This document shows, piece after piece, positions 1-64,000 of a stretch of 64,000 nt of DNA. Position 1 is the stretch's first letter. Each line of letters starts with the position of its first letter. The stretch is from Spirochaetota bacterium. GTDB taxonomy: Bacteria > Spirochaetota > Spirochaetia > Treponematales > Rectinemataceae. Location: contig JAJUIB010000014.1 of the NCBI GenBank assembly GCA_029265615.1, forward strand, positions 1-64,000. Reading direction: 5' to 3'. Below the pieces are notes generated by a model that was not told where the DNA came from, ran no database searches, and saw only the letters and a program-made list of their open reading frames with translations. The position numbers and the translations under genes are program-made.

Positions 1-248
1 AGCACAAGCGCAAGGCCGAGGAGCAGCCCAGCCCAGACGGCTGCGGCGAGGGCAGTCGCCGCAGCTGAACGGCCGAGGGAGCGAGCAAAGACGCGCATCG
101 CCGCATACCGCGCAAGCGAAAGCGCCGCGACAAGCGCAGCCACCGCGAATGAGGGTAGCGGCGCCCTGCTTAAGACAGCGGCGGCAAGCGGCACTAGGGC
201 GGCGACAGACAGCGCGCAAAGGCCAAACCGGTCCAGGGATGCCGTCAT
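1..248 (-). CDS. Membrane protein, 3' part outside window
   Basis: Only the first 82 codons lie in the window; the gene runs off the left edge. Its ATG overlaps the stop codon of the preceding gene as ATGA, which suggests translational coupling. The visible part is rich in Ala and Leu, with hydrophobic stretches near residues 7-28, 33-46 and 62-82 separated by short Arg-containing turns. An integral inner-membrane protein is therefore likely. I see no motif that names a family. It is the last visible member of an operon with the helical protein at 245-796 and the hydrolase at 804-1556. Confidence 0.6.
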   Translation of the reverse strand, partial: MTASLDRFGLCALSVAALVPLAAAVLSRAPLPSFAVAALVAALSLARYAAMRVFARSLGRSAAATALAAAVWAGLLLGLALV

Positions 249-796
249 CGCCCCTCCCCGCGGCCGCCATCCTCACGAGGGGTCTCGCCCTTGAAAAAGA
301 AGTCGTCCTTAAAGTACTTCTGGATCGCGCCCTCGGAGAGGCTCTCGCCCCGCCGCATATTGAGGACCGTTTGCTCGAGGTAGCCCTTTGTGAGGTAGTA
401 GGCCGCAAGCATGAAAAAGTCGGCGACGCGGTCAGCCTCGGCCATGAGGGCGTAGATGCGATGCGCGCCCTCCAGCTCGATATTTTCGACGAGATACTCG
501 ACGCAGGCCTTGCGGCCAAGGAGCAGCGACCAGGTGAGCTCGGAGACCGGAATGCCGAGGGCGCAGTACTCCTTGCCGACCATCACAAAAAAGGCGCCAA
601 GCTCATTCTTGTCGGCCGCAAGCTCGAACCACCTTCCGAGCTTCTTGAGCACCTCCGCATTTATGGAGAGAAGCTCTTCGTCGGCGAGCGCGTTGAGCGA
701 CCGGAGATTCGTCGCCGTGCGGATCTTTTCGAGCCAGCGTCTACCGACGGCGGCGCCCCCGCCCTCGACGATTCCCATGACGCTTCGTACGAGCAT
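245..796 (-). CDS. Helical cytosolic protein, RsbRD N-terminal-like (tentative)
   Basis: A 183-residue protein with no membrane segment and a strongly alpha-helical look. The start at 796 was chosen because GAGGGAAG lies just upstream and the upstream gene stops at 804; the longer reading would overlap that gene deeply. The pattern (a Trp-Leu near residue 22, 'LADEELLSIN', 'GIPVSELTW', 'ACVEYL') resembles the N-terminal helical sensor domain of RsbRD/RsbR-type proteins. That is a recollection of pattern, not a firm assignment, and no STAS or kinase domain is attached. The C-terminus is charged and Gly/Arg-rich. It sits between a predicted hydrolase and a membrane protein in one tightly spaced operon. 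Confidence 0.5.
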   Translation of the reverse strand: MLVRSVMGIVEGGGAAVGRRWLEKIRTATNLRSLNALADEELLSINAEVLKKLGRWFELAADKNELGAFFVMVGKEYCALGIPVSELTWSLLLGRKACVEYLVENIELEGAHRIYALMAEADRVADFFMLAAYYLTKGYLEQTVLNMRRGESLSEGAIQKYFKDDFFFKGETPREDGGRGEGR

Positions 797-803
797 ACTT
801 CCC

Positions 804-1556
804 TCACCGCCCTGCGCCCGCAAGTTCGGCCATGAATGCAAGACCTTCTTCGATGACGGCGCGGCGCTGGGCAAACGCCGCGATCTCGGCTGCCCCATCG
901 CCCGGCTGGACGCCATATTCGCCAAACTGCGCATGATTGCCGCCGGCTATCGCGACGTAGCGGGTTCCCGGGGGAAGGCGTCCGCGGGCGGCTATTGTCT
1001 TTTCGGGCGTCGCAAGACCGTCATTCGTCGCGGAAAGGCTCAACACGGGAAGCCGAGCTTGCGCAAGACTCGCCCCGCCGCCGGGATACGCGGCAAGAAG
1101 CACGAGCCCCGCAGCCTTGAGCCTCAAGGCGCGCGCGGCGGCCATCGCCCCGCCAAGGGAGTGACCGCCAAGCACCCACCGTTCGACCTCGGGATAGGCG
1201 CGAATTGCTTCGCGGGCCTTTGAGGGCGCGAATATGGCGAAGTTGAGCGGCGTTTTAAGGAGCACCGTAGGGTAACCCGCCGCGGCGAAGGCCCGCCCCA
1301 GGTAGGCGTAGGCCTCAGGCGGCACCCGCGCACCGGTGTAAAAGGCAAGGCCTAAGGGCCGCGCGGCGGCTACAGGCAGAAAAGCGATGCCGAAATCGCG
1401 CCGCTCGACACGGACTAAAGCATCGGAACCAAGAACCTGCGGATCCGTCGTCGCGGGGAATGAGCGGAAATAGAAAGCCGCCGCCACCGCGAGAGCGGCA
1501 AGGAAAATGGCGGCCCAGAGGGGGCCGCGACGCGAGTGATTTGCTTCGCTACGCAC
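804..1556 (-). CDS. Membrane-anchored alpha/beta hydrolase
   Basis: A 250-residue protein beginning with GTG. One N-terminal hydrophobic segment (residues 12-29) would anchor it or export it. The rest fits the alpha/beta-hydrolase fold of the AB_hydrolase_5 type: nucleophile elbow GGHSLGG with Ser133, probable acid Asp179 in TNDGL, and catalytic His208 in GGNHAQFG. It probably hydrolyses an ester or related small substrate on the outer face of the membrane; the substrate is unknown. It is the first gene of a three-gene operon. No Shine-Dalgarno sequence precedes the GTG; instead a sigma-70-type promoter ends 6 nt before it. Confidence 0.75.
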   Translation of the reverse strand: MRSEANHSRRGPLWAAIFLAALAVAAAFYFRSFPATTDPQVLGSDALVRVERRDFGIAFLPVAAARPLGLAFYTGARVPPEAYAYLGRAFAAAGYPTVLLKTPLNFAIFAPSKAREAIRAYPEVERWVLGGHSLGGAMAAARALRLKAAGLVLLAAYPGGGASLAQARLPVLSLSATNDGLATPEKTIAARGRLPPGTRYVAIAGGNHAQFGEYGVQPGDGAAEIAAFAQRRAVIEEGLAFMAELAGAGR

Positions 1557-1562
1557 ACCTAG

Positions 1563-1591
1563 AGCCTAGGCGAGGCTACGCCCCTTGTCAA
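1563..1591 (-). promoter_or_regulatory. Promoter of hydrolase operon, leaderless type
   Basis: On the minus strand: TTGACA (1586-1591), 17 bp, TAGGCT (1563-1568), then 6 nt to the GTG at 1556. The expected transcription start falls on or next to the start codon, and there is no ribosome-binding site. This is one of a recurring set in the window. Confidence 0.6.
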
Positions 1592-1639
1592 ATCGCCACC
1601 CACATCGGCTTTCTGTGTGGTCTTTGGGCTTCTTTCCCC

Positions 1640-1661
1640 CGCAAGCGCTTTCTGCTAGAAT
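1640..1661 (+). promoter_or_regulatory. Galactokinase promoter with LacI/CcpA-type operator
   Basis: A good -10 (TAGAAT, 1656-1661) lies about 90 bp before the galactokinase ATG. The -35 position is weak (TTTCCC, 1633-1638). Between them lies CGCAAGCGCTTTCT (1640-1653), built on the palindrome AAGCGCTT. It differs from the cre consensus TGNAANCGNWNNCW only at the first base. A LacI-family repressor or catabolite regulator bound there would block the promoter. The operator assignment is inferred from pattern alone. Confidence 0.45.
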
Positions 1662-1751
1662 GCGCTAAGTCGGCGGAACGATCCCGCGCGGCAGCATCAG
1701 AGCCGCCCCGCTTCTAGGGACGGAGAGGGACACATCGCAGGGGATGCGCGC

Positions 1752-3038
1752 ATGAGAATGGACGATAGGCGAACGCGCTTTGAACATGGCGAGGCGGAAG
1801 TCCGCCTCGAAGCACTCTACGGCGACGCGAAGGCTGTAGCGGCACGATTCGCAAGGCTTGAAGAACGGTTTGAAACGGAATTCACCGCGCGCCGCAGGAC
1901 GGGCGAACACCGATTCTATTCGGCGCCGGGACGGACTGAGCTCGGCGGCAATCACACCGATCACAACCACGGCCGCGTGCTCGCCGCTGCTGTCGGGCTC
2001 GATGCCCTCGCCTGCGTCGCGCCCCGGCCCGAGGGCGACCTCGGCGTGCGCATCTTCTCCGAAGGCTGGGCCGATCCCATCACGGTGGACCTCGCGCAGC
2101 TCGACGCCCAGGAGGAGGAGCGCGGTACAACCGCGGCGCTCGTCCGCGGCGTCGCGCGGGGACTCGCCGACCGCGGCATCCCCTTACGCGGTTTCGATGC
2201 AACGCTTTCCTCGACGGTCCTCCCTGGATCTGGACTTTCGAGCTCTGCCGCCATCGAAGTCCTCCTCGGCGCCATCCTCGCCGACCTTGCGGGGCGTAGG
2301 CTCGAACCTGTTGAGCTCGCCCAGATAGGGCAATTCGCGGAGAACCGCTATTTCGGCAAGCCCTGCGGCCTCATGGATCAAACGGCGAGCGCGGTGGGCG
2401 GCATCGTCGCCATTGACTTCGCCGATCCCGCCTCCCCCCGCGTCAAGGCGCTCAACTTCGACTTTGTAGCGGCGGGCTTCTCGCTCGCGGTCGTCAACAC
2501 GGGCGGTAGCCACGCCGACCTCACCGAGGACTACGCCGCGATCCCCGCCGAGATGAAGGCGGTGGCTGCTTTCTTCGGAAAGCTATGCCTTCGCGACGTG
2601 CCGCCTGAGCTCCTTATCGACCGCGGCCCTGAGATTCGCGTAGCCTGCGGGGACCGCGCATTCCTCCGCGCGCTCCACTTCGCCTGCGAGGATGCGCGCG
2701 TCCCCGCGATGGTCACCGCCCTCGAAGGGGGCGACCTTTCCGCCTACCTCGCCCTCGTTCGCGCCTCCGGCGACTCATCCTGGCGCCTCCTTCAGAACCT
2801 CTATCCTGCACACGCGCCCGGCGAACAGGGGCTGTCCATCGCCATCGCGCTCACCGAGCGCTTCCTCGCTGGCGAGGGCGCGGTGCGCGTCCACGGCGGT
2901 GGCTTCGCGGGCACCATCCAGGCCTACATTCCCACGGCGCGCATGCCCGCCTGGATCGAACTCATGGAGCGCTACTTCGGCAAAGGGGCGGTGGTACCGC
3001 TCCGTCTCCGCGCTCCGGGCGCGGTGCGGGTACTGTAA
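1752..3038 (+). CDS. galK: Galactokinase (GHMP kinase)
   Basis: Phosphorylates galactose to galactose-1-phosphate in the Leloir pathway. The 428 residues carry all GHMP-kinase landmarks: the galactokinase signature at 60-74 (GRTELGGNHTDHNHG), the ATP loop LPGSGLSSSAA at 157-167, the catalytic base Asp209 in GLMDQ, and the third motif GGGFAGT at 382-388. The GGNHTDHNHG form differs from the enterobacterial IGEHTDYN form and is the variant I associate with spirochaetes and some Firmicutes. The chosen ATG has AGGGGA about 9 nt upstream. An MFS sugar transporter follows after 60 bp, so this looks like an uptake-plus-phosphorylation operon. No GalT or GalE is in the window. Confidence 0.9.
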   Translation: MRMDDRRTRFEHGEAEVRLEALYGDAKAVAARFARLEERFETEFTARRRTGEHRFYSAPGRTELGGNHTDHNHGRVLAAAVGLDALACVAPRPEGDLGVRIFSEGWADPITVDLAQLDAQEEERGTTAALVRGVARGLADRGIPLRGFDATLSSTVLPGSGLSSSAAIEVLLGAILADLAGRRLEPVELAQIGQFAENRYFGKPCGLMDQTASAVGGIVAIDFADPASPRVKALNFDFVAAGFSLAVVNTGGSHADLTEDYAAIPAEMKAVAAFFGKLCLRDVPPELLIDRGPEIRVACGDRAFLRALHFACEDARVPAMVTALEGGDLSAYLALVRASGDSSWRLLQNLYPAHAPGEQGLSIAIALTERFLAGEGAVRVHGGGFAGTIQAYIPTARMPAWIELMERYFGKGAVVPLRLRAPGAVRVL

Positions 3039-3098
3039 GCAAGGCGGGCGCATCCTGCGTCCCGCACAATGCACGAAACATACGGCAAAGGAGAGCTC

Positions 3099-4400
3099 AT
3101 GGGCGGTTCAAAAGGCTTCGGTCGCTATTTCGGACTCACCTTCCTGATCGGTTTCGGCTTTTTCACGATGGGGCTCATGGACATCCTCTACGACACGTAC
3201 GTGCCGATCTTCCTCGGCACCTACATCGAGAAGAACTGGATCGTCGGCGGACTCATGACCCTCGACAACATCCTTGCGGTCTTCCTCATCCCCTTCGTCT
3301 CGCTCTGGTCGGATAACACGCGGACGCGCATAGGGCGACGCATGCCCTTCATCGTGACCCTCCTCCCGCTCTCCGCGCTCTTCTTTTCGCTCATCCCCTA
3401 CGCGGCGTTCCGCTCGCTTGCCGCGCTCCTCCTCGTCATCTTCGGACTCAACCTTGTAAAGCAGTCGGTACGCGGACCGGTCGTCGCGCTCATGCCCGAC
3501 ACGATCCCGGGCGAGTTCCGCTCCGAGGCAAACGGCGTCATCAACACGATGGGTGCACTCGGCGCGATCGTGAGCACAGTCGGACTTGCACGGCTCATGG
3601 ACCTCGATATCGTCCTTCCCATCCTGGGACGGACCAAGGACGCCCTGCCCTTCCCCATCGCTGGCATCCTCGTCGTCCTCGCGACGATCCTCGTTTTCTC
3701 GTTCGTCCGCGAACGCAGTCTTGAAGAAGAAAAAAAAGAGGAAAAGGTTCCGCTCAGGAAGGCGCTCAAAGCCGTCGCGGGCGAAAAGGACAAGTCCGCG
3801 CTGTGGATACTCATCTCGCTCTTCCTCTGGTTCCTCGGCTATCAGGGCATCCTTCCTTTCGTCGGCAAGCTCTGCAAAGACGTCTTCGAGATCGAGCAGA
3901 GCAGCAAGGCGGCCCTGCCCGCATCGGCGGTGGCGATCGCGCAGACCCTCTTCGCCATACCCGCTGGGTACATCGCACATCGCGTCGGCCGCAGGCGGGC
4001 CATCCGCGCCTCGCTCCTCGTCATCGCCGTCCTCCTTGCCTTCGGCGCCTTTGTGGCGAGCCCGGCTTCGGCCTTCATGGGCCAGGGCGGCCGCTTCACG
4101 GCACTCCTCGGAACGATGTTCGCCTTCGGCATCTTCTGGATCACGATCATCACCAACTCCTTCCCCATGCTCTGGCAGATGGCAACCTTCGGCTCCATAG
4201 GCCTCTACACCGGCCTCTACTACACCTTCAGCCAGACCGCAGCGATAAGCTCGCCGCCCATCACCGGTGCGATCATCGACACCATCGGCTACCCGGGCAT
4301 TTTCGTCTTCGCATCGCTGTGTATGATCGGCGCCTTCCTTTTCATGGGCAGGGTGACCAAGGGCGAGCCTAGCGAAAAGCCCCAGGCGGAGGCAGCCTAA
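3099..4400 (+). CDS. MFS transporter, probable galactose/galactoside uptake
   Basis: A 433-residue polytopic membrane protein with about 12 hydrophobic segments. The loop DNTRTRIGRRMPF (loop 2-3) is an MFS motif of the sugar-cation symporter / SLC45-like branch, and a cytoplasmic charged loop rich in Glu and Lys follows segment 6. The start was set at 3099, not 3069, because AAAGGAGAG (3087-3095) lies correctly before it. It is co-directional with galactokinase upstream and the serine acetyltransferase 3 bp downstream. Its position next to a galactokinase makes galactose or a galactoside the best guess for substrate; the sequence itself does not prove this. Confidence 0.8.
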   Translation: MGGSKGFGRYFGLTFLIGFGFFTMGLMDILYDTYVPIFLGTYIEKNWIVGGLMTLDNILAVFLIPFVSLWSDNTRTRIGRRMPFIVTLLPLSALFFSLIPYAAFRSLAALLLVIFGLNLVKQSVRGPVVALMPDTIPGEFRSEANGVINTMGALGAIVSTVGLARLMDLDIVLPILGRTKDALPFPIAGILVVLATILVFSFVRERSLEEEKKEEKVPLRKALKAVAGEKDKSALWILISLFLWFLGYQGILPFVGKLCKDVFEIEQSSKAALPASAVAIAQTLFAIPAGYIAHRVGRRRAIRASLLVIAVLLAFGAFVASPASAFMGQGGRFTALLGTMFAFGIFWITIITNSFPMLWQMATFGSIGLYTGLYYTFSQTAAISSPPITGAIIDTIGYPGIFVFASLCMIGAFLFMGRVTKGEPSEKPQAEAA

Positions 4401-4403
4401 GCC

Positions 4404-5300
4404 ATGGAAGCACTCGGGCGCGCAGTGGAGGGGCTCCTCAGCTCCTACGAACGCGACGGCGGCGTGAACCACTCGACCGGGCCGAATCTGCCCTCGCGTG
4501 CGGCTGTCGCACGCGCGCTCGAGGACCTCGAAACCCTCGTCTTCCCCGGCTTCCGCGAGGAGGACGGCATCGACGACACCAATCTGGGCCTCGTCGCAGG
4601 CGAGCTCGTGCATCGCGCCGCGCGCGCCCTCGTGCGGGAGGCGGAGCGCAGCCTCGCCTACAAGTACCGCCTCTTAGGGAAGGATGGATGCCCCGCAGCC
4701 TGCCACCTCGAGGCGCGCGACCTCGTTCTCGGCTTTTTCGCCGAGCTCCCCGCAATACGCGCCACGCTTATGACCGACGTCGAAGCTGCCTTCGCAGGAG
4801 ACCCCGCGGCGAAGAGCGTCGCGGAGGTCATCCTCGCCTACCCCGGCCTCGAGGCGATCGTGGTGCACCGCATCGCGCACTGGTTCTGGAAGGCGGAACT
4901 TCCCCTCATCCCGCGTATCATGAGCGAAACAGTGCATGGCAAGACCGGCATCGACATCCACCCAGGCGCGTGCATCGGAAGACGCTTCTTTATCGACCAT
5001 GGAACGGGAGTCGTCATCGGCGAAACTACCTTAATCGGCGAGGGGGTGAAGCTCTATCAGGGGGTCACGCTCGGCGCACTCTCGGTGCGGAAAGAGGAAG
5101 GGGCGGTGAAACGCCACCCGACCATAGAAGACAGCGTGACCATCTATTCGGGAGCGACCATTTTAGGTGGCGCCACCGTCGTCGGCGCAGGGTCGGTCAT
5201 CGGTGGCAATGTGTGGCTTACGCACTCAGTCCCGCCCAATTCGCGCGTCTATCTCCCCGAGGGGGATGCCGTCCTCGTCGAGCCGCGCCGCCCCGCTTGA
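4404..5300 (+). CDS. cysE: Serine O-acetyltransferase
   Basis: Transfers acetyl from acetyl-CoA to L-serine, the first step of cysteine biosynthesis. The 298 residues contain an N-terminal helical SATase domain (about 1-175) and a left-handed beta-helix of hexapeptide repeats (about 180-275). Typical family landmarks are DIHPGACIG at 184-192, DHGTGVVIGE at 198-207 (active-site His199), YQGVTLGALSVRK and RHPTIED. It is longer at the N-terminus than E. coli CysE, as in the EpsC-like forms. It starts 3 bp after the MFS stop, so it is probably in the same transcript, although its function is unrelated. A cysS gene lies 30 kb away. Confidence 0.92.
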   Translation: MEALGRAVEGLLSSYERDGGVNHSTGPNLPSRAAVARALEDLETLVFPGFREEDGIDDTNLGLVAGELVHRAARALVREAERSLAYKYRLLGKDGCPAACHLEARDLVLGFFAELPAIRATLMTDVEAAFAGDPAAKSVAEVILAYPGLEAIVVHRIAHWFWKAELPLIPRIMSETVHGKTGIDIHPGACIGRRFFIDHGTGVVIGETTLIGEGVKLYQGVTLGALSVRKEEGAVKRHPTIEDSVTIYSGATILGGATVVGAGSVIGGNVWLTHSVPPNSRVYLPEGDAVLVEPRRPA

Positions 5301-5415
5301 AAAAAAGCAGGCACTCGCTACAATGTGAGGTGCGACGGGCTTTTTCGCAATGCGGCCCAGCGCATGCGGCCGCCCTCAGGGGCGCCGCGCGGTCCGGAAG
5401 GACAGGAGGATCCAC

Positions 5416-5532
5416 GTGAAATCCCAGGACAAACCCAAGAACGAGGAAAAGAAAAAGCCCCAGAAGACGCTCAAAGAGAAGCGCGCCGAGAAAAAGGCGA
5501 AAAAGGACGCAAAGTCCTCTTCCGCCGATTGA
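5416..5532 (+). CDS. Small Lys-rich basic protein (38 aa)
   Basis: A short reading frame starting with GTG at 5416, supported by a perfect AGGAGG (5404-5409) at 6 nt spacing. The product is about 40 percent Lys, with the repeating charge pattern KEKRAEKKAKKDAK. It has no hydrophobic core, so it is likely disordered or a single charged helix. Nucleic-acid or ribosome binding would be typical of such composition, but that is inference. A palindrome and a strong terminator follow, so it ends the galK-cysE transcription unit or forms its own. Confidence 0.6.
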   Translation: MKSQDKPKNEEKKKPQKTLKEKRAEKKAKKDAKSSSAD

Positions 5533-5557
5533 GGCGGGGGCCCGCGCCAGGGACCTT

Positions 5558-5597
5558 CGCGTTCCGTGCGCGCGGGATCCCGCGCGCACGGAACGCG
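5558..5597. repeat. Perfect 40-bp palindrome
   Basis: Every base from 5558 to 5577 pairs with 5578 to 5597, with no loop and no mismatch; the centre is GGGATCCC. It lies between the Lys-rich gene and a separate U-tract terminator. It has no T-run of its own, so it is not a classical intrinsic terminator. Confidence 0.9.
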
Positions 5598-5626
5598 CGA
5601 ACCAAGGCACTTACGATTCTTGCGCT

Positions 5627-5658
5627 AAAAAACCCGGGGGAATCCCCCGGGTTTTTTT
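5627..5658. terminator. Bidirectional intrinsic terminator
   Basis: A six-A tract, stem CCCGGGGG / CCCCCGGG with loop AAT, then seven T. It is symmetric, so it can end both the plus-strand cysE/Lys-rich unit and the minus-strand cheD operon, which converge here. Confidence 0.9.
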
Positions 5659-5722
5659 AGCCTGCGGGGCGGCGCCGCGCAGGCCGTGGCCGCACGGGAC
5701 CGATCGCGCCGCCCCGGCCGAC

Positions 5723-6304
5723 CTAAAACAGCACGACCGGCCCCTCGGCTTCCTTCGTCCTGATCGAATCGAGGTAGCGCTCCTCTTCCCGCTCCACAAG
5801 GCTAAGGAGGTTCGGCGCGATGCGCTTGAGAAGCACCTTGCCCGTCCGCGCAAAGAAGAATATTTTTCGCGGTTCCCTGCCTCCGACGTCGGAGGCAAGT
5901 ATGGGAATACCTTCTTTTTCAAGGTATTCGAAGGCGAAATCGATGTTGCTCTGCGGGATGCCGGTGCCGCCGCCGGGGAGCCGCAGTACGGCGCCGCCGC
6001 CGAACACCTTCGCCTTGAGACGCCTGCGCTCGAGGCCGAGCCGCATAAGGTCATTGACGAGCAGATCCATCGCGTACATGCCGTACTTCGCGTTGGGGCT
6101 TGCGACGAGTTCGTCGGGCCTGAATTCGCCGGGTAGCATGAAGTGGTTGAGGCCGCCGGCGCCGGCCTGTGGGTCGAACAGGGCGACAGCGACGCAGGAG
6201 CCGAGGACGGTAGAGACGATAGTGTCATCCCGCGTGGAAAAATACTCGCCGGGGTGGATGGTCACCACCTCTTGCTCGAACTGCGAGGTCCTGTGCCGGT
6301 ACAT
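5723..6304 (-). CDS. cheD: Chemoreceptor glutamine deamidase CheD
   Basis: CheD deamidates Gln side chains on chemoreceptors and in many bacteria also binds CheC or CheX. The 193 residues show the family core: STVLGSCVAV with catalytic Cys37, and GLNHFMLPG with His54. Ser31 sits where the third catalytic residue (Thr in Thermotoga) is expected. The family is normally about 160-200 residues. It lies 12 bp downstream of a cytoplasmic MCP-like gene in the same direction, which makes that protein a candidate substrate or partner. Confidence 0.93.
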   Translation of the reverse strand: MYRHRTSQFEQEVVTIHPGEYFSTRDDTIVSTVLGSCVAVALFDPQAGAGGLNHFMLPGEFRPDELVASPNAKYGMYAMDLLVNDLMRLGLERRRLKAKVFGGGAVLRLPGGGTGIPQSNIDFAFEYLEKEGIPILASDVGGREPRKIFFFARTGKVLLKRIAPNLLSLVEREEERYLDSIRTKEAEGPVVLF

Positions 6305-6316
6305 GGGGCGCCCCGC

Positions 6317-8089
6317 TTAAAAGAGCGTAATCTCCCCCGCGCCGGCCCCCTCCTCCACCTCGAAGTCAGCGATCTTCCCCGCCGTCCGCTTGTGGGTGAA
6401 AATCGTGAAACGTTCGATCATTGCGCGGAAACGTTCGCTCCGGATCGCGCCCCGCGGGGAATCGGGGCCGAGCGCCTCGTCGACGGAAGCCTTAAGCGCG
6501 GCAAGGTCCCCGCGCGCGCCCTTAAGCCGCTCGGAGAGCTCGCGTATCTTTCCAAGTGCGGCATGCGAGTCCTCGATAAGCGCGATGAAGTCGGCCGTAT
6601 AGAGAGAAAACCGCCCGATGGCCTCCGCCACGTCGCAACGCGCGCCATCAAGCCGCGCGATATCCGATTCCACCCGGCGTAGCGTCGCCTGGAGGCGAGA
6701 TCCTTCCGAGCCCTCGCCGGCGCCCTCCTCCGCATCGGCCTCGCCCCCTGCGTAATCGGCTATGGCCGTGCTTGCGATCTTGATGAAGTCCTTTGTCGTA
6801 CCCATCGCGGCGCCGACGTCCTCTCCAAGGCGTTCCGTGAGCTCGATCATGCCCTGCACCGTCGTCGCGACCCCCGCAAGCGCGCGGTTTTTCGCCACCT
6901 CGATGCGCGAAGCGACAACAATGTTCTGGAAGCGGGAAAGAAGGCCGGCAAGCCCGCGGAAGCTCTCATCGAGGCTCCGCACCTGCTCGGAAAGGCGGCG
7001 CGCGGTCGTTATGGCGCTCTTTCTGAGCTCAAGATAGCGCGCGGAGCCGTTTGTAAAGCCTTCGGCGCCGCTATCGCAGTAGAAGCTACGGCCCGAGTCC
7101 TTGATAAAAGCGGTGCGCCGCGCCTCGACCTCGGCGATCGTTCGCTGGACCGCCTCAATGTTCTCGGCGAAGCTTGCCGCCCCGCGGTCGAGCTCCGCGG
7201 CTATCTCCTCGATGAGCGACGAGGAAAGCTCGGCGATTGAGGATACGTAGGCAAGCTCCTCCGCGAGGGCGGCCGAGTCCGCCGCAGTTCCCATCGCGTC
7301 GAGTTCGAGTGCGGATTTCCGCGCCTCCTCGAGCGAGATACCCACGTGCTGGAGTGATTGGCGGATGATGTCCTGGAGTTGGATACCCTGCATCACCGCC
7401 TGGACCGGCTCGCGAACCTTGGAGGCTTCGTCGATGAGTCCGGCGAAAAAGGAAACCGCGTTCCGAATTTCCACATCGAGCGTGCGATAGCCCTCGGACA
7501 GCGCCCGATCGAGGCCGGAAAAGAAATTCTCCTGGAAGGCATCAAGCTCGCCGAGCGAGTCGCGGAGCGAGGCGAAGCAGTCAAGGAGGCCGCGCCCCCG
7601 GGCGGTGATCTCTTCGGTGAGCGCGATCGTGCGGCCCGAAAGCCGCTTGAGCTCGTCGGTGATGACGGAGAAGGCCTTTCCCGCGTTGCCCGATTTGAGC
7701 GCGACGGTCATCGCGTTGAGCGATATGATCTCCATCTCTTCCGAGTCGAGGCGCACACGGCCGATTACCTCGTCGAGCGAGGAAAGGCGGTCGATGCTTT
7801 CGTTGATGCGAGCAAGAAAGGCGGCGTCGCGCTCGTTGACCTGGCGGAAATAGACACCGGCGCGCGAAGCGAATTCGGCCATCGTTGAAAGGTCATCGCC
7901 TCCGCGGCGCGAAACCACCGTGGAGACACCCTCGAGGGAGCGGCGGGCAATGTCAGAACTTTTGCCCATCTCGGCGACAAGGCGAGGGAAGAGGCTGCCC
8001 AGGGAGAGGTAGGTGCCCTCGCTTTCCTTCTCGATGCGACCGACCTCGGCGATGAGCTCGGCGACGCGTTCCACGACGTTGAAGGCCAT
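6317..8089 (-). CDS. Diverged cytoplasmic MCP-like coiled-coil protein
   Basis: A 590-residue, almost wholly helical protein with no signal peptide or membrane segment. Residues 116-160 (SEEMEIISLNAMTVALK, GNAGKAFSVITDELKRLSG) align by eye with the MCP signalling hairpin tip, but the usual NAAIEAARAGE core reads NAMTVALKSGN. Around residue 240 there is GIQLQDIIRQSLQHV, resembling the Q-D-x-x-R-Q motif of CheZ-like and cytoplasmic MCP-like proteins. The C-terminus is acidic. It is cotranscribed with cheD. It may be a soluble receptor or signalling adaptor of the chemotaxis array; normal CheA/CheW contact is doubtful. The start at 8089 is supported by a promoter whose -10 ends 9 nt before the ATG. 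Confidence 0.7.
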   Translation of the reverse strand: MAFNVVERVAELIAEVGRIEKESEGTYLSLGSLFPRLVAEMGKSSDIARRSLEGVSTVVSRRGGDDLSTMAEFASRAGVYFRQVNERDAAFLARINESIDRLSSLDEVIGRVRLDSEEMEIISLNAMTVALKSGNAGKAFSVITDELKRLSGRTIALTEEITARGRGLLDCFASLRDSLGELDAFQENFFSGLDRALSEGYRTLDVEIRNAVSFFAGLIDEASKVREPVQAVMQGIQLQDIIRQSLQHVGISLEEARKSALELDAMGTAADSAALAEELAYVSSIAELSSSLIEEIAAELDRGAASFAENIEAVQRTIAEVEARRTAFIKDSGRSFYCDSGAEGFTNGSARYLELRKSAITTARRLSEQVRSLDESFRGLAGLLSRFQNIVVASRIEVAKNRALAGVATTVQGMIELTERLGEDVGAAMGTTKDFIKIASTAIADYAGGEADAEEGAGEGSEGSRLQATLRRVESDIARLDGARCDVAEAIGRFSLYTADFIALIEDSHAALGKIRELSERLKGARGDLAALKASVDEALGPDSPRGAIRSERFRAMIERFTIFTHKRTAGKIADFEVEEGAGAGEITLF

Positions 8090-8098
8090 TTCCCCATC

Positions 8099-8127
8099 AC
8101 TATAGACGAAGGCGGCGTACGTCGCAA
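8099..8127 (-). promoter_or_regulatory. Promoter of MCP-like/cheD operon, leaderless type
   Basis: Minus strand: TTGCGA (8122-8127), 17 bp, TATAGT (8099-8104), then 9 nt to the ATG at 8089. The sequence GATGGGG between the -10 and ATG would largely lie upstream of the predicted transcription start. Confidence 0.55.
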
Positions 8128-8192
8128 GACAGCCCTGGCCGCATCGCGGCGCCGGTGCATGCCAGCTTCCGCCAGCGTGCAGTGAAACGAAA

Positions 8193-8234
8193 CGGCCCGG
8201 GCAGTCGTGCCCGCGGGCACGCACGCCCGGGCCG
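8193..8234 (-). terminator. Nested hairpin after ABC ATPase gene
   Basis: Outer arms CGGCCCGGGC (8193-8202) and GCCCGGGCCG (8225-8234) enclose a second palindrome, GTGCCCGCGGGCAC (8207-8220). It lies 26 bp beyond the stop of the minus-strand ATPase gene. There is no clear T-tract, so it may be a Rho-independent-like stop or an mRNA-stabilising 3' structure. Confidence 0.5.
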
Positions 8235-8260
8235 CGCAAGCCTATGTCGTCAGCCGCTCG

Positions 8261-9382
8261 CTAGGCCTGCTCGTCGAACTTAACAGGGAGGATGGAAAGC
8301 TCGGTTTCGCGGTCAAAGTACCGCGCCTTGTCCATAACGGGCGCAAAGGCGATCTCGTCGCCCGACTTGTAGAGGTGGTGGGGCGGAATCTTCGCGACCA
8401 TGGGCTGAGTCGGCGTCGTCGCGTAGAGCTGGATCTCCGCGCCAAGTGGCTCGACCACCGTGACCTTGGCCTTGATGAGGCCGCCTGGCGCCGATCCGCC
8501 CTCTGCAACGACGAGATCCTCGGGGCGGATCCCGAAGGAGACCTCGCGGCCTGCGTAGGGCTTGAGGAGGGCGGCATGATCGGCCGCAGGCTTAAGCCTG
8601 AAGGAACCCTCGTCGAGAATGATCTCTCCACCCTCGTCGAGCACCTTGACAGTGAGGAAGTTCATGGGCGGCGAGCCGATAAAACCCGCGACGAACTTGT
8701 TGATCGGGTGGTTGTACATATAAAGCGGCGAGCCGATCTGCTGGACCTTGCCGTCGCGCATCACGACAATCTTCGTGCCCATCGTCATGGCCTCGATCTG
8801 GTCGTGGGTGACGTAGATCATCGTCGCGTCAAGGCGGTCGTGGAGTTCGATGATCTCCGCGCGCATCTGGACGCGGAGCTTTGCGTCGAGGTTGGAGAGG
8901 GGTTCGTCGAAGAGAAAGACCTTGGGGTTGCGCACGATCGCGCGGCCGACCGCAACGCGCTGGCGCTGGCCGCCCGACAGCTGCTTGGGCCGACGGTCGA
9001 GGAGCTTCTCGATGTCGAGGATGCGCGCCGCCTCGCGCACGCGCTTGTCGATCTCGGCCTTGGGCACCTTGCGGATCTTGAGGCCGAAGGCCATGTTGTC
9101 ATAAACGGTCATGTGGGGGTAGAGCGCGTAGTTCTGGAAAACCATCGCGATGTCACGGTCCTTGGGCGGCACGTCGTTGACGAGCTTGCCATCGATGAGG
9201 AGCTCACCTTCGGTGATGTCCTCAAGGCCCGCGATCATGCGGAGCGTCGTCGACTTGCCGCAGCCCGAAGGGCCGACGAAGACGACAAATTCCTTGTCGT
9301 TGATGGTGATGTTCGCGTTATCGACGGCGCGTACATTACCCTCATACACCTTGCCAATGTTCTTGAGTTCCACCTTCGCCAT
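8261..9382 (-). CDS. Sugar ABC transporter ATPase (MsmK/UgpC/MalK type)
   Basis: The 373 residues carry Walker A GPSGCGKST (37-45), Q-loop Gln83, signature LSGGQ (135-139), Walker B VFLFDEP (155-161), H-loop His193 and a C-terminal regulatory/TOBE region (about 240-373) typical of carbohydrate-importer ATPases. No permease or binding protein is adjacent, so it is probably a shared ATPase energising several CUT1 sugar transporters encoded elsewhere, as with MsmX or MsmK. GGAGGT lies before the ATG, and an independent promoter lies upstream. An alternative is a UgpC glycerol-phosphate role. Confidence 0.92.
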   Translation of the reverse strand: MAKVELKNIGKVYEGNVRAVDNANITINDKEFVVFVGPSGCGKSTTLRMIAGLEDITEGELLIDGKLVNDVPPKDRDIAMVFQNYALYPHMTVYDNMAFGLKIRKVPKAEIDKRVREAARILDIEKLLDRRPKQLSGGQRQRVAVGRAIVRNPKVFLFDEPLSNLDAKLRVQMRAEIIELHDRLDATMIYVTHDQIEAMTMGTKIVVMRDGKVQQIGSPLYMYNHPINKFVAGFIGSPPMNFLTVKVLDEGGEIILDEGSFRLKPAADHAALLKPYAGREVSFGIRPEDLVVAEGGSAPGGLIKAKVTVVEPLGAEIQLYATTPTQPMVAKIPPHHLYKSGDEIAFAPVMDKARYFDRETELSILPVKFDEQA

Positions 9383-9419
9383 AAAACAACCTCCAAAAGG
9401 GAGTTATACTATGGGCGTC

Positions 9420-9448
9420 AGTGTACCCCGCTTTCTCTAAACCGTCAA
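9420..9448 (-). promoter_or_regulatory. Sigma-70 promoter of ABC ATPase gene
   Basis: Minus strand: TTGACG (9443-9448), 17 bp, TACACT (9420-9425). The predicted start is near 9413, giving a leader of about 30 nt that includes GGAGGT before the ATG at 9382. This is a leadered promoter, in contrast to the leaderless set. Confidence 0.7.
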
Positions 9449-9485
9449 ATAAAAGATCGTAAGCATAAACCGCGCCATTTCATGC

Positions 9486-10391
9486 CTAGCCGCGCCGCGC
9501 GCGGGCCCAGGCCTGAAGCAGAATGCCGAAGGCAACCCCCACATTGAGCGAGCCCTTCGCGCCCGCCATCGGTATCGACACCTTGCCGCGCGTACAGCGT
9601 TTAAGGGCCGCCGCGGAAACACCAAGCTCTTCGGAACCGACAATGACGATACCGCGCACAGGAAAGGCAAACTCATCGATCGGCGTCCCGCCGAGCTCGA
9701 GAGCGAAGACCTCGCCCTGGTTCGCATCAAGCGCGGCAAGATCGGCGCGCTCCCAGGGAACGAGCGAGGTCGCCCCCATCGAACTACGCGCGGCGCGCGG
9801 GTGTTCAGGATCGGCCGTGTCGGGGGAGAGTATGAGCTTTTCGAGGCCAAAGGCGTCGGAGCTACGGAACATCGAACCGACGTTGAACGGCGAACGAATG
9901 TCCTCAAGATAAGCGCGCATACCCGGCACTACCTGCCGGGAGGCGATGTCGGGTAGCCCCGTCGAAGGATCGATGAGATCCCAATCGGCCGGCGCTTGAC
10001 CAGTCTCTTTAAGGAGGGCATGGCGGAAGCCGTCAAGCTCGCGGAGGAATTCGGCCCCCGCCGCTAGAGGGGCGGCCGCAAGAGCGCGTGCGGCGCGGCT
10101 GCGCAGGGGCTCGGGCGTTCCCCTGTCTGCGGCGAAAAAAGCAAGGAGCTCGGCCGCATAAGCCCTCGCGGCAGGAGCCGCGCCGGCAGGAGCCGCGCCG
10201 GCAGGAGCCGCGCCGGCAGGAGCCACGTCGGCGCACGACACTTCACAGCTCTCCGCGCAGGGAAGGACTTCGCCCACCGGCGCCGTGGCCTTGTGTTCAA
10301 GGAGACTCCGCTCCACCGCCTCGAGAACCAGGGCCGCTTTCCGCATTCGATGCCGCGGGTGGAGCCGCGCGAGCTTTTGAATCGGAATCAC
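9486..10391 (-). CDS. SpoU/TrmH-family RNA 2'-O-methyltransferase
   Basis: A SAM-dependent SPOUT methyltransferase acting on rRNA or tRNA ribose; the target nucleotide cannot be read from sequence. The 301 residues show motif 1 FNVGSMFRSSDAFG (from 169), motif 2 GSEELGVS (252-259) and motif 3 SIPMAGAKGSLNVGVA (272-287), the last forming the knot. An unusual N-terminal extension (about 1-150) contains an Ala-Pro-Gly repeat encoded by 15-bp DNA repeats. The GTG start lies 2 bp after the upstream stop; the N-terminal IQKLARLHPRHRMRKA makes sense only with this start. It is cotranscribed with the iron-ADH relative. Confidence 0.87.
   Translation of the reverse strand: MIPIQKLARLHPRHRMRKAALVLEAVERSLLEHKATAPVGEVLPCAESCEVSCADVAPAGAAPAGAAPAGAAPAARAYAAELLAFFAADRGTPEPLRSRAARALAAAPLAAGAEFLRELDGFRHALLKETGQAPADWDLIDPSTGLPDIASRQVVPGMRAYLEDIRSPFNVGSMFRSSDAFGLEKLILSPDTADPEHPRAARSSMGATSLVPWERADLAALDANQGEVFALELGGTPIDEFAFPVRGIVIVGSEELGVSAAALKRCTRGKVSIPMAGAKGSLNVGVAFGILLQAWARARRG
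10171..10230 (+). repeat. 15-bp tandem repeat inside SpoU gene
   Basis: Three perfect copies of GCAGGAGCCGCGCCG (10171-10215) and a fourth with two changes (10216-10230). On the coding strand they encode repeated Ala-Pro-Ala-Gly-Ala in the N-terminal extension. The unit length is a multiple of three, so copy-number changes keep the frame. Confidence 0.9.
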
Positions 10392-10393
10392 GG

Positions 10394-11554
10394 TCAGTAG
10401 GCGGTTTTCACGAAGTCAAAGACATCGTCGACCGACACCGCACGCGGCAGGTAATTCATGAAGTCGAGCTCGCGGGCGTCGCGGGCGACTTCCACAAGGC
10501 GGTCGAGGGAAAGGTCGAAATCCTTGAGCCTACTCGGGATCTTGAGGAGGCCGAGGCGCGTCCGTAGCCATTCAACCGCTTTCGCCGCCGCCTCAATCGA
10601 AGGTAGTGGCCCCTCCTCCCGTCCAAGAAGCGGAAGGAGCGCCGCGACCTTTTCAAGCCGACTCTTCGCGGCAGCCTCCATGGAGTAGGGGAGAAAAATC
10701 GCGGCAAGACTCGACTTAGGCACGTCATAGCGCGCATTGACCGCAAGCGACAGGGCGCTCCCCATGCCCGGCGCGCTTAAGCCCTGCGCCACCGCGGCGA
10801 GAAAAGCGCCGCGCCAAGCCTCTGCGCGGGCGGCAGGATCGTCGGGCCGGGCGATGAGAGCGTCGAGCGCCGCCGCAAGCAAACTCACCGCCCGCTCCGC
10901 AAGGAGGTCGCTCATAAACGAGGAGCGTGCAGAGATGTACGATTCGATGGCGCCCATGAGTCCGTCGATGACACAGGCTGCGGCCATCTTCGGCGAAAGG
11001 CCCAAGGAGAGATTCGGATCGATGAGCACGGCCGCAGGCCCCGTCCCCGGCGCTCGGACAAGACGGATGCGGCGGTCTCGGCCATCGACGAGCGCAAGGG
11101 ACTCGTCGGTCATAAAGCCATGGCGAAGCGAAGTGGGGAGCTCAATGAGGGGGAGCGGTGAGACGCCGAGCGGCCGACCGTCAAGAAGCGCGTCGATGTC
11201 CAGGCGCGCGGGGGCGCAGGCGGCGACCGCGCGCGCGATCATGAGCGTCTTTATACCGCCCATCGCGATGACGAGGGGGGCGCGGGAGCCGCGCGCGAGC
11301 CTGAGCGCGTCGTCCGCGGTCCGTGATGTGGCGCGGCTCGGCACCTCGTCAAAGAGGAGCACCTGCACGCCGCGGTCCTCAAGAAGGCCGCGCACGCGGT
11401 CGACCGCCTTTGCCTCATGGAGTAGCGGATCGGCGATGAGGAGGGCTCGGGGCGAGGCGGCGAGCGCATATTCCCCCACGAGCAGTGGAAGTCTGAGGAG
11501 CGAGTCTGGTCCAAGCCATATCCGCGGTCGAACCGCAAAGGTAAAGTCAGCCAT
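10394..11554 (-). CDS. Iron-ADH-fold protein lacking metal and NAD motifs
   Basis: The 386 residues follow the group III (iron-containing) alcohol dehydrogenase fold: an N-terminal Rossmann-like half and a helical C-terminal half. Key residues are missing. The NAD loop GGGSxxD reads AMGGIKTLM (97-105). In the DALTHAIE motif only Asp197 of DGLMGAIE remains, with Gly201 where His is expected. The downstream HALAHPLG..PHG region reads SALSLAVN..PKS (266-281), without His. It is probably a pseudoenzyme or has a changed activity. The start at 11554 has AGGGAGC before it; a longer frame upstream would overlap a terminator. It precedes the SpoU gene by 2 bp. Confidence 0.7.
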   Translation of the reverse strand: MADFTFAVRPRIWLGPDSLLRLPLLVGEYALAASPRALLIADPLLHEAKAVDRVRGLLEDRGVQVLLFDEVPSRATSRTADDALRLARGSRAPLVIAMGGIKTLMIARAVAACAPARLDIDALLDGRPLGVSPLPLIELPTSLRHGFMTDESLALVDGRDRRIRLVRAPGTGPAAVLIDPNLSLGLSPKMAAACVIDGLMGAIESYISARSSFMSDLLAERAVSLLAAALDALIARPDDPAARAEAWRGAFLAAVAQGLSAPGMGSALSLAVNARYDVPKSSLAAIFLPYSMEAAAKSRLEKVAALLPLLGREEGPLPSIEAAAKAVEWLRTRLGLLKIPSRLKDFDLSLDRLVEVARDARELDFMNYLPRAVSVDDVFDFVKTAY

Positions 11555-11607
11555 GCACGAAGCTCCCTGCGCCGAGCCCGCCGTGAGAGGAGGGCCGGAT
11601 GCGCCGT

Positions 11608-11638
11608 AAAAAAAAGGGCGGAAGACACGCTCCCGCCC
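11608..11638 (-). terminator. Intrinsic terminator of flgM
   Basis: Minus strand: stem GGGCGG / CCGCCC with an 11-nt loop, followed by eight T. It lies just after the flgM stop and upstream of the iron-ADH-like gene, so it separates the two units. Confidence 0.88.
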
Positions 11639-11665
11639 TCTCAATCTTGCAACGAAAAATCTTGC

Positions 11666-11950
11666 TTAGCCGAGTAGCTGGTCGAGAATACGGTCGGCGG
11701 TGAGGCTGATAACCGCGTCATTGAGGTAGGCGGGGTCATCGATTTTTGCCTTGAGCTCGGCAATGCGGTCGGTGCGCAGGTCGGGAGCCGCCTTGGCGAT
11801 CTCCACCGCGGTATAGAGCTCGGCCTTCTCGGCCGCGTCGCTCGAAATGGCGACCGAATCCCCCCGGGCAGGGCGCGGGGTCCTGCCGGACTGAGCTGCC
11901 TTCTGGGGATCTCGGATCGGATCTATCGAGTTTAGGCGATCAATGGTCAT
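11666..11950 (-). CDS. flgM: Anti-sigma-28 factor FlgM
   Basis: Binds and holds sigma-28 (FliA/WhiG type) until the flagellar hook is complete. The 94 residues have the usual FlgM layout: a disordered, Ser/Pro/Arg-containing N-terminus (MTIDRLNSIDPI..) and a conserved sigma-binding C-terminal half with DLRTDRIAELKAKI (57-70) and a helical end LTADRILDQLLG. Family length is normally 85-105. AGGGG precedes the ATG by 8 nt, and a sigma-28-like promoter lies upstream, so it may be under the control of its own target. It is flanked by an intrinsic terminator and forms a single-gene unit. Confidence 0.92.
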   Translation of the reverse strand: MTIDRLNSIDPIRDPQKAAQSGRTPRPARGDSVAISSDAAEKAELYTAVEIAKAAPDLRTDRIAELKAKIDDPAYLNDAVISLTADRILDQLLG

Positions 11951-11975
11951 CTAGCGCCCCTGCCTTTCACCTGAA

Positions 11976-12003
11976 TTATCGGCGACGGCCTAGAAATAGT
12001 TTA
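11976..12003 (-). promoter_or_regulatory. Sigma-28-type promoter of flgM
   Basis: Minus strand: TAAACTAT (11996-12003), 12 bp, GCCGATAA (11976-11983). The -10 box matches the sigma-28 consensus at all eight positions, and the -35 keeps TAAA. The spacer is one base longer than the enteric consensus. Its -35 overlaps the rsmI stop codon. Placement about 25 bp before the flgM ATG supports function. Confidence 0.75.
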
Positions 12004-12681
12004 CGCCAATTTGCCGCCGGCGACAAGCACCGCAAATTCGCCCCGCACCTCGTCGGGCCCGGAAAAGCGCGCAAGCGCCTCTGCCGCCCTGCCCACGACG
12101 AACTCCTCGTGGACCTTGGTCATCTCCCGGCCGATGCAGAGCTGCCGCGCCGCGTCGATCGCAACAATGTCGGTAAGGAGCTTGACGATGCGGTGGGGGG
12201 ATTCGTACACGAGAAAGGCCTCCTCGCGCGCCATAAGCTCGGCAAGGCGGCTGCGCCTGCGGCCCGGCTTAGGCGAAAGAAAGCCCTCGAAAAGCACCGC
12301 CCGGCCGCCCAGACCGGCGGCGGAGATAAGTGCGGCGAAGGCGCTCGGACCAGGTATGGGTTCGACCCGATGGCCGGCTTCCCGGGCACTCCGGACGAAA
12401 AGCGCGCCTGGATCGGAGAGGCCGGGCGTGCCTGCGTCACTGCAGTAGGCGACATGCTTACCATCGGCAAGGAGGGCGAGTATGCGTTGCGCGCCTTTTT
12501 CCTCGTCGTAGGCATAGCAGGCGACGAGTGGCTTTTTGATGCCATAGTGCGTAAGGAGCTTGAGTGTATGCCGCGTGTCCTCGCAGGCGACGACGTCAGC
12601 GGATTTAAGCGTTTCCAGGGCACGGAGCGTGATGTCGCCGAGATTACCGATGGGGGTCGCGACGATGGAGAGCGTGGCCAT
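12001..12681 (-). CDS. rsmI: 16S rRNA 2'-O-ribose C1402 methyltransferase RsmI
   Basis: A SAM-dependent tetrapyrrole-methylase-fold enzyme that methylates ribose at C1402 of 16S rRNA. The 226 residues begin MATLSIVATPIGNLGDIT, the family's signature start, followed by ACEDTRHT, YCSDAGTPGLSDPG, IPGPSA and VYESPHRI. The start at 12681 is preferred over an upstream in-frame GTG because a TTGACC-18-CATACT promoter ends 7 nt before it. The stop codon overlaps the flgM promoter. The gene is divergent from the zinc-ribbon gene. Confidence 0.93.
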   Translation of the reverse strand: MATLSIVATPIGNLGDITLRALETLKSADVVACEDTRHTLKLLTHYGIKKPLVACYAYDEEKGAQRILALLADGKHVAYCSDAGTPGLSDPGALFVRSAREAGHRVEPIPGPSAFAALISAAGLGGRAVLFEGFLSPKPGRRRSRLAELMAREEAFLVYESPHRIVKLLTDIVAIDAARQLCIGREMTKVHEEFVVGRAAEALARFSGPDEVRGEFAVLVAGGKLA

Positions 12682-12688
12682 GGGTAGG

Positions 12689-12718
12689 AGTATGGCCACG
12701 GCGCGAGAAAGGGGTCAA
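12689..12718 (-). promoter_or_regulatory. Promoter of rsmI, leaderless type
   Basis: Minus strand: TTGACC (12713-12718), 18 bp, CATACT (12689-12694), then 7 nt to the ATG at 12681. No Shine-Dalgarno sequence is present. Confidence 0.6.
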
Positions 12719-12775
12719 GGCGCCCGCACAAGACGGGGCTGGCGGCGCGCAGGGCGGCTGGCTATACTCCTCCTC

Positions 12776-13189
12776 GTGGCTCTCGCCGTTTTTGTCGCCC
12801 TGGTCGCATCAGGACTCGCGGCCGGCCTTCTCGCCTATCTTGCAGGCAGCCCTGAGGCGAGCCTGCGGCGTCGAGGCGCAAAGCAAAGCTCCCGCGCACA
12901 GGAGGTGGACAGCACGGGGCCCCGGCCCCACAGCTGCCCGCTCTGCGGCTCGCTCCTTGCCCCGGGAGAACGGGTCAAATCCGATGTCGTTCCCGGCAAA
13001 GGCGACCGCCTCATGCGTATTTTCGGCTGCGCCCGTTGCTGGCCGGCGGAGCAAGGCTCCCTCGTCAGAACCTGTCCTGTCTGCCACGGCGACATTCCAC
13101 CCCAGGGCCACGCCGTAGCCCGACTTTTCGAACGCCCCGGACGCAAGCACGTCCACATTCTCGGCTGCAGTTCCTGTCGACACGGATGA
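12776..13189 (+). CDS. Membrane-anchored double zinc-ribbon protein
   Basis: A hydrophobic segment (residues 1-24 from the GTG at 12776) is followed by two cysteine modules: CPLCGSLLAPGE with a distal CARCW, and CPVCHGDIPPQGH with a distal CSSC. These look like two rubredoxin-like or zinc-ribbon knuckles in the cytoplasm or periplasm. Function is unknown. The start is uncertain: in-frame ATGs at 12680 and 12692 would add a basic N-terminus but would place the rsmI promoter inside this gene. TATACT at 12763-12768 lies 7 nt before the GTG, with a poor -35. It could be a redox or metal-responsive membrane protein; I do not recognise the family. Confidence 0.6.
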   Translation: MALAVFVALVASGLAAGLLAYLAGSPEASLRRRGAKQSSRAQEVDSTGPRPHSCPLCGSLLAPGERVKSDVVPGKGDRLMRIFGCARCWPAEQGSLVRTCPVCHGDIPPQGHAVARLFERPGRKHVHILGCSSCRHG

Positions 13190-13251
13190 GGCGCCCGGAG
13201 GCGTAGTAGCGTACGGCGGCAGGCCGCCCCTCGATCAAGGATGGAGTTGCG

Positions 13252-14349
13252 ATGCAAGGCAAAAACGTACGGCGCATTCTGTTTCTCGTTCTCTTTCTCG
13301 CGCTGTTTCTTCTCGTCGCGCGGCTTTTTTACCCCTTTCTCACGATCCTCCTCTGGTCGGGACTGCTGTACGCACTCCTTGCCCCCCTCTATGAACGACT
13401 TGTCCGCCGACGCGACGGCAGCCAGAGGCGGCTCCATGTGCGCGGCATCATCGCAGGCGCCCTTTCCCTCGGCGGGGTTCTTCTTATCATCCTCCCCCTC
13501 GTCTTCCTTGCGACGAGCATGGTGCGCCAGCTGGGCGATCTTGCCGCGTGGCTCCGCCGGCTCCTCGAACAGCATCCGGAATTTCTCGACCTTTCACCTG
13601 AGGGACTCGTCGGCGGCTTTCTCTTCCGCCTCACCGATGGCGCACTCAACCTATCGGCGATCGACCTCCGTAGCGAACTATACGGCTTGTTCGCGGCACG
13701 CTCGAGCCACATCATCGGGCTCTCAGGCGCGCTCATTAAAAACCTCGCAGGCTTTCTCCTCTCGCTCGCCTTTATGGTCTTCACGCTCTATTTCTTTTTC
13801 GTCGACGGCGGCCACCTCATCCGCGTCCTCATCGGCGCCATTCCGATCGAAAAGGAGTACACGCGGCTCTTTTTGCGCAAGTTCCGCGACACAAGCCGCC
13901 AGCTCGTCATGGGCTTTTTCCTCATAGCCCTCTACCAGGCCGTCGCCGCCTTTATCCTTTTTAGCCTCTTCAAGGTGCAAGGCGCCCTCGTCCTCGCGGC
14001 GCTCACAGCGGTCTCCTCATTCATCCCGATGGTCGGCACAGGCCTTGTGTGGCTACCCGTCAGCGCGCTCAGACTGCTTTCGGGCGACATCGCAGGCGGC
14101 ATCGCCCTCCTCGTCCTTTCGGCCTTTTTCATCTCGACCCTCGACAATTTTATCCGCCCCTTTCTCTTGGGCGAGCGCCTCCAGCTCCATCCCCTCCTCA
14201 TCTTTTTTTCGATTCTCGGGGGAATTGAACTCTTCGGCTTCAACGGCCTCATCCTCGGGCCACTTATTCTGATACTCTTTTTTACGGGGGTTAGACTCTA
14301 CGACCAGGTCTACGAGCGCGAACCCGAGGCCGAGGAGGGAGAAGCCTAA
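13252..14349 (+). CDS. AI-2E family transporter (PerM/TqsA type)
   Basis: The 365-residue integral membrane protein has the family layout: two N-terminal segments (about 8-45), another pair near 65-95, a hydrophilic region (about 100-160), then several C-terminal segments. The conserved region is FIPMVGTGLVWLP .. LDNFIRPFLLGERLQLHPLLIFFS .. GLILGPL. Members export or exchange varied small solutes; only a few relate to autoinducer-2, so no substrate is claimed. A GGAG lies before the ATG. It converges on the PHP gene, and the two stop codons overlap within CTAA. Confidence 0.87.
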   Translation: MQGKNVRRILFLVLFLALFLLVARLFYPFLTILLWSGLLYALLAPLYERLVRRRDGSQRRLHVRGIIAGALSLGGVLLIILPLVFLATSMVRQLGDLAAWLRRLLEQHPEFLDLSPEGLVGGFLFRLTDGALNLSAIDLRSELYGLFAARSSHIIGLSGALIKNLAGFLLSLAFMVFTLYFFFVDGGHLIRVLIGAIPIEKEYTRLFLRKFRDTSRQLVMGFFLIALYQAVAAFILFSLFKVQGALVLAALTAVSSFIPMVGTGLVWLPVSALRLLSGDIAGGIALLVLSAFFISTLDNFIRPFLLGERLQLHPLLIFFSILGGIELFGFNGLILGPLILILFFTGVRLYDQVYEREPEAEEGEA

Positions 14350-15278
14350 CGGGCGAGTTCCGCAAGAAAGGAATCCGCGATCGCGACGCCGCCAGAGGTC
14401 CGTCCGAGCCGGCGCTCGGGGCGAATGGCGCCGTGATAGTCGCTCCCCGCCGTGATCCTCAAGCCGCGCGCACGGCCCATCTCTTCGAGGCGCCGGCACT
14501 GGCCAAATTTCGCGGTGGGGTGATAGGCCTCGATGCCGTCGATGCCGAGCTCTTTCCACTCGTCCATGAGCGTCGCAAGGCGAGACTTCGACACAAAGAG
14601 CGAATAGGGGTGGGCCACCACGGCAAGCCCGCCCGCCTCGTGGACAAGGGCGATGGCCGCCGCAAGATCGAGGGTCTCCTTGGGCTCGTAAAAGGGGCGT
14701 CCTTTGGCAAGGTAGCGCGCAAAGGCATCCTGGCGGTTTTTCGCGGCGCGGCGCGCGACTAAAAGGCTTGCAATGTGGGGCCGCCCCGGCCTCAGGCCGC
14801 CTGAAATCGCGCTGAGCTCCTCCATCGTCGCCGGAATACCCGCCTTGTTGATGCGCCCGAGGATGCGGCGGTTTCGCTCCTCGCGGGCACGCCCCAGGCC
14901 CTCGAGGGCGGCGGCAAGCCGCGCAAGGCCAGAGTCAGCGGCCCCGCCCGGCGCCGCAAGATCGAGGCCTAGGAGGTGAAATTCGCCGGGCTCGAAGGCG
15001 ATTTCGATCTCGACCCCGCGGATAAAGCGGAAGGGCACGGCGCCTTCGGTCGAGGCGGCGCCTTCGGTCGAGGCGGCGCCTTCGGTCGAGGCGGCGCCTT
15101 CGGTCGAGGCGGCGCCTGCGGGCGCCGCGGCGGCAGCCGCGGCCTCGTCCAGGCCCGCGATCGTATCGTGATCGGTGAGGGCAAGGGCGGAAAGGCCGCG
15201 CTCCCGCGCAAGCGCAACAAGGGCGGCGGGGGAGAGGCTTCCGTCACTCGCCGAGGAATGGCTATGGAGGTCAACCAC
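14346..15278 (-). CDS. PHP-domain phosphoesterase
   Basis: A metal-dependent phosphoesterase of the TrpH/YciV type, which may act on nucleoside 3',5'-bisphosphates or short RNA. The 310 residues begin VVDLHSHSSASDG with metal-binding His residues, followed by ALTDHDT, a GVEIE motif, VVAHP and a C-terminal SDYH. An Ala-Ser-Thr-Glu-Gly repeat (about residues 54-81) is inserted just after the first metal motifs. I chose GTG 15278, which places the start directly at the conserved domain and 10 nt after a TAGTAT -10; ATG 15302 is an in-frame alternative. Confidence 0.82.
   Translation of the reverse strand: MVDLHSHSSASDGSLSPAALVALARERGLSALALTDHDTIAGLDEAAAAAAAPAGAASTEGAASTEGAASTEGAASTEGAVPFRFIRGVEIEIAFEPGEFHLLGLDLAAPGGAADSGLARLAAALEGLGRAREERNRRILGRINKAGIPATMEELSAISGGLRPGRPHIASLLVARRAAKNRQDAFARYLAKGRPFYEPKETLDLAAAIALVHEAGGLAVVAHPYSLFVSKSRLATLMDEWKELGIDGIEAYHPTAKFGQCRRLEEMGRARGLRITAGSDYHGAIRPERRLGRTSGGVAIADSFLAELAR
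15040..15111 (+). repeat. 18-bp tandem repeat inside PHP gene
   Basis: Four perfect, adjacent copies of GCGCCTTCGGTCGAGGCG. On the coding strand they encode Ala-Ala-Ser-Thr-Glu-Gly repeats. Perfect identity of all copies suggests recent slippage expansion; the frame is always kept. Confidence 0.93.
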
Positions 15279-15288
15279 GATGTTCAGG

Positions 15289-15318
15289 ATACTAGCCCGC
15301 ATGAGATGGCTTTCACAA
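15289..15318 (-). promoter_or_regulatory. Promoter of PHP gene, near-leaderless
   Basis: Minus strand: TTGTGA (15313-15318), 18 bp, TAGTAT (15289-15294), then 10 nt to the GTG at 15278. No Shine-Dalgarno sequence is visible. Confidence 0.5.
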
Positions 15319-15406
15319 GGAGCATTAGCCACGCCCGCAGGCGCCTCCTTGCGCCCCGCCTCCGCTCGGAGCGCCTGAGCCACAAGCCCTTCCACTGGAT
15401 TCCTCC

Positions 15407-15436
15407 TTGCCGGTAGCTAAAAAGCAGACCTATAAT
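15407..15436 (+). promoter_or_regulatory. Promoter of pyrophosphatase gene
   Basis: TTGCCG (15407-15412), 18 bp, TATAAT (15431-15436, perfect). It gives a leader of about 75 nt ending in a strong AAAGGAGG before the ATG at 15517. Confidence 0.65.
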
Positions 15437-15516
15437 CCAGCCCGTACCTTGAAAGGCCGCGCGCCGCCCGAGAGCGCCTACGAAGGCGCGAAAAAGGCGT
15501 GCACAAAGGAGGCTCC

Positions 15517-17610
15517 ATGGATTTCCGCTACGGCGTTGCGGCGGCTGCGCTTGCCGCCCTCGTCGCGCTCGTCTATGCGCTTACGCGGGCTCGCTGGATA
15601 TACCGCCAGCCCGTCGGCAATGCCGCCCTTACGCGCATTTCGGGGCACATTGCGCTCGGCGCGCGAACCTTCCTTGCCCGCGAATACGGTGTTCTTGCCC
15701 CGATCGTCCTCGGCGCGGGTCTCGTGCTCGCCCTTGCAAACACAGGCCCCCTGCGCTTCCAGGCCCTCGCCTTTGTCCTTGGGGCGCTCGCCTCGGCAGC
15801 CGCAGGCTGGTTCGGCATGCGCGTCGCCACCGCGGCCAACGCCCGCGCCGCCTGGGCCGCCACGGCGGGAGTCGGCCCCGCCCTTGGCGTCGCCTTCGCA
15901 GGCGGCTCGGTGATGGGCATGAGCGTCGTCGGCCTTGCACTTCTCGGCATCGCGATCGTCCTTGCAGGCGGCGCGGCTATTTTTGGTAGCGGCTATGCAA
16001 GCCTGGAAACGACGGTCTTCCCGATTCTTTCGGGCTTTTCGCTTGGCGCCTCGACCATCGCCCTTTTCGCACGGGTGGGCGGCGGCATCTTCACCAAGGC
16101 GGCCGACGTCGGTGCGGACTTAGTCGGCAAAGTCGAGGCGGGCATCCCCGAGGACGACCCGCGGAACCCCGCGGTCATCGCTGACAACGTCGGCGACAAT
16201 GTCGGCGACGTCGCTGGGATGGGCGCCGACCTCTTCGAATCCTACGCAGGTTCGATCGTCGGCTGCGCGATACTCGGCATCGCGGCGCTTGCAAGCGATG
16301 TGCTCAAAATCAGGCTCGCGGTGCTCCCCCTCGCGCTGTGCGCGGTCGGCGTCCTTGCCTCGGCGGCAGGTTGCTTCATCGTACGGGCCCGTCCGGGCCG
16401 CGCGCCGCAGAAGGCACTCAATTCTGGCTCCTTCGGGGCGGCGGGCATTGCCCTTATCCTCCTCTACCCAACCGCCAGGCTCGTCCTCGGCGAGGGGCGC
16501 TTCGGTCCTGCGCAAGCGGACGGAAGCCTTCCCTTCGATGCCTTCCGCGTAGCGCTCGCCGCCGCATCCGGCCTCGTCGCGGGCGTCGCCATCGGCTCGC
16601 TCACCGAGTTCTTCACCGGTACCGACACCCGCCCCGTGCGGAAAATCGCTCGCGCCTGCGGCACGGGCGCGGCCACAACCGTCATCACCGGCCTCGGCGT
16701 CGGCATGATCTCCACCGCGCCGCCCATCCTCGCAGTCGGCGCAGCAATCTGGGCGAGCCACGCGCTTGCGGGGCTCTACGGCGTCGGTATGGCCGGGCTC
16801 GGCATGCTCCTGACCCTCGGCATCCAGCTCTCCGTCGACGCCTACGGCCCCATCGCGGACAACGCAGGCGGGCTTGCGGTGATGGCGCAGATGCCCCCGG
16901 AAACCCGCGACGTCACGGACTCGCTCGACGCGGTCGGCAACACGACGGCGGCCATCGGCAAGGGCTTCGCGATCGGCTCGGCGGCGCTCACCTCGATCAT
17001 CCTCTTCGCCGCCTTCGTCGCGGCCGCGGGTCTCGACGCCACCCAGGTCTCGGTGGTGTCGCCCACCGTCATCATCGGCCTAATCGCGGGCGCAATGATC
17101 CCCTTCCTCTTTTCGGCGCTCGCAATGGATGCAATCGGCGTCTCCGCCTTCGCAATGATCGAAGAGGTGCGCAGGCAGTTCCGCGAGCGCCCCGGCATCC
17201 TCGCCGAGACCGACACGCCCGACTATGCCGCATGCGTCGACATCTCGACCCGATCGGCCCTGAGGCGCATGATCCTTCCCGGCCTTATTGCGATCGCCTC
17301 GCCGGTCGCGATCGGCCTTGCAGGGGGGCCGGGTATGCTCGCCGGCCTCCTTGCAGGGGCCACAGCCTCGGGCGTCGTCCTTGCCATTTTTATGGCGAAC
17401 GCAGGAGGCGCCTGGGACAACGCGAAAAAGCTCATCGAGTCGCGCGACGTCGAGGGCAAGGGCTCCGAGTCGCACATGGCCGCGGTGGTTGGCGACACGG
17501 TGGGCGATCCCTTTAAGGACACCGCTGGACCCGCGATCAACATTCTCATTAAGCTTATGGCCATAATATCCCTCGTGATGGCGCCCCTCCTTGCGGGGCT
17601 CTGGAGGTGA
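15517..17610 (+). CDS. hppA: Membrane ion-translocating pyrophosphatase, K+-dependent
   Basis: Couples pyrophosphate hydrolysis to H+ or Na+ export across the inner membrane. The 697 residues have about 16 membrane segments and the family's active-site stretches: DVGADLVGKVEAG, EDDPRNPAVIADNVGDNVGD, and a C-terminal DTVGDPFKDTAGPA. GNTTAAIGKG (from Gly474) carries Ala478 where K+-independent enzymes have Lys, which marks the K+-dependent class. That class includes Na+ pumps, so the ion is undetermined. The start at 15517 follows AAAGGAGG (15505-15512). It probably saves energy in fermentative growth by using biosynthetic pyrophosphate. Confidence 0.95.
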   Translation: MDFRYGVAAAALAALVALVYALTRARWIYRQPVGNAALTRISGHIALGARTFLAREYGVLAPIVLGAGLVLALANTGPLRFQALAFVLGALASAAAGWFGMRVATAANARAAWAATAGVGPALGVAFAGGSVMGMSVVGLALLGIAIVLAGGAAIFGSGYASLETTVFPILSGFSLGASTIALFARVGGGIFTKAADVGADLVGKVEAGIPEDDPRNPAVIADNVGDNVGDVAGMGADLFESYAGSIVGCAILGIAALASDVLKIRLAVLPLALCAVGVLASAAGCFIVRARPGRAPQKALNSGSFGAAGIALILLYPTARLVLGEGRFGPAQADGSLPFDAFRVALAAASGLVAGVAIGSLTEFFTGTDTRPVRKIARACGTGAATTVITGLGVGMISTAPPILAVGAAIWASHALAGLYGVGMAGLGMLLTLGIQLSVDAYGPIADNAGGLAVMAQMPPETRDVTDSLDAVGNTTAAIGKGFAIGSAALTSIILFAAFVAAAGLDATQVSVVSPTVIIGLIAGAMIPFLFSALAMDAIGVSAFAMIEEVRRQFRERPGILAETDTPDYAACVDISTRSALRRMILPGLIAIASPVAIGLAGGPGMLAGLLAGATASGVVLAIFMANAGGAWDNAKKLIESRDVEGKGSESHMAAVVGDTVGDPFKDTAGPAINILIKLMAIISLVMAPLLAGLWR

Positions 17611-17612
17611 AT

Positions 17613-18398
17613 GTGAAACACGACCGGCACCTGTACCTGATTTTGCACCCGAACCACTCGCTCATCGCATCACAGCTTGAGCCCGCGGACTTCATCAAGC
17701 ACTATGTCCAGGGTTCGACACGCTACTTCGAGGGCAGGCTCATCTTCGTAGAGCTCAATTCCGACTTCCGCGACCCGTACTTCGATATCGACGGCGCCTA
17801 TGCGGGGCTCGTCCCGCACGAGGACGGCCGCCCCAAGGCGACAAAGTTCATCAAGAGCTACCGCGTCCTCGAAAACGTCGACTTCGACGCCCTCGGCAAG
17901 CTCTATGTTTGCAATTCGGTGGGCGACTTCGTCGTCCTTGAGTCTGCGGACTACGATCCGAAGACGCGCGGGGACGAGATGCGCATCATCCTCGAGATCA
18001 ACCCGGTGAAGTTCATCGTCCTCACGAAGTACAACTTCCTCGAGTTCTCCCGGTTTATCACCGATCCGCACAACGCGAAGGGCGCGCCCAAGATGTTCTA
18101 CACGCAGCTTGAGTTCTCCGTGGACGACTTCATGAGCGAGTTCGAGGATAACCCCTTCATCCGCTGCTATGTGCCGGGCATCCACCCCGCGCGGCTCAGA
18201 AACGCCATCCTCGAGGTGCGGAACACCCCTGGAAAGAGCGTAAAGGGTATTTCGCTCGACTGCCCGATCGACCGCATCTCCTACAAGCTCCTTCGCCATG
18301 GCTTTATGTTCGCAAGCCAGGGGAAAAACAAGTTCTACCCCCTCCTCCCGCTCGAGGAAGTGGAACGGAGCTACTATAAGTTCTGGAAATCGATGTAG
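17613..18398 (+). CDS. Conserved protein of unknown function, spirochaete type
   Basis: A 261-residue soluble protein with many aromatic and charged residues and no signal or membrane segment. It begins with GTG, with GGAGG (17603-17607) placed across the end of the hppA gene at 5 nt spacing, so it is translated from the hppA transcript. Local landmarks are LYLILHPNHSLIASQL, KATKFIKSYRVLE, FVVLESADYDP, KYNFLEFSRFI and ISYKLLRHGFMFASQGK. I recall similar proteins of unknown function from treponemes but cannot name a family. A hairpin closes the unit. Confidence 0.7.
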   Translation: MKHDRHLYLILHPNHSLIASQLEPADFIKHYVQGSTRYFEGRLIFVELNSDFRDPYFDIDGAYAGLVPHEDGRPKATKFIKSYRVLENVDFDALGKLYVCNSVGDFVVLESADYDPKTRGDEMRIILEINPVKFIVLTKYNFLEFSRFITDPHNAKGAPKMFYTQLEFSVDDFMSEFEDNPFIRCYVPGIHPARLRNAILEVRNTPGKSVKGISLDCPIDRISYKLLRHGFMFASQGKNKFYPLLPLEEVERSYYKFWKSM

Positions 18399-18400
18399 CC

Positions 18401-18426
18401 CCCCACAGGGCTAGGGCCCTGTGGGG
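18401..18426 (+). terminator. Hairpin ending hppA unit
   Basis: A ten-base perfect stem, CCCCACAGGG / CCCTGTGGGG, with a six-base loop, directly after the stop codon at 18398. No T-tract follows, so termination efficiency is uncertain. Confidence 0.6.
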
Positions 18427-18495
18427 CCTATTGCACACAAGGCCGGGGCGGGGGCCAGGAAGCCTTCGCCCCGCTTTCTCTTTGAGGAGGATACC

Positions 18496-18882
18496 ATGAC
18501 GATTGCAGCCGTTTCGACCGCCGCCGCTCCCGCAGCCATCGGCCCCTATTCCCAGGCCATCCGCGCAGGCGGTCTTCTCTTCGTCTCCGGCCAGCTTGGC
18601 ATCGAGCCAGCAACCGGCACGCTCGCCGAAGGCACCGCGGCGCAGGTGCGCCGTGCGATGGACAATCTTTCCGCCATCCTCGCCGCCGCGGGGCTCAGCC
18701 TCGACCGCGTGGTCAAAACCACGCTCTTTCTGACCGACCTTGGGGATTTTGCGACGGTGAACGAAATCTACGGCTCATATTTCAAAGGCGCCTTCCCCGC
18801 CCGTTCGACCATCCAGGTCGCGGCCCTGCCCAAGGGCGGAAGGTTCGAAATCGAGGCCGTTGCCACCTACCCGGAAGCCTAA
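18496..18882 (+). CDS. ridA: RidA-family reactive imine deaminase
   Basis: Hydrolyses reactive enamine/imine intermediates released by PLP enzymes. The 128 residues show AAIGPYSQAIRAG, FVSGQLGIEPATGTL, the VVKTTLFLTDLGDF segment, YFKGAFPARSTIQVAALPKGG with the conserved Arg that binds carboxylate, and a final EIEAVA. Length matches the family. The start at 18496 follows GAGGAGG; longer readings run into the preceding hairpin. Its 3' end overlaps the stop of the opposing gene within CTAA. Confidence 0.93.
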   Translation: MTIAAVSTAAAPAAIGPYSQAIRAGGLLFVSGQLGIEPATGTLAEGTAAQVRRAMDNLSAILAAAGLSLDRVVKTTLFLTDLGDFATVNEIYGSYFKGAFPARSTIQVAALPKGGRFEIEAVATYPEA

Positions 18883-19796
18883 GGTCCGCGCGGCGCTCTT
18901 TCCGTCGTCGAGGCAGTGAGGACGAGGGCGCCCGCCCCCGCATCTTCGTCCGCGACAAAGGCAAAGACGATAGGCTCAAGGGGGGTGAGCGGCAGGGCCT
19001 CGCTCGCCTCGCGGCGCCTCACGGCGAACGGTCCCCGCGCTTCGCCGAGTGTGGCGGCCGGGAGGGCTGCGAGCCGGTCAAGAAGGCTTACGCGGGCGGG
19101 AAAGGTCGCGGCGATCGCGCCTTCCGGCCCTGCGATGCCGACCACGCGATAGCGGCGCGCGCCTGCGAGGAGCGCAAGGGGACCGCCGAGCTCAAGGCGC
19201 TCGACGACGAGCGCGGCGCGCTCGAGGGGAAGCTCGAGCCTCTGGAGCGTGGGAACCGTGTCGCGCTCGTAGAGCTCAAGCTCGCCTAAAAAGCGCCCCT
19301 CCCCCACTGTGTAGGGGAAAAGCCGCGCAACCGCGCAGGGCCCCGACAGCGGAAGCCACCCGGCAACGCCGGATGCGAGCGTAAAACAGGCTATAAGCGC
19401 GCAGGCGCAGAGTGGAATCCCCGCCGCGCGGGGCGCAAGGTCAGCGGCAAGGCCTACAAGCGCGGCAAAGCCCGCCCAATAGGGCAGAAGGCCATCCGCA
19501 AGGGCGGCTTTGGGCGCTAGTACGAGGAGCGCGGCGCCGGATGCAACCGCGCAGGCAAGAAAGCAGAGCGCAAGAGCGGAGGCCCGCGCCTCCGCCCTTG
19601 CACGACGCAGGCGGGCGGCGCGGAACGAGCGGAGCACCTGCCCTAAGGCGGCGCCTAAAAAAAACGCGCCGATCGCCGTCCAGAGATAGGGATTTTCGAA
19701 GGCACGAGGCAGGTGCCGAAAGCCCGCCTCGCGCATGGCCGCGGCCGCTTCCGCGGCGGCGGATTTCGCCGCCGCCGCGAGCGGGCTAGAAGCCAT
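18879..19796 (-). CDS. Membrane protein with C-terminal extracytoplasmic domain
   Basis: The 305-residue product has an Ala-rich start, a hydrophobic segment near 35-55, further segments near 75-95 and 100-150, then about 140 residues without hydrophobic spans (GEGRFLGELELYERDTVPTL.. to the end). The ATG at 19796 lies inside the last codons of the M32 carboxypeptidase gene (11-bp overlap), so translation is coupled. I do not recognise the family; the soluble part may be a periplasmic beta-domain. Longer upstream reading in this frame is antisense noise of the opposite codon positions in the carboxypeptidase gene. Confidence 0.6.
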   Translation of the reverse strand: MASSPLAAAAKSAAAEAAAAMREAGFRHLPRAFENPYLWTAIGAFFLGAALGQVLRSFRAARLRRARAEARASALALCFLACAVASGAALLVLAPKAALADGLLPYWAGFAALVGLAADLAPRAAGIPLCACALIACFTLASGVAGWLPLSGPCAVARLFPYTVGEGRFLGELELYERDTVPTLQRLELPLERAALVVERLELGGPLALLAGARRYRVVGIAGPEGAIAATFPARVSLLDRLAALPAATLGEARGPFAVRRREASEALPLTPLEPIVFAFVADEDAGAGALVLTASTTERAPRGP

Positions 19797-21306
19797 ATAC
19801 CTTCGAATACTTGTCGGTGAGATACTCGATAAAATATCGCGCATCGAGCTTTTCGCCCGTGACACGCTCGACAAGCTCACCGGGAAGATAGGCGGCGCCC
19901 GGCTTGTGGATGTTTTCGCGCAGCCAGGAAAGAACGGGTGCGACATCGCCCGCTTCGATCTGCGCCTCGATTTCGGGCTTGTCCTTCCGCATCTTCGCCC
20001 AGAACTGCGCGGCGTACAGATTCCCGAGCGCATAGCTCGGGAAATAGCCGATAGCGCCCATCGACCAATGGATGTCCTGGAGGCAGCCCTTTGTATCGTT
20101 CGGCGGTTCAATGCCGAGGAGCTCCTTCGCCTTGGCGTTCCAGGCGGCAGGGAGGTCCTTGACCGCAAGGCGGCCGGCCATGAGCTCGGCCTCAAGCTCA
20201 AAGCGCAGGATGACGTGGATGCCATAGGTGACCTCGTCGGCCTCGGTGCGGATGAGCGAGGGCTCGACCTTGTTGATGGCGCGGACAAAGGCATCGACGG
20301 AGACCCCGTCGAGCGCCGGACCGGCGAGCGTTTTGAGCTTGGCAAAATTCGGCTTCCAGAAGGAAAGCGACCGTCCGATCGTATTTTCCCACAGCCGCGA
20401 CTGGGATTCGTGGATGGCCATGGACGAGGCCTCGGAGAGCTTTGTGCGGCGGAATTCAGGTGAAGGCGCGATGCCAAGCTCATAGAGGGCGTGTCCCGTC
20501 TCGTGGATGGTCGAAAAGACGCTCGAGGTGAAAAGATGCTCGAGGTAGCGCGTCGTAATGCGCACATCGTCCGTGCCGAGGGTCGTTGTAAAGGGGTGTG
20601 CGGTGGTATCGAGACGGCCGCGGCCCTCGTCGTAGGCAAGAAGGTGCATGAGCCACTCGCTCATTTTCGCTTGGCGCTCCGCCTCAACTTTTCGCAAAAG
20701 GAAGGAGTCGTCCACCTGGGGGCGCGCGGTGATTTTGGCAAGAAGGGCGACAAGGTCCCGGCGGAGCGAAGCGAAGACGGCGGCGATGGACTCCTCGGTG
20801 CTGCCGGGCTCGTAGAGGTCGAGGAGCACATCGTAGGGCTTTTTCCCGGGGCCAAGATAGGCAGCCTTTCGTTTGTTGAGCTCGAGCATCTTTTCAAGGT
20901 GGGGTGCAAAGGCGGAAAAATCGTTCTTTTCGCGTGCCTCGGCCCAGGCGGCTTGGGAAAGGCTCGTCGCCCGCGCAAGCTCGGTGACGAGTTCGGCGGG
21001 GAGCCGGGTCGCCTGGTCATAGGCGCGCCGCATAGCACGGAGATAGGCCCGCTCCTCGGGCGCAAGCGATGGGTCGCCTTGTGGGCGCTCCGTCGTCGAC
21101 CCGAGGGCCTCGAGAAGGCGACCGATCTCCGAATTCACGAGCTTCTCGTGGGAAATGCCTTCGAGAAGTGCAAGCTGTTCAGCCCGCTCCTCGATAGCCT
21201 TGGGCGGCATATATGTTTCCTGGTCCCAGCCGAGGACCGCCTGGATGTGGGCGACAAGCACCTGCTCCCGGTCAAGCGCCACAAGGCGTTCGAGTTCTGT
21301 ACGCAT
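19786..21306 (-). CDS. M32-family metallocarboxypeptidase (Taq/Pfu type)
   Basis: A zinc carboxypeptidase releasing C-terminal residues of peptides in the cytoplasm. The 506 residues match the family's usual 500. The zinc motif HETGH is at 268-272, followed by the family-specific IHESQSRLWEN (298-308) with the third ligand Glu. Near the start GWDQETYMPPKA is another M32 signature. The start at 21306 follows AAGGAG at 8 nt. A TTGTCC-17-TAGGAT promoter lies upstream. The next gene, a membrane protein, overlaps its end by 11 bp. Confidence 0.92.
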   Translation of the reverse strand: MRTELERLVALDREQVLVAHIQAVLGWDQETYMPPKAIEERAEQLALLEGISHEKLVNSEIGRLLEALGSTTERPQGDPSLAPEERAYLRAMRRAYDQATRLPAELVTELARATSLSQAAWAEAREKNDFSAFAPHLEKMLELNKRKAAYLGPGKKPYDVLLDLYEPGSTEESIAAVFASLRRDLVALLAKITARPQVDDSFLLRKVEAERQAKMSEWLMHLLAYDEGRGRLDTTAHPFTTTLGTDDVRITTRYLEHLFTSSVFSTIHETGHALYELGIAPSPEFRRTKLSEASSMAIHESQSRLWENTIGRSLSFWKPNFAKLKTLAGPALDGVSVDAFVRAINKVEPSLIRTEADEVTYGIHVILRFELEAELMAGRLAVKDLPAAWNAKAKELLGIEPPNDTKGCLQDIHWSMGAIGYFPSYALGNLYAAQFWAKMRKDKPEIEAQIEAGDVAPVLSWLRENIHKPGAAYLPGELVERVTGEKLDARYFIEYLTDKYSKVYGF

Positions 21307-21357
21307 GTTGAGTACTCCTTGTTCGAGGGCAGGCTGCAAGACCCCCGCCCTTGGGCC

Positions 21358-21386
21358 ATCCTAGCACCCCCTCCCCTCGGGGACAA
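21358..21386 (-). promoter_or_regulatory. Promoter of M32 carboxypeptidase gene
   Basis: Minus strand: TTGTCC (21381-21386), 17 bp, TAGGAT (21358-21363). The leader is about 45 nt with AAGGAG before the ATG at 21306. Confidence 0.55.
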
Positions 21387-21467
21387 GGCGGAACTTTTGT
21401 CCTTACTCGATTTGTCCCTTACGAGCCTTAACAGTCATCGATTAGGGACTTCGCGCAGGGAGGGCGT

Positions 21468-23579
21468 ATGTGGTATCGTCATCCCGTGTTCCTCCGCGAA
21501 CTCAGCCACTCGGTAACCCAGCTCAAGGGTGCAGGCAGCCAGGTCGCGGGCAAACTCGCCCGGCTTGGCATTTTCTCTGTGGCCGACCTTCTCCTCCGCT
21601 ACCCCCGCGACTACGACGACCGTTCGGCCTTTGTGCCGATTTCCGCCTATGCACGCGGAGCGCGGACCCACACGATCGCGCTCGTTTTGGGCCATGAATG
21701 GTTCGGCTATGGCCGCATGCGGACGCTCAAACTCCGCGTCCGCGACGAGAGCGCGGAGGCGGTGCTCATCTGCTTCAACCGCCCCTTTTTGGAAAAACAG
21801 CTTCCCGTAGGTGCACGCATCCTCCTTTCCGGAAAGTTCCAGCTCCGCTACGGCGAGATCCAGGCAAGCGCCTTCGAGGTTGAACTCCTAAATGAGGGCT
21901 CGCTCGAGCGCCCCGCTGCCCTTCTTGCGGGCATCCTGCCCGTCTACCCGCTGACTGACGGTCTCAAGCAGGGCACCCTGCGCAAGCTCGTGCGCGCGGC
22001 GCTCACCGAGTACGGCGCGCACGTCGAGGACGAGCTCCCCTCCGCAATCATGGCGCGGCGCGACCTTCTACCTAAGTGCGAGGCTCTTTGCGAAATACAC
22101 TTTCCGACCAGCGCTGCACAGCTTACGAGCGCGCGCCGCAGCCTCGTCTACGAAGAGCTCTTTTACTTTCAACTCGCCGTGGCGCGCCGCGCCGCCCGCC
22201 GCCGCGAATCGCCCCGCCCTGCGCGCGCCTCTGCAGGGCTCTTGCGGCGCCGCCTCCTCGAGCGACTGCCCTACGCGCTCACGCCGGATCAGGAACGCTC
22301 GGTCGCCGAAATCGCCCAGGACATGGCGAGCCCCTATCCGATGGCTCGCCTTCTGCAGGGCGATGTCGGCTCGGGTAAGACGCTCGTCGCCCTTTTAGCC
22401 TGCCTTGATGCCATCGAATCGGGGGGACAGGCCGCGATCATGGCGCCGACGGAACTCCTTGCTCGCCAGCACGCAGGGGTCGCCGCGCGCCTCCTTGAAC
22501 CCATCGGCATCCGCCTCGCCTTCCTCTCGGGCAATATCGAGGATGCGGCCCGCCCTCCCCTTCTCGCTGCCCTCAAGAAAGGCGAGGTGGATCTCGTCCT
22601 CGGCACGCATGCGCTGTTCTCCGACGAGGTCGTCTATCGCGACCTCCGCCTCGCGGTGATCGATGAACAACACCGCTTTGGCGTGCTACAAAGGCTCGCG
22701 CTCGGCAGAAAGGGCCCGCCTCCCGACCTCCTCATGATGACGGCGACCCCCATTCCCCGCACGCTCGCGCTCACCGTCTACGGCGACCTTGCGCTGTCGG
22801 TCATCCGGACTCAGCCGCCGGGACGGAAGCCCATCATCACCCACCTTGCGCGCGACGACAACGCCGGTAAGGTGTACGCCTTTGTCCGCAGGCTCCTTGC
22901 AGAAGGGCGGCAGGCCTATTTCGTCTATCCCCTCATCGGCGAAGGCGAGAGTGAGCGCGCCGCGGAGCTCAAAAACGCTGAGGCGATGGCGAGGCGGCTC
23001 AAAGATGAGGTATATCCCGACTATGCCGTGGGACTTGTCCACTCGCGGCTTAAGGACGAGGAGAAACGCCGCACGATGGATGCCTTTGTCCGCGGAGAGC
23101 TCAAGATACTCGTCGCGACAAGCGTCATCGAGGTCGGCGTCGACGTGCCGAATGCAGCGGCGATGGTCGTGGAACACGCCGAACGCTTCGGCCTCGCGGC
23201 GCTCCACCAGCTTCGCGGGCGCGTCGGCCGCGGCACCGAACAGTCCTACTGCTTTCTCGTCTATTCTGAAAAGGGGCTCACGGAGGACGGGAAGGCGCGG
23301 CTTAAGGCGATGCTCGAAACCGCAGACGGCTTCACCATAGCCGAGGAAGACCTCCGCATCCGCGGTCCGGGCGAGCTTGCGGGCACAAGCCAAGCGGGGG
23401 CGCTTAGGCTCACGATAGCCGATCCCGTCAGGGACCAGGCCATCCTCGAAAACGCGCGAGAGGATGCCTTTGCGCTCGTCACCGCCGATCCGAACCTGCT
23501 TGTCCCCGAGAACACCGTGATCCGCGAGGTGCTTGCCCGGGCAAAACCTTTCGGCGATGCGCCCGTCGGCCTAGGCTAA
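21468..23579 (+). CDS. recG: ATP-dependent DNA helicase RecG
   Basis: Remodels stalled replication forks and recombination intermediates. The 703 residues contain an N-terminal wedge/OB domain (about 10-270; FSVADLLLRYPRDYDDRS), helicase motif I GDVGSGKT (298-305), MAPTELLARQH, DEQHRFGV (399-406, motif II), TATPIPRT (425-432) and a C-terminal helicase lobe with VGVDVPNA and QLRGRVGRG, plus the RecG tail LRIRGPGELAGTSQAG. Length and motif order are normal. GGGAGG precedes the ATG. It is divergent from the M32 gene and ends at a hairpin facing the H1-like gene. Confidence 0.95.
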   Translation: MWYRHPVFLRELSHSVTQLKGAGSQVAGKLARLGIFSVADLLLRYPRDYDDRSAFVPISAYARGARTHTIALVLGHEWFGYGRMRTLKLRVRDESAEAVLICFNRPFLEKQLPVGARILLSGKFQLRYGEIQASAFEVELLNEGSLERPAALLAGILPVYPLTDGLKQGTLRKLVRAALTEYGAHVEDELPSAIMARRDLLPKCEALCEIHFPTSAAQLTSARRSLVYEELFYFQLAVARRAARRRESPRPARASAGLLRRRLLERLPYALTPDQERSVAEIAQDMASPYPMARLLQGDVGSGKTLVALLACLDAIESGGQAAIMAPTELLARQHAGVAARLLEPIGIRLAFLSGNIEDAARPPLLAALKKGEVDLVLGTHALFSDEVVYRDLRLAVIDEQHRFGVLQRLALGRKGPPPDLLMMTATPIPRTLALTVYGDLALSVIRTQPPGRKPIITHLARDDNAGKVYAFVRRLLAEGRQAYFVYPLIGEGESERAAELKNAEAMARRLKDEVYPDYAVGLVHSRLKDEEKRRTMDAFVRGELKILVATSVIEVGVDVPNAAAMVVEHAERFGLAALHQLRGRVGRGTEQSYCFLVYSEKGLTEDGKARLKAMLETADGFTIAEEDLRIRGPGELAGTSQAGALRLTIADPVRDQAILENAREDAFALVTADPNLLVPENTVIREVLARAKPFGDAPVGLG

Positions 23580-23602
23580 AGCCCCGGAACGAGGCCGGGG
23601 CT
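23580..23602. terminator. Hairpin between recG and H1-like gene
   Basis: An eight-base stem, AGCCCCGG / CCGGGGCT, with a seven-base loop, immediately after the recG stop and 6 bp before the end of the convergent gene. There is no T-tract; symmetric position suggests use by both transcripts. Confidence 0.55.
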
Positions 23603-23608
23603 CACGGC

Positions 23609-24556
23609 CTAAGAGCGCTTTGCGGAAGCCTTTTTGGCCGCCGCCTTTGAAGCCGCTACCGCCTTGACCGCCGTCTTTGGGGATACCTGCTTGGCTGGCT
23701 GAGTCGTGGCGGCAGGTTTGGCTTCGCCGCGTTTGGTTTTGGCGGCCTTTCCCTTGGCCGCGCCAGCGTCTTTCGCGGCGGGTTTCGTAGCCCCGCTTGT
23801 CTTTTTTGCGGCCTTGGTAGCCGTCGGCATTTTTGCCGCAGGCATTTTTGCCGCAGGTGCTTTTTTCGCTGGCACCTTCGCCGCTTGCGGCGTCGCCGCT
23901 GGCGGCGTCGCCGTTTGCGGCGTCGCCGTTTGCGGCGTTGTAGCTTTCTTCGGCTCGGCGGCCTTAGTAGAAGGCTTCGTAGAAGACTTAGCCATGGCTT
24001 TCGGCGCCGCAGTCCCGCGCGCCGGGCGCCCCTTGGCCGCCTGGGCGAGGGCCTCGACGGCCGCAGCGCCCCGCTTAAGGACAGACTCGGCCCGCATGAG
24101 GTAGTCGAGCACCTTGGCCCGACTCGCGCGTGCGCCAAGAAGCGACTCGACCTTTCGGCACTTCCGCCGCATGTACTGGATGGAAGGGATGCTCGCGTGG
24201 AAATGCTCCGCAAGCTGCCAGTCCTTCATCGCATAACGGCCGTTCTTGTCCTTGCCATTGAGCGACAGGAACTCATCGACCCGCTCGCGGGTCCAGGCAA
24301 CCTCGACGCCGCCTGAGTAGTCGTGGGCCGCAAGACGGCGGCGGGTGCGCTCGACGGAGCCCTCCATCTTCTTTTTGCGCCAGTAGGGGTGGCGGTTCCT
24401 TGCCCGGAGAATGTCCTCTTTCGTATAACCCGTCTTTTCCATCCAGAGCCGTGCAAGGCGCGCCTTTGCCGCAGGCGGGAGGCGGGACTTGAGAGAGGTC
24501 TCGATGTACGCGGTGGGATCGGCCGCGTTAAGGATGGTTTCTTCCGACTTGGTCAT
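23609..24556 (-). CDS. Protein with histone-H1-like Lys/Ala/Pro tail
   Basis: The 315-residue product has two parts. Residues 1-165 form a folded, basic, helix-rich domain (LWMEKTGYTKEDILRARNRHP, MKDWQLAEHFHASIPSIQYMRRK) with a helix-turn-helix feel. Residues 166-315 are almost only Ala, Lys, Pro and Thr, with repeats such as TPQTA and PAAKM, like histone H1 tails and bacterial Hc1/AlgP-type proteins. A nucleoid or DNA-compacting role is inferred. The ATG has no Shine-Dalgarno but sits 6 nt after the -10 of a TTGCAT-17-TAGAAT promoter. Repeated 15-bp units (GCCGTTTGCGGCGTC) encode part of the tail. Confidence 0.72.
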   Translation of the reverse strand: MTKSEETILNAADPTAYIETSLKSRLPPAAKARLARLWMEKTGYTKEDILRARNRHPYWRKKKMEGSVERTRRRLAAHDYSGGVEVAWTRERVDEFLSLNGKDKNGRYAMKDWQLAEHFHASIPSIQYMRRKCRKVESLLGARASRAKVLDYLMRAESVLKRGAAAVEALAQAAKGRPARGTAAPKAMAKSSTKPSTKAAEPKKATTPQTATPQTATPPAATPQAAKVPAKKAPAAKMPAAKMPTATKAAKKTSGATKPAAKDAGAAKGKAAKTKRGEAKPAATTQPAKQVSPKTAVKAVAASKAAAKKASAKRS

Positions 24557-24562
24557 ACGACC

Positions 24563-24591
24563 ATTCTAATTCCCGCGGCTGTGCAATGCAA
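24563..24591 (-). promoter_or_regulatory. Promoter of H1-like gene, leaderless type
   Basis: Minus strand: TTGCAT (24586-24591), 17 bp, TAGAAT (24563-24568), then 6 nt to the ATG at 24556. Confidence 0.62.
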
Positions 24592-24610
24592 ATACCGCGC
24601 GCAAATTCCC

Positions 24611-24629
24611 GCATGCGCTTTACGCATGC
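24611..24629 (-). terminator. Hairpin after methyltransferase gene
   Basis: GCATGCG / CGCATGC arms with a five-base loop, about 58 bp beyond the minus-strand methyltransferase stop. The flanking sequence has no long T-tract, so it is only a candidate terminator. The rest of the 130-bp gap holds the H1-like gene promoter. Confidence 0.35.
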
Positions 24630-24686
24630 ATGGCGCGGACCACCACGGAGCGCGGCGCGCGGGGCCGGTCCGCTTTGGCGCGAAGG

Positions 24687-26087
24687 TCAGTCCCGCCTAT
24701 ACGCGGCGGCTGCGTAGCCCTTGCGCCGACGCTCCCCGATGAGGCGGAACCCCGCGGGTCGCCGCTTTTGCGCGCGTTGGAGCTCAGTCGGGCTTGCGAC
24801 AAGAAGATAAACCGCACCGCATTTGAGGAGGCGCTGGGCACCCTCCCATGCCGGTCCAATCCAGTCGTACGCGGGGACAGGGTCAGCGAATTCCGCAAGC
24901 ACATCGAACGAAAAAGGCGTAAGTTCGTCGAGGCGGAGCGGATCGATGGCGCGGTAGGCGATACCGGCGCCGCAGAGGGCCCGAAGGTTCTCGCCTGTCG
25001 CGGCAAGGGAGAGAAGGTCGCGCGAGGCGCAAGCGATGCGGTCGGGGCGCACCCGGCGCGAAAGCCAGAGGGGGAAATGCCCCGGTCCCCCCGGATTGAT
25101 CACGAGGGCATCGCGGACAAGCAGGCCGGCGAGGGCCCGCTCGGCAAGCTCGGCGGCGACCTGCGCGGCATAGCCGATCGTGTCGAAGTCGGAGAGGCCC
25201 CAGTAGCCCTGAGCCTCGTAGGAGGCCTCGCCGAGCTTGAACCGGCGTCGTGTCCTGCGATAGACACAAAGGTCGATCGCGCGAAAATCGAGCTCGCCGT
25301 CGCCGGCGACGCTGTCCTCGGAGACGCCGGCCGCGGCGACACCGCTTGCGGCGACCGTGCCCGCTACACCGGAACTTGCGGCCACATCGGAGCGAATCTC
25401 AGGCTCGGCAATGGCGGGGCGCTCCACATCGAGCACCCAGGCCGTGTGCCCCGCCCCCCGCTCGGTGACGAGGATCCTGAGCCCTGCCGCGGCGATCCAG
25501 CCCAGGGCTGCCTCGACGAGCGGCTTTACGATAACGACCGCAAGTCGGCCTCCTGGCGCAAGATGGCGGGGTGCTTCCTTGAAAAACGCTTCGAGGACGG
25601 GCCCACCCGCCTTGGCAGGCAGGTTTGAGAGGATGAAGTCGAAGCGCGGCGCATCGCTTTCCCCCTCGGAACAATGTGCCACAGCACCGTGTGCCGAGGC
25701 GCTGAGCGCCGATGGCGCTTCCGCTCCATGCCGCGCGGTGCCCGTCGCAAGAAGGCCGGGCCGGACGGCGAGATTCGCGACTTTGTTTTTCACCCGGTTT
25801 CGTTCAGTAAACGCGCAGGCAAGAAGGTCTCGGTCCCGCGCCTCGACCAGGGCCTGGGGCAGGGCCTTCGCCACGGCGATGCCGATCACGCCCGTGCCTG
25901 AACCCGCATCGAGCACGCGACGGGCGGCGGCGAGCGTCTCGTCGCGGCCCGCAGCCTTGAGCAAGAGGCGCGTACCCGCATCGACATCGAAGGAGGAAAA
26001 AAGCGCATGCGAAAGGTCAAACCGACACTCGGCGCCCTTGAACTTGAAGGGAACCGTTTTGTTGACGAGAGGAGCAATATCGAGCAT
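24687..26087 (-). CDS. RsmC/RlmG-like methyltransferase, probable
   Basis: A 466-residue protein with a class I SAM-binding motif VLDAGSGTGVIGIAVAKALP (near 58) and, at about 150, FILSNLPAKAGGPV, in the place of the (D/N)PPF/Y motif of base N-methyltransferases; here the second residue is Leu instead of Pro. A linker rich in Ala/Val/Gly (about 230-265) leads to a C-terminal half (about 270-466) that looks like a second, degenerate methyltransferase fold (LVINPGGPGHFPLWLSRRV), as in RsmC and RlmG duplications, but in reversed order. The target is probably rRNA. It is the last gene of the cheW unit, 45 bp after it. Confidence 0.65.
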   Translation of the reverse strand: MLDIAPLVNKTVPFKFKGAECRFDLSHALFSSFDVDAGTRLLLKAAGRDETLAAARRVLDAGSGTGVIGIAVAKALPQALVEARDRDLLACAFTERNRVKNKVANLAVRPGLLATGTARHGAEAPSALSASAHGAVAHCSEGESDAPRFDFILSNLPAKAGGPVLEAFFKEAPRHLAPGGRLAVVIVKPLVEAALGWIAAAGLRILVTERGAGHTAWVLDVERPAIAEPEIRSDVAASSGVAGTVAASGVAAAGVSEDSVAGDGELDFRAIDLCVYRRTRRRFKLGEASYEAQGYWGLSDFDTIGYAAQVAAELAERALAGLLVRDALVINPGGPGHFPLWLSRRVRPDRIACASRDLLSLAATGENLRALCGAGIAYRAIDPLRLDELTPFSFDVLAEFADPVPAYDWIGPAWEGAQRLLKCGAVYLLVASPTELQRAQKRRPAGFRLIGERRRKGYAAAAYRRD

Positions 26088-26132
26088 CGAAATGTCGCGA
26101 CTGCGTCCGGAGCTAAGCCGTCTTAGACCGTC

Positions 26133-26621
26133 TTAGGCCGTCTCGGCTTCGCGCGTCGCGGATAGAACGCTTATGTCCTCCGCGTTGAAGATGCGGTCGA
26201 TGTCGAGAATGATGATGAAGGTCTCGTCCTTCTTGCCGACCCCGCGAATGAACTCGGCGGCCAAGCGGGTGCCAAAGCGCGGGGCAGCCTCCACTGCCTT
26301 TTCATCGATCTCGACCACTTCGTGCACCGCATCGGCAAGCGCGCCGACAACCACGGTACCCTCCTGGCTTTCAACCTCCATCACAATGATGCTCGTATCC
26401 TTTGTAATGGGGGTCTCGGGAAGGCCGAATTTGAGGCGGAGATCGATGACCGGCACACCCGCGCCGCGCAGGTTGATGATACCCTTCATGAACTCAGCCG
26501 TGCGTGGGAGCTTCGTTATTTTCGTGTGCTCGAGAACCTCCCGGACTTTGGCGACGCCGATCGCATACTGCTCGTTATCGAGGGTGAAGGTGAGGTACTG
26601 ATTCGCATTCGAGCCTTCCAT
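26133..26621 (-). CDS. cheW: Chemotaxis coupling protein CheW
   Basis: Links chemoreceptors to the CheA kinase. The 162 residues have the CheW double-barrel pattern: YLTFTLDNEQYAIGVAKVREVL, TKLPRTAEFMKGIINLRGAGVPVIDLRLKFGLP (the conserved N-L-R-G turn), then IIVMEVES and a final IIILDIDRIF. The ATG is preceded by AGGAGG at a good distance, and a near-consensus promoter sits only about 20 bp upstream. The gene lies within a co-directional run from the cNMP regulator to the methyltransferase. CheA, CheY and CheX are not in the window. Confidence 0.94.
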   Translation of the reverse strand: MEGSNANQYLTFTLDNEQYAIGVAKVREVLEHTKITKLPRTAEFMKGIINLRGAGVPVIDLRLKFGLPETPITKDTSIIVMEVESQEGTVVVGALADAVHEVVEIDEKAVEAAPRFGTRLAAEFIRGVGKKDETFIIILDIDRIFNAEDISVLSATREAETA

Positions 26622-26640
26622 GCGCTCCTCCTACCTCTTG

Positions 26641-26669
26641 ATTCTAAAGATCGAAGGCGGGTGAGTCAA
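26641..26669 (-). promoter_or_regulatory. Sigma-70 promoter of cheW
   Basis: Minus strand: TTGACT (26664-26669), 17 bp, TAGAAT (26641-26646). The predicted start is near 26634, with a leader of 12-14 nt that includes AGGAGG (26626-26631). Confidence 0.72.
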
Positions 26670-26697
26670 ATAGGACCTTAAGCCCCCTTTTGCACGT

Positions 26698-27684
26698 TCA
26701 TGAAGAGGAGTCGATCAGAGCGGTCGCAAGCCGCGCGCTCCGCCTAAAGGCCTCGATCTCCATCCACCCCAGACCAAGGGCACTCCCCCGGAGTCGCGCC
26801 CGAATCTCCTCGTCCTCCGCCTCGAGGAAGAAATCCGCAGGCAGGCCTGGACCAAGGCGTCCGCGATCCGTCTGTGCGTGGGGGTCGGGGTGGAAATGGG
26901 GACAGGCCGCAAGGCATGCCTCGCAACCGTAAAGCCGAGCGCCCCATGCGCGCTCCACGGCAGGGGGGAGTGCCCCGGCGCGCGCTGTCCAGTGCTGAAT
27001 GCAGAGCTCGCGGATAAAGGCGCCCCCCTCGCCAAGGGCTCCCGTGGGGCAGGCTTCGACGCAGGCCCGGCAGGATCCGCACAGCCCCCCCGGCTTGAAA
27101 GCCGCGGGCTCAGGGCGCTGCCCGGCGGGATAGGTCGCTTCGCCCACGAGTGCGTAGGGGAGGAGGAGAAGGCCGAGAACGACCGCGGCGCCCGGGCCGC
27201 CGCGCGCCTTTCCCCCTCCTACGAGCACAAGTCCATTGCGGCCAAGGTGCCCGAGACCCGCTCTAAGAGCGAGCTCCTTTTCCGGAAGGCCGGAGTTTGC
27301 AAGATAGCGCCACGCACGCGCAGGCCCGGGGTCGAGGCCCTCCGCCCGCATGCGGCTCCGTAGCGATGCGGCGGAGGTGCGGAGGCGCGCGGCGAGCTCC
27401 GCATACCAGTCGGCCCGCGCAAACCGCGCAAGACCGAGAAGCGGCCCACCGTAGGCAGCGGCCCAGGCGGGGGGCTCACGGGGCCCCTCGCCATAGGCGA
27501 GGGCGGCGGCGACAACGCCGCGAGCCATGTCGACGCCGAACTTTTCACGCACCGCAGGCGGAAGCGGAGCACAGGCCGCAAGGAAGGCCTCGCGCGGCAC
27601 AAAGCCCCAGGCGGAAAGTCCGGAACTCTTCAGTGTCTCGACGCAGAGCGTAGAAAAACGATCATGGAACGTGGCGAGGGGCAT
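26698..27684 (-). CDS. QueG-like double 4Fe-4S protein
   Basis: Resembles epoxyqueuosine reductase QueG, a cobalamin and iron-sulfur enzyme of tRNA queuosine synthesis. The 328 residues have the N-terminal region, RAGLGHLGRNGLVL (141-154, the cobalamin-site segment) and two cluster motifs: CGSCRACVEACP (202-213) and Cys228 with CEACLAACP (254-262). The proposed catalytic Asp of QueG (in D-S/T-x-P-x-x-E) aligns with Asn130 in NSGLPEKE. The activity may therefore differ, or it may be a QueG paralogue. No convincing ribosome site precedes the ATG; it follows the cNMP gene by 34 bp and is probably coupled to it. Confidence 0.7.
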   Translation of the reverse strand: MPLATFHDRFSTLCVETLKSSGLSAWGFVPREAFLAACAPLPPAVREKFGVDMARGVVAAALAYGEGPREPPAWAAAYGGPLLGLARFARADWYAELAARLRTSAASLRSRMRAEGLDPGPARAWRYLANSGLPEKELALRAGLGHLGRNGLVLVGGGKARGGPGAAVVLGLLLLPYALVGEATYPAGQRPEPAAFKPGGLCGSCRACVEACPTGALGEGGAFIRELCIQHWTARAGALPPAVERAWGARLYGCEACLAACPHFHPDPHAQTDRGRLGPGLPADFFLEAEDEEIRARLRGSALGLGWMEIEAFRRSARLATALIDSSS

Positions 27685-27718
27685 GGACGCGCGCCCGGCG
27701 GGCAGGTCTTCTTAGGGT

Positions 27719-28951
27719 TTAGCGGACCGCCGTGCTCTCTTTGCGGGCACGTTCGATTTTCTGCATTTTCCGGTAATATTCGGTCTGCTTTTCAATCTCG
27801 GAAACGTCGATCACGGTGAGCTTGTTGTCGGCAAGCCTGAGCTTCTGATTTTCGAGAAGCTTTCGCACGACAAGGTTACCCTCCCCCTGCGGCAGCCCCA
27901 CCATGCCAATAAGCTCCTTCGGGCCGAAATCGAAGGAATATGAAGCGCCGCTCTTAAGCGGCACACGGTTCTTCTCAAGCTGGATGAGGAGCGCATCGTA
28001 CATGCGCCCGACGGGGTCGGAGATGAGGGTGTTGGCAAGCTGTTTGTAAATGAACCAGATGCGCTCCGAAAGGAGGGTCGTGAGCCGGGTGACGATCTGC
28101 GGCTGGGTTTGCACCATGCGCTCGAAGTTGGCCTTGTTCACCGCAAGAAGATAGGCGTCTTCGAAGGCGCAGGCGCTCGCGGAGCGGGGTTTGTTCTCGA
28201 GTATCGCCATCTCGCCGAATATATCGCCGGGCTTGAGCACGGCGAGCAGAACCTCGTTGTTGTCGACGATCTTCGTGATCTTCACCGAGCCCTTCTGAAT
28301 AATGTAGAGCTCGGAACCAGGCATGCCCTCGGAGAAGATCATCGTGTCTTTGGGATAGAAGCGGTTAAACTCCTCCTTGGATCCGTCGAGGTAGACAGCC
28401 TTGGAGTAGGGCTTGATCTTGTTAAGCCGTTCGCGAGCGACCTCGACGTGCTGGCCGTTCGGACAGTATTTGAGGTACTGATAGTAGGCAAAAAACGCCT
28501 GATTGTAGAGGCTCTGTCGCGCATAGTACTCGGCGACGCGGAAAAGGTGCGAGGGATCGGCTTCCGCCGTGTTTTTGAGCGTGAGCCGCGTGAGCGCCTC
28601 GTCGAGATAGCGCATCTTTTTCGAGAAGGCCATGATGATCTTCATGGCGACAGGCGTGTTTTTCTCGATGAGCAGGCCGAACTGGTCGCGGTGGACGGAG
28701 ATGAGCGTGCAGTCGGTGACGGCCTGTGCAGTTTCGATATGCGAGTGGTTGGACATCGTCGAGACAACGCCGAAAAAGTCGCCCGGCCCGAGGACGTTGC
28801 CGCCCTCCTCCTCGACGACTTCGACCTCTTTCGCGATGCGCACCTTCCCCGAACGGATGATAAAGAAACGGTCGGCGTTCTGCTTCCCCTCGACGATGAT
28901 GTACGAGTCTTTCTTGAAGTTGACGAACGTGAGCTGGAGCGGGCTTTCCAT
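27719..28951 (-). CDS. Regulator with two cyclic-nucleotide-binding domains
   Basis: The 410-residue protein has a first cNMP-type domain (about 10-115; DRFFIIRSGKVRIAKEV, GDFFGVVS), a helical TPR-like middle (about 130-185; HLFRVAEYYARQSLYNQAFFAYYQYLKYCP), a second, more typical cNMP domain (about 195-300; GSELYIIQKGSVKITKI, LKPGDIFGEMAILENKPRSASACA, with the phosphate-cassette Arg-Ser-Ala) and a C-terminal helical/winged region (about 310-400) like Crp family DNA-binding ends. The nucleotide and targets are unknown. Treponemes carry similar tandem proteins. It has its own consensus promoter and probably heads the queG-like, cheW, methyltransferase run. Confidence 0.82.
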   Translation of the reverse strand: MESPLQLTFVNFKKDSYIIVEGKQNADRFFIIRSGKVRIAKEVEVVEEEGGNVLGPGDFFGVVSTMSNHSHIETAQAVTDCTLISVHRDQFGLLIEKNTPVAMKIIMAFSKKMRYLDEALTRLTLKNTAEADPSHLFRVAEYYARQSLYNQAFFAYYQYLKYCPNGQHVEVARERLNKIKPYSKAVYLDGSKEEFNRFYPKDTMIFSEGMPGSELYIIQKGSVKITKIVDNNEVLLAVLKPGDIFGEMAILENKPRSASACAFEDAYLLAVNKANFERMVQTQPQIVTRLTTLLSERIWFIYKQLANTLISDPVGRMYDALLIQLEKNRVPLKSGASYSFDFGPKELIGMVGLPQGEGNLVVRKLLENQKLRLADNKLTVIDVSEIEKQTEYYRKMQKIERARKESTAVR

Positions 28952-28990
28952 TCTGTTTCCTGACCGTACCTCAAGGGGCCGACTGCGCTA

Positions 28991-29019
28991 AGTATAGAGG
29001 CGCCCTCGCGGGGTGTCAA
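28991..29019 (-). promoter_or_regulatory. Consensus sigma-70 promoter of cNMP regulator operon
   Basis: Minus strand: TTGACA (29014-29019, perfect), 17 bp, TATACT (28991-28996). The leader is about 32 nt with AGGAAAC before the ATG at 28951. It is the strongest promoter in the window and is embedded in an inverted repeat (28994-29038). Confidence 0.85.
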
Positions 29020-29038
29020 CGCGAGGGCCCACCTCTAT
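28994..29038. repeat. Interrupted inverted repeat over cNMP promoter
   Basis: Outer arms ATAGAGG (28994-29000) and CCTCTAT (29032-29038), inner arms CCCTCGCG (29003-29010) and CGCGAGGG (29020-29027), with a nine-base loop. It spans the -10, spacer and -35 of the cNMP promoter and lies about 75 bp after the glyA stop. It may act as the glyA 3' hairpin, as an operator, or both. Confidence 0.75.
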
Positions 29039-29112
29039 GATCGGAGCCAAAAAGCGCGCCCTGAAGGCAGTACGGAGGCATCCTTAAAGCGGCGCGCGCT
29101 CCGAAAGCCGCA

Positions 29113-30396
29113 TCACGGCAGGGGGAAACGCGCCGTGAGCCTCAAGACCTTCTCCTTCACCCCCGCGATGACCTTTTCGTCCCCCTTGGATTTGAGGACC
29201 TCCATGATGTAGCCGGCAATTTCGGCCATCTCGGGGAGCCCCATTCCGCGGGTTGTCACGGCGGGCGTGCCGATGCGGATGCCCGAGGTGATGAAGGGAC
29301 TCTTCGTATCAAAGGGGATGCCGTTCTTGTTGACGGTGATGTGCGCCTCGTCGAGCCACTTTTCCGCCTCTTTGCCCGTGATGCCAAGGGGCGAAAGGTC
29401 GACAAGCATGAGGTGATTGTCCGTGCCGCCCGACACGATGCGCGCCCCGCCCGATGCGAGGTTTTTCGCCATCGCGGCGGCGTTTTCGACTACGCGCTTC
29501 TGGTAGGCCTTGAACTCAGGCGAAAGCGCTTCCTTGAACGCAACCGCCTTGCCGGCGACAACGTGGCAGAGCGGGCCGCCCTGGATGCCGGGGAAAATGG
29601 TGCCGTCGATGATTTCAGACCAGAGCTTAGTCTTATCGCCCTTCGGCGTCATAATGCCCTGATCGTTCTCCTTGTCGCGGCCGACGAGGATCATACCGCC
29701 ACGGGGACCGCGGAGCGTCTTGTGGGTCGTGGTGGTGGTGAAATCGGCGAGCTTGATGGGGCTCGGGTGGAGGCCTGCGGCGACAAGACCGGCGATGTGC
29801 GCCATGTCAACCATGAGGTAGGCGCCGACTTCGTCTGCGATGGCGCGGAAGCGCTCGAAATCGAGCGTGCGGGCATAGGCCGAAGCGCCTGCGACGATGA
29901 GGCGCGGCTTGCACTCGCGCGCGATTTTCGCAAGCTCATCGTAGTCGATGCGCTCGGTCTCGCGGTTCACGCCGTAGCGCACCACGTTGTACATCTTGCC
30001 GGAGAAGGAAACGGGCGCGCCGTGGGTAAGATGACCGCCGTGCGCAAGATCCATGCCGAGAATGGTGTCGCCGGGCTTGAGAGCGGCGAAATAGACGCCC
30101 ATGTTCGCCTGGCTTCCCGAATGCGGCTGGACATTGGCATGATCCGCGCCAAAGAGTTCCTTCGCACGGTCGCGGGCGAGGTTTTCGGCAACATCGACGA
30201 ACTCGCAGCCGCCGTAGTACCGTTTCCCCGGATAGCCCTCCGCGTATTTGTTGGTGAGCACCGAACCGACAGCCTCCTGGACAGCGCGCGAGGTGTAGTT
30301 CTCGCTCGCAATGAGTTCAAGATTCTCACGCTGCCTTCCGCCCTCGCGTTCGATGGCGGCCCAGAGCTCGGGGTCGAGTTTTTCGATAAACGACAT
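29113..30396 (-). CDS. glyA: Serine hydroxymethyltransferase
   Basis: A PLP enzyme converting serine and tetrahydrofolate to glycine and methylene-tetrahydrofolate, the main one-carbon source. The 427 residues match the family length. Landmarks are [11 protein letters not shown] (27-37), [16 protein letters not shown] (48-63), [26 protein letters not shown], and the PLP lysine Lys226 in [14 protein letters not shown]. The start at 30396 follows AAAGGAGG; upstream in-frame codons lie in the promoter. It is a single-gene unit. Confidence 0.97.
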
Positions 30397-30442
30397 AATT
30401 CCTCCTTTGGTAAGGGCCCCGCAGGCAGCGGCGCCGTCTCGT

Positions 30443-30471
30443 AGTATACTCCAACCTGCGCGTTTCGTGAA
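30443..30471 (-). promoter_or_regulatory. Promoter of glyA
   Basis: Minus strand: TTCACG (30466-30471), 17 bp, TATACT (30443-30448). The leader is about 40 nt and ends in AAAGGAGG. Confidence 0.7.
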
Positions 30472-30528
30472 CAGCGGGCGCATCAGGCGTATCGAATAAT
30501 GAAACATCGCCTGCGACGCGCCAGGCCC

Positions 30529-32217
30529 CTAGTACAGCCCGGACACCTCGACATCGCCCCAGAACGAGCTGTATGCCTCAAGCGAACCTGCGGCCTCCTC
30601 GTAGAAACTCTGATATGCGATGGGCCTAGAGGGCAGAGCGCGGCGGCCCGTCGGCGTCATCGGCGCAAAGGAGGCATAGCCGCGGGAAAAGGCGACACGG
30701 CGGCTGTCGATGTTGCCGAAATACCGCTCGGGCTCGCTCAAGGCCGGCTCAAAGCCGCCGGGGCGCGCCCCCGAACCAAGGATGGGATCCATCGGCACCC
30801 AGCCCAAACCATACACATAGAATTCCACCCAGGAGTGACGCAGGGACCTGCGACTCGGATCGATGAGGATACCGGCTATGGGAACCGCGGGCACACCGGC
30901 CGCGCGAAGGAGCGCGGCGGCGGCAAGGGCGTAGGTGGATGCGTCCGCGCGCTTTGCCGCAAGCGCCTCGACGACCTTGCGGCGCTCGCCCGACTCATCG
31001 AGAGCGAGATTTTTGACAAGGTACTCGTACACAAGGCGCGCCGCGCGCCACGGGTTCTTCTCAGCCTGCACGATCCGCTTGGCGAGCGCCTGAACCTCGA
31101 CAGCGGCGGCAGGCACGAGTTCGTCCGCGGCGAGGTAGGCTGCCTGCAGGGGGAGCGGTTCAGGAGGGCGCTGTATCCGATCGGGGTCGCAACTTGTCTC
31201 CACCGCCCAGGTCTGCACGAGGAAGGACTGGGTCACCGTGAGATCCTGGCCACTTGGTATATCCTTGAAGCGATAGAGGGCGGCGCCGCGGTAATCAGGC
31301 ATGAGGGGAACAGGCTCCTCCGTGAGGATCTTGGAAAGTCGCTGCGAGGCCGACTGGGCGGGACGCGGCGTCCAGAGAAAAAGTTCGTTCGCCCCCGTCG
31401 CCTTCGTTTTGGTGATGCTCACCGTGTAACCAAGGGTATAGCTCCGGCGGTCAAGGTAGCGTTTCGTCCCCGGCATGGCGGTGACATCGAAGAAAAGCCC
31501 ATTGCTCACGCCGCCTGCGGCGCTCACGAACACCGAGCCCGAAGCCGCCCCGTCGGGCACTCGAACACGGATCTCCTTATCCGACCACAGCTCGTAGGAG
31601 AGGTCCTGTTCGCTTGCGACAACCGTGCCCGGCTCTGCGCGCTCACCGGGCCGCGCGCCGGGTGCCTCGGGGTTCCAGGCAAACAGCACGCGACCACCTT
31701 CGCGGTTTGCCCCAAAGTTGTAGCCCGAGAGGGTCACAAGCGAGCCGATAGGGCCCTTTTCCACCGAGAGCGATGCGAGGTAGGGGCCGCGCCGCCCCTC
31801 GCCGACGCCTTTCGCCGCGACGGGAAGCCGCGCGCGATTCATGAACAGCTTGGGGTTTGAGCGTCCGAAGCGCGTGACGACATAGACGAGACCCGAGTCC
31901 GCGGTGGCGGGGAGCTTGAGCGCGATCTCGCCCTCAGCCCAGGAAAGGTAGGATGATGCCGTGGGAGCCACCCCATCCACCTCAACGCGCGACTCGCCAC
32001 GAGCCGCACCGAAATTCCTACCTTCGATGCGAACAAGCCCGCCTGGTTCGACAACGATGGGCGAAAGCCGCTCGATACGTGGACTCTTCCACAGGCCATA
32101 GAGGCGGAGGCCGGCCCCGACGAGGGCGGTAAGGGCGACAAGATAGGCAAGGCCCCGCAGAAAATGCCGAGGCGAGAGGTGGAGATGCCCGTGATGGGCA
32201 GGGGCTGGGGTCTTCAT
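30529..32217 (-). CDS. Exported IPT/TIG plus transglutaminase-fold protein, Cys to Ser
   Basis: A 562-residue protein with a Lys/His-rich N-terminus and one membrane segment (20-41), followed by two IPT/TIG Ig-like domains (about 46-128 and 146-247; PGGLVRIEGRNFG, IGSLVTLSGYNFG), a linker domain, and a transglutaminase-like domain (about 370-490). The His-Asp pair is present (His461 in LRHSWVEFY, Asp477 in GWVPMDP), but the catalytic Cys position reads Ser427 in ADASTYALAAALL. It is therefore probably non-catalytic as a transglutaminase. It is the last gene of the cysS / ECF sigma / anti-sigma run and likely faces the periplasm. Confidence 0.75.
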   Translation of the reverse strand: MKTPAPAHHGHLHLSPRHFLRGLAYLVALTALVGAGLRLYGLWKSPRIERLSPIVVEPGGLVRIEGRNFGAARGESRVEVDGVAPTASSYLSWAEGEIALKLPATADSGLVYVVTRFGRSNPKLFMNRARLPVAAKGVGEGRRGPYLASLSVEKGPIGSLVTLSGYNFGANREGGRVLFAWNPEAPGARPGERAEPGTVVASEQDLSYELWSDKEIRVRVPDGAASGSVFVSAAGGVSNGLFFDVTAMPGTKRYLDRRSYTLGYTVSITKTKATGANELFLWTPRPAQSASQRLSKILTEEPVPLMPDYRGAALYRFKDIPSGQDLTVTQSFLVQTWAVETSCDPDRIQRPPEPLPLQAAYLAADELVPAAAVEVQALAKRIVQAEKNPWRAARLVYEYLVKNLALDESGERRKVVEALAAKRADASTYALAAAALLRAAGVPAVPIAGILIDPSRRSLRHSWVEFYVYGLGWVPMDPILGSGARPGGFEPALSEPERYFGNIDSRRVAFSRGYASFAPMTPTGRRALPSRPIAYQSFYEEAAGSLEAYSSFWGDVEVSGLY

Positions 32218-32263
32218 CGCGGCACGTTCCTACTAGTCACTCGTACGCGGACGGAGGCGCGAT

Positions 32264-32812
32264 TCACTTGCCCGGCTTAGGCGGGGCAGGAGGGGGCGGA
32301 CCCGTAGCGGGGAGGAGCTCGCTGGGCTTGCCGCCCTCCCCACGATAGCGATCGACGGAGATGATGAGACGCATAGGCGCCCGTCCAGCAGGATCTCGAC
32401 CGAGGGGAAAGAAAATCACGGGCTCGCCCAGCTTAAGGGCGACACTGTCGACCGTCGTACGGTAGGAAAGCTCCCCCTCGCCCCGACGGTACCAGATTTG
32501 GCCTTGCGAGACGAGAACGAGGCCGCCCTTGCCGTTATCGAAGGGGGTGAGCTGGACGAGGATGACGACATTGCTGCCCACAAGCTTGACGCTCACCGGA
32601 TTGCCGGGAACGGTGTAGCGGACACTGTCGGAAGCCCAGGCGGCAGACGCGGGACCCTCCTCAAGCCGGGCGGCAATCGATACGGCGAGGGCGTGTTCCT
32701 TGAAAAACTCGTAGGGCGGCTCTTCCTGGGCAGCGGGACCGCGCCCGAAGCCGAGGGCGGCCGCATATACGACAGCCGCCCACAGTCCCCGCACCTGCGT
32801 AGGATGCGTCAC
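32264..32812 (-). CDS. Exported protein of unknown function in ECF operon
   Basis: A 182-residue product whose GTG overlaps the anti-sigma stop as GTGA. A hydrophobic stretch (about 9-22), cleavable after GPAAQ, suggests export. The mature part is beta-rich (VSVKLVGSNVVILVQLTPF, GGLVLVSQGQIWYRRGEGELSY, GEPVIFFPLGRD) and ends in a Pro-rich tail (PPPPAPPKPGK). No family was recognised. Tight coupling to the anti-sigma factor points to a role in signal sensing or as an envelope target of the sigma factor. Confidence 0.65.
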   Translation of the reverse strand: MTHPTQVRGLWAAVVYAAALGFGRGPAAQEEPPYEFFKEHALAVSIAARLEEGPASAAWASDSVRYTVPGNPVSVKLVGSNVVILVQLTPFDNGKGGLVLVSQGQIWYRRGEGELSYRTTVDSVALKLGEPVIFFPLGRDPAGRAPMRLIISVDRYRGEGGKPSELLPATGPPPPAPPKPGK

Positions 32813-33522
32813 TGGGCGCCGCCTTCCGCCGCGCCATCGGCAGTGCCGGCGGCATCGCCCGCGGCGCCGGGATCGGTGGATGCCTCCACCGCCGCACCGG
32901 CTGCGGCGGGAGTAGCCGGCCGGCTTGCGGGACTTACGGGGCCATAGTCCGCGGCGCGCACGATAAACGGTTTGCCGCTTGCGGCGAAGGTGGCTTCGCG
33001 CGGTAGCTCGATGGTGAGATTCACCTGCGCATCGCGCGATTCAAGGTAGCGGATGAGCGCTTCCATGCTCGTGCGCTCCGTGGCCTGGGGCGCTATTTCC
33101 GCAACCGCGAGCGTTTGCACGGGAACCCGGGCGGGCGCAAGATAGGTGCGAAGCGCAAACGCCGCCGACAGAGCGAGGAGTACAAGGGCGGCCGCGGCGA
33201 AGGGGAGCGGCACCAGCACGCGGCGGCTGAAAACGCCACCCACAACGGGGGGCTTTGCGGTGTGAATTCCCAAAGACGCGCCATCGCGGTCTTCCTCAAG
33301 GTTACCGTCAAGGCGTTCGCCAAGGCGGGCGGCGATGCGCTCGACGGTCGCCTGCTCCTCAAAGGAGGGGGCGGCCTTAAGGCGCTCGCTGAGCGACCGA
33401 AATCCTGCGAGCGTAGCGGCACAGGAAGGGCAGGAGGCGACATGGCTGGCAAGGCGCTCGTTCCAGGGCGAAGGAACCTCGCCATCGGCGAACGCGGAGA
33501 GGAGTTCGCGATCAGGACACAT
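32809..33522 (-). CDS. Anti-sigma factor with zinc-binding N-terminus
   Basis: A 237-residue partner of the ECF sigma factor encoded directly upstream. Residues 1-40 form a ZAS-type (zf-HC2) domain: CPDRELLSAFADGEVP .. HVASCPSC with the His-x3-Cys-x2-Cys ligands. A membrane segment lies near residues 106-124. The C-terminal part would be periplasmic and ends in a long Ala/Gly/Pro-rich tail (about 195-237). It overlaps the sigma gene by 11 bp and the next exported-protein gene by 4 bp, so the three are translated as a set. Confidence 0.87.
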   Translation of the reverse strand: MCPDRELLSAFADGEVPSPWNERLASHVASCPSCAATLAGFRSLSERLKAAPSFEEQATVERIAARLGERLDGNLEEDRDGASLGIHTAKPPVVGGVFSRRVLVPLPFAAAALVLLALSAAFALRTYLAPARVPVQTLAVAEIAPQATERTSMEALIRYLESRDAQVNLTIELPREATFAASGKPFIVRAADYGPVSPASRPATPAAAGAAVEASTDPGAAGDAAGTADGAAEGGAQ

Positions 33523-34072
33523 GCTTTCCCCCCTTCTCCATCAGGGCGAGCAGGGCCTCGCGGGCGCGGAAGGCTCGCACCTTCACATTGCCCTCGGTGA
33601 TTCCGAGGACCCGTCCGATCTCCTTGTAGCTCATCCCGCCGTACTCCTTGAGGATCAGAACCGACTTGAGCTTTTCAGGCAGGCGGTCGAGCATGAACTT
33701 TACCTCCGCCTCCGACTCGCCGCGGATAAGCTCGGCGTCGGCCCCCTCGGTCTCGGCGCGCTCGCCGCGCCACCAACGCTCATAGGCGCGGGTTTCACGC
33801 CCCTTGCGTTTCGCATAGTTGAGCGCCGCATTCTTCACGACCCGGATAAGCCAGAACTTGGCATCGTCCAAGGTGGCGAAGGGGATGCGCTTTTCGATGA
33901 GGCGGATAAAGGCATCATGGACAACATCTTCAGCCGCCTCCTCGGTCCCCGTGATTCGATAGGCGACACGCACGAGCATCGGTGCGGTCGCGTCGTAGAG
34001 GCGCCTGAGCGCGCGCTCGTCGGGAGGGCCATCGTTAGAAAACAAACCGTATACCGCCTGGTTACGCGTCAC
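33512..34072 (-). CDS. ECF-type RNA polymerase sigma factor
   Basis: A 186-residue alternative sigma factor with region 2 (about 20-95; YRITGTEEAAEDVVHDAFIRL, FWLIRVVKNAALNYAKR) and region 4 (about 125-180; LPEKLKSVLILKEYGGMSYKEIGRVLGITEGNVKVRAFRAR, the recognition helix). The GTG start lies 9 bp after the cysS stop. Together with the zinc anti-sigma factor it probably forms an envelope-stress or redox-responsive switch controlling exported proteins such as those downstream. No self-promoter was identified. Confidence 0.92.
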   Translation of the reverse strand: MTRNQAVYGLFSNDGPPDERALRRLYDATAPMLVRVAYRITGTEEAAEDVVHDAFIRLIEKRIPFATLDDAKFWLIRVVKNAALNYAKRKGRETRAYERWWRGERAETEGADAELIRGESEAEVKFMLDRLPEKLKSVLILKEYGGMSYKEIGRVLGITEGNVKVRAFRAREALLALMEKGGKHVS

Positions 34073-34081
34073 GAAGCGCGC

Positions 34082-35509
34082 TTACGCGCGCTTCCACTTC
34101 GTGCCCGAAGGACCATCTTCAAGCAGAATGCCCTCCGCCTTAAGCGCTTCGCGGATCGCATCCGCCTGCGCAAAGTCCTTTGCCTTTTTGGCGGCGGCGC
34201 GTTCGGCGATAAGTGCCTCGATACGCGCGGCGAGCGCAGGGTCGACTTCCGCCACAGCGGGCCGCTCCGTATCACGGAGTCTTAAGCCGAGCACCTGATC
34301 CATGTCGAAGGCCACGGCGAGAGCCTCGGCGGGGGGAACTTCCGCGTCGCGAAGAAGTCCCCAGAGCGCTGCAAGCGCGCGCGGCGTTGCAAAATCCTCG
34401 CAGACGGCCTCGGCAAAGGCCTCGCGATACGCGCGCGCCGCAGGGCCGAGGGCGGCAAGTGCTGCAGCCTCGGGCGCCTTGTCCCGCAAAGCGAGAATAC
34501 GCTCGGAAAGGGATTTCCGCGCCGACGCGGCAGAATCGAGCCCCTCAAAGGAAAACTGAAGCTGGGAGCGATAATGCGCACCGAGGAGGAAGTAGCGGTA
34601 ATCAAGGGCATCGTAGCCACGATCGACCAAGGTCTGGATGGTGAGGAATCCTCCCGCAGACTTGGACATCTTGCCCTTGTCGAGAACGAGGAACTCGTTG
34701 TGCATCCAGTAGTTCACCCACTTCCTACCGGTTGCCGCCTCGGACTGGGCGATCTCGTTCGTGTGGTGGATCGGAATGTGGTCGATGCCCCCCGCATGGA
34801 TGTCAAACTGTTCACCCAGGTACTTCATACTCATTGCGGAGCACTCAATGTGCCAGCCGGGATAGCCGCGCCCCCAGGGGCTGTCCCACAACATTGCCTG
34901 GTTCTCGAACTTGGACTTCGTGAACCACAGGGCGAAGTCGGCGGGGTTGCGCTTGTTGGGGTCGACCTCGACGCGCGCGCCCGCCTTGAGGTCCTCGAGC
35001 TTGAGACGGGCGAGCTCGCCATAGCTCGGAAACTTGGTGACATCGAAATAGAGGTTGCCCCCCGCGGCGTAGGTGTAGCCCTTTTCCTCGATGCGCCGTA
35101 TGAGCGCAATCATCTCGGGAATGTGCTCGGTCGCCTTGCAGACGATGTCGGGGCGCTCGATATTGAGGCGCGCCGTGTCACGAAAAAAGGCCTCGGTGTA
35201 AAACTCGGCAATTTCGTAGACAGTTTTGCCACGCTCGTGGGCGCGCTTCACCATCTTGTCCTCGCCCGTATCCGCGTCGCCCGAAAGATGGCCGACATCG
35301 GTGATGTTCATCACGTGAGTCACCTCATAGCCGAGCCAGCGGAGGGCACGGCAGACCGTGTCATGGGTGACGTAGGCGCGCATGTTGCCAATATGGGCGT
35401 AATCGTAAACAGTCGGGCCGCAGCCGTAAAAGCCGACCTTACCGGGAACGAGGGGGCGAAACTCCACAAGCTCCCGTCCGAGAGTGTTGAAAACGCGGAG
35501 CGTCGGCAT
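34082..35509 (-). CDS. cysS: Cysteinyl-tRNA synthetase
   Basis: Charges tRNA-Cys. The 475 residues show the zinc Cys in [18 protein letters not shown] (HIGH-type motif HIGN), the second zinc region [28 protein letters not shown] and the KMSKS motif in [10 protein letters not shown]. Two adjacent ATGs occur; the second (35509) is correctly spaced from AAGGAGG. The C-terminal DALR-like region is short but complete. It is the first gene of a transcript that continues into the ECF sigma system, an unexpected pairing. Confidence 0.95.
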
Positions 35510-35601
35510 CATGTCCTCCTTAAAACGGCGCGCGCAGGCCTGACAGAGCCGCCTGAGGGCGCGCCCCGCAGGCGGCCTTGCGCCCCGGCCAGCCGGCCGG
35601 C

Positions 35602-35607
35602 TATGAT
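35602..35607 (+). promoter_or_regulatory. -10 box of murB promoter, leaderless type
   Basis: TTGCGC (35578-35583), 18 bp, TATGAT (35602-35607), then 6 nt to the ATG at 35614, with no Shine-Dalgarno. The 104-bp gap to cysS also holds a hairpin (GCCGCCTG, 35548-35555, with CAGGCGGC, 35569-35576), which lies in the cysS leader. Confidence 0.55.
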
Positions 35608-35613
35608 CGGGCC

Positions 35614-36564
35614 ATGCCAACACTACGGGACTTCCTCGAAAAAATCAATATAAGCGCAAAGATCGCGTACGACGAACCCATGGCCGCGCACACCAGTTTC
35701 CACATCGGTGGCCCCGCCGACGCCTATGTGCTGCCGCAGGACGAGCGCTCGGCCCTCGTACTCGTCCGCGCCGCGCGCGCCGAGGGCATCCCCCTGTTCA
35801 CCCTCGGTGGCGGCGCAAACCTCCTCGTCGGCGACCGCGGCATCAGAGGCATTGTCCTCGACACCGCGAAGCTCGACAGTGTCGCGGAGGAGCCTGAGGA
35901 AGACGGCTCGGGCGCGGTCATCCTCGCGGCGGGGGCAGGGCTCGCCGTCGACCGGCTCTGCGAGGAGGCACTTTCGCGCGCGCTCACGGGCCTCGAGAAC
36001 TTCGCAGGCCTTCCCGGCACGGTTGGCGGGGCCGTCTACATGAACGCACGGTGCTACGAGTTCGAGGCCGCCGACCGCCTTGCATGGGTGGAGGCCGCGA
36101 GTCCGGCCCCCGAGGCTCCGGTCGAACGGCGGCCGATCGACCGCGCCGAATGGGCCTACAAGTGCTCGCCGTACCAGGACGACGGCCCCGCCCGCGGTTC
36201 CCTCATCCTCCGCGCGGCATTCCGGCTAACGCGCGGCGATCCCGCCGCGATCGAAGCCGTCATGCGCGCGCGTCGGGCCGACCGCGAGGCGAAAGGCCAC
36301 TACCGCCTCCCCTCTGCGGGTTCGGTGTTCAAGAACGACCGCGCCCTCGGCCGCCCCAGCGGCAAGATCCTCGACGAACTCGGTCTCCGCGGACACAGGA
36401 TGGGCGGCGCGATGGTGTCGGAGTGGCATGCGAACATCTTCGTCAACACAGGCGGCGCCACCGCGCGCGACATGCTCGCCCTCATCGAATTCGCGCAAAG
36501 CGAGGCCCGAACGCGGCTCGGCATCGAGCTTGAACCGGAGGTCATCTTCGCCGGGGATTTCTAG
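35614..36564 (+). CDS. murB: UDP-N-acetylenolpyruvoylglucosamine reductase
   Basis: A FAD/NADPH enzyme making UDP-MurNAc for peptidoglycan. The 316 residues are of the type II form, with FAD-binding segments [16 protein letters not shown] (26-41) and [11 protein letters not shown] (64-74), [34 protein letters not shown] with the catalytic Ser, and a C-terminal [13 protein letters not shown]. The start at 35614 was chosen because a promoter -10 ends 6 nt before it. It is divergent from cysS. Confidence 0.95.
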
Positions 36565-36582
36565 CGTAGACTCGTTTTTCGG

Positions 36583-36611
36583 TTGCGGCGCGGCGGCGCC
36601 GGAACTACACT
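36583..36611 (+). promoter_or_regulatory. Promoter of antiporter fusion gene, leaderless type
   Basis: TTGCGG (36583-36588), 17 bp, TACACT (36606-36611), then 9 nt to the ATG at 36621. No Shine-Dalgarno sequence is present. Confidence 0.6.
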
Positions 36612-36620
36612 GAACTGGCA

Positions 36621-39146
36621 ATGTCCTTTCCACTCCACGCCACCGATACGCTCGGAGCGTTCTTCGCGGTGCTCGTCGCGACCCTTCTCGTACCGCTCGC
36701 GGCGGAAAAGCTCAGGCTTCCGGTTCTCGCGGCGCTCGCGCTCGCCGGAGCACTCGTCGGACCGCGCGGCCTCGGCATCGTCAATCCGGAGGGTGCAGTC
36801 GCAACACTGGGAGAACTCGGGCTCCTCTACGCGTTCTTTCTTGCGGGCGCTGAGCTCGCCCCCGTCGCGCTCCGGAAAGGCCGCGCGGGACAGCGCGCCG
36901 CCGCCCTCATTTCCTTCGCACTCCCCTTCGGCGCAGCCTTCGCGGCGGGGCGCTCGGGGCTCGGCGCTACGCCCCAGACCGCCATCCTCATCGCCACGGC
37001 CTTCGCAGTGCGAAGCACACGCCCCTATCCCTGCGTGGCGCGACTCGGCATCGCGCGCTCTGAGGCGGCCGGAGCCGCTGCCGAGGGTGCAAGTCTATCC
37101 ACCGCGCTTTCAATCGCAGTCATGACCGCGACGATCCTCGTAACCACGCATCCTCAGGCGCACGCAGAGTCGCGCTCGCTCGCGGGATTCCTCAACGCGC
37201 TCGGTCCGACGGTGCGACTCGCGACGGCCCTGGCTCTCGCCCTCGCAATGTACGTCGCGCTCCCCGCCCTCGCGGCGCGATTTTTCAAAGGCGTGCGTCC
37301 CGACGGCGTCATCGAGTTCATCTTTGTTCTCGCTCTCGCCTTTTTTTGCGCCTTCGCCGCCGACCGCATCGGCATGCCGGCCGCCGCAGGAGCATTTCTC
37401 GCAGGCGGGATGCTCCGCCGCTTCGTTCCGGAGAGTTCCATGCTCATGGGGAGGCTGCGTTTCGCAGGCGAAAGCCTCTTCGTCCCCTTCTTTCTCGTCT
37501 ACGCAGGTATGAGCGCCGATCTAGCCCCCCTCTTCGCCGACGAGCGGCGAATCATCGCGCTCGGCGCCGCGTTCGCGCTCCTTTTCGCCGTGCGCCTTGC
37601 CGCGGCGTTCGCGACAAAGATCGTCCTCAGGCTCGATCCGGACGAGGCGGGCCTGGTCTTCGGCCTTTCGCTCAACCAAGGCGCGGCGGCCCTTGGCGTC
37701 CTCTTCGTGGGGCTCAGGCTCGGCCTTGTCTCGGAAGCCCTCGCAGGGGGCGCTCTCCTCCTCCTCGTTGCGACGGGGCTTTTCGGCCCCCTCGTTGCAA
37801 AAAAAACTGGGGGGCGTCTTGCCCTCCGCTCGGGCACCGCGAGCTTGCGCCCGGAAGGCGAGCCCGACCGCGTGCTCGTCGCTCTCGGCAACCCCGCTGC
37901 GCTCGAACGCCTCGTGGAGCTCGCCTTCCTCCTCCGCGGTCCCGACGAGGAGGAGGCCGTCTACCCCGTTGCGGTCGTCCCCGAATCGGGCGACACCGAG
38001 GAGGAGCTCGCGCGCGCGGAAAACCTCCTTGCGCGGGCCATGGTGCAAGCGACGCGCGCGGGCGTGCCGATACGGCCGCAGACCCGCGTGGCAGTTAACG
38101 TGCCCGAAGGCATCCTCCAGGCCGCGGAGGAGAACCGCACCCGCACCCTCGTCCTCGGCTGGAATCGGGCTCCCCGCCTCTCGAGCTCGTTTTTCGGCAG
38201 CGTCATCGACCGGGTCCTCCAGGGGGGGCGCGGCCTCGTCGTCGTCGCGCGCGTCGCGAAAGGCGGAGGCAAGGCGTTTTCGCGCGTCTCACTCGTCCTT
38301 CCACCGCTTGCCGAGCGGCATCCGGGATTTGCGCGGGGCATCGCGGCGCTCTCGAGCCTAATCCGGCGAAGCGGCGCCCACCTCACGATTTATGCGCAGT
38401 CGCCCCACGCAGAGGCAGCGCGGATCGCCGCCTCCCGCCTTCGCGCGCGGGGCCAGACACAGGTCGTTGAACTTGCTTCGTGGAAGTCGGTGACAGGCAA
38501 GATTCGCTCGCAGGGATCCCCACATTCCGCCTTTGTCATATTCTGTTCGCGCCCAGGCGGCGTCGCCTGGCACCCCGCCGTCGAAAAGCTTCCCCACCTC
38601 CTTGGCGAGGAGTTTCCCGAGGCCCCGCTCCTCTTATTTTACCTCCCCGAGGAACTTGACGCCGCGGCCCCTACCGTAGCGGGAGCCGCGGCCCCCGGCG
38701 CGGAAGAGGCCGTTCCGCCCAACCTCTTCGAGGCCGCGTGCGGGTCGGGACGCGTGCTTGTCGCGATGCGCGAAACAGCCATTGCCGACGGCGTCCGCGG
38801 GCTCCTTGCGCGCGCCTTCGGCCAGGACCGCCGCCTCCTTGGGCGGCTCGCGGCCACCTTTACGGAAATTGCCCAAAAAGCGCCCATCGAGCTCGAGCCC
38901 GGCGTCGTCCTCCTCCATGCGCATGTTGCCGAGGTGGAAGAACCGGTCGTCCTTTTCGGCGCCCGTCCCGAGGGTTTCCGCATCCTCGCCCTGGGCAAGC
39001 CGGCCCGGGTCCTCGTCGTACTCTGCGCCCCCGAAAGTCAGCCCCCCGAAGCGCATCTTGCCGCGCTTGGCGAGATCGCGCGGCTCTTCAGCAAGGAAGG
39101 TCTTGCTGCGCGCCTCCTTGCCGCGCGTAGCCTCGACGATCTGTAG
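36621..39146 (+). CDS. CPA2 antiporter - USP - PTS EIIA-like fusion
   Basis: An 841-residue three-part protein. Residues 1-400 form a cation/proton antiporter (KefB/NapA type) with about 12 membrane segments (AAEKLRLPVLAALALAGALVGPRG, FLAGAELAP, MPAAAGAFLAGGMLRR, FVPFFLVYAGM). Residues about 415-545 look like a universal stress protein domain (RVLVALGNPAALERL .. RTLVLGWN). The C-terminal 130 residues resemble a fructose/Ntr-type EIIA domain: GVVLLHAHV puts His766 at the phospho-acceptor position. The ion and its control are unknown; a phosphorylation- or nucleotide-gated antiporter is inferred. The usual ion-binding Asp region reads AVRSTRPYP. Confidence 0.75.
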   Translation: MSFPLHATDTLGAFFAVLVATLLVPLAAEKLRLPVLAALALAGALVGPRGLGIVNPEGAVATLGELGLLYAFFLAGAELAPVALRKGRAGQRAAALISFALPFGAAFAAGRSGLGATPQTAILIATAFAVRSTRPYPCVARLGIARSEAAGAAAEGASLSTALSIAVMTATILVTTHPQAHAESRSLAGFLNALGPTVRLATALALALAMYVALPALAARFFKGVRPDGVIEFIFVLALAFFCAFAADRIGMPAAAGAFLAGGMLRRFVPESSMLMGRLRFAGESLFVPFFLVYAGMSADLAPLFADERRIIALGAAFALLFAVRLAAAFATKIVLRLDPDEAGLVFGLSLNQGAAALGVLFVGLRLGLVSEALAGGALLLLVATGLFGPLVAKKTGGRLALRSGTASLRPEGEPDRVLVALGNPAALERLVELAFLLRGPDEEEAVYPVAVVPESGDTEEELARAENLLARAMVQATRAGVPIRPQTRVAVNVPEGILQAAEENRTRTLVLGWNRAPRLSSSFFGSVIDRVLQGGRGLVVVARVAKGGGKAFSRVSLVLPPLAERHPGFARGIAALSSLIRRSGAHLTIYAQSPHAEAARIAASRLRARGQTQVVELASWKSVTGKIRSQGSPHSAFVIFCSRPGGVAWHPAVEKLPHLLGEEFPEAPLLLFYLPEELDAAAPTVAGAAAPGAEEAVPPNLFEAACGSGRVLVAMRETAIADGVRGLLARAFGQDRRLLGRLAATFTEIAQKAPIELEPGVVLLHAHVAEVEEPVVLFGARPEGFRILALGKPARVLVVLCAPESQPPEAHLAALGEIARLFSKEGLAARLLAARSLDDL

Positions 39147-39166
39147 CGCGGGAGGGCGCATGGAAA

Positions 39167-39198
39167 GAAAAAGGCGCCCCAAGCGGGGCGCCTTTTTT
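39167..39198. terminator. Bidirectional intrinsic terminator
   Basis: A six-A tract, stem GGCGCCCC / GGGGCGCC with loop AAGC, then six T. It separates the convergent antiporter and OmpA-family genes and can serve both. Confidence 0.92.
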
Positions 39199-39227
39199 CG
39201 GCCCTCAAGCAGGGCCTGGGCACGACC

Positions 39228-42200
39228 TTAATTCTTGTAGAGGATGAATTCCACCCGGCGGTTCTTCCAGCGGTTTTCGGCATCCTTGAAGTCGACGACC
39301 GGCGCACTCGAACCACGGCCCGTCACCGAAAGACGCCGCGGATCGACACCATTCTCGACAAGGAGCCGCCGTACGAGCTCGGCACGGCCGGTCGAGAGCG
39401 GAATGAGCTCGCGCGTTTCCTCCTCGGCGATTCGCGATGCGGATGCACCGATGATCTTGGCCTCGCTGTTCGCATGCCCCTCGATGCCGATCTTGTACTC
39501 CCGGAAGCGATTGAGTATCTGCGCGATGCGCTTTATAACCCGGTCGTTGTTCGCAAGCTTTTCGGCTTCAAGCCCATTGAAATCGGCGGCCCCTGCGCGG
39601 AAGACGATCGACGGCACCTTGATCTTGAGCCGGTCGCCGTCGCGGATCACGAGCACATCGACGGCGATCGTGCCGCTTGTCCGCGTGACGTTCCCCAGCG
39701 CATCCTTGATCGTAAAGTAGTAGGGATAGTCGGTCGCCGCCTCGACAAGCTCGCCCTTCGCGGAACGGCCGTCCCAGGCGATCTGCGATGCTGGCCTGCC
39801 CGTGCCGCCCCAGGCGATAAAGAGCCTTTCCTTGGGCCGCGAGCCCGGAGCGGCGCCCTCGACCACCTGGGTTTCATCGATCTCGAAACGCCACTCGGCG
39901 ATCTCGCTCGCATCGGACACCGAGATGGCGATGGAAAGCTCGTCGTCGACCCCATCGTTGTCGGGGCTGAAGAACTCGGGAGTAATGCGCACCGCGACCC
40001 TCGGCCCCTCGGTGTCAACGAGAAGCGCGCCGGTGCGCGCCTCGGCGCGGTCGCCCTTTAGGTACTCGACGGCGAAAAAGCCCGTGAACTCGCCCTGCAC
40101 GACGGCCCCCGAGGCGTCCTTGCCATCCCAGTCGATCCGCGCGGGGATGTCGCCACCCTTCGCGCCAAAGACGCGAAGCTCGCGCCCCGTCTTGTCGAGA
40201 ACGGCAATGCGCCATGACTCGATGCCTTCGCGGAGGTTGACAATCGGCGAGAAGAAGAGCGTATCGCGGAAGCCGTCGCCGTTGGGCGAGATCGCGCTTT
40301 CCGAAGCGGTGAGGAAGACTTGAACCGCTCGCGCGTCGACGCGGATATTCGCAACCTGGGCCTTGAACGAGTTGCCCGCCGCGTCGGTCGAAGCGACCTC
40401 GTAGCGATAGAGGCCGTCGGGCACGCGGTTGCCCGCCTCGTCGCTTCCATCCCAGGAGAAGTCCCGGGCCTGGCCCTTCCAGGAGAAGCTCCGCAGGGGA
40501 GGCTCGCCCGCGCGCGAGCCTTCGGCGAAAATCCTGCCCTCCCAATCATCGCCCGGGATTGATTTCTGGAAGAAGGACACGGTGTCATTGCGTCCGTCGC
40601 CGTTCGGTGAAAAGAGAAGCGGTTCTGCCTTAAGCTCGATGAAGGGCGCCGTGGTGTCCAGTACAAAAGCCGCGGTCGAAGCTTCGACCGTGTCACCGTT
40701 GAGATACCGGGCCTTGAGGCGGGCGAGATAGCGTCCATCGGGGGCGGCGGACGTGGCATCATCGCGGCCATCCCAGACGAATGCCGTGGGCATGGCCCGG
40801 TCGCCCTTCCAGCTGCGGAGCACGCGACCTGCCGCAAGGGGCGGCGCATCGACCGCTTCGATGCCAAGTTCGTAGCCGACAAGCTGCCCGAGGGCGCTAA
40901 GCTGCGGCGTGATTTTAAGCTGGTCCCGCTGACCGTCGCCGTTGGGGCTGAAGGCGCGCATGTCGACGGACAGCCGCGCCGCCTTTTCCTCGGTGTCGAG
41001 CGACACTGAGGCGGGCGCAGAGGCGAAAGCGTTGCCCGCTCGGTCGGTCGAGGACAAGCGGTAGAGATATACCCCGTCCGGCACCGGTTTGCCCGAGTCA
41101 TCTGCCCCGTCCCACTCCACTTCGCCATCCGGCTCGGGGCCGAACGTGTACGTGCGGACGACCTGGCCGTCTGAGCCGATTATCTCACCGATCCAGCGCT
41201 CCTCGCGCGAACCCCGTTGCGTGAAGCGAACGAGGTTCTGCCCCTCGCGGCCCGCCGGGTTGAAGGCGGCGCGATCCGCGCTCACCGTCGCCGATGGCGG
41301 CGTCACGTCGAGGAGGAAGAGCGGCGAATAGGAGCGCGGCGTGTAGCCATTCACATAGGTGACGGAAAGTTCGGCCTGGTAGCTTCCCTCGGGGAGCGGC
41401 TTCCCATCGGCGCCCGAACCGTCGAATGCTAGGCGCTCGGGAAGACTGGACGCATCGGATCCCGTCCGCGCCCAGCGTTCGCGTTTATCCTTGTCGAGAA
41501 TGGCGATTTTCCAGCCGCTCAAGCCCGTCCGTACGGGCACGCTCGGCGACAGAACAACGACATCCTTCCGCCCATCGCCGTTTGGACTGAAGGCAGAAAG
41601 ATCGATGGCGATGTTGACGGGCGGCTGTTGGGTGTTGACGACGATGTTGTCCACACGGCGGATGACCGAGTTGCCCGCACGGTCGGCCGCGGCGAGCGTC
41701 AGTGTGTAGACGCCATCGGGGAGGACGGAGCCAGAATCGGACCTTCCATCCCAGACAAAATCCTCAGGCCGCCCCGCGCGATAATCGACGGAGCGCAGCA
41801 CCGCACCGCCAGAGTCCAGCACCCGGAGTTGCCACAGGTCCTCGGAGCTCCCTGAAATCTTGAACCGGAGGCTGTCCTTGTTGCCATCGCCATCCGGACT
41901 GAAAATCTTCGAGCTTTCCGCCGCCTCGAGGCTCGCCTCGGGGGCTTTGGTATCGACGATAACCGCAAAGGGGCCGACGCGGCCGACGTTGCCGTTGTCA
42001 TCGACCGCCTCGATCGCGATAGCATAGCGGCCGTCCGGCACGATCGACCCGTCATCCGCACGGCCGTTCCAGCTGAGCACAGGAGGCACCGCAACGCCCT
42101 TTTTCACATAAAGAAGACGCTTCCACAGCCCCTTCAAATCCTGGGTCTCAGGCCGCGTCTCTTTATTTGCGATCGCACGGACGGGCTCGCCTGAGGCATC

Positions 42201-43463
42201 AGCGCCGCGATAGACGTAGAGCGTATAGCCAAGGAGATAGCGCTCGTCGGTGATCGACACGGGGATGTCGATCTGATCCTGGACACCGTTGGCGTTCGGC
42301 GCGAGATAGAACAGCGCGGGTCCCGCCGCCTCGGATTCTGCGCCAAGGGGCGGGCCGGCAAGGGCGATGCGGTCAGCCTCAGGTTCGTTCGGATAGGGCG
42401 TTCCGGGGAACCGGGCCTCGATGCGTGGCGGTTTTTTGTCGAGAAGGCCGAGGCGGGCTGAAACGCCGCCGCCTGCCGCCCACAGGGAACCGTAGAGGGG
42501 CGCCACGGCGAGGCTCGGCTTAAGCTCGCTCCTGTCCCAGCCGCGTTTCGATATGAACGACTCGTCGGCCTTGCGTTCCACGGGTATCGTCGCCGCAAGG
42601 ACGACGGAAGGGATGAGGCTCCGCGAAGCCCCCGCGATGAGCTCGGCGACCGAGAAGTCCCACGAACTCCGGAGCGACACCAGCTCGCGGAAGGAAAGGC
42701 TTAGGCCGAGGCCGAAGGCCAGGTCCTGAAAGCTCGGCGCAGACAGGTCGACTCCAAGACCGAATTTCCACTCGGGGCTCCGGAGGAGGAGGGCACGGGC
42801 GCCGACGCTTGGCGTAAAGGGCGAGGGATAGGCGCTCGTCGCGCCCCCCGCAAGCCCTGTCGCGGGGCTGGGCGTCGAATAGCCCTTGCCGATGCCGGCA
42901 AGCACGCCACCCCAGCGGAGGTCCTTCAGTATGCCCCGGTCGCCGAGCAGGTGGACAAATCCGAGATCGAGACCGAGCCCCCAACCGAAGCCGCCGTTCG
43001 AACCGAGGGCGAGGCCGAGGCCCGCACCAACATAGAAGTTGGAGAACAGGTCCTTGGCGATCGTGCCGCGGGCCTCGAAGTAGGTGCCAAGGGGGAGGCT
43101 CGTCATCGTGTCAGGCGTCGAAACAAGGCGCAGGCCTGCGCCGAGGACGCCGAAGGGCCGCGGCACAGAAATGCCGAGCGAAGCTGCACCGCCAAAGCCC
43201 TGGCCAGCGCTCCCGAAGTCGCTCAAACCGACAAAGCTCGCGTCGAGGACGGGCCGCTGCTGGGCGGCGCTCGCCGCCGGATTGAGCCGATCGGCCGCAG
43301 GGGAGTCAAGGGCGGTCACGGTAAAGCCATAGCCCAGAGCCTCCGCCGAGGCGAGCGAGGGTAGCATGTTCCCCCCCGCCGGGGGATCGTAGGCAAAGGC
43401 CGGAAAGCCTGAGACGAGCGCGATAAGACTCAGAGCCACAACGCGAACGACGTGCCGTTTCAC
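39228..43463 (-). CDS. Giant outer-membrane protein: beta-barrel, FlgD-Ig repeats, OmpA
   Basis: The 1411-residue exported protein starts with GTG; AAGGAGG (43470-43476) is 6 nt before it. A signal peptide ends at GFPAFA near residue 24. The next 350 residues are Gly/Leu-rich with alternating patterns, probably an outer-membrane barrel (PorV/UPF0164-like). Then come at least six FlgD-like Ig repeats marked by FSPNGDGxxD and WDGxxxxGxxxPDGxY; one repeat reads FNPAGREGQ and has lost the acidic motif. The last 110 residues are an OmpA/MotB domain (GIEGHANSEA, GRAELVRRLLVENGVDPRRLSVTGRGS, NRRVEF) that should hold peptidoglycan. It may link the outer membrane to the wall or the periplasmic flagella zone. 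Confidence 0.83.
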   Translation of the reverse strand: MKRHVVRVVALSLIALVSGFPAFAYDPPAGGNMLPSLASAEALGYGFTVTALDSPAADRLNPAASAAQQRPVLDASFVGLSDFGSAGQGFGGAASLGISVPRPFGVLGAGLRLVSTPDTMTSLPLGTYFEARGTIAKDLFSNFYVGAGLGLALGSNGGFGWGLGLDLGFVHLLGDRGILKDLRWGGVLAGIGKGYSTPSPATGLAGGATSAYPSPFTPSVGARALLLRSPEWKFGLGVDLSAPSFQDLAFGLGLSLSFRELVSLRSSWDFSVAELIAGASRSLIPSVVLAATIPVERKADESFISKRGWDRSELKPSLAVAPLYGSLWAAGGGVSARLGLLDKKPPRIEARFPGTPYPNEPEADRIALAGPPLGAESEAAGPALFYLAPNANGVQDQIDIPVSITDERYLLGYTLYVYRGADASGEPVRAIANKETRPETQDLKGLWKRLLYVKKGVAVPPVLSWNGRADDGSIVPDGRYAIAIEAVDDNGNVGRVGPFAVIVDTKAPEASLEAAESSKIFSPDGDGNKDSLRFKISGSSEDLWQLRVLDSGGAVLRSVDYRAGRPEDFVWDGRSDSGSVLPDGVYTLTLAAADRAGNSVIRRVDNIVVNTQQPPVNIAIDLSAFSPNGDGRKDVVVLSPSVPVRTGLSGWKIAILDKDKRERWARTGSDASSLPERLAFDGSGADGKPLPEGSYQAELSVTYVNGYTPRSYSPLFLLDVTPPSATVSADRAAFNPAGREGQNLVRFTQRGSREERWIGEIIGSDGQVVRTYTFGPEPDGEVEWDGADDSGKPVPDGVYLYRLSSTDRAGNAFASAPASVSLDTEEKAARLSVDMRAFSPNGDGQRDQLKITPQLSALGQLVGYELGIEAVDAPPLAAGRVLRSWKGDRAMPTAFVWDGRDDATSAAPDGRYLARLKARYLNGDTVEASTAAFVLDTTAPFIELKAEPLLFSPNGDGRNDTVSFFQKSIPGDDWEGRIFAEGSRAGEPPLRSFSWKGQARDFSWDGSDEAGNRVPDGLYRYEVASTDAAGNSFKAQVANIRVDARAVQVFLTASESAISPNGDGFRDTLFFSPIVNLREGIESWRIAVLDKTGRELRVFGAKGGDIPARIDWDGKDASGAVVQGEFTGFFAVEYLKGDRAEARTGALLVDTEGPRVAVRITPEFFSPDNDGVDDELSIAISVSDASEIAEWRFEIDETQVVEGAAPGSRPKERLFIAWGGTGRPASQIAWDGRSAKGELVEAATDYPYYFTIKDALGNVTRTSGTIAVDVLVIRDGDRLKIKVPSIVFRAGAADFNGLEAEKLANNDRVIKRIAQILNRFREYKIGIEGHANSEAKIIGASASRIAEEETRELIPLSTGRAELVRRLLVENGVDPRRLSVTGRGSSAPVVDFKDAENRWKNRRVEFILYKN

Positions 43464-43649
43464 AGGCATCCTCCTTGAGGCAATGCTCGATCGTCGACAA
43501 AACACGCGAGGCGCGTCAAAAAGCCCCGCATCAATAAACTGTCACAGTGCAAAAAAGTTACCGCGGGCCTTGCACGCCGTAGCCCCCCTGTGCCACGCAC
43601 GGCGCCAGAGCCCGCGCTGTTAGTATACCCCATATCGCCCAGGCTTACC

Positions 43650-44807
43650 TCACTGGTAAATGATAAGGCGGGGCATCGGATCGAGGGCGATCACCTCAGG
43701 TGGCGTCAAAAGCGGTTCATCGTAGCCCGCCCCGGGATAGCCACTTTTAAAAAAGAGCTTAAAGCCCTTCACCGGCATGTTGGTGGCAAGCGCGTTGAAG
43801 GCGTAGGTATTCCGCTTGAGCGCGGGGGCGCCGAAGCCGTCGGCCGTATGAATGAGAATAACCCGCTCGTAATCGGCCCGAACCCGCTCCCGCCCCTGGA
43901 TCATCTTGCCTTTGAACTGGTGGACGACGAGCATCTTTCGCCCGGGAATGCCTTCTCTTTCGAGGTAGGCGTCGAGCGCCGCCTGGGCAGCGTTGAGCTC
44001 CTCCGCCGTGATGGAGCCGATTTCCCGCATCGGCGCGGTGGTCCGCCACTCAGGATCGAGGGCGAGATGGACATTCGGGTATTTCGTAAAGGGCAAGAGG
44101 CGACGCATCGCCTCTTCCACCGGATACTTGCCGATCTGGTGATCGATGAAGACGAGCATGCCCTCGCGCGACGCATAGTCGATGTAGTCCTGCACGATAG
44201 AATCGCGGAGATAGCCAATCTCTCCGCCGGGCCAGCAGGTGCCGTAGATGAGATAGAACGCTGGCACCACGCCGAGGAGGGGGCCGTTCGCCTCGTCGTA
44301 GAGCTTTGCATAGCCCTTAAGGAGGCGCGCAAGCTCTTCTTTCGGGTATTCGCCGAGTATGCCCATGCGCTTCGAATTCGGGTGCCCGTAAAACGCGAGC
44401 ACCTGGTTGTTCGCCAGCACCGGGATGGCCGCTTCGGCGAGGGCGGCACGACGCGCGACATCCTCGGCATCCGGCACGGCATAGGAGATGGTTGACTGGG
44501 GGATAGGCTGCGCAGCGGCATCGGGGCCTGACGGCAGGGCGAAAGCCGGCGGTGCGGGCGCAGGCAGAGGCGGCGCAAGGCCTGCAGACGCAGACTGTGA
44601 CCCCGCACTTGCCGACACCGCAAGAATAGGTAGCGTATTACGGGGCGGCCTCAGCTCAAGGAGGCTGGCGTGGCCGGAGCTATCGGCCGAGCTGTCCGCG
44701 GTCAAGTTTGCTAAAGACGTCGTAGCCGCCTCGGCCGCAGGCGCGACGGAACCGAGGATAGAGAGGGCTCCCGCAAGGAGGGGGAGCGCGAAAACGGTGG
44801 AACGCAT
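43650..44807 (-). CDS. Exported TIM-barrel-like protein, unknown function
   Basis: A 385-residue protein with a signal peptide (1-27), a Pro/Ala/Ser-rich linker (about 30-105) and a folded domain (110-385) with NNQVLAFYGHPNSKRMGILGEYP, PAFYLIYGT, FIDHQIGKYP, NVHLALDPEW, KMLVVHQFKGKMI and YERVILIHTADGFG. I recall this pattern (YGHP, LDPEW, VHQF) from actinobacterial secreted proteins of unknown function that look like glycoside-hydrolase-type TIM barrels. Acidic residues in DHQ and DPEW could be catalytic, but no activity is known to me. It is divergent from an NlpC/P60-like gene and next to the OmpA giant. Confidence 0.65.
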   Translation of the reverse strand: MRSTVFALPLLAGALSILGSVAPAAEAATTSLANLTADSSADSSGHASLLELRPPRNTLPILAVSASAGSQSASAGLAPPLPAPAPPAFALPSGPDAAAQPIPQSTISYAVPDAEDVARRAALAEAAIPVLANNQVLAFYGHPNSKRMGILGEYPKEELARLLKGYAKLYDEANGPLLGVVPAFYLIYGTCWPGGEIGYLRDSIVQDYIDYASREGMLVFIDHQIGKYPVEEAMRRLLPFTKYPNVHLALDPEWRTTAPMREIGSITAEELNAAQAALDAYLEREGIPGRKMLVVHQFKGKMIQGRERVRADYERVILIHTADGFGAPALKRNTYAFNALATNMPVKGFKLFFKSGYPGAGYDEPLLTPPEVIALDPMPRLIIYQ

Positions 44808-44904
44808 CGTAAGGAACCCTCGAGGTGATGAACGTGCTCCTTCCCTATCGGCGCAGAGCGCCGGACGCTATAGGCTCTTCGGTTCCCTTCCGACAATCAA
44901 ACCG

Positions 44905-46278
44905 ATGAAGCCCTCTCCGTTTCGCCGTTTTGTCTTCGCCCTCTTTGTGCTTGCCGTGCTGTACCCCCGGCCGCTACGAGCCCAAACCGCGGCACCGCCC
45001 CCTCCTCTCGGCGGCGACGCGCGGCTCGAACAAATCCCCGAGCATGCGGGCCTGCGCCGCGATGTCTGGGAGGGGTTTCTCGCCGCGCCCCGAAGCCGCG
45101 TCCTTTCCCTTGCGCCGAGGGTCTTACGCAACGAATACGGCGAGTGGCGGCTTTCCGTAGCCGCGGGGAAGGATGCCTTTTACCTCATCATCGCGCCGCG
45201 CAAGGGCGGAGACTTTCCCGTCTACGGCCAGGGGGCATGGATCGTCAAGCGCGCGGCGGCGGACGGCCGCTTTCTGCAGGCGAAGATATTCCTCCGTAGC
45301 GATCCTGGCTGCTTTCTCCGCATCTATCCGGATGGCGATCGGAGCACGATGGACGTCGCAGTGTATGGCGGCGCGATCAACAAGGGCGTCCCCCTGCCCG
45401 TCCCCTTCGAACGCGTCCTTAGGGCATCGATCGCCGAAATCGTGGCCTGGTCACGCGACTCTGTCGAATGGAGCCTCTTTTCGCCCCGCTCCGGCCTCTA
45501 CGACGACAGCCGCCGCCTCGTGGCGGCGCTGCGGGAGCGCCTTCCCTCGCTCGCCTACGCGGAGGACGGCGCGCTCGACACCGAGGGCAGGCCAATATAC
45601 ATCGCGACGGGCGCGCCACAAACGGGGAAACCCGGCCTCAACTGTTCCGGCTTCGTAAAATGGATCGCCGACGGGATACGAGGCCCGCGCCCCGCGGCGA
45701 ACGGCCTCTGGCTCGACCCCCGCGCGATGGCAGCGCGGCATGAGGAACTCCGCGGATCGAGCTTTTCTCAAGCCTTTGAGCGCGTCCTCGACCCCTATTT
45801 CGGTCTCGACTGGACACGCAACCTCGCCAAAGCCCTTATGGATGCGCGCATCCCGAGTCGGAGCCATGCAATCGGAGAGGCAGACGTGAAAATTTCCGCC
45901 TTTTCGCTTTACAATACGAATATCGACCCCGTGAACGGCGGCTCGCCTCATGAAGCCTATCCCCCCTACGAAACGAACGTTGGCTACCAAGCGCGGGGGC
46001 TCCCCGCCCTGCTATACGTCCTTGCGCTACGGGAGCCGGGAACGCTCTATTTCGCCTCGCAGAATACGCTTGACAAGGCCGGCTTCCGCCGGCATTACCA
46101 TGTCGCCGCGATCCTCCCCTATTTCGAGGAATCGGGCGAATTCCGTGTCGCCGTCTTCGAGAGCGCGGCTGAAACGAGCATCGGCGCCTTCATCGCCCGC
46201 GGTCCCCTGGACTTCGTCCACCTTGTGCGGGTGCGCATCGACGCCCCCTTCAATCCGCCTGACTTCCCTCCGCGCTAA
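44905..46278 (+). CDS. Exported NlpC/P60-like (papain-fold) protein
   Basis: A 457-residue protein with a signal peptide (1-26). Residues 240-410 carry the elements of an NlpC/P60-like cysteine peptidase: Cys247 in GLNCSGFVKWIAD, and His399 in RRHYHVAAILPYF, with a hydrophobic strand after it. The spacing between them is longer than in typical NlpC/P60 domains. The N-terminal half (40-230) is an uncharacterised beta-rich region. Cell-wall peptide cleavage is plausible but unproven. The start at 44905 gives a clean signal peptide; no ribosome site is seen, and a GACAAT box ends 7 nt before it without a clear -35. Confidence 0.6.
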   Translation: MKPSPFRRFVFALFVLAVLYPRPLRAQTAAPPPPLGGDARLEQIPEHAGLRRDVWEGFLAAPRSRVLSLAPRVLRNEYGEWRLSVAAGKDAFYLIIAPRKGGDFPVYGQGAWIVKRAAADGRFLQAKIFLRSDPGCFLRIYPDGDRSTMDVAVYGGAINKGVPLPVPFERVLRASIAEIVAWSRDSVEWSLFSPRSGLYDDSRRLVAALRERLPSLAYAEDGALDTEGRPIYIATGAPQTGKPGLNCSGFVKWIADGIRGPRPAANGLWLDPRAMAARHEELRGSSFSQAFERVLDPYFGLDWTRNLAKALMDARIPSRSHAIGEADVKISAFSLYNTNIDPVNGGSPHEAYPPYETNVGYQARGLPALLYVLALREPGTLYFASQNTLDKAGFRRHYHVAAILPYFEESGEFRVAVFESAAETSIGAFIARGPLDFVHLVRVRIDAPFNPPDFPPR

Positions 46279-46348
46279 GGCGAGGACAGCAGGGTGGGCA
46301 GAATAATCCACGGCCCGAAAGGATATAGGAAGACCAAAGAGCTTGATC

Positions 46349-46377
46349 TTGGCCCTCCTGCAAAGCGATGCTACACT
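46349..46377 (+). promoter_or_regulatory. Promoter of transmembrane MCP
   Basis: TTGGCC (46349-46354), 17 bp, TACACT (46372-46377). The leader is about 20 nt with GGAGGAT (46388-46394) before the ATG at 46405. Confidence 0.6.
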
Positions 46378-46404
46378 AACCATATCCGGAGGATAGTACC
46401 ATCC

Positions 46405-48714
46405 ATGCATAAACGGCGTATTCGCACTTTTCCCCTCTGGGCCGTCATCCTGGGACCCTTTGTCCTCATTGTCGCCATTTCGGTCGGCGGCGTGACCCTC
46501 GCGTCCGTCAGCGCGGCGAAGGCCACCGTCAAAGAGCTCGCCCGCTCGATCGCCTGGAAAACCTCGGGCGAGGTAGAAGCTCGGGTCAAGGGCTATCTCG
46601 AGCGCTCGACCTTCGTCCTCGGAAGCCTTGCCCGACTCGCAGAAAGCGGTGCCCTCGACCCCCGCCGCCCCCGGGAGATGCAGGGCGTCCTCTGGCCGCT
46701 CGCCGGCCTCGATCCTTCGGTGAGCACACTCTACTACGGCGACTCAGGCGAGCGCATCGCCCTTGTAAGTAGAGGCGCCGATGGCGGCGGCCTCGTCGCC
46801 TTCCGCGACGAGACGACAGGCGGCCTCCTCGAGCAATATCCGGCCGATGCACAGGGGCGCCTTGGCGAGCGGAAATCGGCCTCGCCCTATGCGCCGAGCG
46901 AACGCGCCTGGTACCAGGCTGCGAAAGCGGCGGGCAAAGCGGGCTGGACCGACACCTACGTCGATTTCATAACGGGCGGCCTCGTCATCACGCCCTACGC
47001 CCCCTTCCGGGACGCGAAGGGGGAATTCCGCGGCGCCTTCTGCGCGGACATCACACTCGAGGTGCTCAATGAATTTGTCCGTTCGGTCGCCCAGGGAATC
47101 GGCGCCGAAGCCTTTATCGTCGACGCGAGAGGCGACCTCGTCGCCACGAGCACGGGCGACGAGGTGACCAAGGATGTCGCCGATGGCACAAAACGCCGAC
47201 TCGCGGCCACCGAAAGCCTCAACCCGGTTATCGCGAGCGCCGCGGCGATAACCGGAACAGATGCAACGAGCGCCGCAAGCGCATCGGGGGCAAGCTCAAC
47301 CTGGTTCACAGAGTTCACGGAAGGAGGCGAGAGTTACTTCCTCTCCTCAAGCCCCATGCGCGATGAGCGAGGACTCGACTGGCGCGTCCTTGTCTTCGTC
47401 CCGACGCGAACCTCGATGTCCATGCTGGGGCGAAACCTCGCGATGGGCATTGCAGGCAGCCTCGCGGCCTGCATTCTCGGCTTCATCGCAATCCTCGCCT
47501 TCACGCGAAGGCTTTCGCACGCGATGTGCGGCATCAAGCGCGGCCTTGAATCGCTCGCGGCCGGCGACCTCTCCGTCGATTTCTCGACCGGCGCACGGAC
47601 CGAGATCGGCCGTGTCCAAGAGGCCTCTGCCGAGCTTGCCGCGCGACTTTCCACGAGCATCCGCGCGGTGCGCGATGCGGCGGAGAAAAGCGCCGCGGCC
47701 GCGGAGAGTCTTGCAAGCTCGTCGGCAGAGACTGCGGCCACGATCGCCGAGCTCGGCGCGGGGCTCGAGTCGATGCGCGCGCAGGCCGCGCGGCTTGATG
47801 CCGCGGCACAGGCGGCCGAGGACGCGCAAGGCGGCGTCGCCGAAGCCGCGGCCACAGTGCAGGACGCAACTCGCGCACTCGAACGCGCGCTCGCCGAATC
47901 GGGCGGCACCGTGCGCGCCGTGGCGAACGAACTGCGCGGCCTCGCCTCGCGCTCCGAGCGCCAGCGCGATCTTGCCGCGCGCGTTTCCGCGCTGGGGCAG
48001 GAGGCGCGCGAATCCGTCGATGGCGCGGTCGCTTCGATGGCGGCCATGGAGACAAGCGCCGCGCGGACGCTTGAACTCGTCGCGATCATCGACGCGATCG
48101 CCGACCAGACCGAGCTCCTTGCGATGAACGCCGCGATCGAAGCGGCGCACGCGGGCGAGGCGGGAAGAGGTTTCGCAGTCGTCGCCGAAGAGATACGCAA
48201 GCTCTCCGAGAGCGTCGCCGAGAATGCGCGGAGCATCGGTGCGACGATCGAGGGCACGAGCTCCTCCATCCACGCCGCCTCGGCGACGACGGCGCTCACC
48301 CGGGAGCGCATTGGCTCGGCAGCGGACGGCCTCGGCGAGCTCATCGCCGAGCTCGAAGGCGTGGCGGGCGCGCTCGAAGGGCTCGCCGCGCGCTCGGACG
48401 AGGCGCTCCGCGCGCTTGACGGCCTAGCGGGCACTGCAAGCGGCCTTTCGGGCGCCTCGGCGCGGCTCGGCACGGACGCATCGACCATCGGCCGCACGGT
48501 CGTCGACGTCAGGCGGCTCGCAGCAGAGAACCGCGGCGCCGCGGACGAAATGTCGGTCGGCGTGCGCGAGCTCGACGGGGAGGCCATCCACCTTTCTGAG
48601 CTTTCGCGCGCAAACGCCGCAAACGCGGCCGCGATCCGAACTGCGGTCGAGCGCTTTAAGCTCAAGGGCGACACAGACGAACGCGGGGTCGCTGTAAAGC
48701 GCGACCCCGCCTAG
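46405..48714 (+). CDS. Methyl-accepting chemotaxis protein, Cache type
   Basis: A 769-residue transmembrane receptor. Membrane segment 1 spans about 9-32, followed by a periplasmic dCache-like sensor (about 35-330; [35 protein letters not shown]), membrane segment 2 (about 345-372), HAMP (373-425), and a long cytoplasmic coiled coil whose tip reads [20 protein letters not shown] then [13 protein letters not shown] (near 569-600), the conserved CheA/CheW contact. The ligand is unknown; Cache domains often bind amino or organic acids. No clear C-terminal CheR pentapeptide is seen. It is a complete receptor, unlike the diverged soluble one at 6317-8089. Confidence 0.92.
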
Positions 48715-48726
48715 GCGCAGATCAGC

Positions 48727-49497
48727 GTGCGCATCCGCTTCCTCGGGACGGGCACAAGCCACGGTGTGCCCGTCATCGGCTGTTCCTGCCGCGTCTGCCT
48801 TTCGCCCGATCCCCGCGACCGACGCCTACGCTCCTCGATCCTCGTCGAAGAGGGCGGCACCTCGATCCTCGTCGATGCAGGCCCTGAGTTCCGCCTCCAA
48901 GCCCTGGCCGCAGGGATAAAGCGTCTCGATGCGCTCCTCCTCACCCACGCCCACGCCGACCACATCCACGGCATCGACGATGTGCGCCCCCTTTCTCAAA
49001 GGGCGCCCCTTCGCGTTTTCGGAAACGCCGAGGCGATCGCCGAACTTGGCGAACGATTCTCCTATGCCTTCCGCGCGGGGCAAAAAGGGGGCGGAAAGCC
49101 CCGCCTCGTCTGCACGATAGCGGCGGAGGCTAAGGTCGCGATAGGCGGCATCGAAGTCCTCCCCATCCCCCTCCTCCACGGCGTCCTGCCCGTCCTCGGC
49201 TGGAGGTTCGGGCGCTTCGCCTACCTTACCGACTGCTCGGCGATTCCGAACGCTTCATTACCCCTTCTTGCGGGTGTCGAAATCGTGGTCCTCGACGGCC
49301 TCAGACTGCGACCACACCCGACCCATTTTTCGGTGGATGAAGCGATTGCAGCCGCGCGCGCGATCGGCGCGCGCGAAGCCTGGCTCACCCATCTCACCCA
49401 CGATGCGACGCAGGCCGAACTCGAGGAATACTGCGCCGCACGGGGCGGGGACTTGCGCGCCTATCCTGCATGGGACGGGCTCGAACTCACGCTTTAA
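48727..49497 (+). CDS. PhnP-like metallo-beta-lactamase-fold hydrolase
   Basis: A 256-residue MBL-fold phosphodiesterase. The metal motif THAHADH is at 73-79, with further ligands His160-type (PLLHGVLP), Asp in LTDCS and His in PTHFS / LTHLTHD. Near the start GCSCRVCLSPDPRDRR (18-33) matches the extra zinc cysteines of PhnP-family phosphoribosyl cyclic phosphodiesterases. No phn genes are nearby, so the substrate could be another cyclic nucleotide or RNA end. GTG start, no clear ribosome site. It converges with the nucleotidyltransferase gene; the stops overlap within TTAA. Confidence 0.83.
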   Translation: MRIRFLGTGTSHGVPVIGCSCRVCLSPDPRDRRLRSSILVEEGGTSILVDAGPEFRLQALAAGIKRLDALLLTHAHADHIHGIDDVRPLSQRAPLRVFGNAEAIAELGERFSYAFRAGQKGGGKPRLVCTIAAEAKVAIGGIEVLPIPLLHGVLPVLGWRFGRFAYLTDCSAIPNASLPLLAGVEIVVLDGLRLRPHPTHFSVDEAIAAARAIGAREAWLTHLTHDATQAELEEYCAARGGDLRAYPAWDGLELTL

Positions 49498-50684
49498 GAC
49501 ACTGTGTCGCCTATCGCGAACAGCCCTGCGGCGCGCGATTCCTCCACAACCTTCGCCACCGCCATCTCGAAGGCCGCAATGTCGCCGTAGGCCTTAGCGG
49601 GTGTAAGCTCTTCGGGACGCGCCACGGGCAGAATGCGGGCCCGGCCCGCCTGGGCGATCTCGGCGTCCACGTTGTCGAGGGCGAATTCGTGACCCTCTGG
49701 ATCGTTGCCGGGGATCGCGTATCCCACGCCCTCTTCCCAGTACGCGGCATGGAAACGCTCGAGAATGGCGCGGAGGGCGGCGGCGCGATAGACGCGGATG
49801 CCGACATTCGTATAGGCGCAGCCATCCCTTGGGGTCACAGCGGCCTCTGCGGCGCCGCCTTTAGGCGCACCATGCAGTTTCGCGTGTCCGAAGGCCCGCG
49901 GCAGTCCCTGTGCATCGAGCTTGATCGGATAGCCAGGGCTTTCAACGAAGGCGGCCGGGACGAGGAGATCGACTTCCTCGCCCGATGCGGCGAGCGCGTC
50001 GAGGGCAAGGAGGGATGCGAGCGCCGTGAGCCGCGAATTGGCGTCGCCGCCGAAATTCGCAACGACATAGTCGGCGCCGCTCCAGAGTCCGCGGCACTGC
50101 CAGGTCGCATCTCCATGACCGAGTGGCTTGCCGTAAGGCGCGTCCTGGGTAAAGAATCGGTAGGAATCTGGCGCAAAGCCCAAGGGGCGGAGGATATTGC
50201 GCTCGATTTCGCTCTCGGCGCCGCGCACAACGACGAGGTGCGCGCCGAGCCCCTTCACCGCAGCCAGGGCATAAGCCGCGATGGGTAGGCTACCGCGACC
50301 TCCGATGAAATCTCGCACCGGGAAGAGCCCTCGGGGAAGGTCAGGATCGAAGGCGAGGACGGGCGTCTCCGCAGGTCGCTTCCCGGCGGCGGCCGCAGCC
50401 GCGCGCGCCTCGCCGAGCGACTTCACCCACCGCGTACCCGCTCCCGCAAGAAGAGTGATGCACACCGTGCGCGGCGCGATGCGCGTAAGCGCCGTGCTGA
50501 CACCGCGAGGGGCCGCGCCCTCGGGCGCGCTATCATATGCACCCGTGGGAGAAGCCGCGGCGATGAGATCGAGGATGCCCGCGCGCAAGGCAAGGGGCTC
50601 GCGGGGACAGTCCGGCGCGCCGGGCCGGCATAGCGCTGAAAGCAGGCGAAGCGCCGCCGCGCGCGGGGCTTCAGTGTCGCTCAT
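49494..50684 (-). CDS. Nucleotidyltransferase-like protein
   Basis: A 396-residue protein with an NTP-transferase (GT-A) look: LLAGAGTRW (78-86) resembles the LAAGxGTRL nucleotide loop, followed by NFGGDANSRL in place of the metal-binding GD(N/V) motif and LDNVDAEIA near the end. Sugar-nucleotide synthesis is the best guess; the loop has Gly for Ala and no Lys after the Arg, so substrate use could differ. It starts within the stop of the DUF2156 gene (ATGA), so the two are coupled. Residues 1-70 form an extra N-terminal helical part of unknown function. Confidence 0.6.
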   Translation of the reverse strand: MSDTEAPRAAALRLLSALCRPGAPDCPREPLALRAGILDLIAAASPTGAYDSAPEGAAPRGVSTALTRIAPRTVCITLLAGAGTRWVKSLGEARAAAAAAGKRPAETPVLAFDPDLPRGLFPVRDFIGGRGSLPIAAYALAAVKGLGAHLVVVRGAESEIERNILRPLGFAPDSYRFFTQDAPYGKPLGHGDATWQCRGLWSGADYVVANFGGDANSRLTALASLLALDALAASGEEVDLLVPAAFVESPGYPIKLDAQGLPRAFGHAKLHGAPKGGAAEAAVTPRDGCAYTNVGIRVYRAAALRAILERFHAAYWEEGVGYAIPGNDPEGHEFALDNVDAEIAQAGRARILPVARPEELTPAKAYGDIAAFEMAVAKVVEESRAAGLFAIGDTVS

Positions 50685-51562
50685 CGCGCGCCCCCCTTCG
50701 TCACGCGGTATTTTTTTACGAAACCGCAGGGGCGGTAGGTCATCTTGGCCTGGCGGAGCCCCTCATCGCCAAGATCCTGCTCGCGGTTCACATGCCGGAA
50801 ATAGGCTGGTAGCGACTGAGCAAAAGCCTGGTTGATGAACTGATAGATGCCCTTATAGCGGTCGCAGGCCTTTTCAAAGTGGATCGCGAACATCTTTCCG
50901 CGCGCAAGTGGTTCGCCCAGACACCAGCCTGCGGGAGCGCTCTCGACATAGTAGACGCAACCGCGCATGCCGAGCCGATCATAGAGCTCAAGCGCCTCGC
51001 GCGCCGCCGCGTAATCACCGTCGACGCCCTTTGACGAGCGCCATTCGTCGAGCACCGCTATCGCATCGGCGACATTCTCCCGCGAAAGAGGCTTCTGTTC
51101 GTAGCGATAGGAGTTGAGAAAGGCGTTCACGAGGTTCCGCTTCTTGTGATAGGCCTTACCGGAAAGCTCTGCAAGGTCGGCACGCAGATAGAGGTAATCA
51201 AAATTATCACGATCCTCGTCGACACGGTAGCCCCGTGCCTCGAGCGAAAGGCGGTGTGCGTCTGCCTGACTCTCCGAAAGGTTTTTGAGGTAGTCGTGCC
51301 CGGTCATGAGTTCGTCGAAGATCGCATCATCAGGTAGGCAGCAGGGGACGTAGAAAAAGCTCTTGCCCTGTTTGGAGCCCTCGATAACGAAGCCGCCGCC
51401 AGGAAGGCGCGCGATGCGGTATCCGTAGGTACCGCGGAACAGATAAAGGTTCGAGAAGGTGAATTCGGATATCCCGTCCCGGGACAGATTGAGGGCGGGA
51501 TAGAGTTCGTCGCGCATATCGAGCGCTATGGGCGCAAACTCAGGATAAAGGGGTATGGGCAT
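50681..51562 (-). CDS. DUF2156 acyl/aminoacyl-transferase-like protein
   Basis: A 293-residue protein of the DUF2156 family (related to the C-terminal domain of MprF-type lysyltransferases and GNAT folds). Landmarks are SRDGISEFTFSNLYLFRG (27-44), KAYHKKRNLVNAFLNSY, the IHFEKACDRYKGIYQFINQAFAQSLP segment, and VNREQDLGDEGLRQAKMTYRP near the end. Stand-alone members are common in spirochaetes and Firmicutes; the substrate is unknown. A TTGCCG-18-TATCAT promoter ends 7 nt before the ATG, and no ribosome site is visible. Confidence 0.82.
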   Translation of the reverse strand: MPIPLYPEFAPIALDMRDELYPALNLSRDGISEFTFSNLYLFRGTYGYRIARLPGGGFVIEGSKQGKSFFYVPCCLPDDAIFDELMTGHDYLKNLSESQADAHRLSLEARGYRVDEDRDNFDYLYLRADLAELSGKAYHKKRNLVNAFLNSYRYEQKPLSRENVADAIAVLDEWRSSKGVDGDYAAAREALELYDRLGMRGCVYYVESAPAGWCLGEPLARGKMFAIHFEKACDRYKGIYQFINQAFAQSLPAYFRHVNREQDLGDEGLRQAKMTYRPCGFVKKYRVTKGGAR

Positions 51563-51569
51563 GCCGTGT

Positions 51570-51599
51570 ATGATACGAAATGCACTGCCCTCGCGGCAA
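51570..51599 (-). promoter_or_regulatory. Promoter of DUF2156 gene, leaderless type
   Basis: Minus strand: TTGCCG (51594-51599), 18 bp, TATCAT (51570-51575), then 7 nt to the ATG at 51562. Confidence 0.6.
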
Positions 51600-51627
51600 G
51601 CCTTTTTGCGCCCTCCTTTAAGAGCCT

Positions 51628-54600
51628 TCAGAACGCGACCCTGTTTCTCCCGCGCTCCTTAGCGGCACAGAGCGCGCGCTCGGCGGCAGTGACAAGGGCC
51701 GAGGGCGAGGCACCCGTCTCGGGTACGATCGAGGCGCAGCCGACGCTTACCGTCACGCATGACGCGACCCGAGACGCGGCGTGCGGTATGGCGAGCGCCT
51801 CGATCGCGGCCCGAAGCCGCTCGCCCGCGGCGACGGCCGCGTCAGCATCTGCGTCCGGGAGAAGCGCGGAGAACCGCCCGCCGCCATAGCGCGCCACAAG
51901 ATCGCCGGGGCGCCCAAGAGCGCCTGCTAGGCATGCCGCCGTCCGGCGGAGGCAGTCGTCGCCCGACTCGTGCCCATGGAGCGCATTGAAGGCATCGAAA
52001 AAATCAAGGTCGACGAGGAGCACGGAAAGCGGCTGGTGTGCGCGCTCGGCCTGCCTGAACGCCTCGCGGAGCGATTCGTCGAATCGGCGGCGATTTGCAA
52101 GGCCCGTCAGAGCGTCACGGTCCGCAAACGCGCCAAGCCGCTCCTTTGCGCCCGCAAGCTCCGAATTCAGGGCCTGTATTTCGACGGACTTGCGTCCGAT
52201 CTCCCGGCGGCCGCTTAAGGTCGCGGCAAAATAGCCCAAAAGTGTAGTTGCAAGGACGTAGATCGCGTGCGCAAGGGGGGAGCGCCAGGGAGGGGCAGCG
52301 ACCACGACCGGAAGCCGCAGACCTTCCTCGTTCCACAGACCGTCATTATTGGAGGCCTTGACGCGGAAGGTATAGTGGCCGCCGGGGAGATTCGTGTAGA
52401 CAGCGGTGTTGCGCGATCCCGAATCGACCCAGTCCGCATCGAAGCCTTCGAGCCGATAGGCGAAGCGGTTACGGGAAGGCTCGCGGAAATCGAGGGCAGC
52501 GAAGCGGAAAACGACGGAATTTTCGCGGTAGCCGAGCCTGAGCCCTTCAAGGGCGGGCGCGGCAAGGCCGCGCGCGGCACTTTTCCCGCGCACGAGGACT
52601 TCGGTGAGCGCAACCTCGGGGCGATGCGTGTTGTGCTCATAGCGGCGGGGATCGACGCGATAGACGACGCCGAGCGCGCCAAAATAGAGGCTACCATCAG
52701 GCCCCCGCGCGCCGCCGTTCGTAAATTCCCGGTCGGCGAGCTCTTCGGAGAGCGAAAAATCGCGGAAAAGCCCCGTGCTCCGGTCCCACACCGCAAGCCC
52801 CGACTGGGTGGAGATCCAAATGTTCGCCTCGCGGTCTTCGACGATGTGGACCACCGAGTTGCCCGGTAGTCCGTCGGCCTTGGTATAATGGATGAAGGAA
52901 TCGGTTTCAGGCTCATAGCGCATGAGACCGCCCCCGAGGCTCGCGATCCAGAGGATGCCGCGCGAATCGCGGTAGAGGTAGCGGATCGTGTTTCCCGAAA
53001 CGCCCTCCGGCTTGGCAGGGTCATAGATGTAGCGCACAAAGCCCGAGCCCTCCATGCGGTTGAGCCCCTTGTTCGTCCCCACCCACAGTCGCCCCGCCGC
53101 GTCATACTCGATCGCGTAGACGAGGTTGTCGGAAAGCGAATGCGGATCCGCAGGATCGGCGGGATAATGGATAAAACGGCCAGCCTTCCGATCCCAATAC
53201 TCGAGCCCGCGCCGATAGGTACCCACCCAGAATCCGCCCTCGGGCGACTCCTTAAGGTCGAAAATCACCTCGTTTGCAAGCCAGTCCGAGCGTCCAGGCT
53301 CGGGGCGAATCACCTCAAAGTCCGAGCGCGCGCGGTCGAATTTCGCAAAGCCGTCATTCGTCGCGATCCAGAGATCGCCGGACGAGTCCTCGTATATCGC
53401 GTTGACGATATCGTTGGGAAGGGCGTGCGGGTCGTGGGGATTGCGCCTAAACTTCTTCCAGGCCCCGGTCGCAGGATCGCGGAGGTTGAGACCACCGCTA
53501 TACACGCCGGCCCAGAGCCGGCCTGAGCGGTCAACATGTATCGCCGTCACCTTGCCCAAAGCGAGCGACGAGGGATCGCGCGGATCGGCGCGGTATGCCT
53601 CGTAGCTACGACGCGAGCGCGCGAGCTTGTTGACGCCGCCACCGTTCGTGCCGAACCACAGCTCGCCCGAACGGTCGCGAAGAATAGAATAGACAACATC
53701 GTGCGAAAGCGAGCCCGCTTCCCCCTCCGCGCGGTAGCGCTCGACGCTCCCGTCGGAAGTATGGTATTCGAACAGGCCGCCACCCCAGCTCCCCGCATAC
53801 ACGGTGCCGGGCTCGGAGGCGTCCACGACGTAGATGCGCTCGTCTGCGAGCTTTATGTTCTCGAACCTGGCGGTTTCCGGATCGAGGCGGGAAAGGCCGC
53901 CGTACCAGGTCCCGATCCACAGCTTCCCCTCGGCGTCCTCGTCGATCGACATGACAAAATCCGACATGATCGTAGAAGGGTCGGCTGGATCGCGCCTCAG
54001 GGTCGTAAAATCGCCGCGCTCGTAGTCGTAGCGCGCAAGCCCCCCGCCCGAGGTTGCGATCCAGAGTCGGCCTGAGCGATCGACCTCGAAGTCGCGAACC
54101 ACGTCCGCCGGAAGGCTATGCGGATCGGCAGGGTCGTGCTTAAACCGCGTGAACCGCCCCGTCCCTTCGTCGAGGCGGTTGAGTCCGGAAAGCGTACCGA
54201 CCCAGAGCGATCCCCGCGCGTCGCGCGTCACGCAGACGACAACATCGTTGGACAGCGAATCCTCGCGCCCGGGCTCGCTACGATAGTTCGTGAAGCGCTC
54301 CGTGCGGAGGTCGAGGCGGGAAAGACCGCCGTAGGTGCCGATCCAGAGCGCGTCAGACTCCATGAACAGCGTCTGGATCTGGTCCTGGCTCAGCACGTCG
54401 GGCTTAAAGGGTTCGCTCTCGAAAATCTTAAAGTCGCGGCCGTCGTAGCGGTTAAGCCCCCCTTGTGTGCCGAACCAGATGAAGCCGCGCTCGTCCTGGG
54501 CGATGGCCGAAACCGAGGAATTCGAAAGCCCCTCGCGGACGCCGATACGCGTGAACAGCATCCGGTCGACGGCTCGACCTTCCGCGGCAGGGGCGCACAG

Positions 54601-54651
54601 CGACGCCGCAAAAAGGAGAAACGCGAGCGCATGCCGCCCGCCGCGCGACAT
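51628..54651 (-). CDS. Periplasmic two-propeller sensor with degenerate GGDEF
   Basis: A 1007-residue membrane sensor. After a signal peptide (1-26) come about 12 ligand_beta/reg_prop repeats (SGxLWIGTxGGGLxRYD pattern) forming two seven-bladed propellers (about 35-680), a Y_Y_Y Ig-like domain (about 690-790), one membrane segment (about 800-820), a short coiled coil, and a GGDEF domain (about 840-1007). The active-site GGDEF reads GGGRF (923-927), so diguanylate cyclase activity is unlikely. The inhibitory c-di-GMP site RPGD (914-917) is intact, so it may bind c-di-GMP. It follows the OsmC gene by 1 bp. Confidence 0.83.
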   Translation of the reverse strand: MSRGGRHALAFLLFAASLCAPAAEGRAVDRMLFTRIGVREGLSNSSVSAIAQDERGFIWFGTQGGLNRYDGRDFKIFESEPFKPDVLSQDQIQTLFMESDALWIGTYGGLSRLDLRTERFTNYRSEPGREDSLSNDVVVCVTRDARGSLWVGTLSGLNRLDEGTGRFTRFKHDPADPHSLPADVVRDFEVDRSGRLWIATSGGGLARYDYERGDFTTLRRDPADPSTIMSDFVMSIDEDAEGKLWIGTWYGGLSRLDPETARFENIKLADERIYVVDASEPGTVYAGSWGGGLFEYHTSDGSVERYRAEGEAGSLSHDVVYSILRDRSGELWFGTNGGGVNKLARSRRSYEAYRADPRDPSSLALGKVTAIHVDRSGRLWAGVYSGGLNLRDPATGAWKKFRRNPHDPHALPNDIVNAIYEDSSGDLWIATNDGFAKFDRARSDFEVIRPEPGRSDWLANEVIFDLKESPEGGFWVGTYRRGLEYWDRKAGRFIHYPADPADPHSLSDNLVYAIEYDAAGRLWVGTNKGLNRMEGSGFVRYIYDPAKPEGVSGNTIRYLYRDSRGILWIASLGGGLMRYEPETDSFIHYTKADGLPGNSVVHIVEDREANIWISTQSGLAVWDRSTGLFRDFSLSEELADREFTNGGARGPDGSLYFGALGVVYRVDPRRYEHNTHRPEVALTEVLVRGKSAARGLAAPALEGLRLGYRENSVVFRFAALDFREPSRNRFAYRLEGFDADWVDSGSRNTAVYTNLPGGHYTFRVKASNNDGLWNEEGLRLPVVVAAPPWRSPLAHAIYVLATTLLGYFAATLSGRREIGRKSVEIQALNSELAGAKERLGAFADRDALTGLANRRRFDESLREAFRQAERAHQPLSVLLVDLDFFDAFNALHGHESGDDCLRRTAACLAGALGRPGDLVARYGGGRFSALLPDADADAAVAAGERLRAAIEALAIPHAASRVASCVTVSVGCASIVPETGASPSALVTAAERALCAAKERGRNRVAF

Positions 54652-54652
54652 C

Positions 54653-55075
54653 TTAGCCCTCGACGTATTCGATCCGCCAGCGGAGATCGACTGCATCTTT
54701 GAGCGTCGCGCTTACGCCGCAGTACTTATCCTGCGAGAGCGCCACCGCCTTTTCGACCTTGGCGTGATCGAGCCCGTCCGCCGCCTTAAAGCGGTAGACG
54801 ACCTCGATCGCGGTATAGCGTTTGGGATGTTCCTCCGCAAGCTCGCCCTCGACGCGGATGTCAAACCAGCTCACCGGCTCCCGCATCTTCGCGAGGATGG
54901 AGACGACATCCATGCCCGAGCACCCGGCAAGGGCCGCAAGGAGGAGCGGCTTCGGCCGAGGCCCCTCGTCGGCGCCGCCGACCGAATCCTCAGCATCCAT
55001 GAGGACCCGGTGGCCAAGGACGTCGGCCTCGAAAGCCATACCGCCCTTCCACAGGCAGGCAACTTCGTGCTTCAT
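54653..55075 (-). CDS. OsmC-family peroxide/redox protein
   Basis: A 140-residue OsmC/YhfA-like protein with the two conserved cysteines, Cys52 in AALAGCSGMDVV and Cys119 in DKYCGVSATL, that form the thiol peroxidase pair. The fold pattern (N-terminal strands, LLLAALAGCSG helix, VEKAVALSQDKY helix) fits. It probably detoxifies organic hydroperoxides or modifies thiols. GGGGGGAAGC precedes the ATG. It is cotranscribed with the GGDEF sensor downstream. Confidence 0.88.
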   Translation of the reverse strand: MKHEVACLWKGGMAFEADVLGHRVLMDAEDSVGGADEGPRPKPLLLAALAGCSGMDVVSILAKMREPVSWFDIRVEGELAEEHPKRYTAIEVVYRFKAADGLDHAKVEKAVALSQDKYCGVSATLKDAVDLRWRIEYVEG

Positions 55076-55094
55076 GCTTCCCCCCTACCGGGAA

Positions 55095-55123
55095 ACTATA
55101 GCCATAGGCCGCGCCGCGCGCAA
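55095..55123 (-). promoter_or_regulatory. Promoter of osmC-sensor operon
   Basis: Minus strand: TTGCGC (55118-55123), 17 bp, TATAGT (55095-55100). A leader of about 12 nt contains the GGGGGGAAGC site. Confidence 0.55.
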
Positions 55124-55141
55124 TGCGCACGGCGCTCGCGC

Positions 55142-55165
55142 GCGCGGCGCTCGATAGCGCCGCGC
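55142..55165 (-). terminator. Hairpin immediately after tryptophanase stop
   Basis: Perfect ten-base arms, GCGCGGCGCT / AGCGCCGCGC, with loop CGAT, adjoining the tnaA stop codon (55166-55168). No T-tract follows; it may stabilise the 3' end or stop transcription weakly. Confidence 0.55.
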
Positions 55166-56563
55166 TTACGAGCGCGCAGGCTCAAGCTCGACGGTGAAGT
55201 GCCTGAGGATCGGCGCCTCGCGGACGATGCGGTAGCCGTGGACAATCGAGTTCCGCCGCTCGTAGACATTCGCAAGCGTCGCGGCGACATAGTCCATGTG
55301 CGCATTCGTGTAGGTGCGGCGCGGGATGGCGAGCCTGAGAAGCTCGAGGGCCGGGTAGCGGTTTTCGCGGGTGTCGGGATCGCGATCCGCAAGGAGTGTG
55401 CCGATTTCGACGCCGCGCACCCCACCCTCAAGGTAGGCCTCGATGCCGAGGGTCTGCGCAATGAACTCCTCGCGGGGCACGCGGGGAAGCAAACGCTTGG
55501 CGTCGACGAAGATCGCATGTCCGCCGAAGGGCCGCATCACGGGCACCCCGTAGTCGACGAGCTTTTTGCCAAGGTAGGCAACCTGCCCGATCCGCGACTC
55601 GAGATAGGAGAGTTCGGTCGCCTCGCGGAGGCCGACCGAAAGCGCCCCAAGATCGCGGCCGGCCATACCGCCATAGGTGTTAAAGCCCTCGTACATGATG
55701 TTGAACGTCGAACAGCGGCGCCACATCTCCTCATCGCGGAAGAGAATGAGACCGCCTATGTTCACGATGCCGTCCTTTTTGCTCGACATGGTCGCGCCGT
55801 CGGCGTAGGAGAACATCTCGCGCGAGATGTCGCGGATGTCCTTGTCCGCATAGCCTTTTTCGCGGGTCTTGATGAAGTAGCAGTTTTCCGCAAAGCGCGC
55901 GGCATCGAGGAAAAGCGGTATGCCGTAGTTCCGGCAGAGCGCGGAAACCGCGCGGATGTTCTCCATGGAGACAGGCTGACCACCCGAGGTGTTGCAGGTA
56001 ACGGTGACGATGCAGAAAGGTATGTCCTCCCGGCGGTGCTCCTTGAACACTTTCTCAAGCTTGCCAAGATCGACATTCCCCTTGAAGGGTCTGTCGAGCT
56101 CGGGGTCAAAGGCCTCGTCGACGGTGCAGTCGATCGCATGGGCGCCGCGGTTCTCGATGTGCCCCTTGGTCGTGTCGAAGTGCGAGTTGCCCGGGACGAC
56201 CTTGCCCTTACCCTCGCGGCCAGGGCCGATGAGCGCGGACATGAGGACGTTTTCTGCGGCGCGCCCCTGGTGCGCGGGCAGGAAGTAGTCAAAGCCCATC
56301 ACCTCCTTCACGGCCTCTTTGAGCTTGTAATACGAGCTTGCGCCCGCATAGCTTTCATCGCCGAGCATCATCTCGGCCCACTGGGCACTCGACATGGCGC
56401 CCGTCCCCGAGTCGGTGAGGAGGTCGATAAAGACCTGCTCGCTCCGCACGTTAAAGAGATTGTAGTGTGCGGCGGCTATCCAGACTTCGCGCTCGGCGCG
56501 GCTTGAACGGCGGATGGATTCGACCGTTTTGATCCTGTAGGGTTCGGCGTAGGGCAGTTCCAT
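55166..56563 (-). CDS. tnaA: Tryptophanase
   Basis: A PLP beta-eliminating lyase splitting tryptophan into indole, pyruvate and ammonia. The 465 residues cover the family. The PLP lysine is Lys263 in MSSKKDGIVNIGG. Features separating tryptophanase from tyrosine phenol-lyase are HFDTTKGHIE (128-137), VEIGTLLADRDPDT near 370, and His455 in ILRHFTVEL, where the phenol-lyase has Phe. GAGGAGGAG precedes the ATG. The upstream region is AT-rich and palindromic, which suggests regulation. No tnaC-type leader peptide or TnaB permease is visible. Confidence 0.93.
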   Translation of the reverse strand: MELPYAEPYRIKTVESIRRSSRAEREVWIAAAHYNLFNVRSEQVFIDLLTDSGTGAMSSAQWAEMMLGDESYAGASSYYKLKEAVKEVMGFDYFLPAHQGRAAENVLMSALIGPGREGKGKVVPGNSHFDTTKGHIENRGAHAIDCTVDEAFDPELDRPFKGNVDLGKLEKVFKEHRREDIPFCIVTVTCNTSGGQPVSMENIRAVSALCRNYGIPLFLDAARFAENCYFIKTREKGYADKDIRDISREMFSYADGATMSSKKDGIVNIGGLILFRDEEMWRRCSTFNIMYEGFNTYGGMAGRDLGALSVGLREATELSYLESRIGQVAYLGKKLVDYGVPVMRPFGGHAIFVDAKRLLPRVPREEFIAQTLGIEAYLEGGVRGVEIGTLLADRDPDTRENRYPALELLRLAIPRRTYTNAHMDYVAATLANVYERRNSIVHGYRIVREAPILRHFTVELEPARS

Positions 56564-56632
56564 GATTCTCCTCCTCGTGTCGAGGCCCTATTGTAGCCGG
56601 GAGCTTCCGTTTCGCCTAGATGCAGGGTGGCA

Positions 56633-56690
56633 ATAATTTCATATATAGTAATTACTTATAGAAACATTTGTTTCTCTCCAAAGCTATGTA
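56633..56690 (-). promoter_or_regulatory. AT-rich palindromic control region upstream of tnaA
   Basis: An island of unusually AT-rich sequence in a GC-rich genome. It holds AGTAATTACT (56647-56656) and AGAAACATTTGTTTCT (56660-56675), two perfect palindromic elements, plus several TATA-like hexamers. A separate candidate -10 TACAAT (56590-56595, minus strand) lies closer to tnaA. I cannot fix the transcription start. The remaining gap to 56813 shows no gene. Confidence 0.5.
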
Positions 56691-56813
56691 GCCCACAAGC
56701 GGGCGCATCGACGGCCTTGCTCCACAATGCACCGAGGGCGCGCAGGATGAACCGCCCGCTGGGAGCGGGGCGAGCAGCCTGAGTGCCCTCTGGTGCGCGT
56801 TGTGCGCTGCCGC

Positions 56814-58337
56814 TTAAAACCTTATCGTGAGGCAGTCGACGTCCTCGCCGTCCTTGGGAAAGCCTGAAAGAATTTCATCCTTTTGCAGAGAGGTGGCGGC
56901 AGCTCGTGTTGCGCCTAGGTCGCCGCTCGTGAGTTCCGAGTAAGTAGGATCCTTAGTAGCGATATCCGAGCCTGTAGGCCCCAGGGCAAGCCGGTAGTGG
57001 TAATCCACGCCCTCGGAGAGGGGGCCCGGGGCGACTATCGCGATATGGTAATCGCCCTTCATTTTCAAAACTTCCATGCTTGACACATAGGTGTCAACAC
57101 CGGAAATCACAGTAGGGTAGGTGTTGATCGGCAGCTGCTCAAAGCGCCGGTCGGGCGTCACCACAAAGACCGCGGGGCTGCCTATGGTGTCATTACTCGT
57201 ACGTATCTGCACCAGGGTAAGGGGCACAACGTCCTTGAAAAGCCTGAGGCTCTGGGTATCTGTGTAGATGAGGCTTCCTGAAGCCCATCCCTTGAGGATG
57301 ATGGGAAGATCGAGGTAGCCCGGATTGTCGGGGATGCCGAGAGCGGAAAAGAGCGAGGAATTAGCAGTATACGTGAAGGTCTCACCATTGATACCGCCAG
57401 TGCCTCCCAACTGCTTGTTCTGTGTACCGCCAATCTGCGTCTCGATGCCGGCCGCGGAAAAATAGAGCTCCCAGCTTGAGCTAACCTCGGGGGCCGTGCC
57501 CGAAAGGCTCATGGTCACGCGGATTTCCGAGGACCGCCCCTGGATGAGGGCCTTGTGGAAGCGGCCGGAGACGGAACTGTCCTGAGTCGAGGCCTCGAGC
57601 GATGAGGACTTGATGGAGTAGGGCGCGTCTATGGCAAACTCGCCCACCTGGGCGCCGTCATGCTGGGGCGTCACGGTGATGGGCAGTGCGGAAAAGCCTG
57701 TGGTGCTGATCTTGTAGTGGTCGGTCGGAATGGCCCCGGTGACCGTATAGTTCGCGGCCGCGTTCTGATTCGTAGAAGAGGCGGTGACTGTCTGGATGTC
57801 CGAAGCGTTGTTGAGATTTTGCACCACGAGGATGATCGAGCCTGCTCCGGCAAAGCCGATCGCCTTGGCCGGAAGAGCGTTGTTTGAAGAGCCGGCGCTC
57901 CCGGAAAACGAGATCTCCTTCCCGGCCGCCTTCACGAGAGAGAAGGTGGAGCTGGGAGTCCCCGAAAACCCGCTTGTATAGCGCTTGGCGAGCATCGTCT
58001 CCTGATTCTTCCGCTCAAGGACAAGATTGGGAGCTTGCCCCGCCGCTGTCGTGGAAAGGGTCGCCCGGATAGAGGTCTCGCTCGCCGCCACGATATTCCA
58101 GGTCAAGGATCAGCTGGTGCCCCCGTTAAGCTTGTATCTCACCTCCTCATCCGAAACGTACCAGATGCTGTTGCCTGTTCCCTGCCAATAGCCCCAGGTT
58201 GAGCTCTGCGGGTTGGGCGCGCTTTCTTCTGGAACTCCGCCGCCGCGTCCTCCCGGAGCGCAGGCCAAAACGAGGGCGCACATGAGGCTATAGGGCGCGA
58301 GAAGCCCAGGGCCCATCCGCATTCTTTTACTTTTCAT
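56814..58337 (-). pseudogene. Lipoprotein gene interrupted by in-frame TGA
   Basis: One continuous reading frame of 507 codons broken by a single TGA at 58110-58112. The first 75 residues form a lipoprotein start (signal with lipobox LVLAC, Cys26, then a Gly/Pro/Ser linker) with AGGGAGG 6 nt before the ATG. Frame and composition carry on without a shift into 430 residues of a Ser/Thr-rich beta protein. The codon before the stop is Ser; TGG-to-TGA would restore Trp and is the simplest explanation. It could be a recent nonsense mutation, a sequence error, or readthrough. A downstream restart would need a TTG at 58106 without signal peptide or ribosome site. Function unknown. Confidence 0.75.
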
Positions 58338-58555
58338 GTGTAGCCTCCCTTGGGCCTTCGTCCTTCTTCCTCGGCTAAAAACCGCTTTGCGGTCGTAAAG
58401 CCCGGATAAGCGGATGTGCCGACGCTCCTCATTTCTTCCGGAGACATTGTAGGCGAACCCGGCAACCTGGACCAGACCAGCACCTTAAATCATAGTACGC
58501 TTTTTCGCATTCTCCAGCTCACTTCCGGCCACACGCGTATCTTGACACGACTTGG

Positions 58556-58591
58556 CCGCGCCTTGCGCCGCGCCTTGCGCCGCGCCTTGCG
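58556..58591. repeat. Three perfect 12-bp tandem repeats upstream of MFS gene
   Basis: Three adjacent identical copies of CCGCGCCTTGCG. The junctions hold TTGCG(C), so each repeat supplies a -35-like hexamer; the last one pairs at 17 bp with TACGAT (58610-58615). The rest of the 290-bp gap (58338-58627) contains the lipoprotein gene leader and no further gene. Confidence 0.85.
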
Positions 58592-58627
58592 CGAATGTCC
58601 CTCCCGGGATACGATGGCCGATCCGCC

Positions 58628-59836
58628 ATGCGTGACTGGAAAGCTTCATTCCGTGCGATCTGGATCGCCGAATTTCTTGCGATCACCGGCTTCGCCACAT
58701 CGAATCCCATCCTTCCGCTCTATCTCCGCGACCTCGGACTCGGCGACACAGCCGCGCTCAACTGGTGGACGGGTGCGATCAACTCGGCCTCCGCGGTGGC
58801 ACTCGCCGTATTTGCGCCGATATGGGGGGCGGTCGCCGACGGCTACGGACGGAAGCTCATGCTCCTGCGCGCGATGATCGGCGGCACGGTGCTCGTGGGA
58901 CTCCTCGCGCTCGCCCAGGCCCCCTGGCAGGTGCTCGTCCTCAAGACGCTCCAGGGCTGCGTAACCGGCACCGTCGCCGCGGCGACCGTCCTCACGGCGA
59001 GCCTCGTGCCCCCCGCCGAGGCAGGCTATCGCCTCGGCCTCCTCCAGATGGCCGTCTTCCTCGGCAACTCCGCAGGTCCGCTCTTCGGGGGCGTCGTCGC
59101 GGACCTTGCAGGGAGCCGCTTCACCTTCCTTGCAACCTCCGCCCTCCTTGCGTTCGCGGCGCTCATCGTTGTGACGCGGGTCGAGGAGTCGTTCACGCCG
59201 CGACGCAAAAGCGGCTCCTTCTTCAAAAACGCGATGCCCGATTTTAGCCCCGTGACGCGCTCGCCCGCCCTCGCAAGTCTTCTCCTCGTCACGTTTTCGG
59301 TACAGCTCGCCAACGCGGTCGTCGGCCCCATCATGCCGCTCATCGTGCTCGACCTCGCAGGAAAGGGTCCCGCGGTCGCCTCGCTCGCCGGCCTCATCAT
59401 CGCGGCGAGCTCGCTCGCAGGCGCCCTCGCGGCGGCGGTCGTGGGCAAAGTCTCCGCGCGGCTCGGCTATGGCCGCGCCCTTGTCGGATGCCTCGCCTTC
59501 GCCTTTGTCTTCTATCTGCCCCAGGGCTTCGCACGCTCTCCCTACCTACTCCTTGCCCTGCGGCTCGGCTCGGGATTCTTCCTCGGCGGCACGATGCCGA
59601 GCGTCAACGCTCTCATCGCCTCGCTCTGCGACCGCGGCAGACAGGGCTCGACCTACGGCCTCTCATCCTCGGTGTCGAGCGCGGGCGCGGCGCTCGGCCC
59701 CGCGCTCGGCGCGGCCGTCGCAACGGGCCTTGGCTACCCCGCGGTCTTCTTTACGACGAGCGCCATCCTCGCGGGAACGGGGCTCGCCGTGGGCTCGGCC
59801 GTCCGCGCAAAAACGCGCATGAAGGCGCGCGACTAA
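58628..59836 (+). CDS. MFS transporter, drug-efflux-like
   Basis: A 402-residue permease with 12 predicted membrane segments. Landmarks are NPILPLYLRDLG, APIWGAVADGYGRKLMLLRAMIGG (MFS loop 2-3 motif), a central charged loop EESFTPRRKSGSFFKN, and GALAAAVVGKVSARLGYGR in the second half. The pattern fits the DHA1 multidrug-type branch; the substrate is unknown. ATG 58628 was preferred because TACGAT ends 12 nt before it; ATG 58595 in the same frame would add 11 residues and overlap the promoter. It is followed by the FliL-like gene after 50 bp. Confidence 0.83.
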   Translation: MRDWKASFRAIWIAEFLAITGFATSNPILPLYLRDLGLGDTAALNWWTGAINSASAVALAVFAPIWGAVADGYGRKLMLLRAMIGGTVLVGLLALAQAPWQVLVLKTLQGCVTGTVAAATVLTASLVPPAEAGYRLGLLQMAVFLGNSAGPLFGGVVADLAGSRFTFLATSALLAFAALIVVTRVEESFTPRRKSGSFFKNAMPDFSPVTRSPALASLLLVTFSVQLANAVVGPIMPLIVLDLAGKGPAVASLAGLIIAASSLAGALAAAVVGKVSARLGYGRALVGCLAFAFVFYLPQGFARSPYLLLALRLGSGFFLGGTMPSVNALIASLCDRGRQGSTYGLSSSVSSAGAALGPALGAAVATGLGYPAVFFTTSAILAGTGLAVGSAVRAKTRMKARD

Positions 59837-59849
59837 CTATCCATCCGCG

Positions 59850-59879
59850 TTGACCAGCGGACTAAGGCGGGCGTATGAT
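59850..59879 (+). promoter_or_regulatory. Promoter of FliL-like gene, leaderless type
   Basis: TTGACC (59850-59855), 18 bp, TATGAT (59874-59879), then 7 nt to the ATG at 59887. The ATG at 59875 lies inside this -10 box and is therefore an unlikely start. Confidence 0.65.
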
Positions 59880-59886
59880 CGCCTCC

Positions 59887-60477
59887 ATGGCACGGAGGAA
59901 GAACAGCGACGAAAGGGCTTTGGCTGCATCAGGCGCATCGCACCACGGGGCGGAGCGCTCCGGAAGGGCGCACTTTGCGGATGCACAGCCCCGGAGCGCG
60001 CCCACCGCAGGCGGCCGCGGCGAGAAGATCGTCTTCATTCTGTCGCTCATAGCGGCGCTCGCGGCGCTCGCGATCGTCGCGGGCACGGTATACGGCATTG
60101 GAACGGGTTCCCGCGCCAAAAAGCTTGCCCGCGAAGCATCCGCCGCGGCGCTTTCCGCGGCCCCCGACGGCCGCGCCGTCTTCACCGGGGTGGGCAGGCT
60201 CCGCGCCGTGACGCGGGACGCAAAGCCCGCCATCGTCGTCGCGACCGTCTCCTTCCCCTACCCCGCCGATGACCGCCCCTTCGCCGAGGAGCTCAAAAAA
60301 AAGGCGCCCGCGCTCAAGGCGGCGGCGATAGGCTGGCTTTCGGCACGGCGCGCCGCCGAACTCCACCCCGCCTACGAGGGCACCGTCAAGGCCGGCCTCC
60401 GCGACAGCTTCAACGAACTCCTCTCGCTCGGCAGAATCGAGGAGATCTGGCTTTCTGACTTTTCGGTCATCGAATAG
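59887..60477 (+). CDS. FliL-like flagellar basal-body protein
   Basis: A 196-residue protein with a variable basic N-terminus (1-45), one membrane segment (47-71; IVFILSLIAALAALAIVAG) and a periplasmic domain (80-196) that ends in TVKAGLRDSFNELLSLGRIEEIWLSDFSVIE, the pattern of FliL C-termini (a helix then a strand with L-x-D-F). FliL surrounds the stator and affects torque. Spirochaetes often have more than one FliL-like protein; this copy is away from the usual fliM/fliN neighbours, so assignment is by sequence pattern only. Confidence 0.65.
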   Translation: MARRKNSDERALAASGASHHGAERSGRAHFADAQPRSAPTAGGRGEKIVFILSLIAALAALAIVAGTVYGIGTGSRAKKLAREASAAALSAAPDGRAVFTGVGRLRAVTRDAKPAIVVATVSFPYPADDRPFAEELKKKAPALKAAAIGWLSARRAAELHPAYEGTVKAGLRDSFNELLSLGRIEEIWLSDFSVIE

Positions 60478-60480
60478 GCC

Positions 60481-60511
60481 GCTGCCGCCGCGGCGGCACG
60501 CCGACGGCAGC
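60481..60511. terminator. Hairpin between FliL-like and HD genes
   Basis: GCTGCCG (60481-60487) pairs with CGGCAGC (60505-60511) around an inner CCGCCGCGGCGG palindrome. It lies in the 42-bp space between two convergent stops. There is no T-tract. Confidence 0.4.
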
Positions 60512-60519
60512 CTGGCGTT

Positions 60520-61206
60520 TCAGGAACGACCCGCGACTTCGTCCTCAATTTCGCGCAGTATGCGCTCCATGCGTACATGGCGTTCACGGGCGAGCCGCCG
60601 CCCTTCTTTCGTGTACATGCGCTGTGCAAGCTGCGAGAGCTTGATGCGCCACTCGCGCTGAAAGGAATCGACTTCGGTCGCGTTGTTCGCGGGGTCGACG
60701 TCCCTCCATTCCTCCTCGGGGTAGTACACCGACCGGCCATGCTCGCCAAGCCAGAGGTAGGCGCGCGCGGCACCCACCGCGCCAAGCGAGTCGAGCTTGT
60801 CAGCGTCGTAGAGGCATCGTGCCGCAAGACTTTCAGGCGCCCTGCCACGGCGGTGCCGGTGGCGGAGTATGGCCTCGAGGACGGCCTCGACGCGGTCCTC
60901 AGGCAGGCCGAGGCCGCGGAGAAAGGGAGCGGCGAGCTCCGCTGACAGCTCCTCGTGACGGTCCGGTTCGGGCCCCATCCGCGGCTCGAGGCCGCGCCCT
61001 ATGTCGTGGAGCAGGGCGGCAAGCCTCACGACGAGGAGATCGGCGCCCTCGTCCTGCGCTATGCGCTCCGCAAGGCGGTAGACACGTTCGACATGGGAAA
61101 AGTCATGGCAGGGACCGGCGCCTTCGTGGCGCGCCTTCGCATAGGCGCGGGCCCTCATGAGCCACTCCTCGTCGCGCGCGGGATCGCTCGTGTTAGGTGC
61201 GTCCAT
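60520..61206 (-). CDS. HD-domain metal-dependent phosphohydrolase
   Basis: A 228-residue HD-superfamily hydrolase. Metal ligands are visible: His38 in CHDFSHVERV, His67-Asp68 in AALLHDIGR, and a late Asp in LYDADKLDSLG. It belongs to the small YedJ/YpgQ-like group of stand-alone HD phosphohydrolases; the substrate is probably a nucleotide or cyclic nucleotide. The start at 61206 follows a promoter whose -10 ends 7 nt before the ATG; a longer frame reaching 61287 would cross that promoter. Confidence 0.85.
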   Translation of the reverse strand: MDAPNTSDPARDEEWLMRARAYAKARHEGAGPCHDFSHVERVYRLAERIAQDEGADLLVVRLAALLHDIGRGLEPRMGPEPDRHEELSAELAAPFLRGLGLPEDRVEAVLEAILRHRHRRGRAPESLAARCLYDADKLDSLGAVGAARAYLWLGEHGRSVYYPEEEWRDVDPANNATEVDSFQREWRIKLSQLAQRMYTKEGRRLARERHVRMERILREIEDEVAGRS

Positions 61207-61213
61207 CAAAACG

Positions 61214-61243
61214 AAGGTAGCCTTGCGCCCCTTCGGGACGCAA
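61214..61243 (-). promoter_or_regulatory. Promoter of HD hydrolase, leaderless type
   Basis: Minus strand: TTGCGT (61238-61243), 18 bp, TACCTT (61214-61219), then 7 nt to the ATG at 61206. Confidence 0.55.
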
Positions 61244-61322
61244 GGGGGCCCGCCGAGGTGCGAATGTGTTTCTTCGTACAATATCATAATTGCGGTATTC
61301 CCTTAAAGAAAATGGAATCCGC

Positions 61323-61351
61323 TTGCCGAGCGGCAACTTAGGGTGCATACT
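61323..61351 (+). promoter_or_regulatory. Promoter of pepT, leaderless type
   Basis: TTGCCG (61323-61328), 17 bp, CATACT (61346-61351), then 8 nt to the ATG at 61360. No Shine-Dalgarno sequence is present. Confidence 0.6.
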
Positions 61352-61359
61352 CGCTAGCC

Positions 61360-62616
61360 ATGAACTCATACGCACAGATACTCGCAAAACCCCAGGCAGA
61401 AAAGGTCGCGGAGCGGCTCGTGCGCTACGCGAAGATCGGCACCCAGAGCGACCGGCATGTCGCGGCGATCCCCTCGACCGAGGTGCAGTGGGAACTCGCG
61501 CGGCTCCTTGAGGGGGAGCTCAAGGCGCTCGGCCTCTCCGACGTCACCCTCGACGAGCACTGCTACCTCATCGCGCGCCTCCCCGCAAGCCCCGGGCTTG
61601 AGCACAAGCCTTCGATCGGCTTCATGGCCCACATCGACACGGCGAGCGACGTCTCAGGCTCAGGCGTCAAGCCGCGCGTTGTGCGCAACTATGACGGCAA
61701 GGCGCTCGAACTTTCGCCCGGCTACGTCCTCGACCCGCGCGAGTTCCCCGACCTCGCAAGCCATGCCGGGGACACGATTATCGTCACAGACGGCACAACG
61801 CTCCTCGGCGCCGACGATAAGGCAGGCGTCGCGGAGATCATGACCGCGATCGAGTGGCTCATCGCCCATCCCGAGGTCAAGCACGGCCCCATCGAAATCG
61901 CCTTCACCCCCGACGAAGAGACGGGCAAGGGCATGGACCTCTTCCCGCTCACAACGCTCCGTTCCGTCGCGTGCTATACCTTCGACGGCGGCAAGGTCGG
62001 CGAAGTGGAGGCGGAATGCTTCAATGCCTACGAGGTGAAGGCTGAGTTCACGGGCAAAGCCATCCATATCGGCTCTGCGCGCGGCAAGCTTGCAAATGCC
62101 GTCACAATGGCGGCGTCCTTTGTCTCCATGCTCCCCTTAAGCGAGGCACCCGAGTCGACCGACGGCTGGTACGGCTACTACTGCCCGCTCGAAATCAAGG
62201 GCAGCATCGAGAAGGCACATCTCGACATCTTCCTGCGCGATTTTAGCCGCGAGGGCATGGAACGCCGCATCGAGACCTGCAAAGCCCTTGCAAAGGCCGT
62301 CGAAGCGCAGTTCCCCCTCGGCACGGTCACGCTCGAGATCAACAAGCAGTATGTCAACATGCGCGAGAAGCTTGACGCCCGTCCCGAGGTACTCGAGCGC
62401 GCGATGACGGCAGCACGCCGCGCGGGCGTCGAGCCCTTCGTAAAGCCCATCCGCGGCGGCACCGACGGCGCGCGCCTCACCGAACTCGGCATCCCCACGC
62501 CCAACCTCTTTACGGGCGGCTACAACTACCACAGCCGCTTCGAGTGGGCGAGCGTCGCGGAGATGGTGCTCGCCGTCGACACCGTGATCGAGATCGCAAA
62601 GCTCTGGGCGGAGTGA
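61360..62616 (+). CDS. pepT: Peptidase T (tripeptide aminopeptidase)
   Basis: A cytosolic M20-family zinc aminopeptidase cleaving tripeptides. The 418 residues show FMAHIDTAS (His91, Asp93), DGTTLLGADDKAG (Asp152 bridging metal), FTPDEETGKGMD (Glu186/Glu187), an inserted dimerisation domain (about 215-320), and the C-terminal IRGGTDGARLT with a metal-binding His in GGYNYHSRFEW. Length and motif order match PepT exactly. Single-gene unit ending at a strong terminator. Confidence 0.96.
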   Translation: MNSYAQILAKPQAEKVAERLVRYAKIGTQSDRHVAAIPSTEVQWELARLLEGELKALGLSDVTLDEHCYLIARLPASPGLEHKPSIGFMAHIDTASDVSGSGVKPRVVRNYDGKALELSPGYVLDPREFPDLASHAGDTIIVTDGTTLLGADDKAGVAEIMTAIEWLIAHPEVKHGPIEIAFTPDEETGKGMDLFPLTTLRSVACYTFDGGKVGEVEAECFNAYEVKAEFTGKAIHIGSARGKLANAVTMAASFVSMLPLSEAPESTDGWYGYYCPLEIKGSIEKAHLDIFLRDFSREGMERRIETCKALAKAVEAQFPLGTVTLEINKQYVNMREKLDARPEVLERAMTAARRAGVEPFVKPIRGGTDGARLTELGIPTPNLFTGGYNYHSRFEWASVAEMVLAVDTVIEIAKLWAE

Positions 62617-62629
62617 GTGTAGGCCTTGC

Positions 62630-62650
62630 GCGTACGCGTTCCGCGTACGC
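62630..62650 (+). repeat. Palindromic hairpin after pepT
   Basis: GCGTACGCG (62630-62638) and CGCGTACGC (62642-62650) with loop TTC, 13 bp after the pepT stop and ahead of the U-tract terminator. It resembles the tandem arrangement seen at 5558-5658: a palindrome followed by a true terminator. Confidence 0.8.
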
Positions 62651-62662
62651 TTCCTAAGACAC

Positions 62663-62697
62663 AAAAAGGCCCCCGGCTCACGGCCAGGGGCCTTTTT
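62663..62697. terminator. Bidirectional intrinsic terminator
   Basis: Five A, stem GGCCCC / GGGGCC, loop of 13, then five T. It serves pepT on the plus strand and the thiolase gene on the minus strand. Confidence 0.88.
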
Positions 62698-62761
62698 ATA
62701 TCGCACACGACTCGTGCCTTAAGGCCGGGCCGCCCCGGGTCGGGACGGCCCGGAGAACGCA

Positions 62762-63943
62762 TTAGACGCGTTCGACACACATCGCGACGCCCATACCGCC
62801 GCCGATGCAGAGCGTCGCAAGCCCCTTCTTCGCGCCGCGGCGCCGCATCTCGTAGAGGAGCGTTGTGAGAATGCGCGCGCCCGAGGCGCCGATCGGGTGG
62901 CCGATCGCGATGGCACCGCCGTTCACATTGACCCGCGCCATGTCGAACTTGAGCTCCTTTGCGACCGCAAGCGCCTGCGCGGCAAAGGCCTCGTTGGCCT
63001 CGATGAGGTCGACCTCCTCGAGCTTCCAGCCCGCGCGCTTAAGCGCGAGTCGGACGGCCTCGACGGGACCGATGCCCATGATCGAGGGGTCGCAGCCGTG
63101 CCAACCGTAGGACGCGATGCGCGCCATCGGGGCGAACTTACCGCGCTTGAGCCCCTCCTCGTCGGCGACAACGATTGCCGCGGAGCCGTCGTTGATCCCG
63201 GATGCATTGCCCGCCGTGACGCTACCGTCCGGCTTGAACGCCGGCTTGAGCTTTGCAAGCGACTCGGCGGTCACGCCCGGACGGATGAACTCGTCCCGGT
63301 CGAAGACGAGGGGCTCGCCCTTTTTCTGGGGGATGAGAACGGGAACGATCTCGTCCTTGAAGCGCCCCTCGGCCTGGGCCTTCTCCGCCTTGTTCTGCGA
63401 TGCGGCGGCAAAGGCGTCCTGCTCGGCGCGGGAGATTCCGTACTTCGCGGCAAGGTTCTCGGCGGTAATGCCCATGTGATAGCCGTTGAAGATGTCGGTA
63501 AGGCCGTCGAAGACCATGCCGTCCGTCAGCTCGCCGTTCCCCATGCGGTATCCCGTCCGGGCCTGCTTGAGGTAGTAGGGGGCAAGACTCATGCTCTCCA
63601 CACCGCCTGCGATGACGAGCGAGGCGTCGCCCGCCTTGATCTCCTGCGCGGCAGCGGCGACGGAGCGCAAGCCCGAGCCGCAGACCATATTGATCGTCAT
63701 CGCCGTTTTTTCGACAGGGATGCCCGATTTGACGAGGACCTGGCGCGCGACGTTCTGCCCCAGCCCCGCCTGGAGGACGCAACCAAGGAGGAGCTCGTCG
63801 ACGCCCGCCCCCTCGAGCGCGGCGCGCTTCATGACCGCCTCGACAACGCTGCGGCCGAGTTCGACAGGCGACACGGCGGCAAGGCTGCCACCGAAGGAAC
63901 CGACCGCGGTGCGTGCCGCATCGGCGATATACACATCTTTCAT
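62762..63943 (-). CDS. Acetyl-CoA acetyltransferase (thiolase)
   Basis: Condenses two acetyl-CoA to acetoacetyl-CoA, or the reverse. The 393 residues are of normal thiolase length with catalytic Cys88 in [11 protein letters not shown], His349 in [17 protein letters not shown] and Cys379 in TLCIGGGMG. It could supply butyrate-type fermentation, mevalonate synthesis or fatty-acid breakdown; the neighbours do not decide. AAGGAG precedes the ATG. An upstream terminator at the window edge shows it is separate from the next minus-strand gene, or receives read-through from it. Confidence 0.94.
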
Positions 63944-63967
63944 ATCGATAACTCCTTACCTAGATAT

Positions 63968-63998
63968 AAAAAGGGCGGCGCTTCCCGCGCCGCCCTTT
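63968..63998 (-). terminator. Intrinsic terminator of gene beyond right edge
   Basis: Minus strand: stem GGGCGGCGC / GCGCCGCCC with a five-base loop, followed by T5. It lies upstream of the thiolase gene, so it must end a minus-strand gene outside the window. Confidence 0.8.
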
Positions 63999-64000
63999 CG

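Follow-up and report, generated by a model that had tools for sequence, protein, structure and literature searches.

The gene examined here raises the question of whether a membrane protein that has the fold of a cation/proton antiporter, lacks the acidic residue of its ion site and ends in an EIIA domain is an ordinary pump, or whether it may be a metabolic sensor/regulator instead. The gene lies in a stretch of 64,000 nucleotides from the genome of a Spirochaetota bacterium, referred to below as the window, and its product is referred to as the fusion protein.

Domain organization of the fusion protein

According to the structure models, the chain is composed of four parts, namely a CPA2-fold membrane domain, a USP domain, a USP-like domain and an EIIA domain (Table 1). 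Three of them were recognized by Pfam above the cut-offs: Na_H_Exchanger at residues 19-392 (E 2.4e-32, 112.7 bits, above the gathering score), Usp at residues 417-537 (E 3.5e-9, 37.8 bits, above the gathering score) and PTS_EIIA_2 at residues 726-840 (E 6.4e-9, 36.4 bits versus a cut-off of 27). This agrees with the sequence-only reading made earlier of this DNA, which had placed a CPA2-type antiporter, a USP-like domain and a C-terminal EIIA-type domain in one chain; the second USP-like domain (residues ~548-675) and the conservation of the architecture through the whole family go beyond it. The NCBIfam CPA2 subfamily model scored below its cut-off (70.7 versus 238.3 bits).

The AlphaFold2 model of the full-length protein reached a mean pLDDT of 83.1 and a pTM of 0.53, which indicates that the individual domains are well modeled but their mutual arrangement is not. 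The membrane domain shares its fold with the CPA2 proteins NapA (TMt 0.82 with 5bz2; Z 41.4, rmsd 3.6, 383 residues aligned) and KefC (Z 30.4). KefC also has a cytoplasmic regulatory C-terminus, but this is an RCK domain, where the fusion protein has USP and EIIA domains instead. Foldseek with the full-length model also returned NKCC/KCC cotransporters at an rmsd of 17-28; these matches are regarded as poor and perhaps involve the cytoplasmic domains only.

The tandem USP 3ab8 is matched by the whole-chain model, and the second USP-like domain (548-674) matches the single USPs 3fg9 and 1jmv (Z 10.7). The ATP-binding motif of USPs, G-x2-G-x9-G-S/T, is present in three of the 53 aligned proteins and absent from the other 50, the window protein counted among the latter. 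The sequence-only reading had tied ion flux to nucleotide level; given that the motif is absent, this link is left without sequence support, and with the ion-site Asp gone (see below) even ordinary ion flux is doubtful. Ligands other than ATP are known for USP domains, c-di-AMP in Staphylococcus aureus KdpD being an example (available text of PMC4686210), and the USPs here may likewise bind one. KdpD resembles the fusion protein in that its USP domain belongs to a membrane protein related to K+, but it is a sensor kinase.

Table 1. Positions in the window of the fusion gene, its domains, its key residues and murB.
Feature	Position	Strand	Basis
murB	35614..36564	+	Pfam; 56 bases upstream of the fusion gene, same strand
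Whole gene, 841 aa, single unbroken frame from ATG 36621 to stop 39146: CPA2-fold membrane domain, tandem USP-like domains, EIIA	36621..39146	+	ORF, Pfam, structure model
Na_H_Exchanger (CPA2-like), residues 19-392	36675..37796	+	Pfam; NapA structural match
Arg131, interrupted TM4 helix	37011..37013	+	Alignment; His in 27/30 relatives outside the family
Thr161, at the essential transport Asp position (NapA Asp157, KefC Asp156, CPA motif position 7)	37101..37103	+	Alignments; motif from the available text of PMC6181914
Arg325, CPA motif position 8	37593..37595	+	Alignment; Lys in 30/30 relatives outside the family
First USP domain, residues 417-537, without ATP-binding motif (GWNRAPRLSSSFFGS)	37869..38231	+	Pfam; motif check
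Second USP-like domain, residues ~548-675	38262..38645	+	Fold only, no Pfam match
EIIA domain, PtsN/fructose-mannitol fold, residues 697-841	38709..39143	+	Pfam; 3urr match
His766, predicted phospho-acceptor	38916..38918	+	Invariant, 34/34
His812, second conserved EIIA histidine	39054..39056	+	Invariant, 34/34

Distribution of the architecture

A match to the protein (E 1e-3) was found in 27 of the 30 genomes of the window's family, most of them full length and a few covering the EIIA part only (e.g., in G001 and G015). At E 1e-10, a match was obtained in 37 of 296 genomes drawn from Spirochaetota. Some matches extend into the EIIA, and many, of ~700 aa, end before it. These ~700-aa CPA2-USP proteins (among L049-L068) can be aligned with the fusion protein over ~670 residues of the membrane and USP regions, but they have no EIIA and murB is not beside their genes. 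A total of 22 loci came from the search of named species genomes: most belong to uncultured Spirochaetota, one belongs to Rectinema subterraneum, and the two Gemmatimonadota loci encode proteins with all three Pfam domains. These two copies (L082 and L084) carry Glu at the transport Asp position and a canonical 'LPHVR' EIIA motif. Partial or second pieces (L036-L040) were left out of all alignments, and L072-L090 were not recounted because they come mostly from the same genomes as L012-L034.

Pfam was run on 26 of the 34 EIIA-bearing proteins, and Na_H_Exchanger was found in all 26, EIIA_2 in 25 and Usp in 23, which does not bear out the rarity of the three-domain chain that the sequence-only reading had implied. 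That the chain is unique is ruled out by the copies in the family, in more distant Spirochaetota and in Gemmatimonadota. Nearly all relatives have an intact reading frame, as the window does. The three-domain combination is an established protein architecture, kept through the whole family. Within the open-licence literature, no paper describing this fusion architecture was found.

The EIIA domain and the PTS of the genome

The C-terminus adopts the EIIA fold in the model, with residues 697-841 matching PtsN 3urr at Z 16.2 and rmsd 2.7 over 140 aligned residues; the separate model of residues 548-841 has a pLDDT of 89.6. This latter model, mainly through its EIIA part, also matches the cytoplasmic domain of the band 3/SLC4 anion exchanger (Z ~10.5, 143 residues, 22% identity), which is another EIIA-like fold joined to a transporter. 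The phospho-acceptor position had been assigned to His766 from the letters, and the alignment leads to the same residue: it is the first His of 'LLHAH' and takes the position of the His in the 'PHxR' motif of canonical EIIAs. Both His766 and His812 are His in every one of the 34 EIIA-bearing aligned sequences. An EIIA paralog within the genome has 'FPHGR'.

The search for phosphotransfer genes that had been suggested for this genome returned one HPr (107.5 bits, carrying 'GIHARPA'), an EI-type protein (384.1 bits, 581-aa frame), an HPr kinase adjoining HPr and six EIIA_2 domains, the window's included. No EIIC of PF02378, the sole EIIC family covered by the profile search, was found. Across the 30 genomes of the family, HPr is present in all 30 and PF02378 in three. 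The EIIA domain of the fusion is thus provided with predicted phosphocarrier partners in the genome, and the PTS, with EI, HPr and HPr kinase present and the PF02378 EIIC missing, looks mostly regulatory. Of the two outcomes that would have spoken against the sequence-only reading, a C-terminus unlike EIIA and a genome lacking PTS phosphotransfer proteins, neither was encountered. At another locus of the genome (G000:C15, L004), EIIA_2 shares its frame with a DNA-binding (excisionase-like) start, as judged by eye from the translation, which is a further sign of a regulatory PTS. The same genome also encodes, at G000:C16:69896-71899 (L069, P0002), a protein with a CPA2 domain followed by EIIA_2, as in the fusion; unlike the fusion, it has an intact 'IDD' Asp-Asp site, the canonical 'FPHGR' and no Usp match.

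Genomic context

murB lies directly upstream of the fusion gene in 21 of the 24 family loci; L018 and L027 are without murB, and L034 ends too soon. Outside the family, murB is near none of the 28 loci, within up to 1.5 kb of flank. Scans for standard sigma-70 promoters and for terminators in the region of murB and the fusion gene did not exceed the level seen in shuffles, so that it is the spacing and the conserved order that suggest that the two genes probably form one operon. The co-location may also reflect stable gene order only, which is plausible because cysS and the sigma-factor genes are also retained there. In the window, positions 32809-36564 hold a zf-HC2 anti-sigma-like gene, an ECF sigma factor and cysS, all on the minus strand, followed by murB, and then by the fusion gene, on the plus strand; this order recurs across much of the family (corresponding positions in L072-L090). 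On the other side, positions 39228-43505 (minus strand) encode an outer-membrane-type protein of 1425 aa, which carries FlgD-Ig/CHU_C-like repeats and has an OmpA domain at its C-terminus, and the gene of this OmpA-type protein is conserved beside the fusion gene. For EIIANtr with MurA and peptidoglycan, nothing relevant was found in the open-licence literature.

The ion site of the membrane domain

According to the available text of PMC6181914, 94% of CPAs carry an Asp at position 7 of the CPA motif, and its essential role has been demonstrated repeatedly. KefC Asp156 and NapA Asp157 are the residues at this position, and the KefC mutant D156N has no bound K+ density (available text of PMC11150392). 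The fusion protein differs from both at this point: the Lys or Arg of position 8 is found as Arg325, and the Asp of position 7 is replaced by Thr161. The sequence-only reading had already noted that the usual Asp/Ser pattern of the ion site is lacking, and the alignments agree that the Asp is gone. With phmmer, the Asp-Asp pair of NapA 4bwz falls opposite Ser160-Thr161 and KefC Asp156 falls four residues further on, opposite Val, while in the family alignment the Asp of the relatives' 'GGTIITD' shares its column with Thr161. No acidic residue of the window protein stands at the Asp position in any of these alignments (NapA, KefC, family), and none is found in its TM5 core; Glu155 is one to two helical turns from the site. 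The site is surrounded by the basic residues Arg131, Arg134 and Arg325, of which Arg134, too, lies in the TM4 break; L012 also has an Arg at the same column of this break.

In the 53-protein alignment, the Asp is kept in 10 of the 34 EIIA-bearing proteins, that is, in two of the 25 members of the window's family (L013 and L016) and in eight of the nine EIIA-bearing relatives outside it, and also in 15 of the 19 aligned relatives without EIIA, the ~700-aa CPA2-USP proteins. The remaining family members vary at this column (T, E, G, N, R, K, S, P or V) or are gapped there. The Glu is that of L012 (the nearest relative, from the same genus), L014 and L027, and might still bind a proton or a cation. 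The loss is therefore not family-wide, given that L013 and L016 have the Asp and these three the Glu. Among the 22 family members on the tree, five have Glu or Asp at the site, five others have Arg or Lys, and seven have a gap, the TM5 alignment being unsure in the more divergent ones. In the subgroup formed by L026, L029-L032 and L034, the TM4-TM5 stretch is shortened and the Asp column is a gap.

Tree and shift of constraint

The tree was built by a quick method, with SH-aLRT support only, from 52 rows and without the TM4-TM5 columns. L025 (membrane part poorly aligned) and L028 and L033 (relatives of L024) were excluded from the tree, identity and dN/dS sets, and L082 and L084 were added to the tree set, giving the 52 rows; at the Asp column, the three excluded proteins show P, R and R, and all three carry both EIIA histidines. 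The family sits in a part of the tree where the Asp is mostly absent, and the branches of L027 and L058 are long and of unsure placement. On this tree, the change between Asp and not-Asp takes at least five steps, and the presence of the EIIA histidines takes one.

In the window's subgroup (8 rows), the membrane domain and the EIIA have mean pairwise identities of 0.42 and 0.63, respectively. Of two further family subgroups (6 rows each), one has 0.49 and 0.63 and the other 0.56 and 0.73, versus 0.55 and 0.25 for eight relatives that bear an EIIA but lie outside the family. For single pairs, the values are 0.84 and 0.76 for L013/L016, which kept the Asp, and 0.48 and 0.73 for the window protein and L012. 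The dN/dS values, in the same order, are 0.477 and 0.187 for the window protein and L012 (rough, since dS is near 1), 0.137 and 0.051 for L030/L031 (Asp lost), 0.165 and 0.077 for L031/L032, and 0.369 and 0.317 for L014/L015. They are 0.152 and 0.303 for L013/L016 and 0.098 and 0.612 for L041/L042, both with the Asp kept, and 0.212 and 0.221 for the Gemmatimonadota pair, which has Glu. Nine pairs were tried, of which L047/L048 and L019/L020 were saturated, and the dN/dS of the membrane domain is below 0.5 in every computable pair. The constraint is therefore reversed: in proteins that have lost the Asp, the membrane domain is less constrained than the EIIA, although selection still acts on it.

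Does the membrane domain still transport?

Taken with the regulatory appearance of the PTS, these observations are read here as those of a PTS-driven, non-antiporting membrane regulator with a degenerate CPA2 domain, to which about an even chance is given (a probability of roughly 0.5).

A still-working monovalent-cation/proton exchanger with an unusual ion site, in which EIIA phosphorylation acts as a switch in cis as PtsN does on YcgO in trans, is possible but rather doubtful. The full NapA-like fold of the membrane domain favors it, as does the purifying selection, which indicates that this domain does something, possibly transport; Glu or Asp at the site of five of the 22 family members on the tree, the same-genus L012 included, points the same way. 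There is also a precedent in Escherichia coli, where PtsN in its unphosphorylated state binds to the antiporter YcgO and inhibits it (available text of PMC11808508), which likewise brings a PtsN-type EIIA together with a cation/proton antiporter-type membrane protein. In that system, however, the membrane protein is of the CPA1 type, the EIIA is a separate chain and the transporter is active, whereas here the EIIA is fused, two USP domains lie between and the ion site is degenerate. The activation of MurB by K+ (available text of PMC3689657) would suit a K+ connection and would give an exchanger a reason to adjoin murB. What argues against exchange is that the TM5 core of the window protein holds no acidic residue and its site is ringed by the three arginines, that the membrane domain evolves faster than the EIIA in the Asp-less pairs, and that the Asp is reported as essential in the available texts of PMC6181914 and PMC11150392.

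It is unlikely that the substrate has changed, the loss of Asp and gain of Arg giving anion carriage or an uncoupled path under the control of EIIA. Arg131 and Arg134 in the TM4 break, the Arg of L012 at the same column and the Arg or Lys at the Asp column of five other family members on the tree would fit such a change, but the letters at that column vary (T, E, G, N, R, K, S) and form no conserved new site, which is more like relaxation. Gene decay, with the EIIA alone mattering as a stray phosphate acceptor, would account for a fast-evolving membrane domain that has lost its key residue, but it is very improbable and, like an artefact, is rejected. The frame is open in the window and nearly all relatives, 27 of the 30 family genomes contain a match, which is generally full length and has the same location next to murB, and the dN/dS values lie well under 1 (below 0.5 for the membrane domain).

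Proposed mechanism and biological meaning

If the fusion is the non-antiporting regulator favored here, phosphate would pass from PEP to EI, to HPr and to His766 of the EIIA, all parts of this route being encoded in the genome. The two USP-like domains would join the EIIA to the membrane domain and, being without the ATP motif, are probably a dimerising or docking linker. The CPA2 domain of the window's lineage has, as the alignments show, lost the cation-binding, proton-carrying Asp of CPA transporters. It would most likely carry out no ordinary cation/H+ antiport, and may have been retained as an anchor, gate or sensor with a state that EIIA phosphorylation reads or sets. The CPA2-EIIA protein of the same genome, with its intact 'IDD', may fulfil the role of the lost site instead. 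The location directly behind murB suggests an output that would bear on cell-wall precursor synthesis, either directly via MurB or via local K+, this being the weakest step of the scheme.

A fuller version of this reading is offered tentatively. In it, the protein would be a pseudo-transporter, in which a CPA2 antiporter of the spirochaete lineage was turned into a membrane receptor of the regulatory PTS, ion/proton exchange was abandoned, the EIIA phospho-site came under the strongest constraint, and a PEP/HPr signal is passed to cell-wall precursor synthesis from the murB operon.

The control of K+ transport by the PTS through PtsN is known between separate chains, and here the same logic would operate within one chain. 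Natural versions of the ion site with Asp, Glu, Asn, Gly, Thr or Arg occur among the relatives, and all of them retain the two EIIA histidines. The transition from transporter to receptor thereby becomes directly testable. In a family whose PTS is mostly without a PF02378 permease, the antiporter-like fusion is a candidate end point of the phosphate relay, with the link to murB as its possible output.
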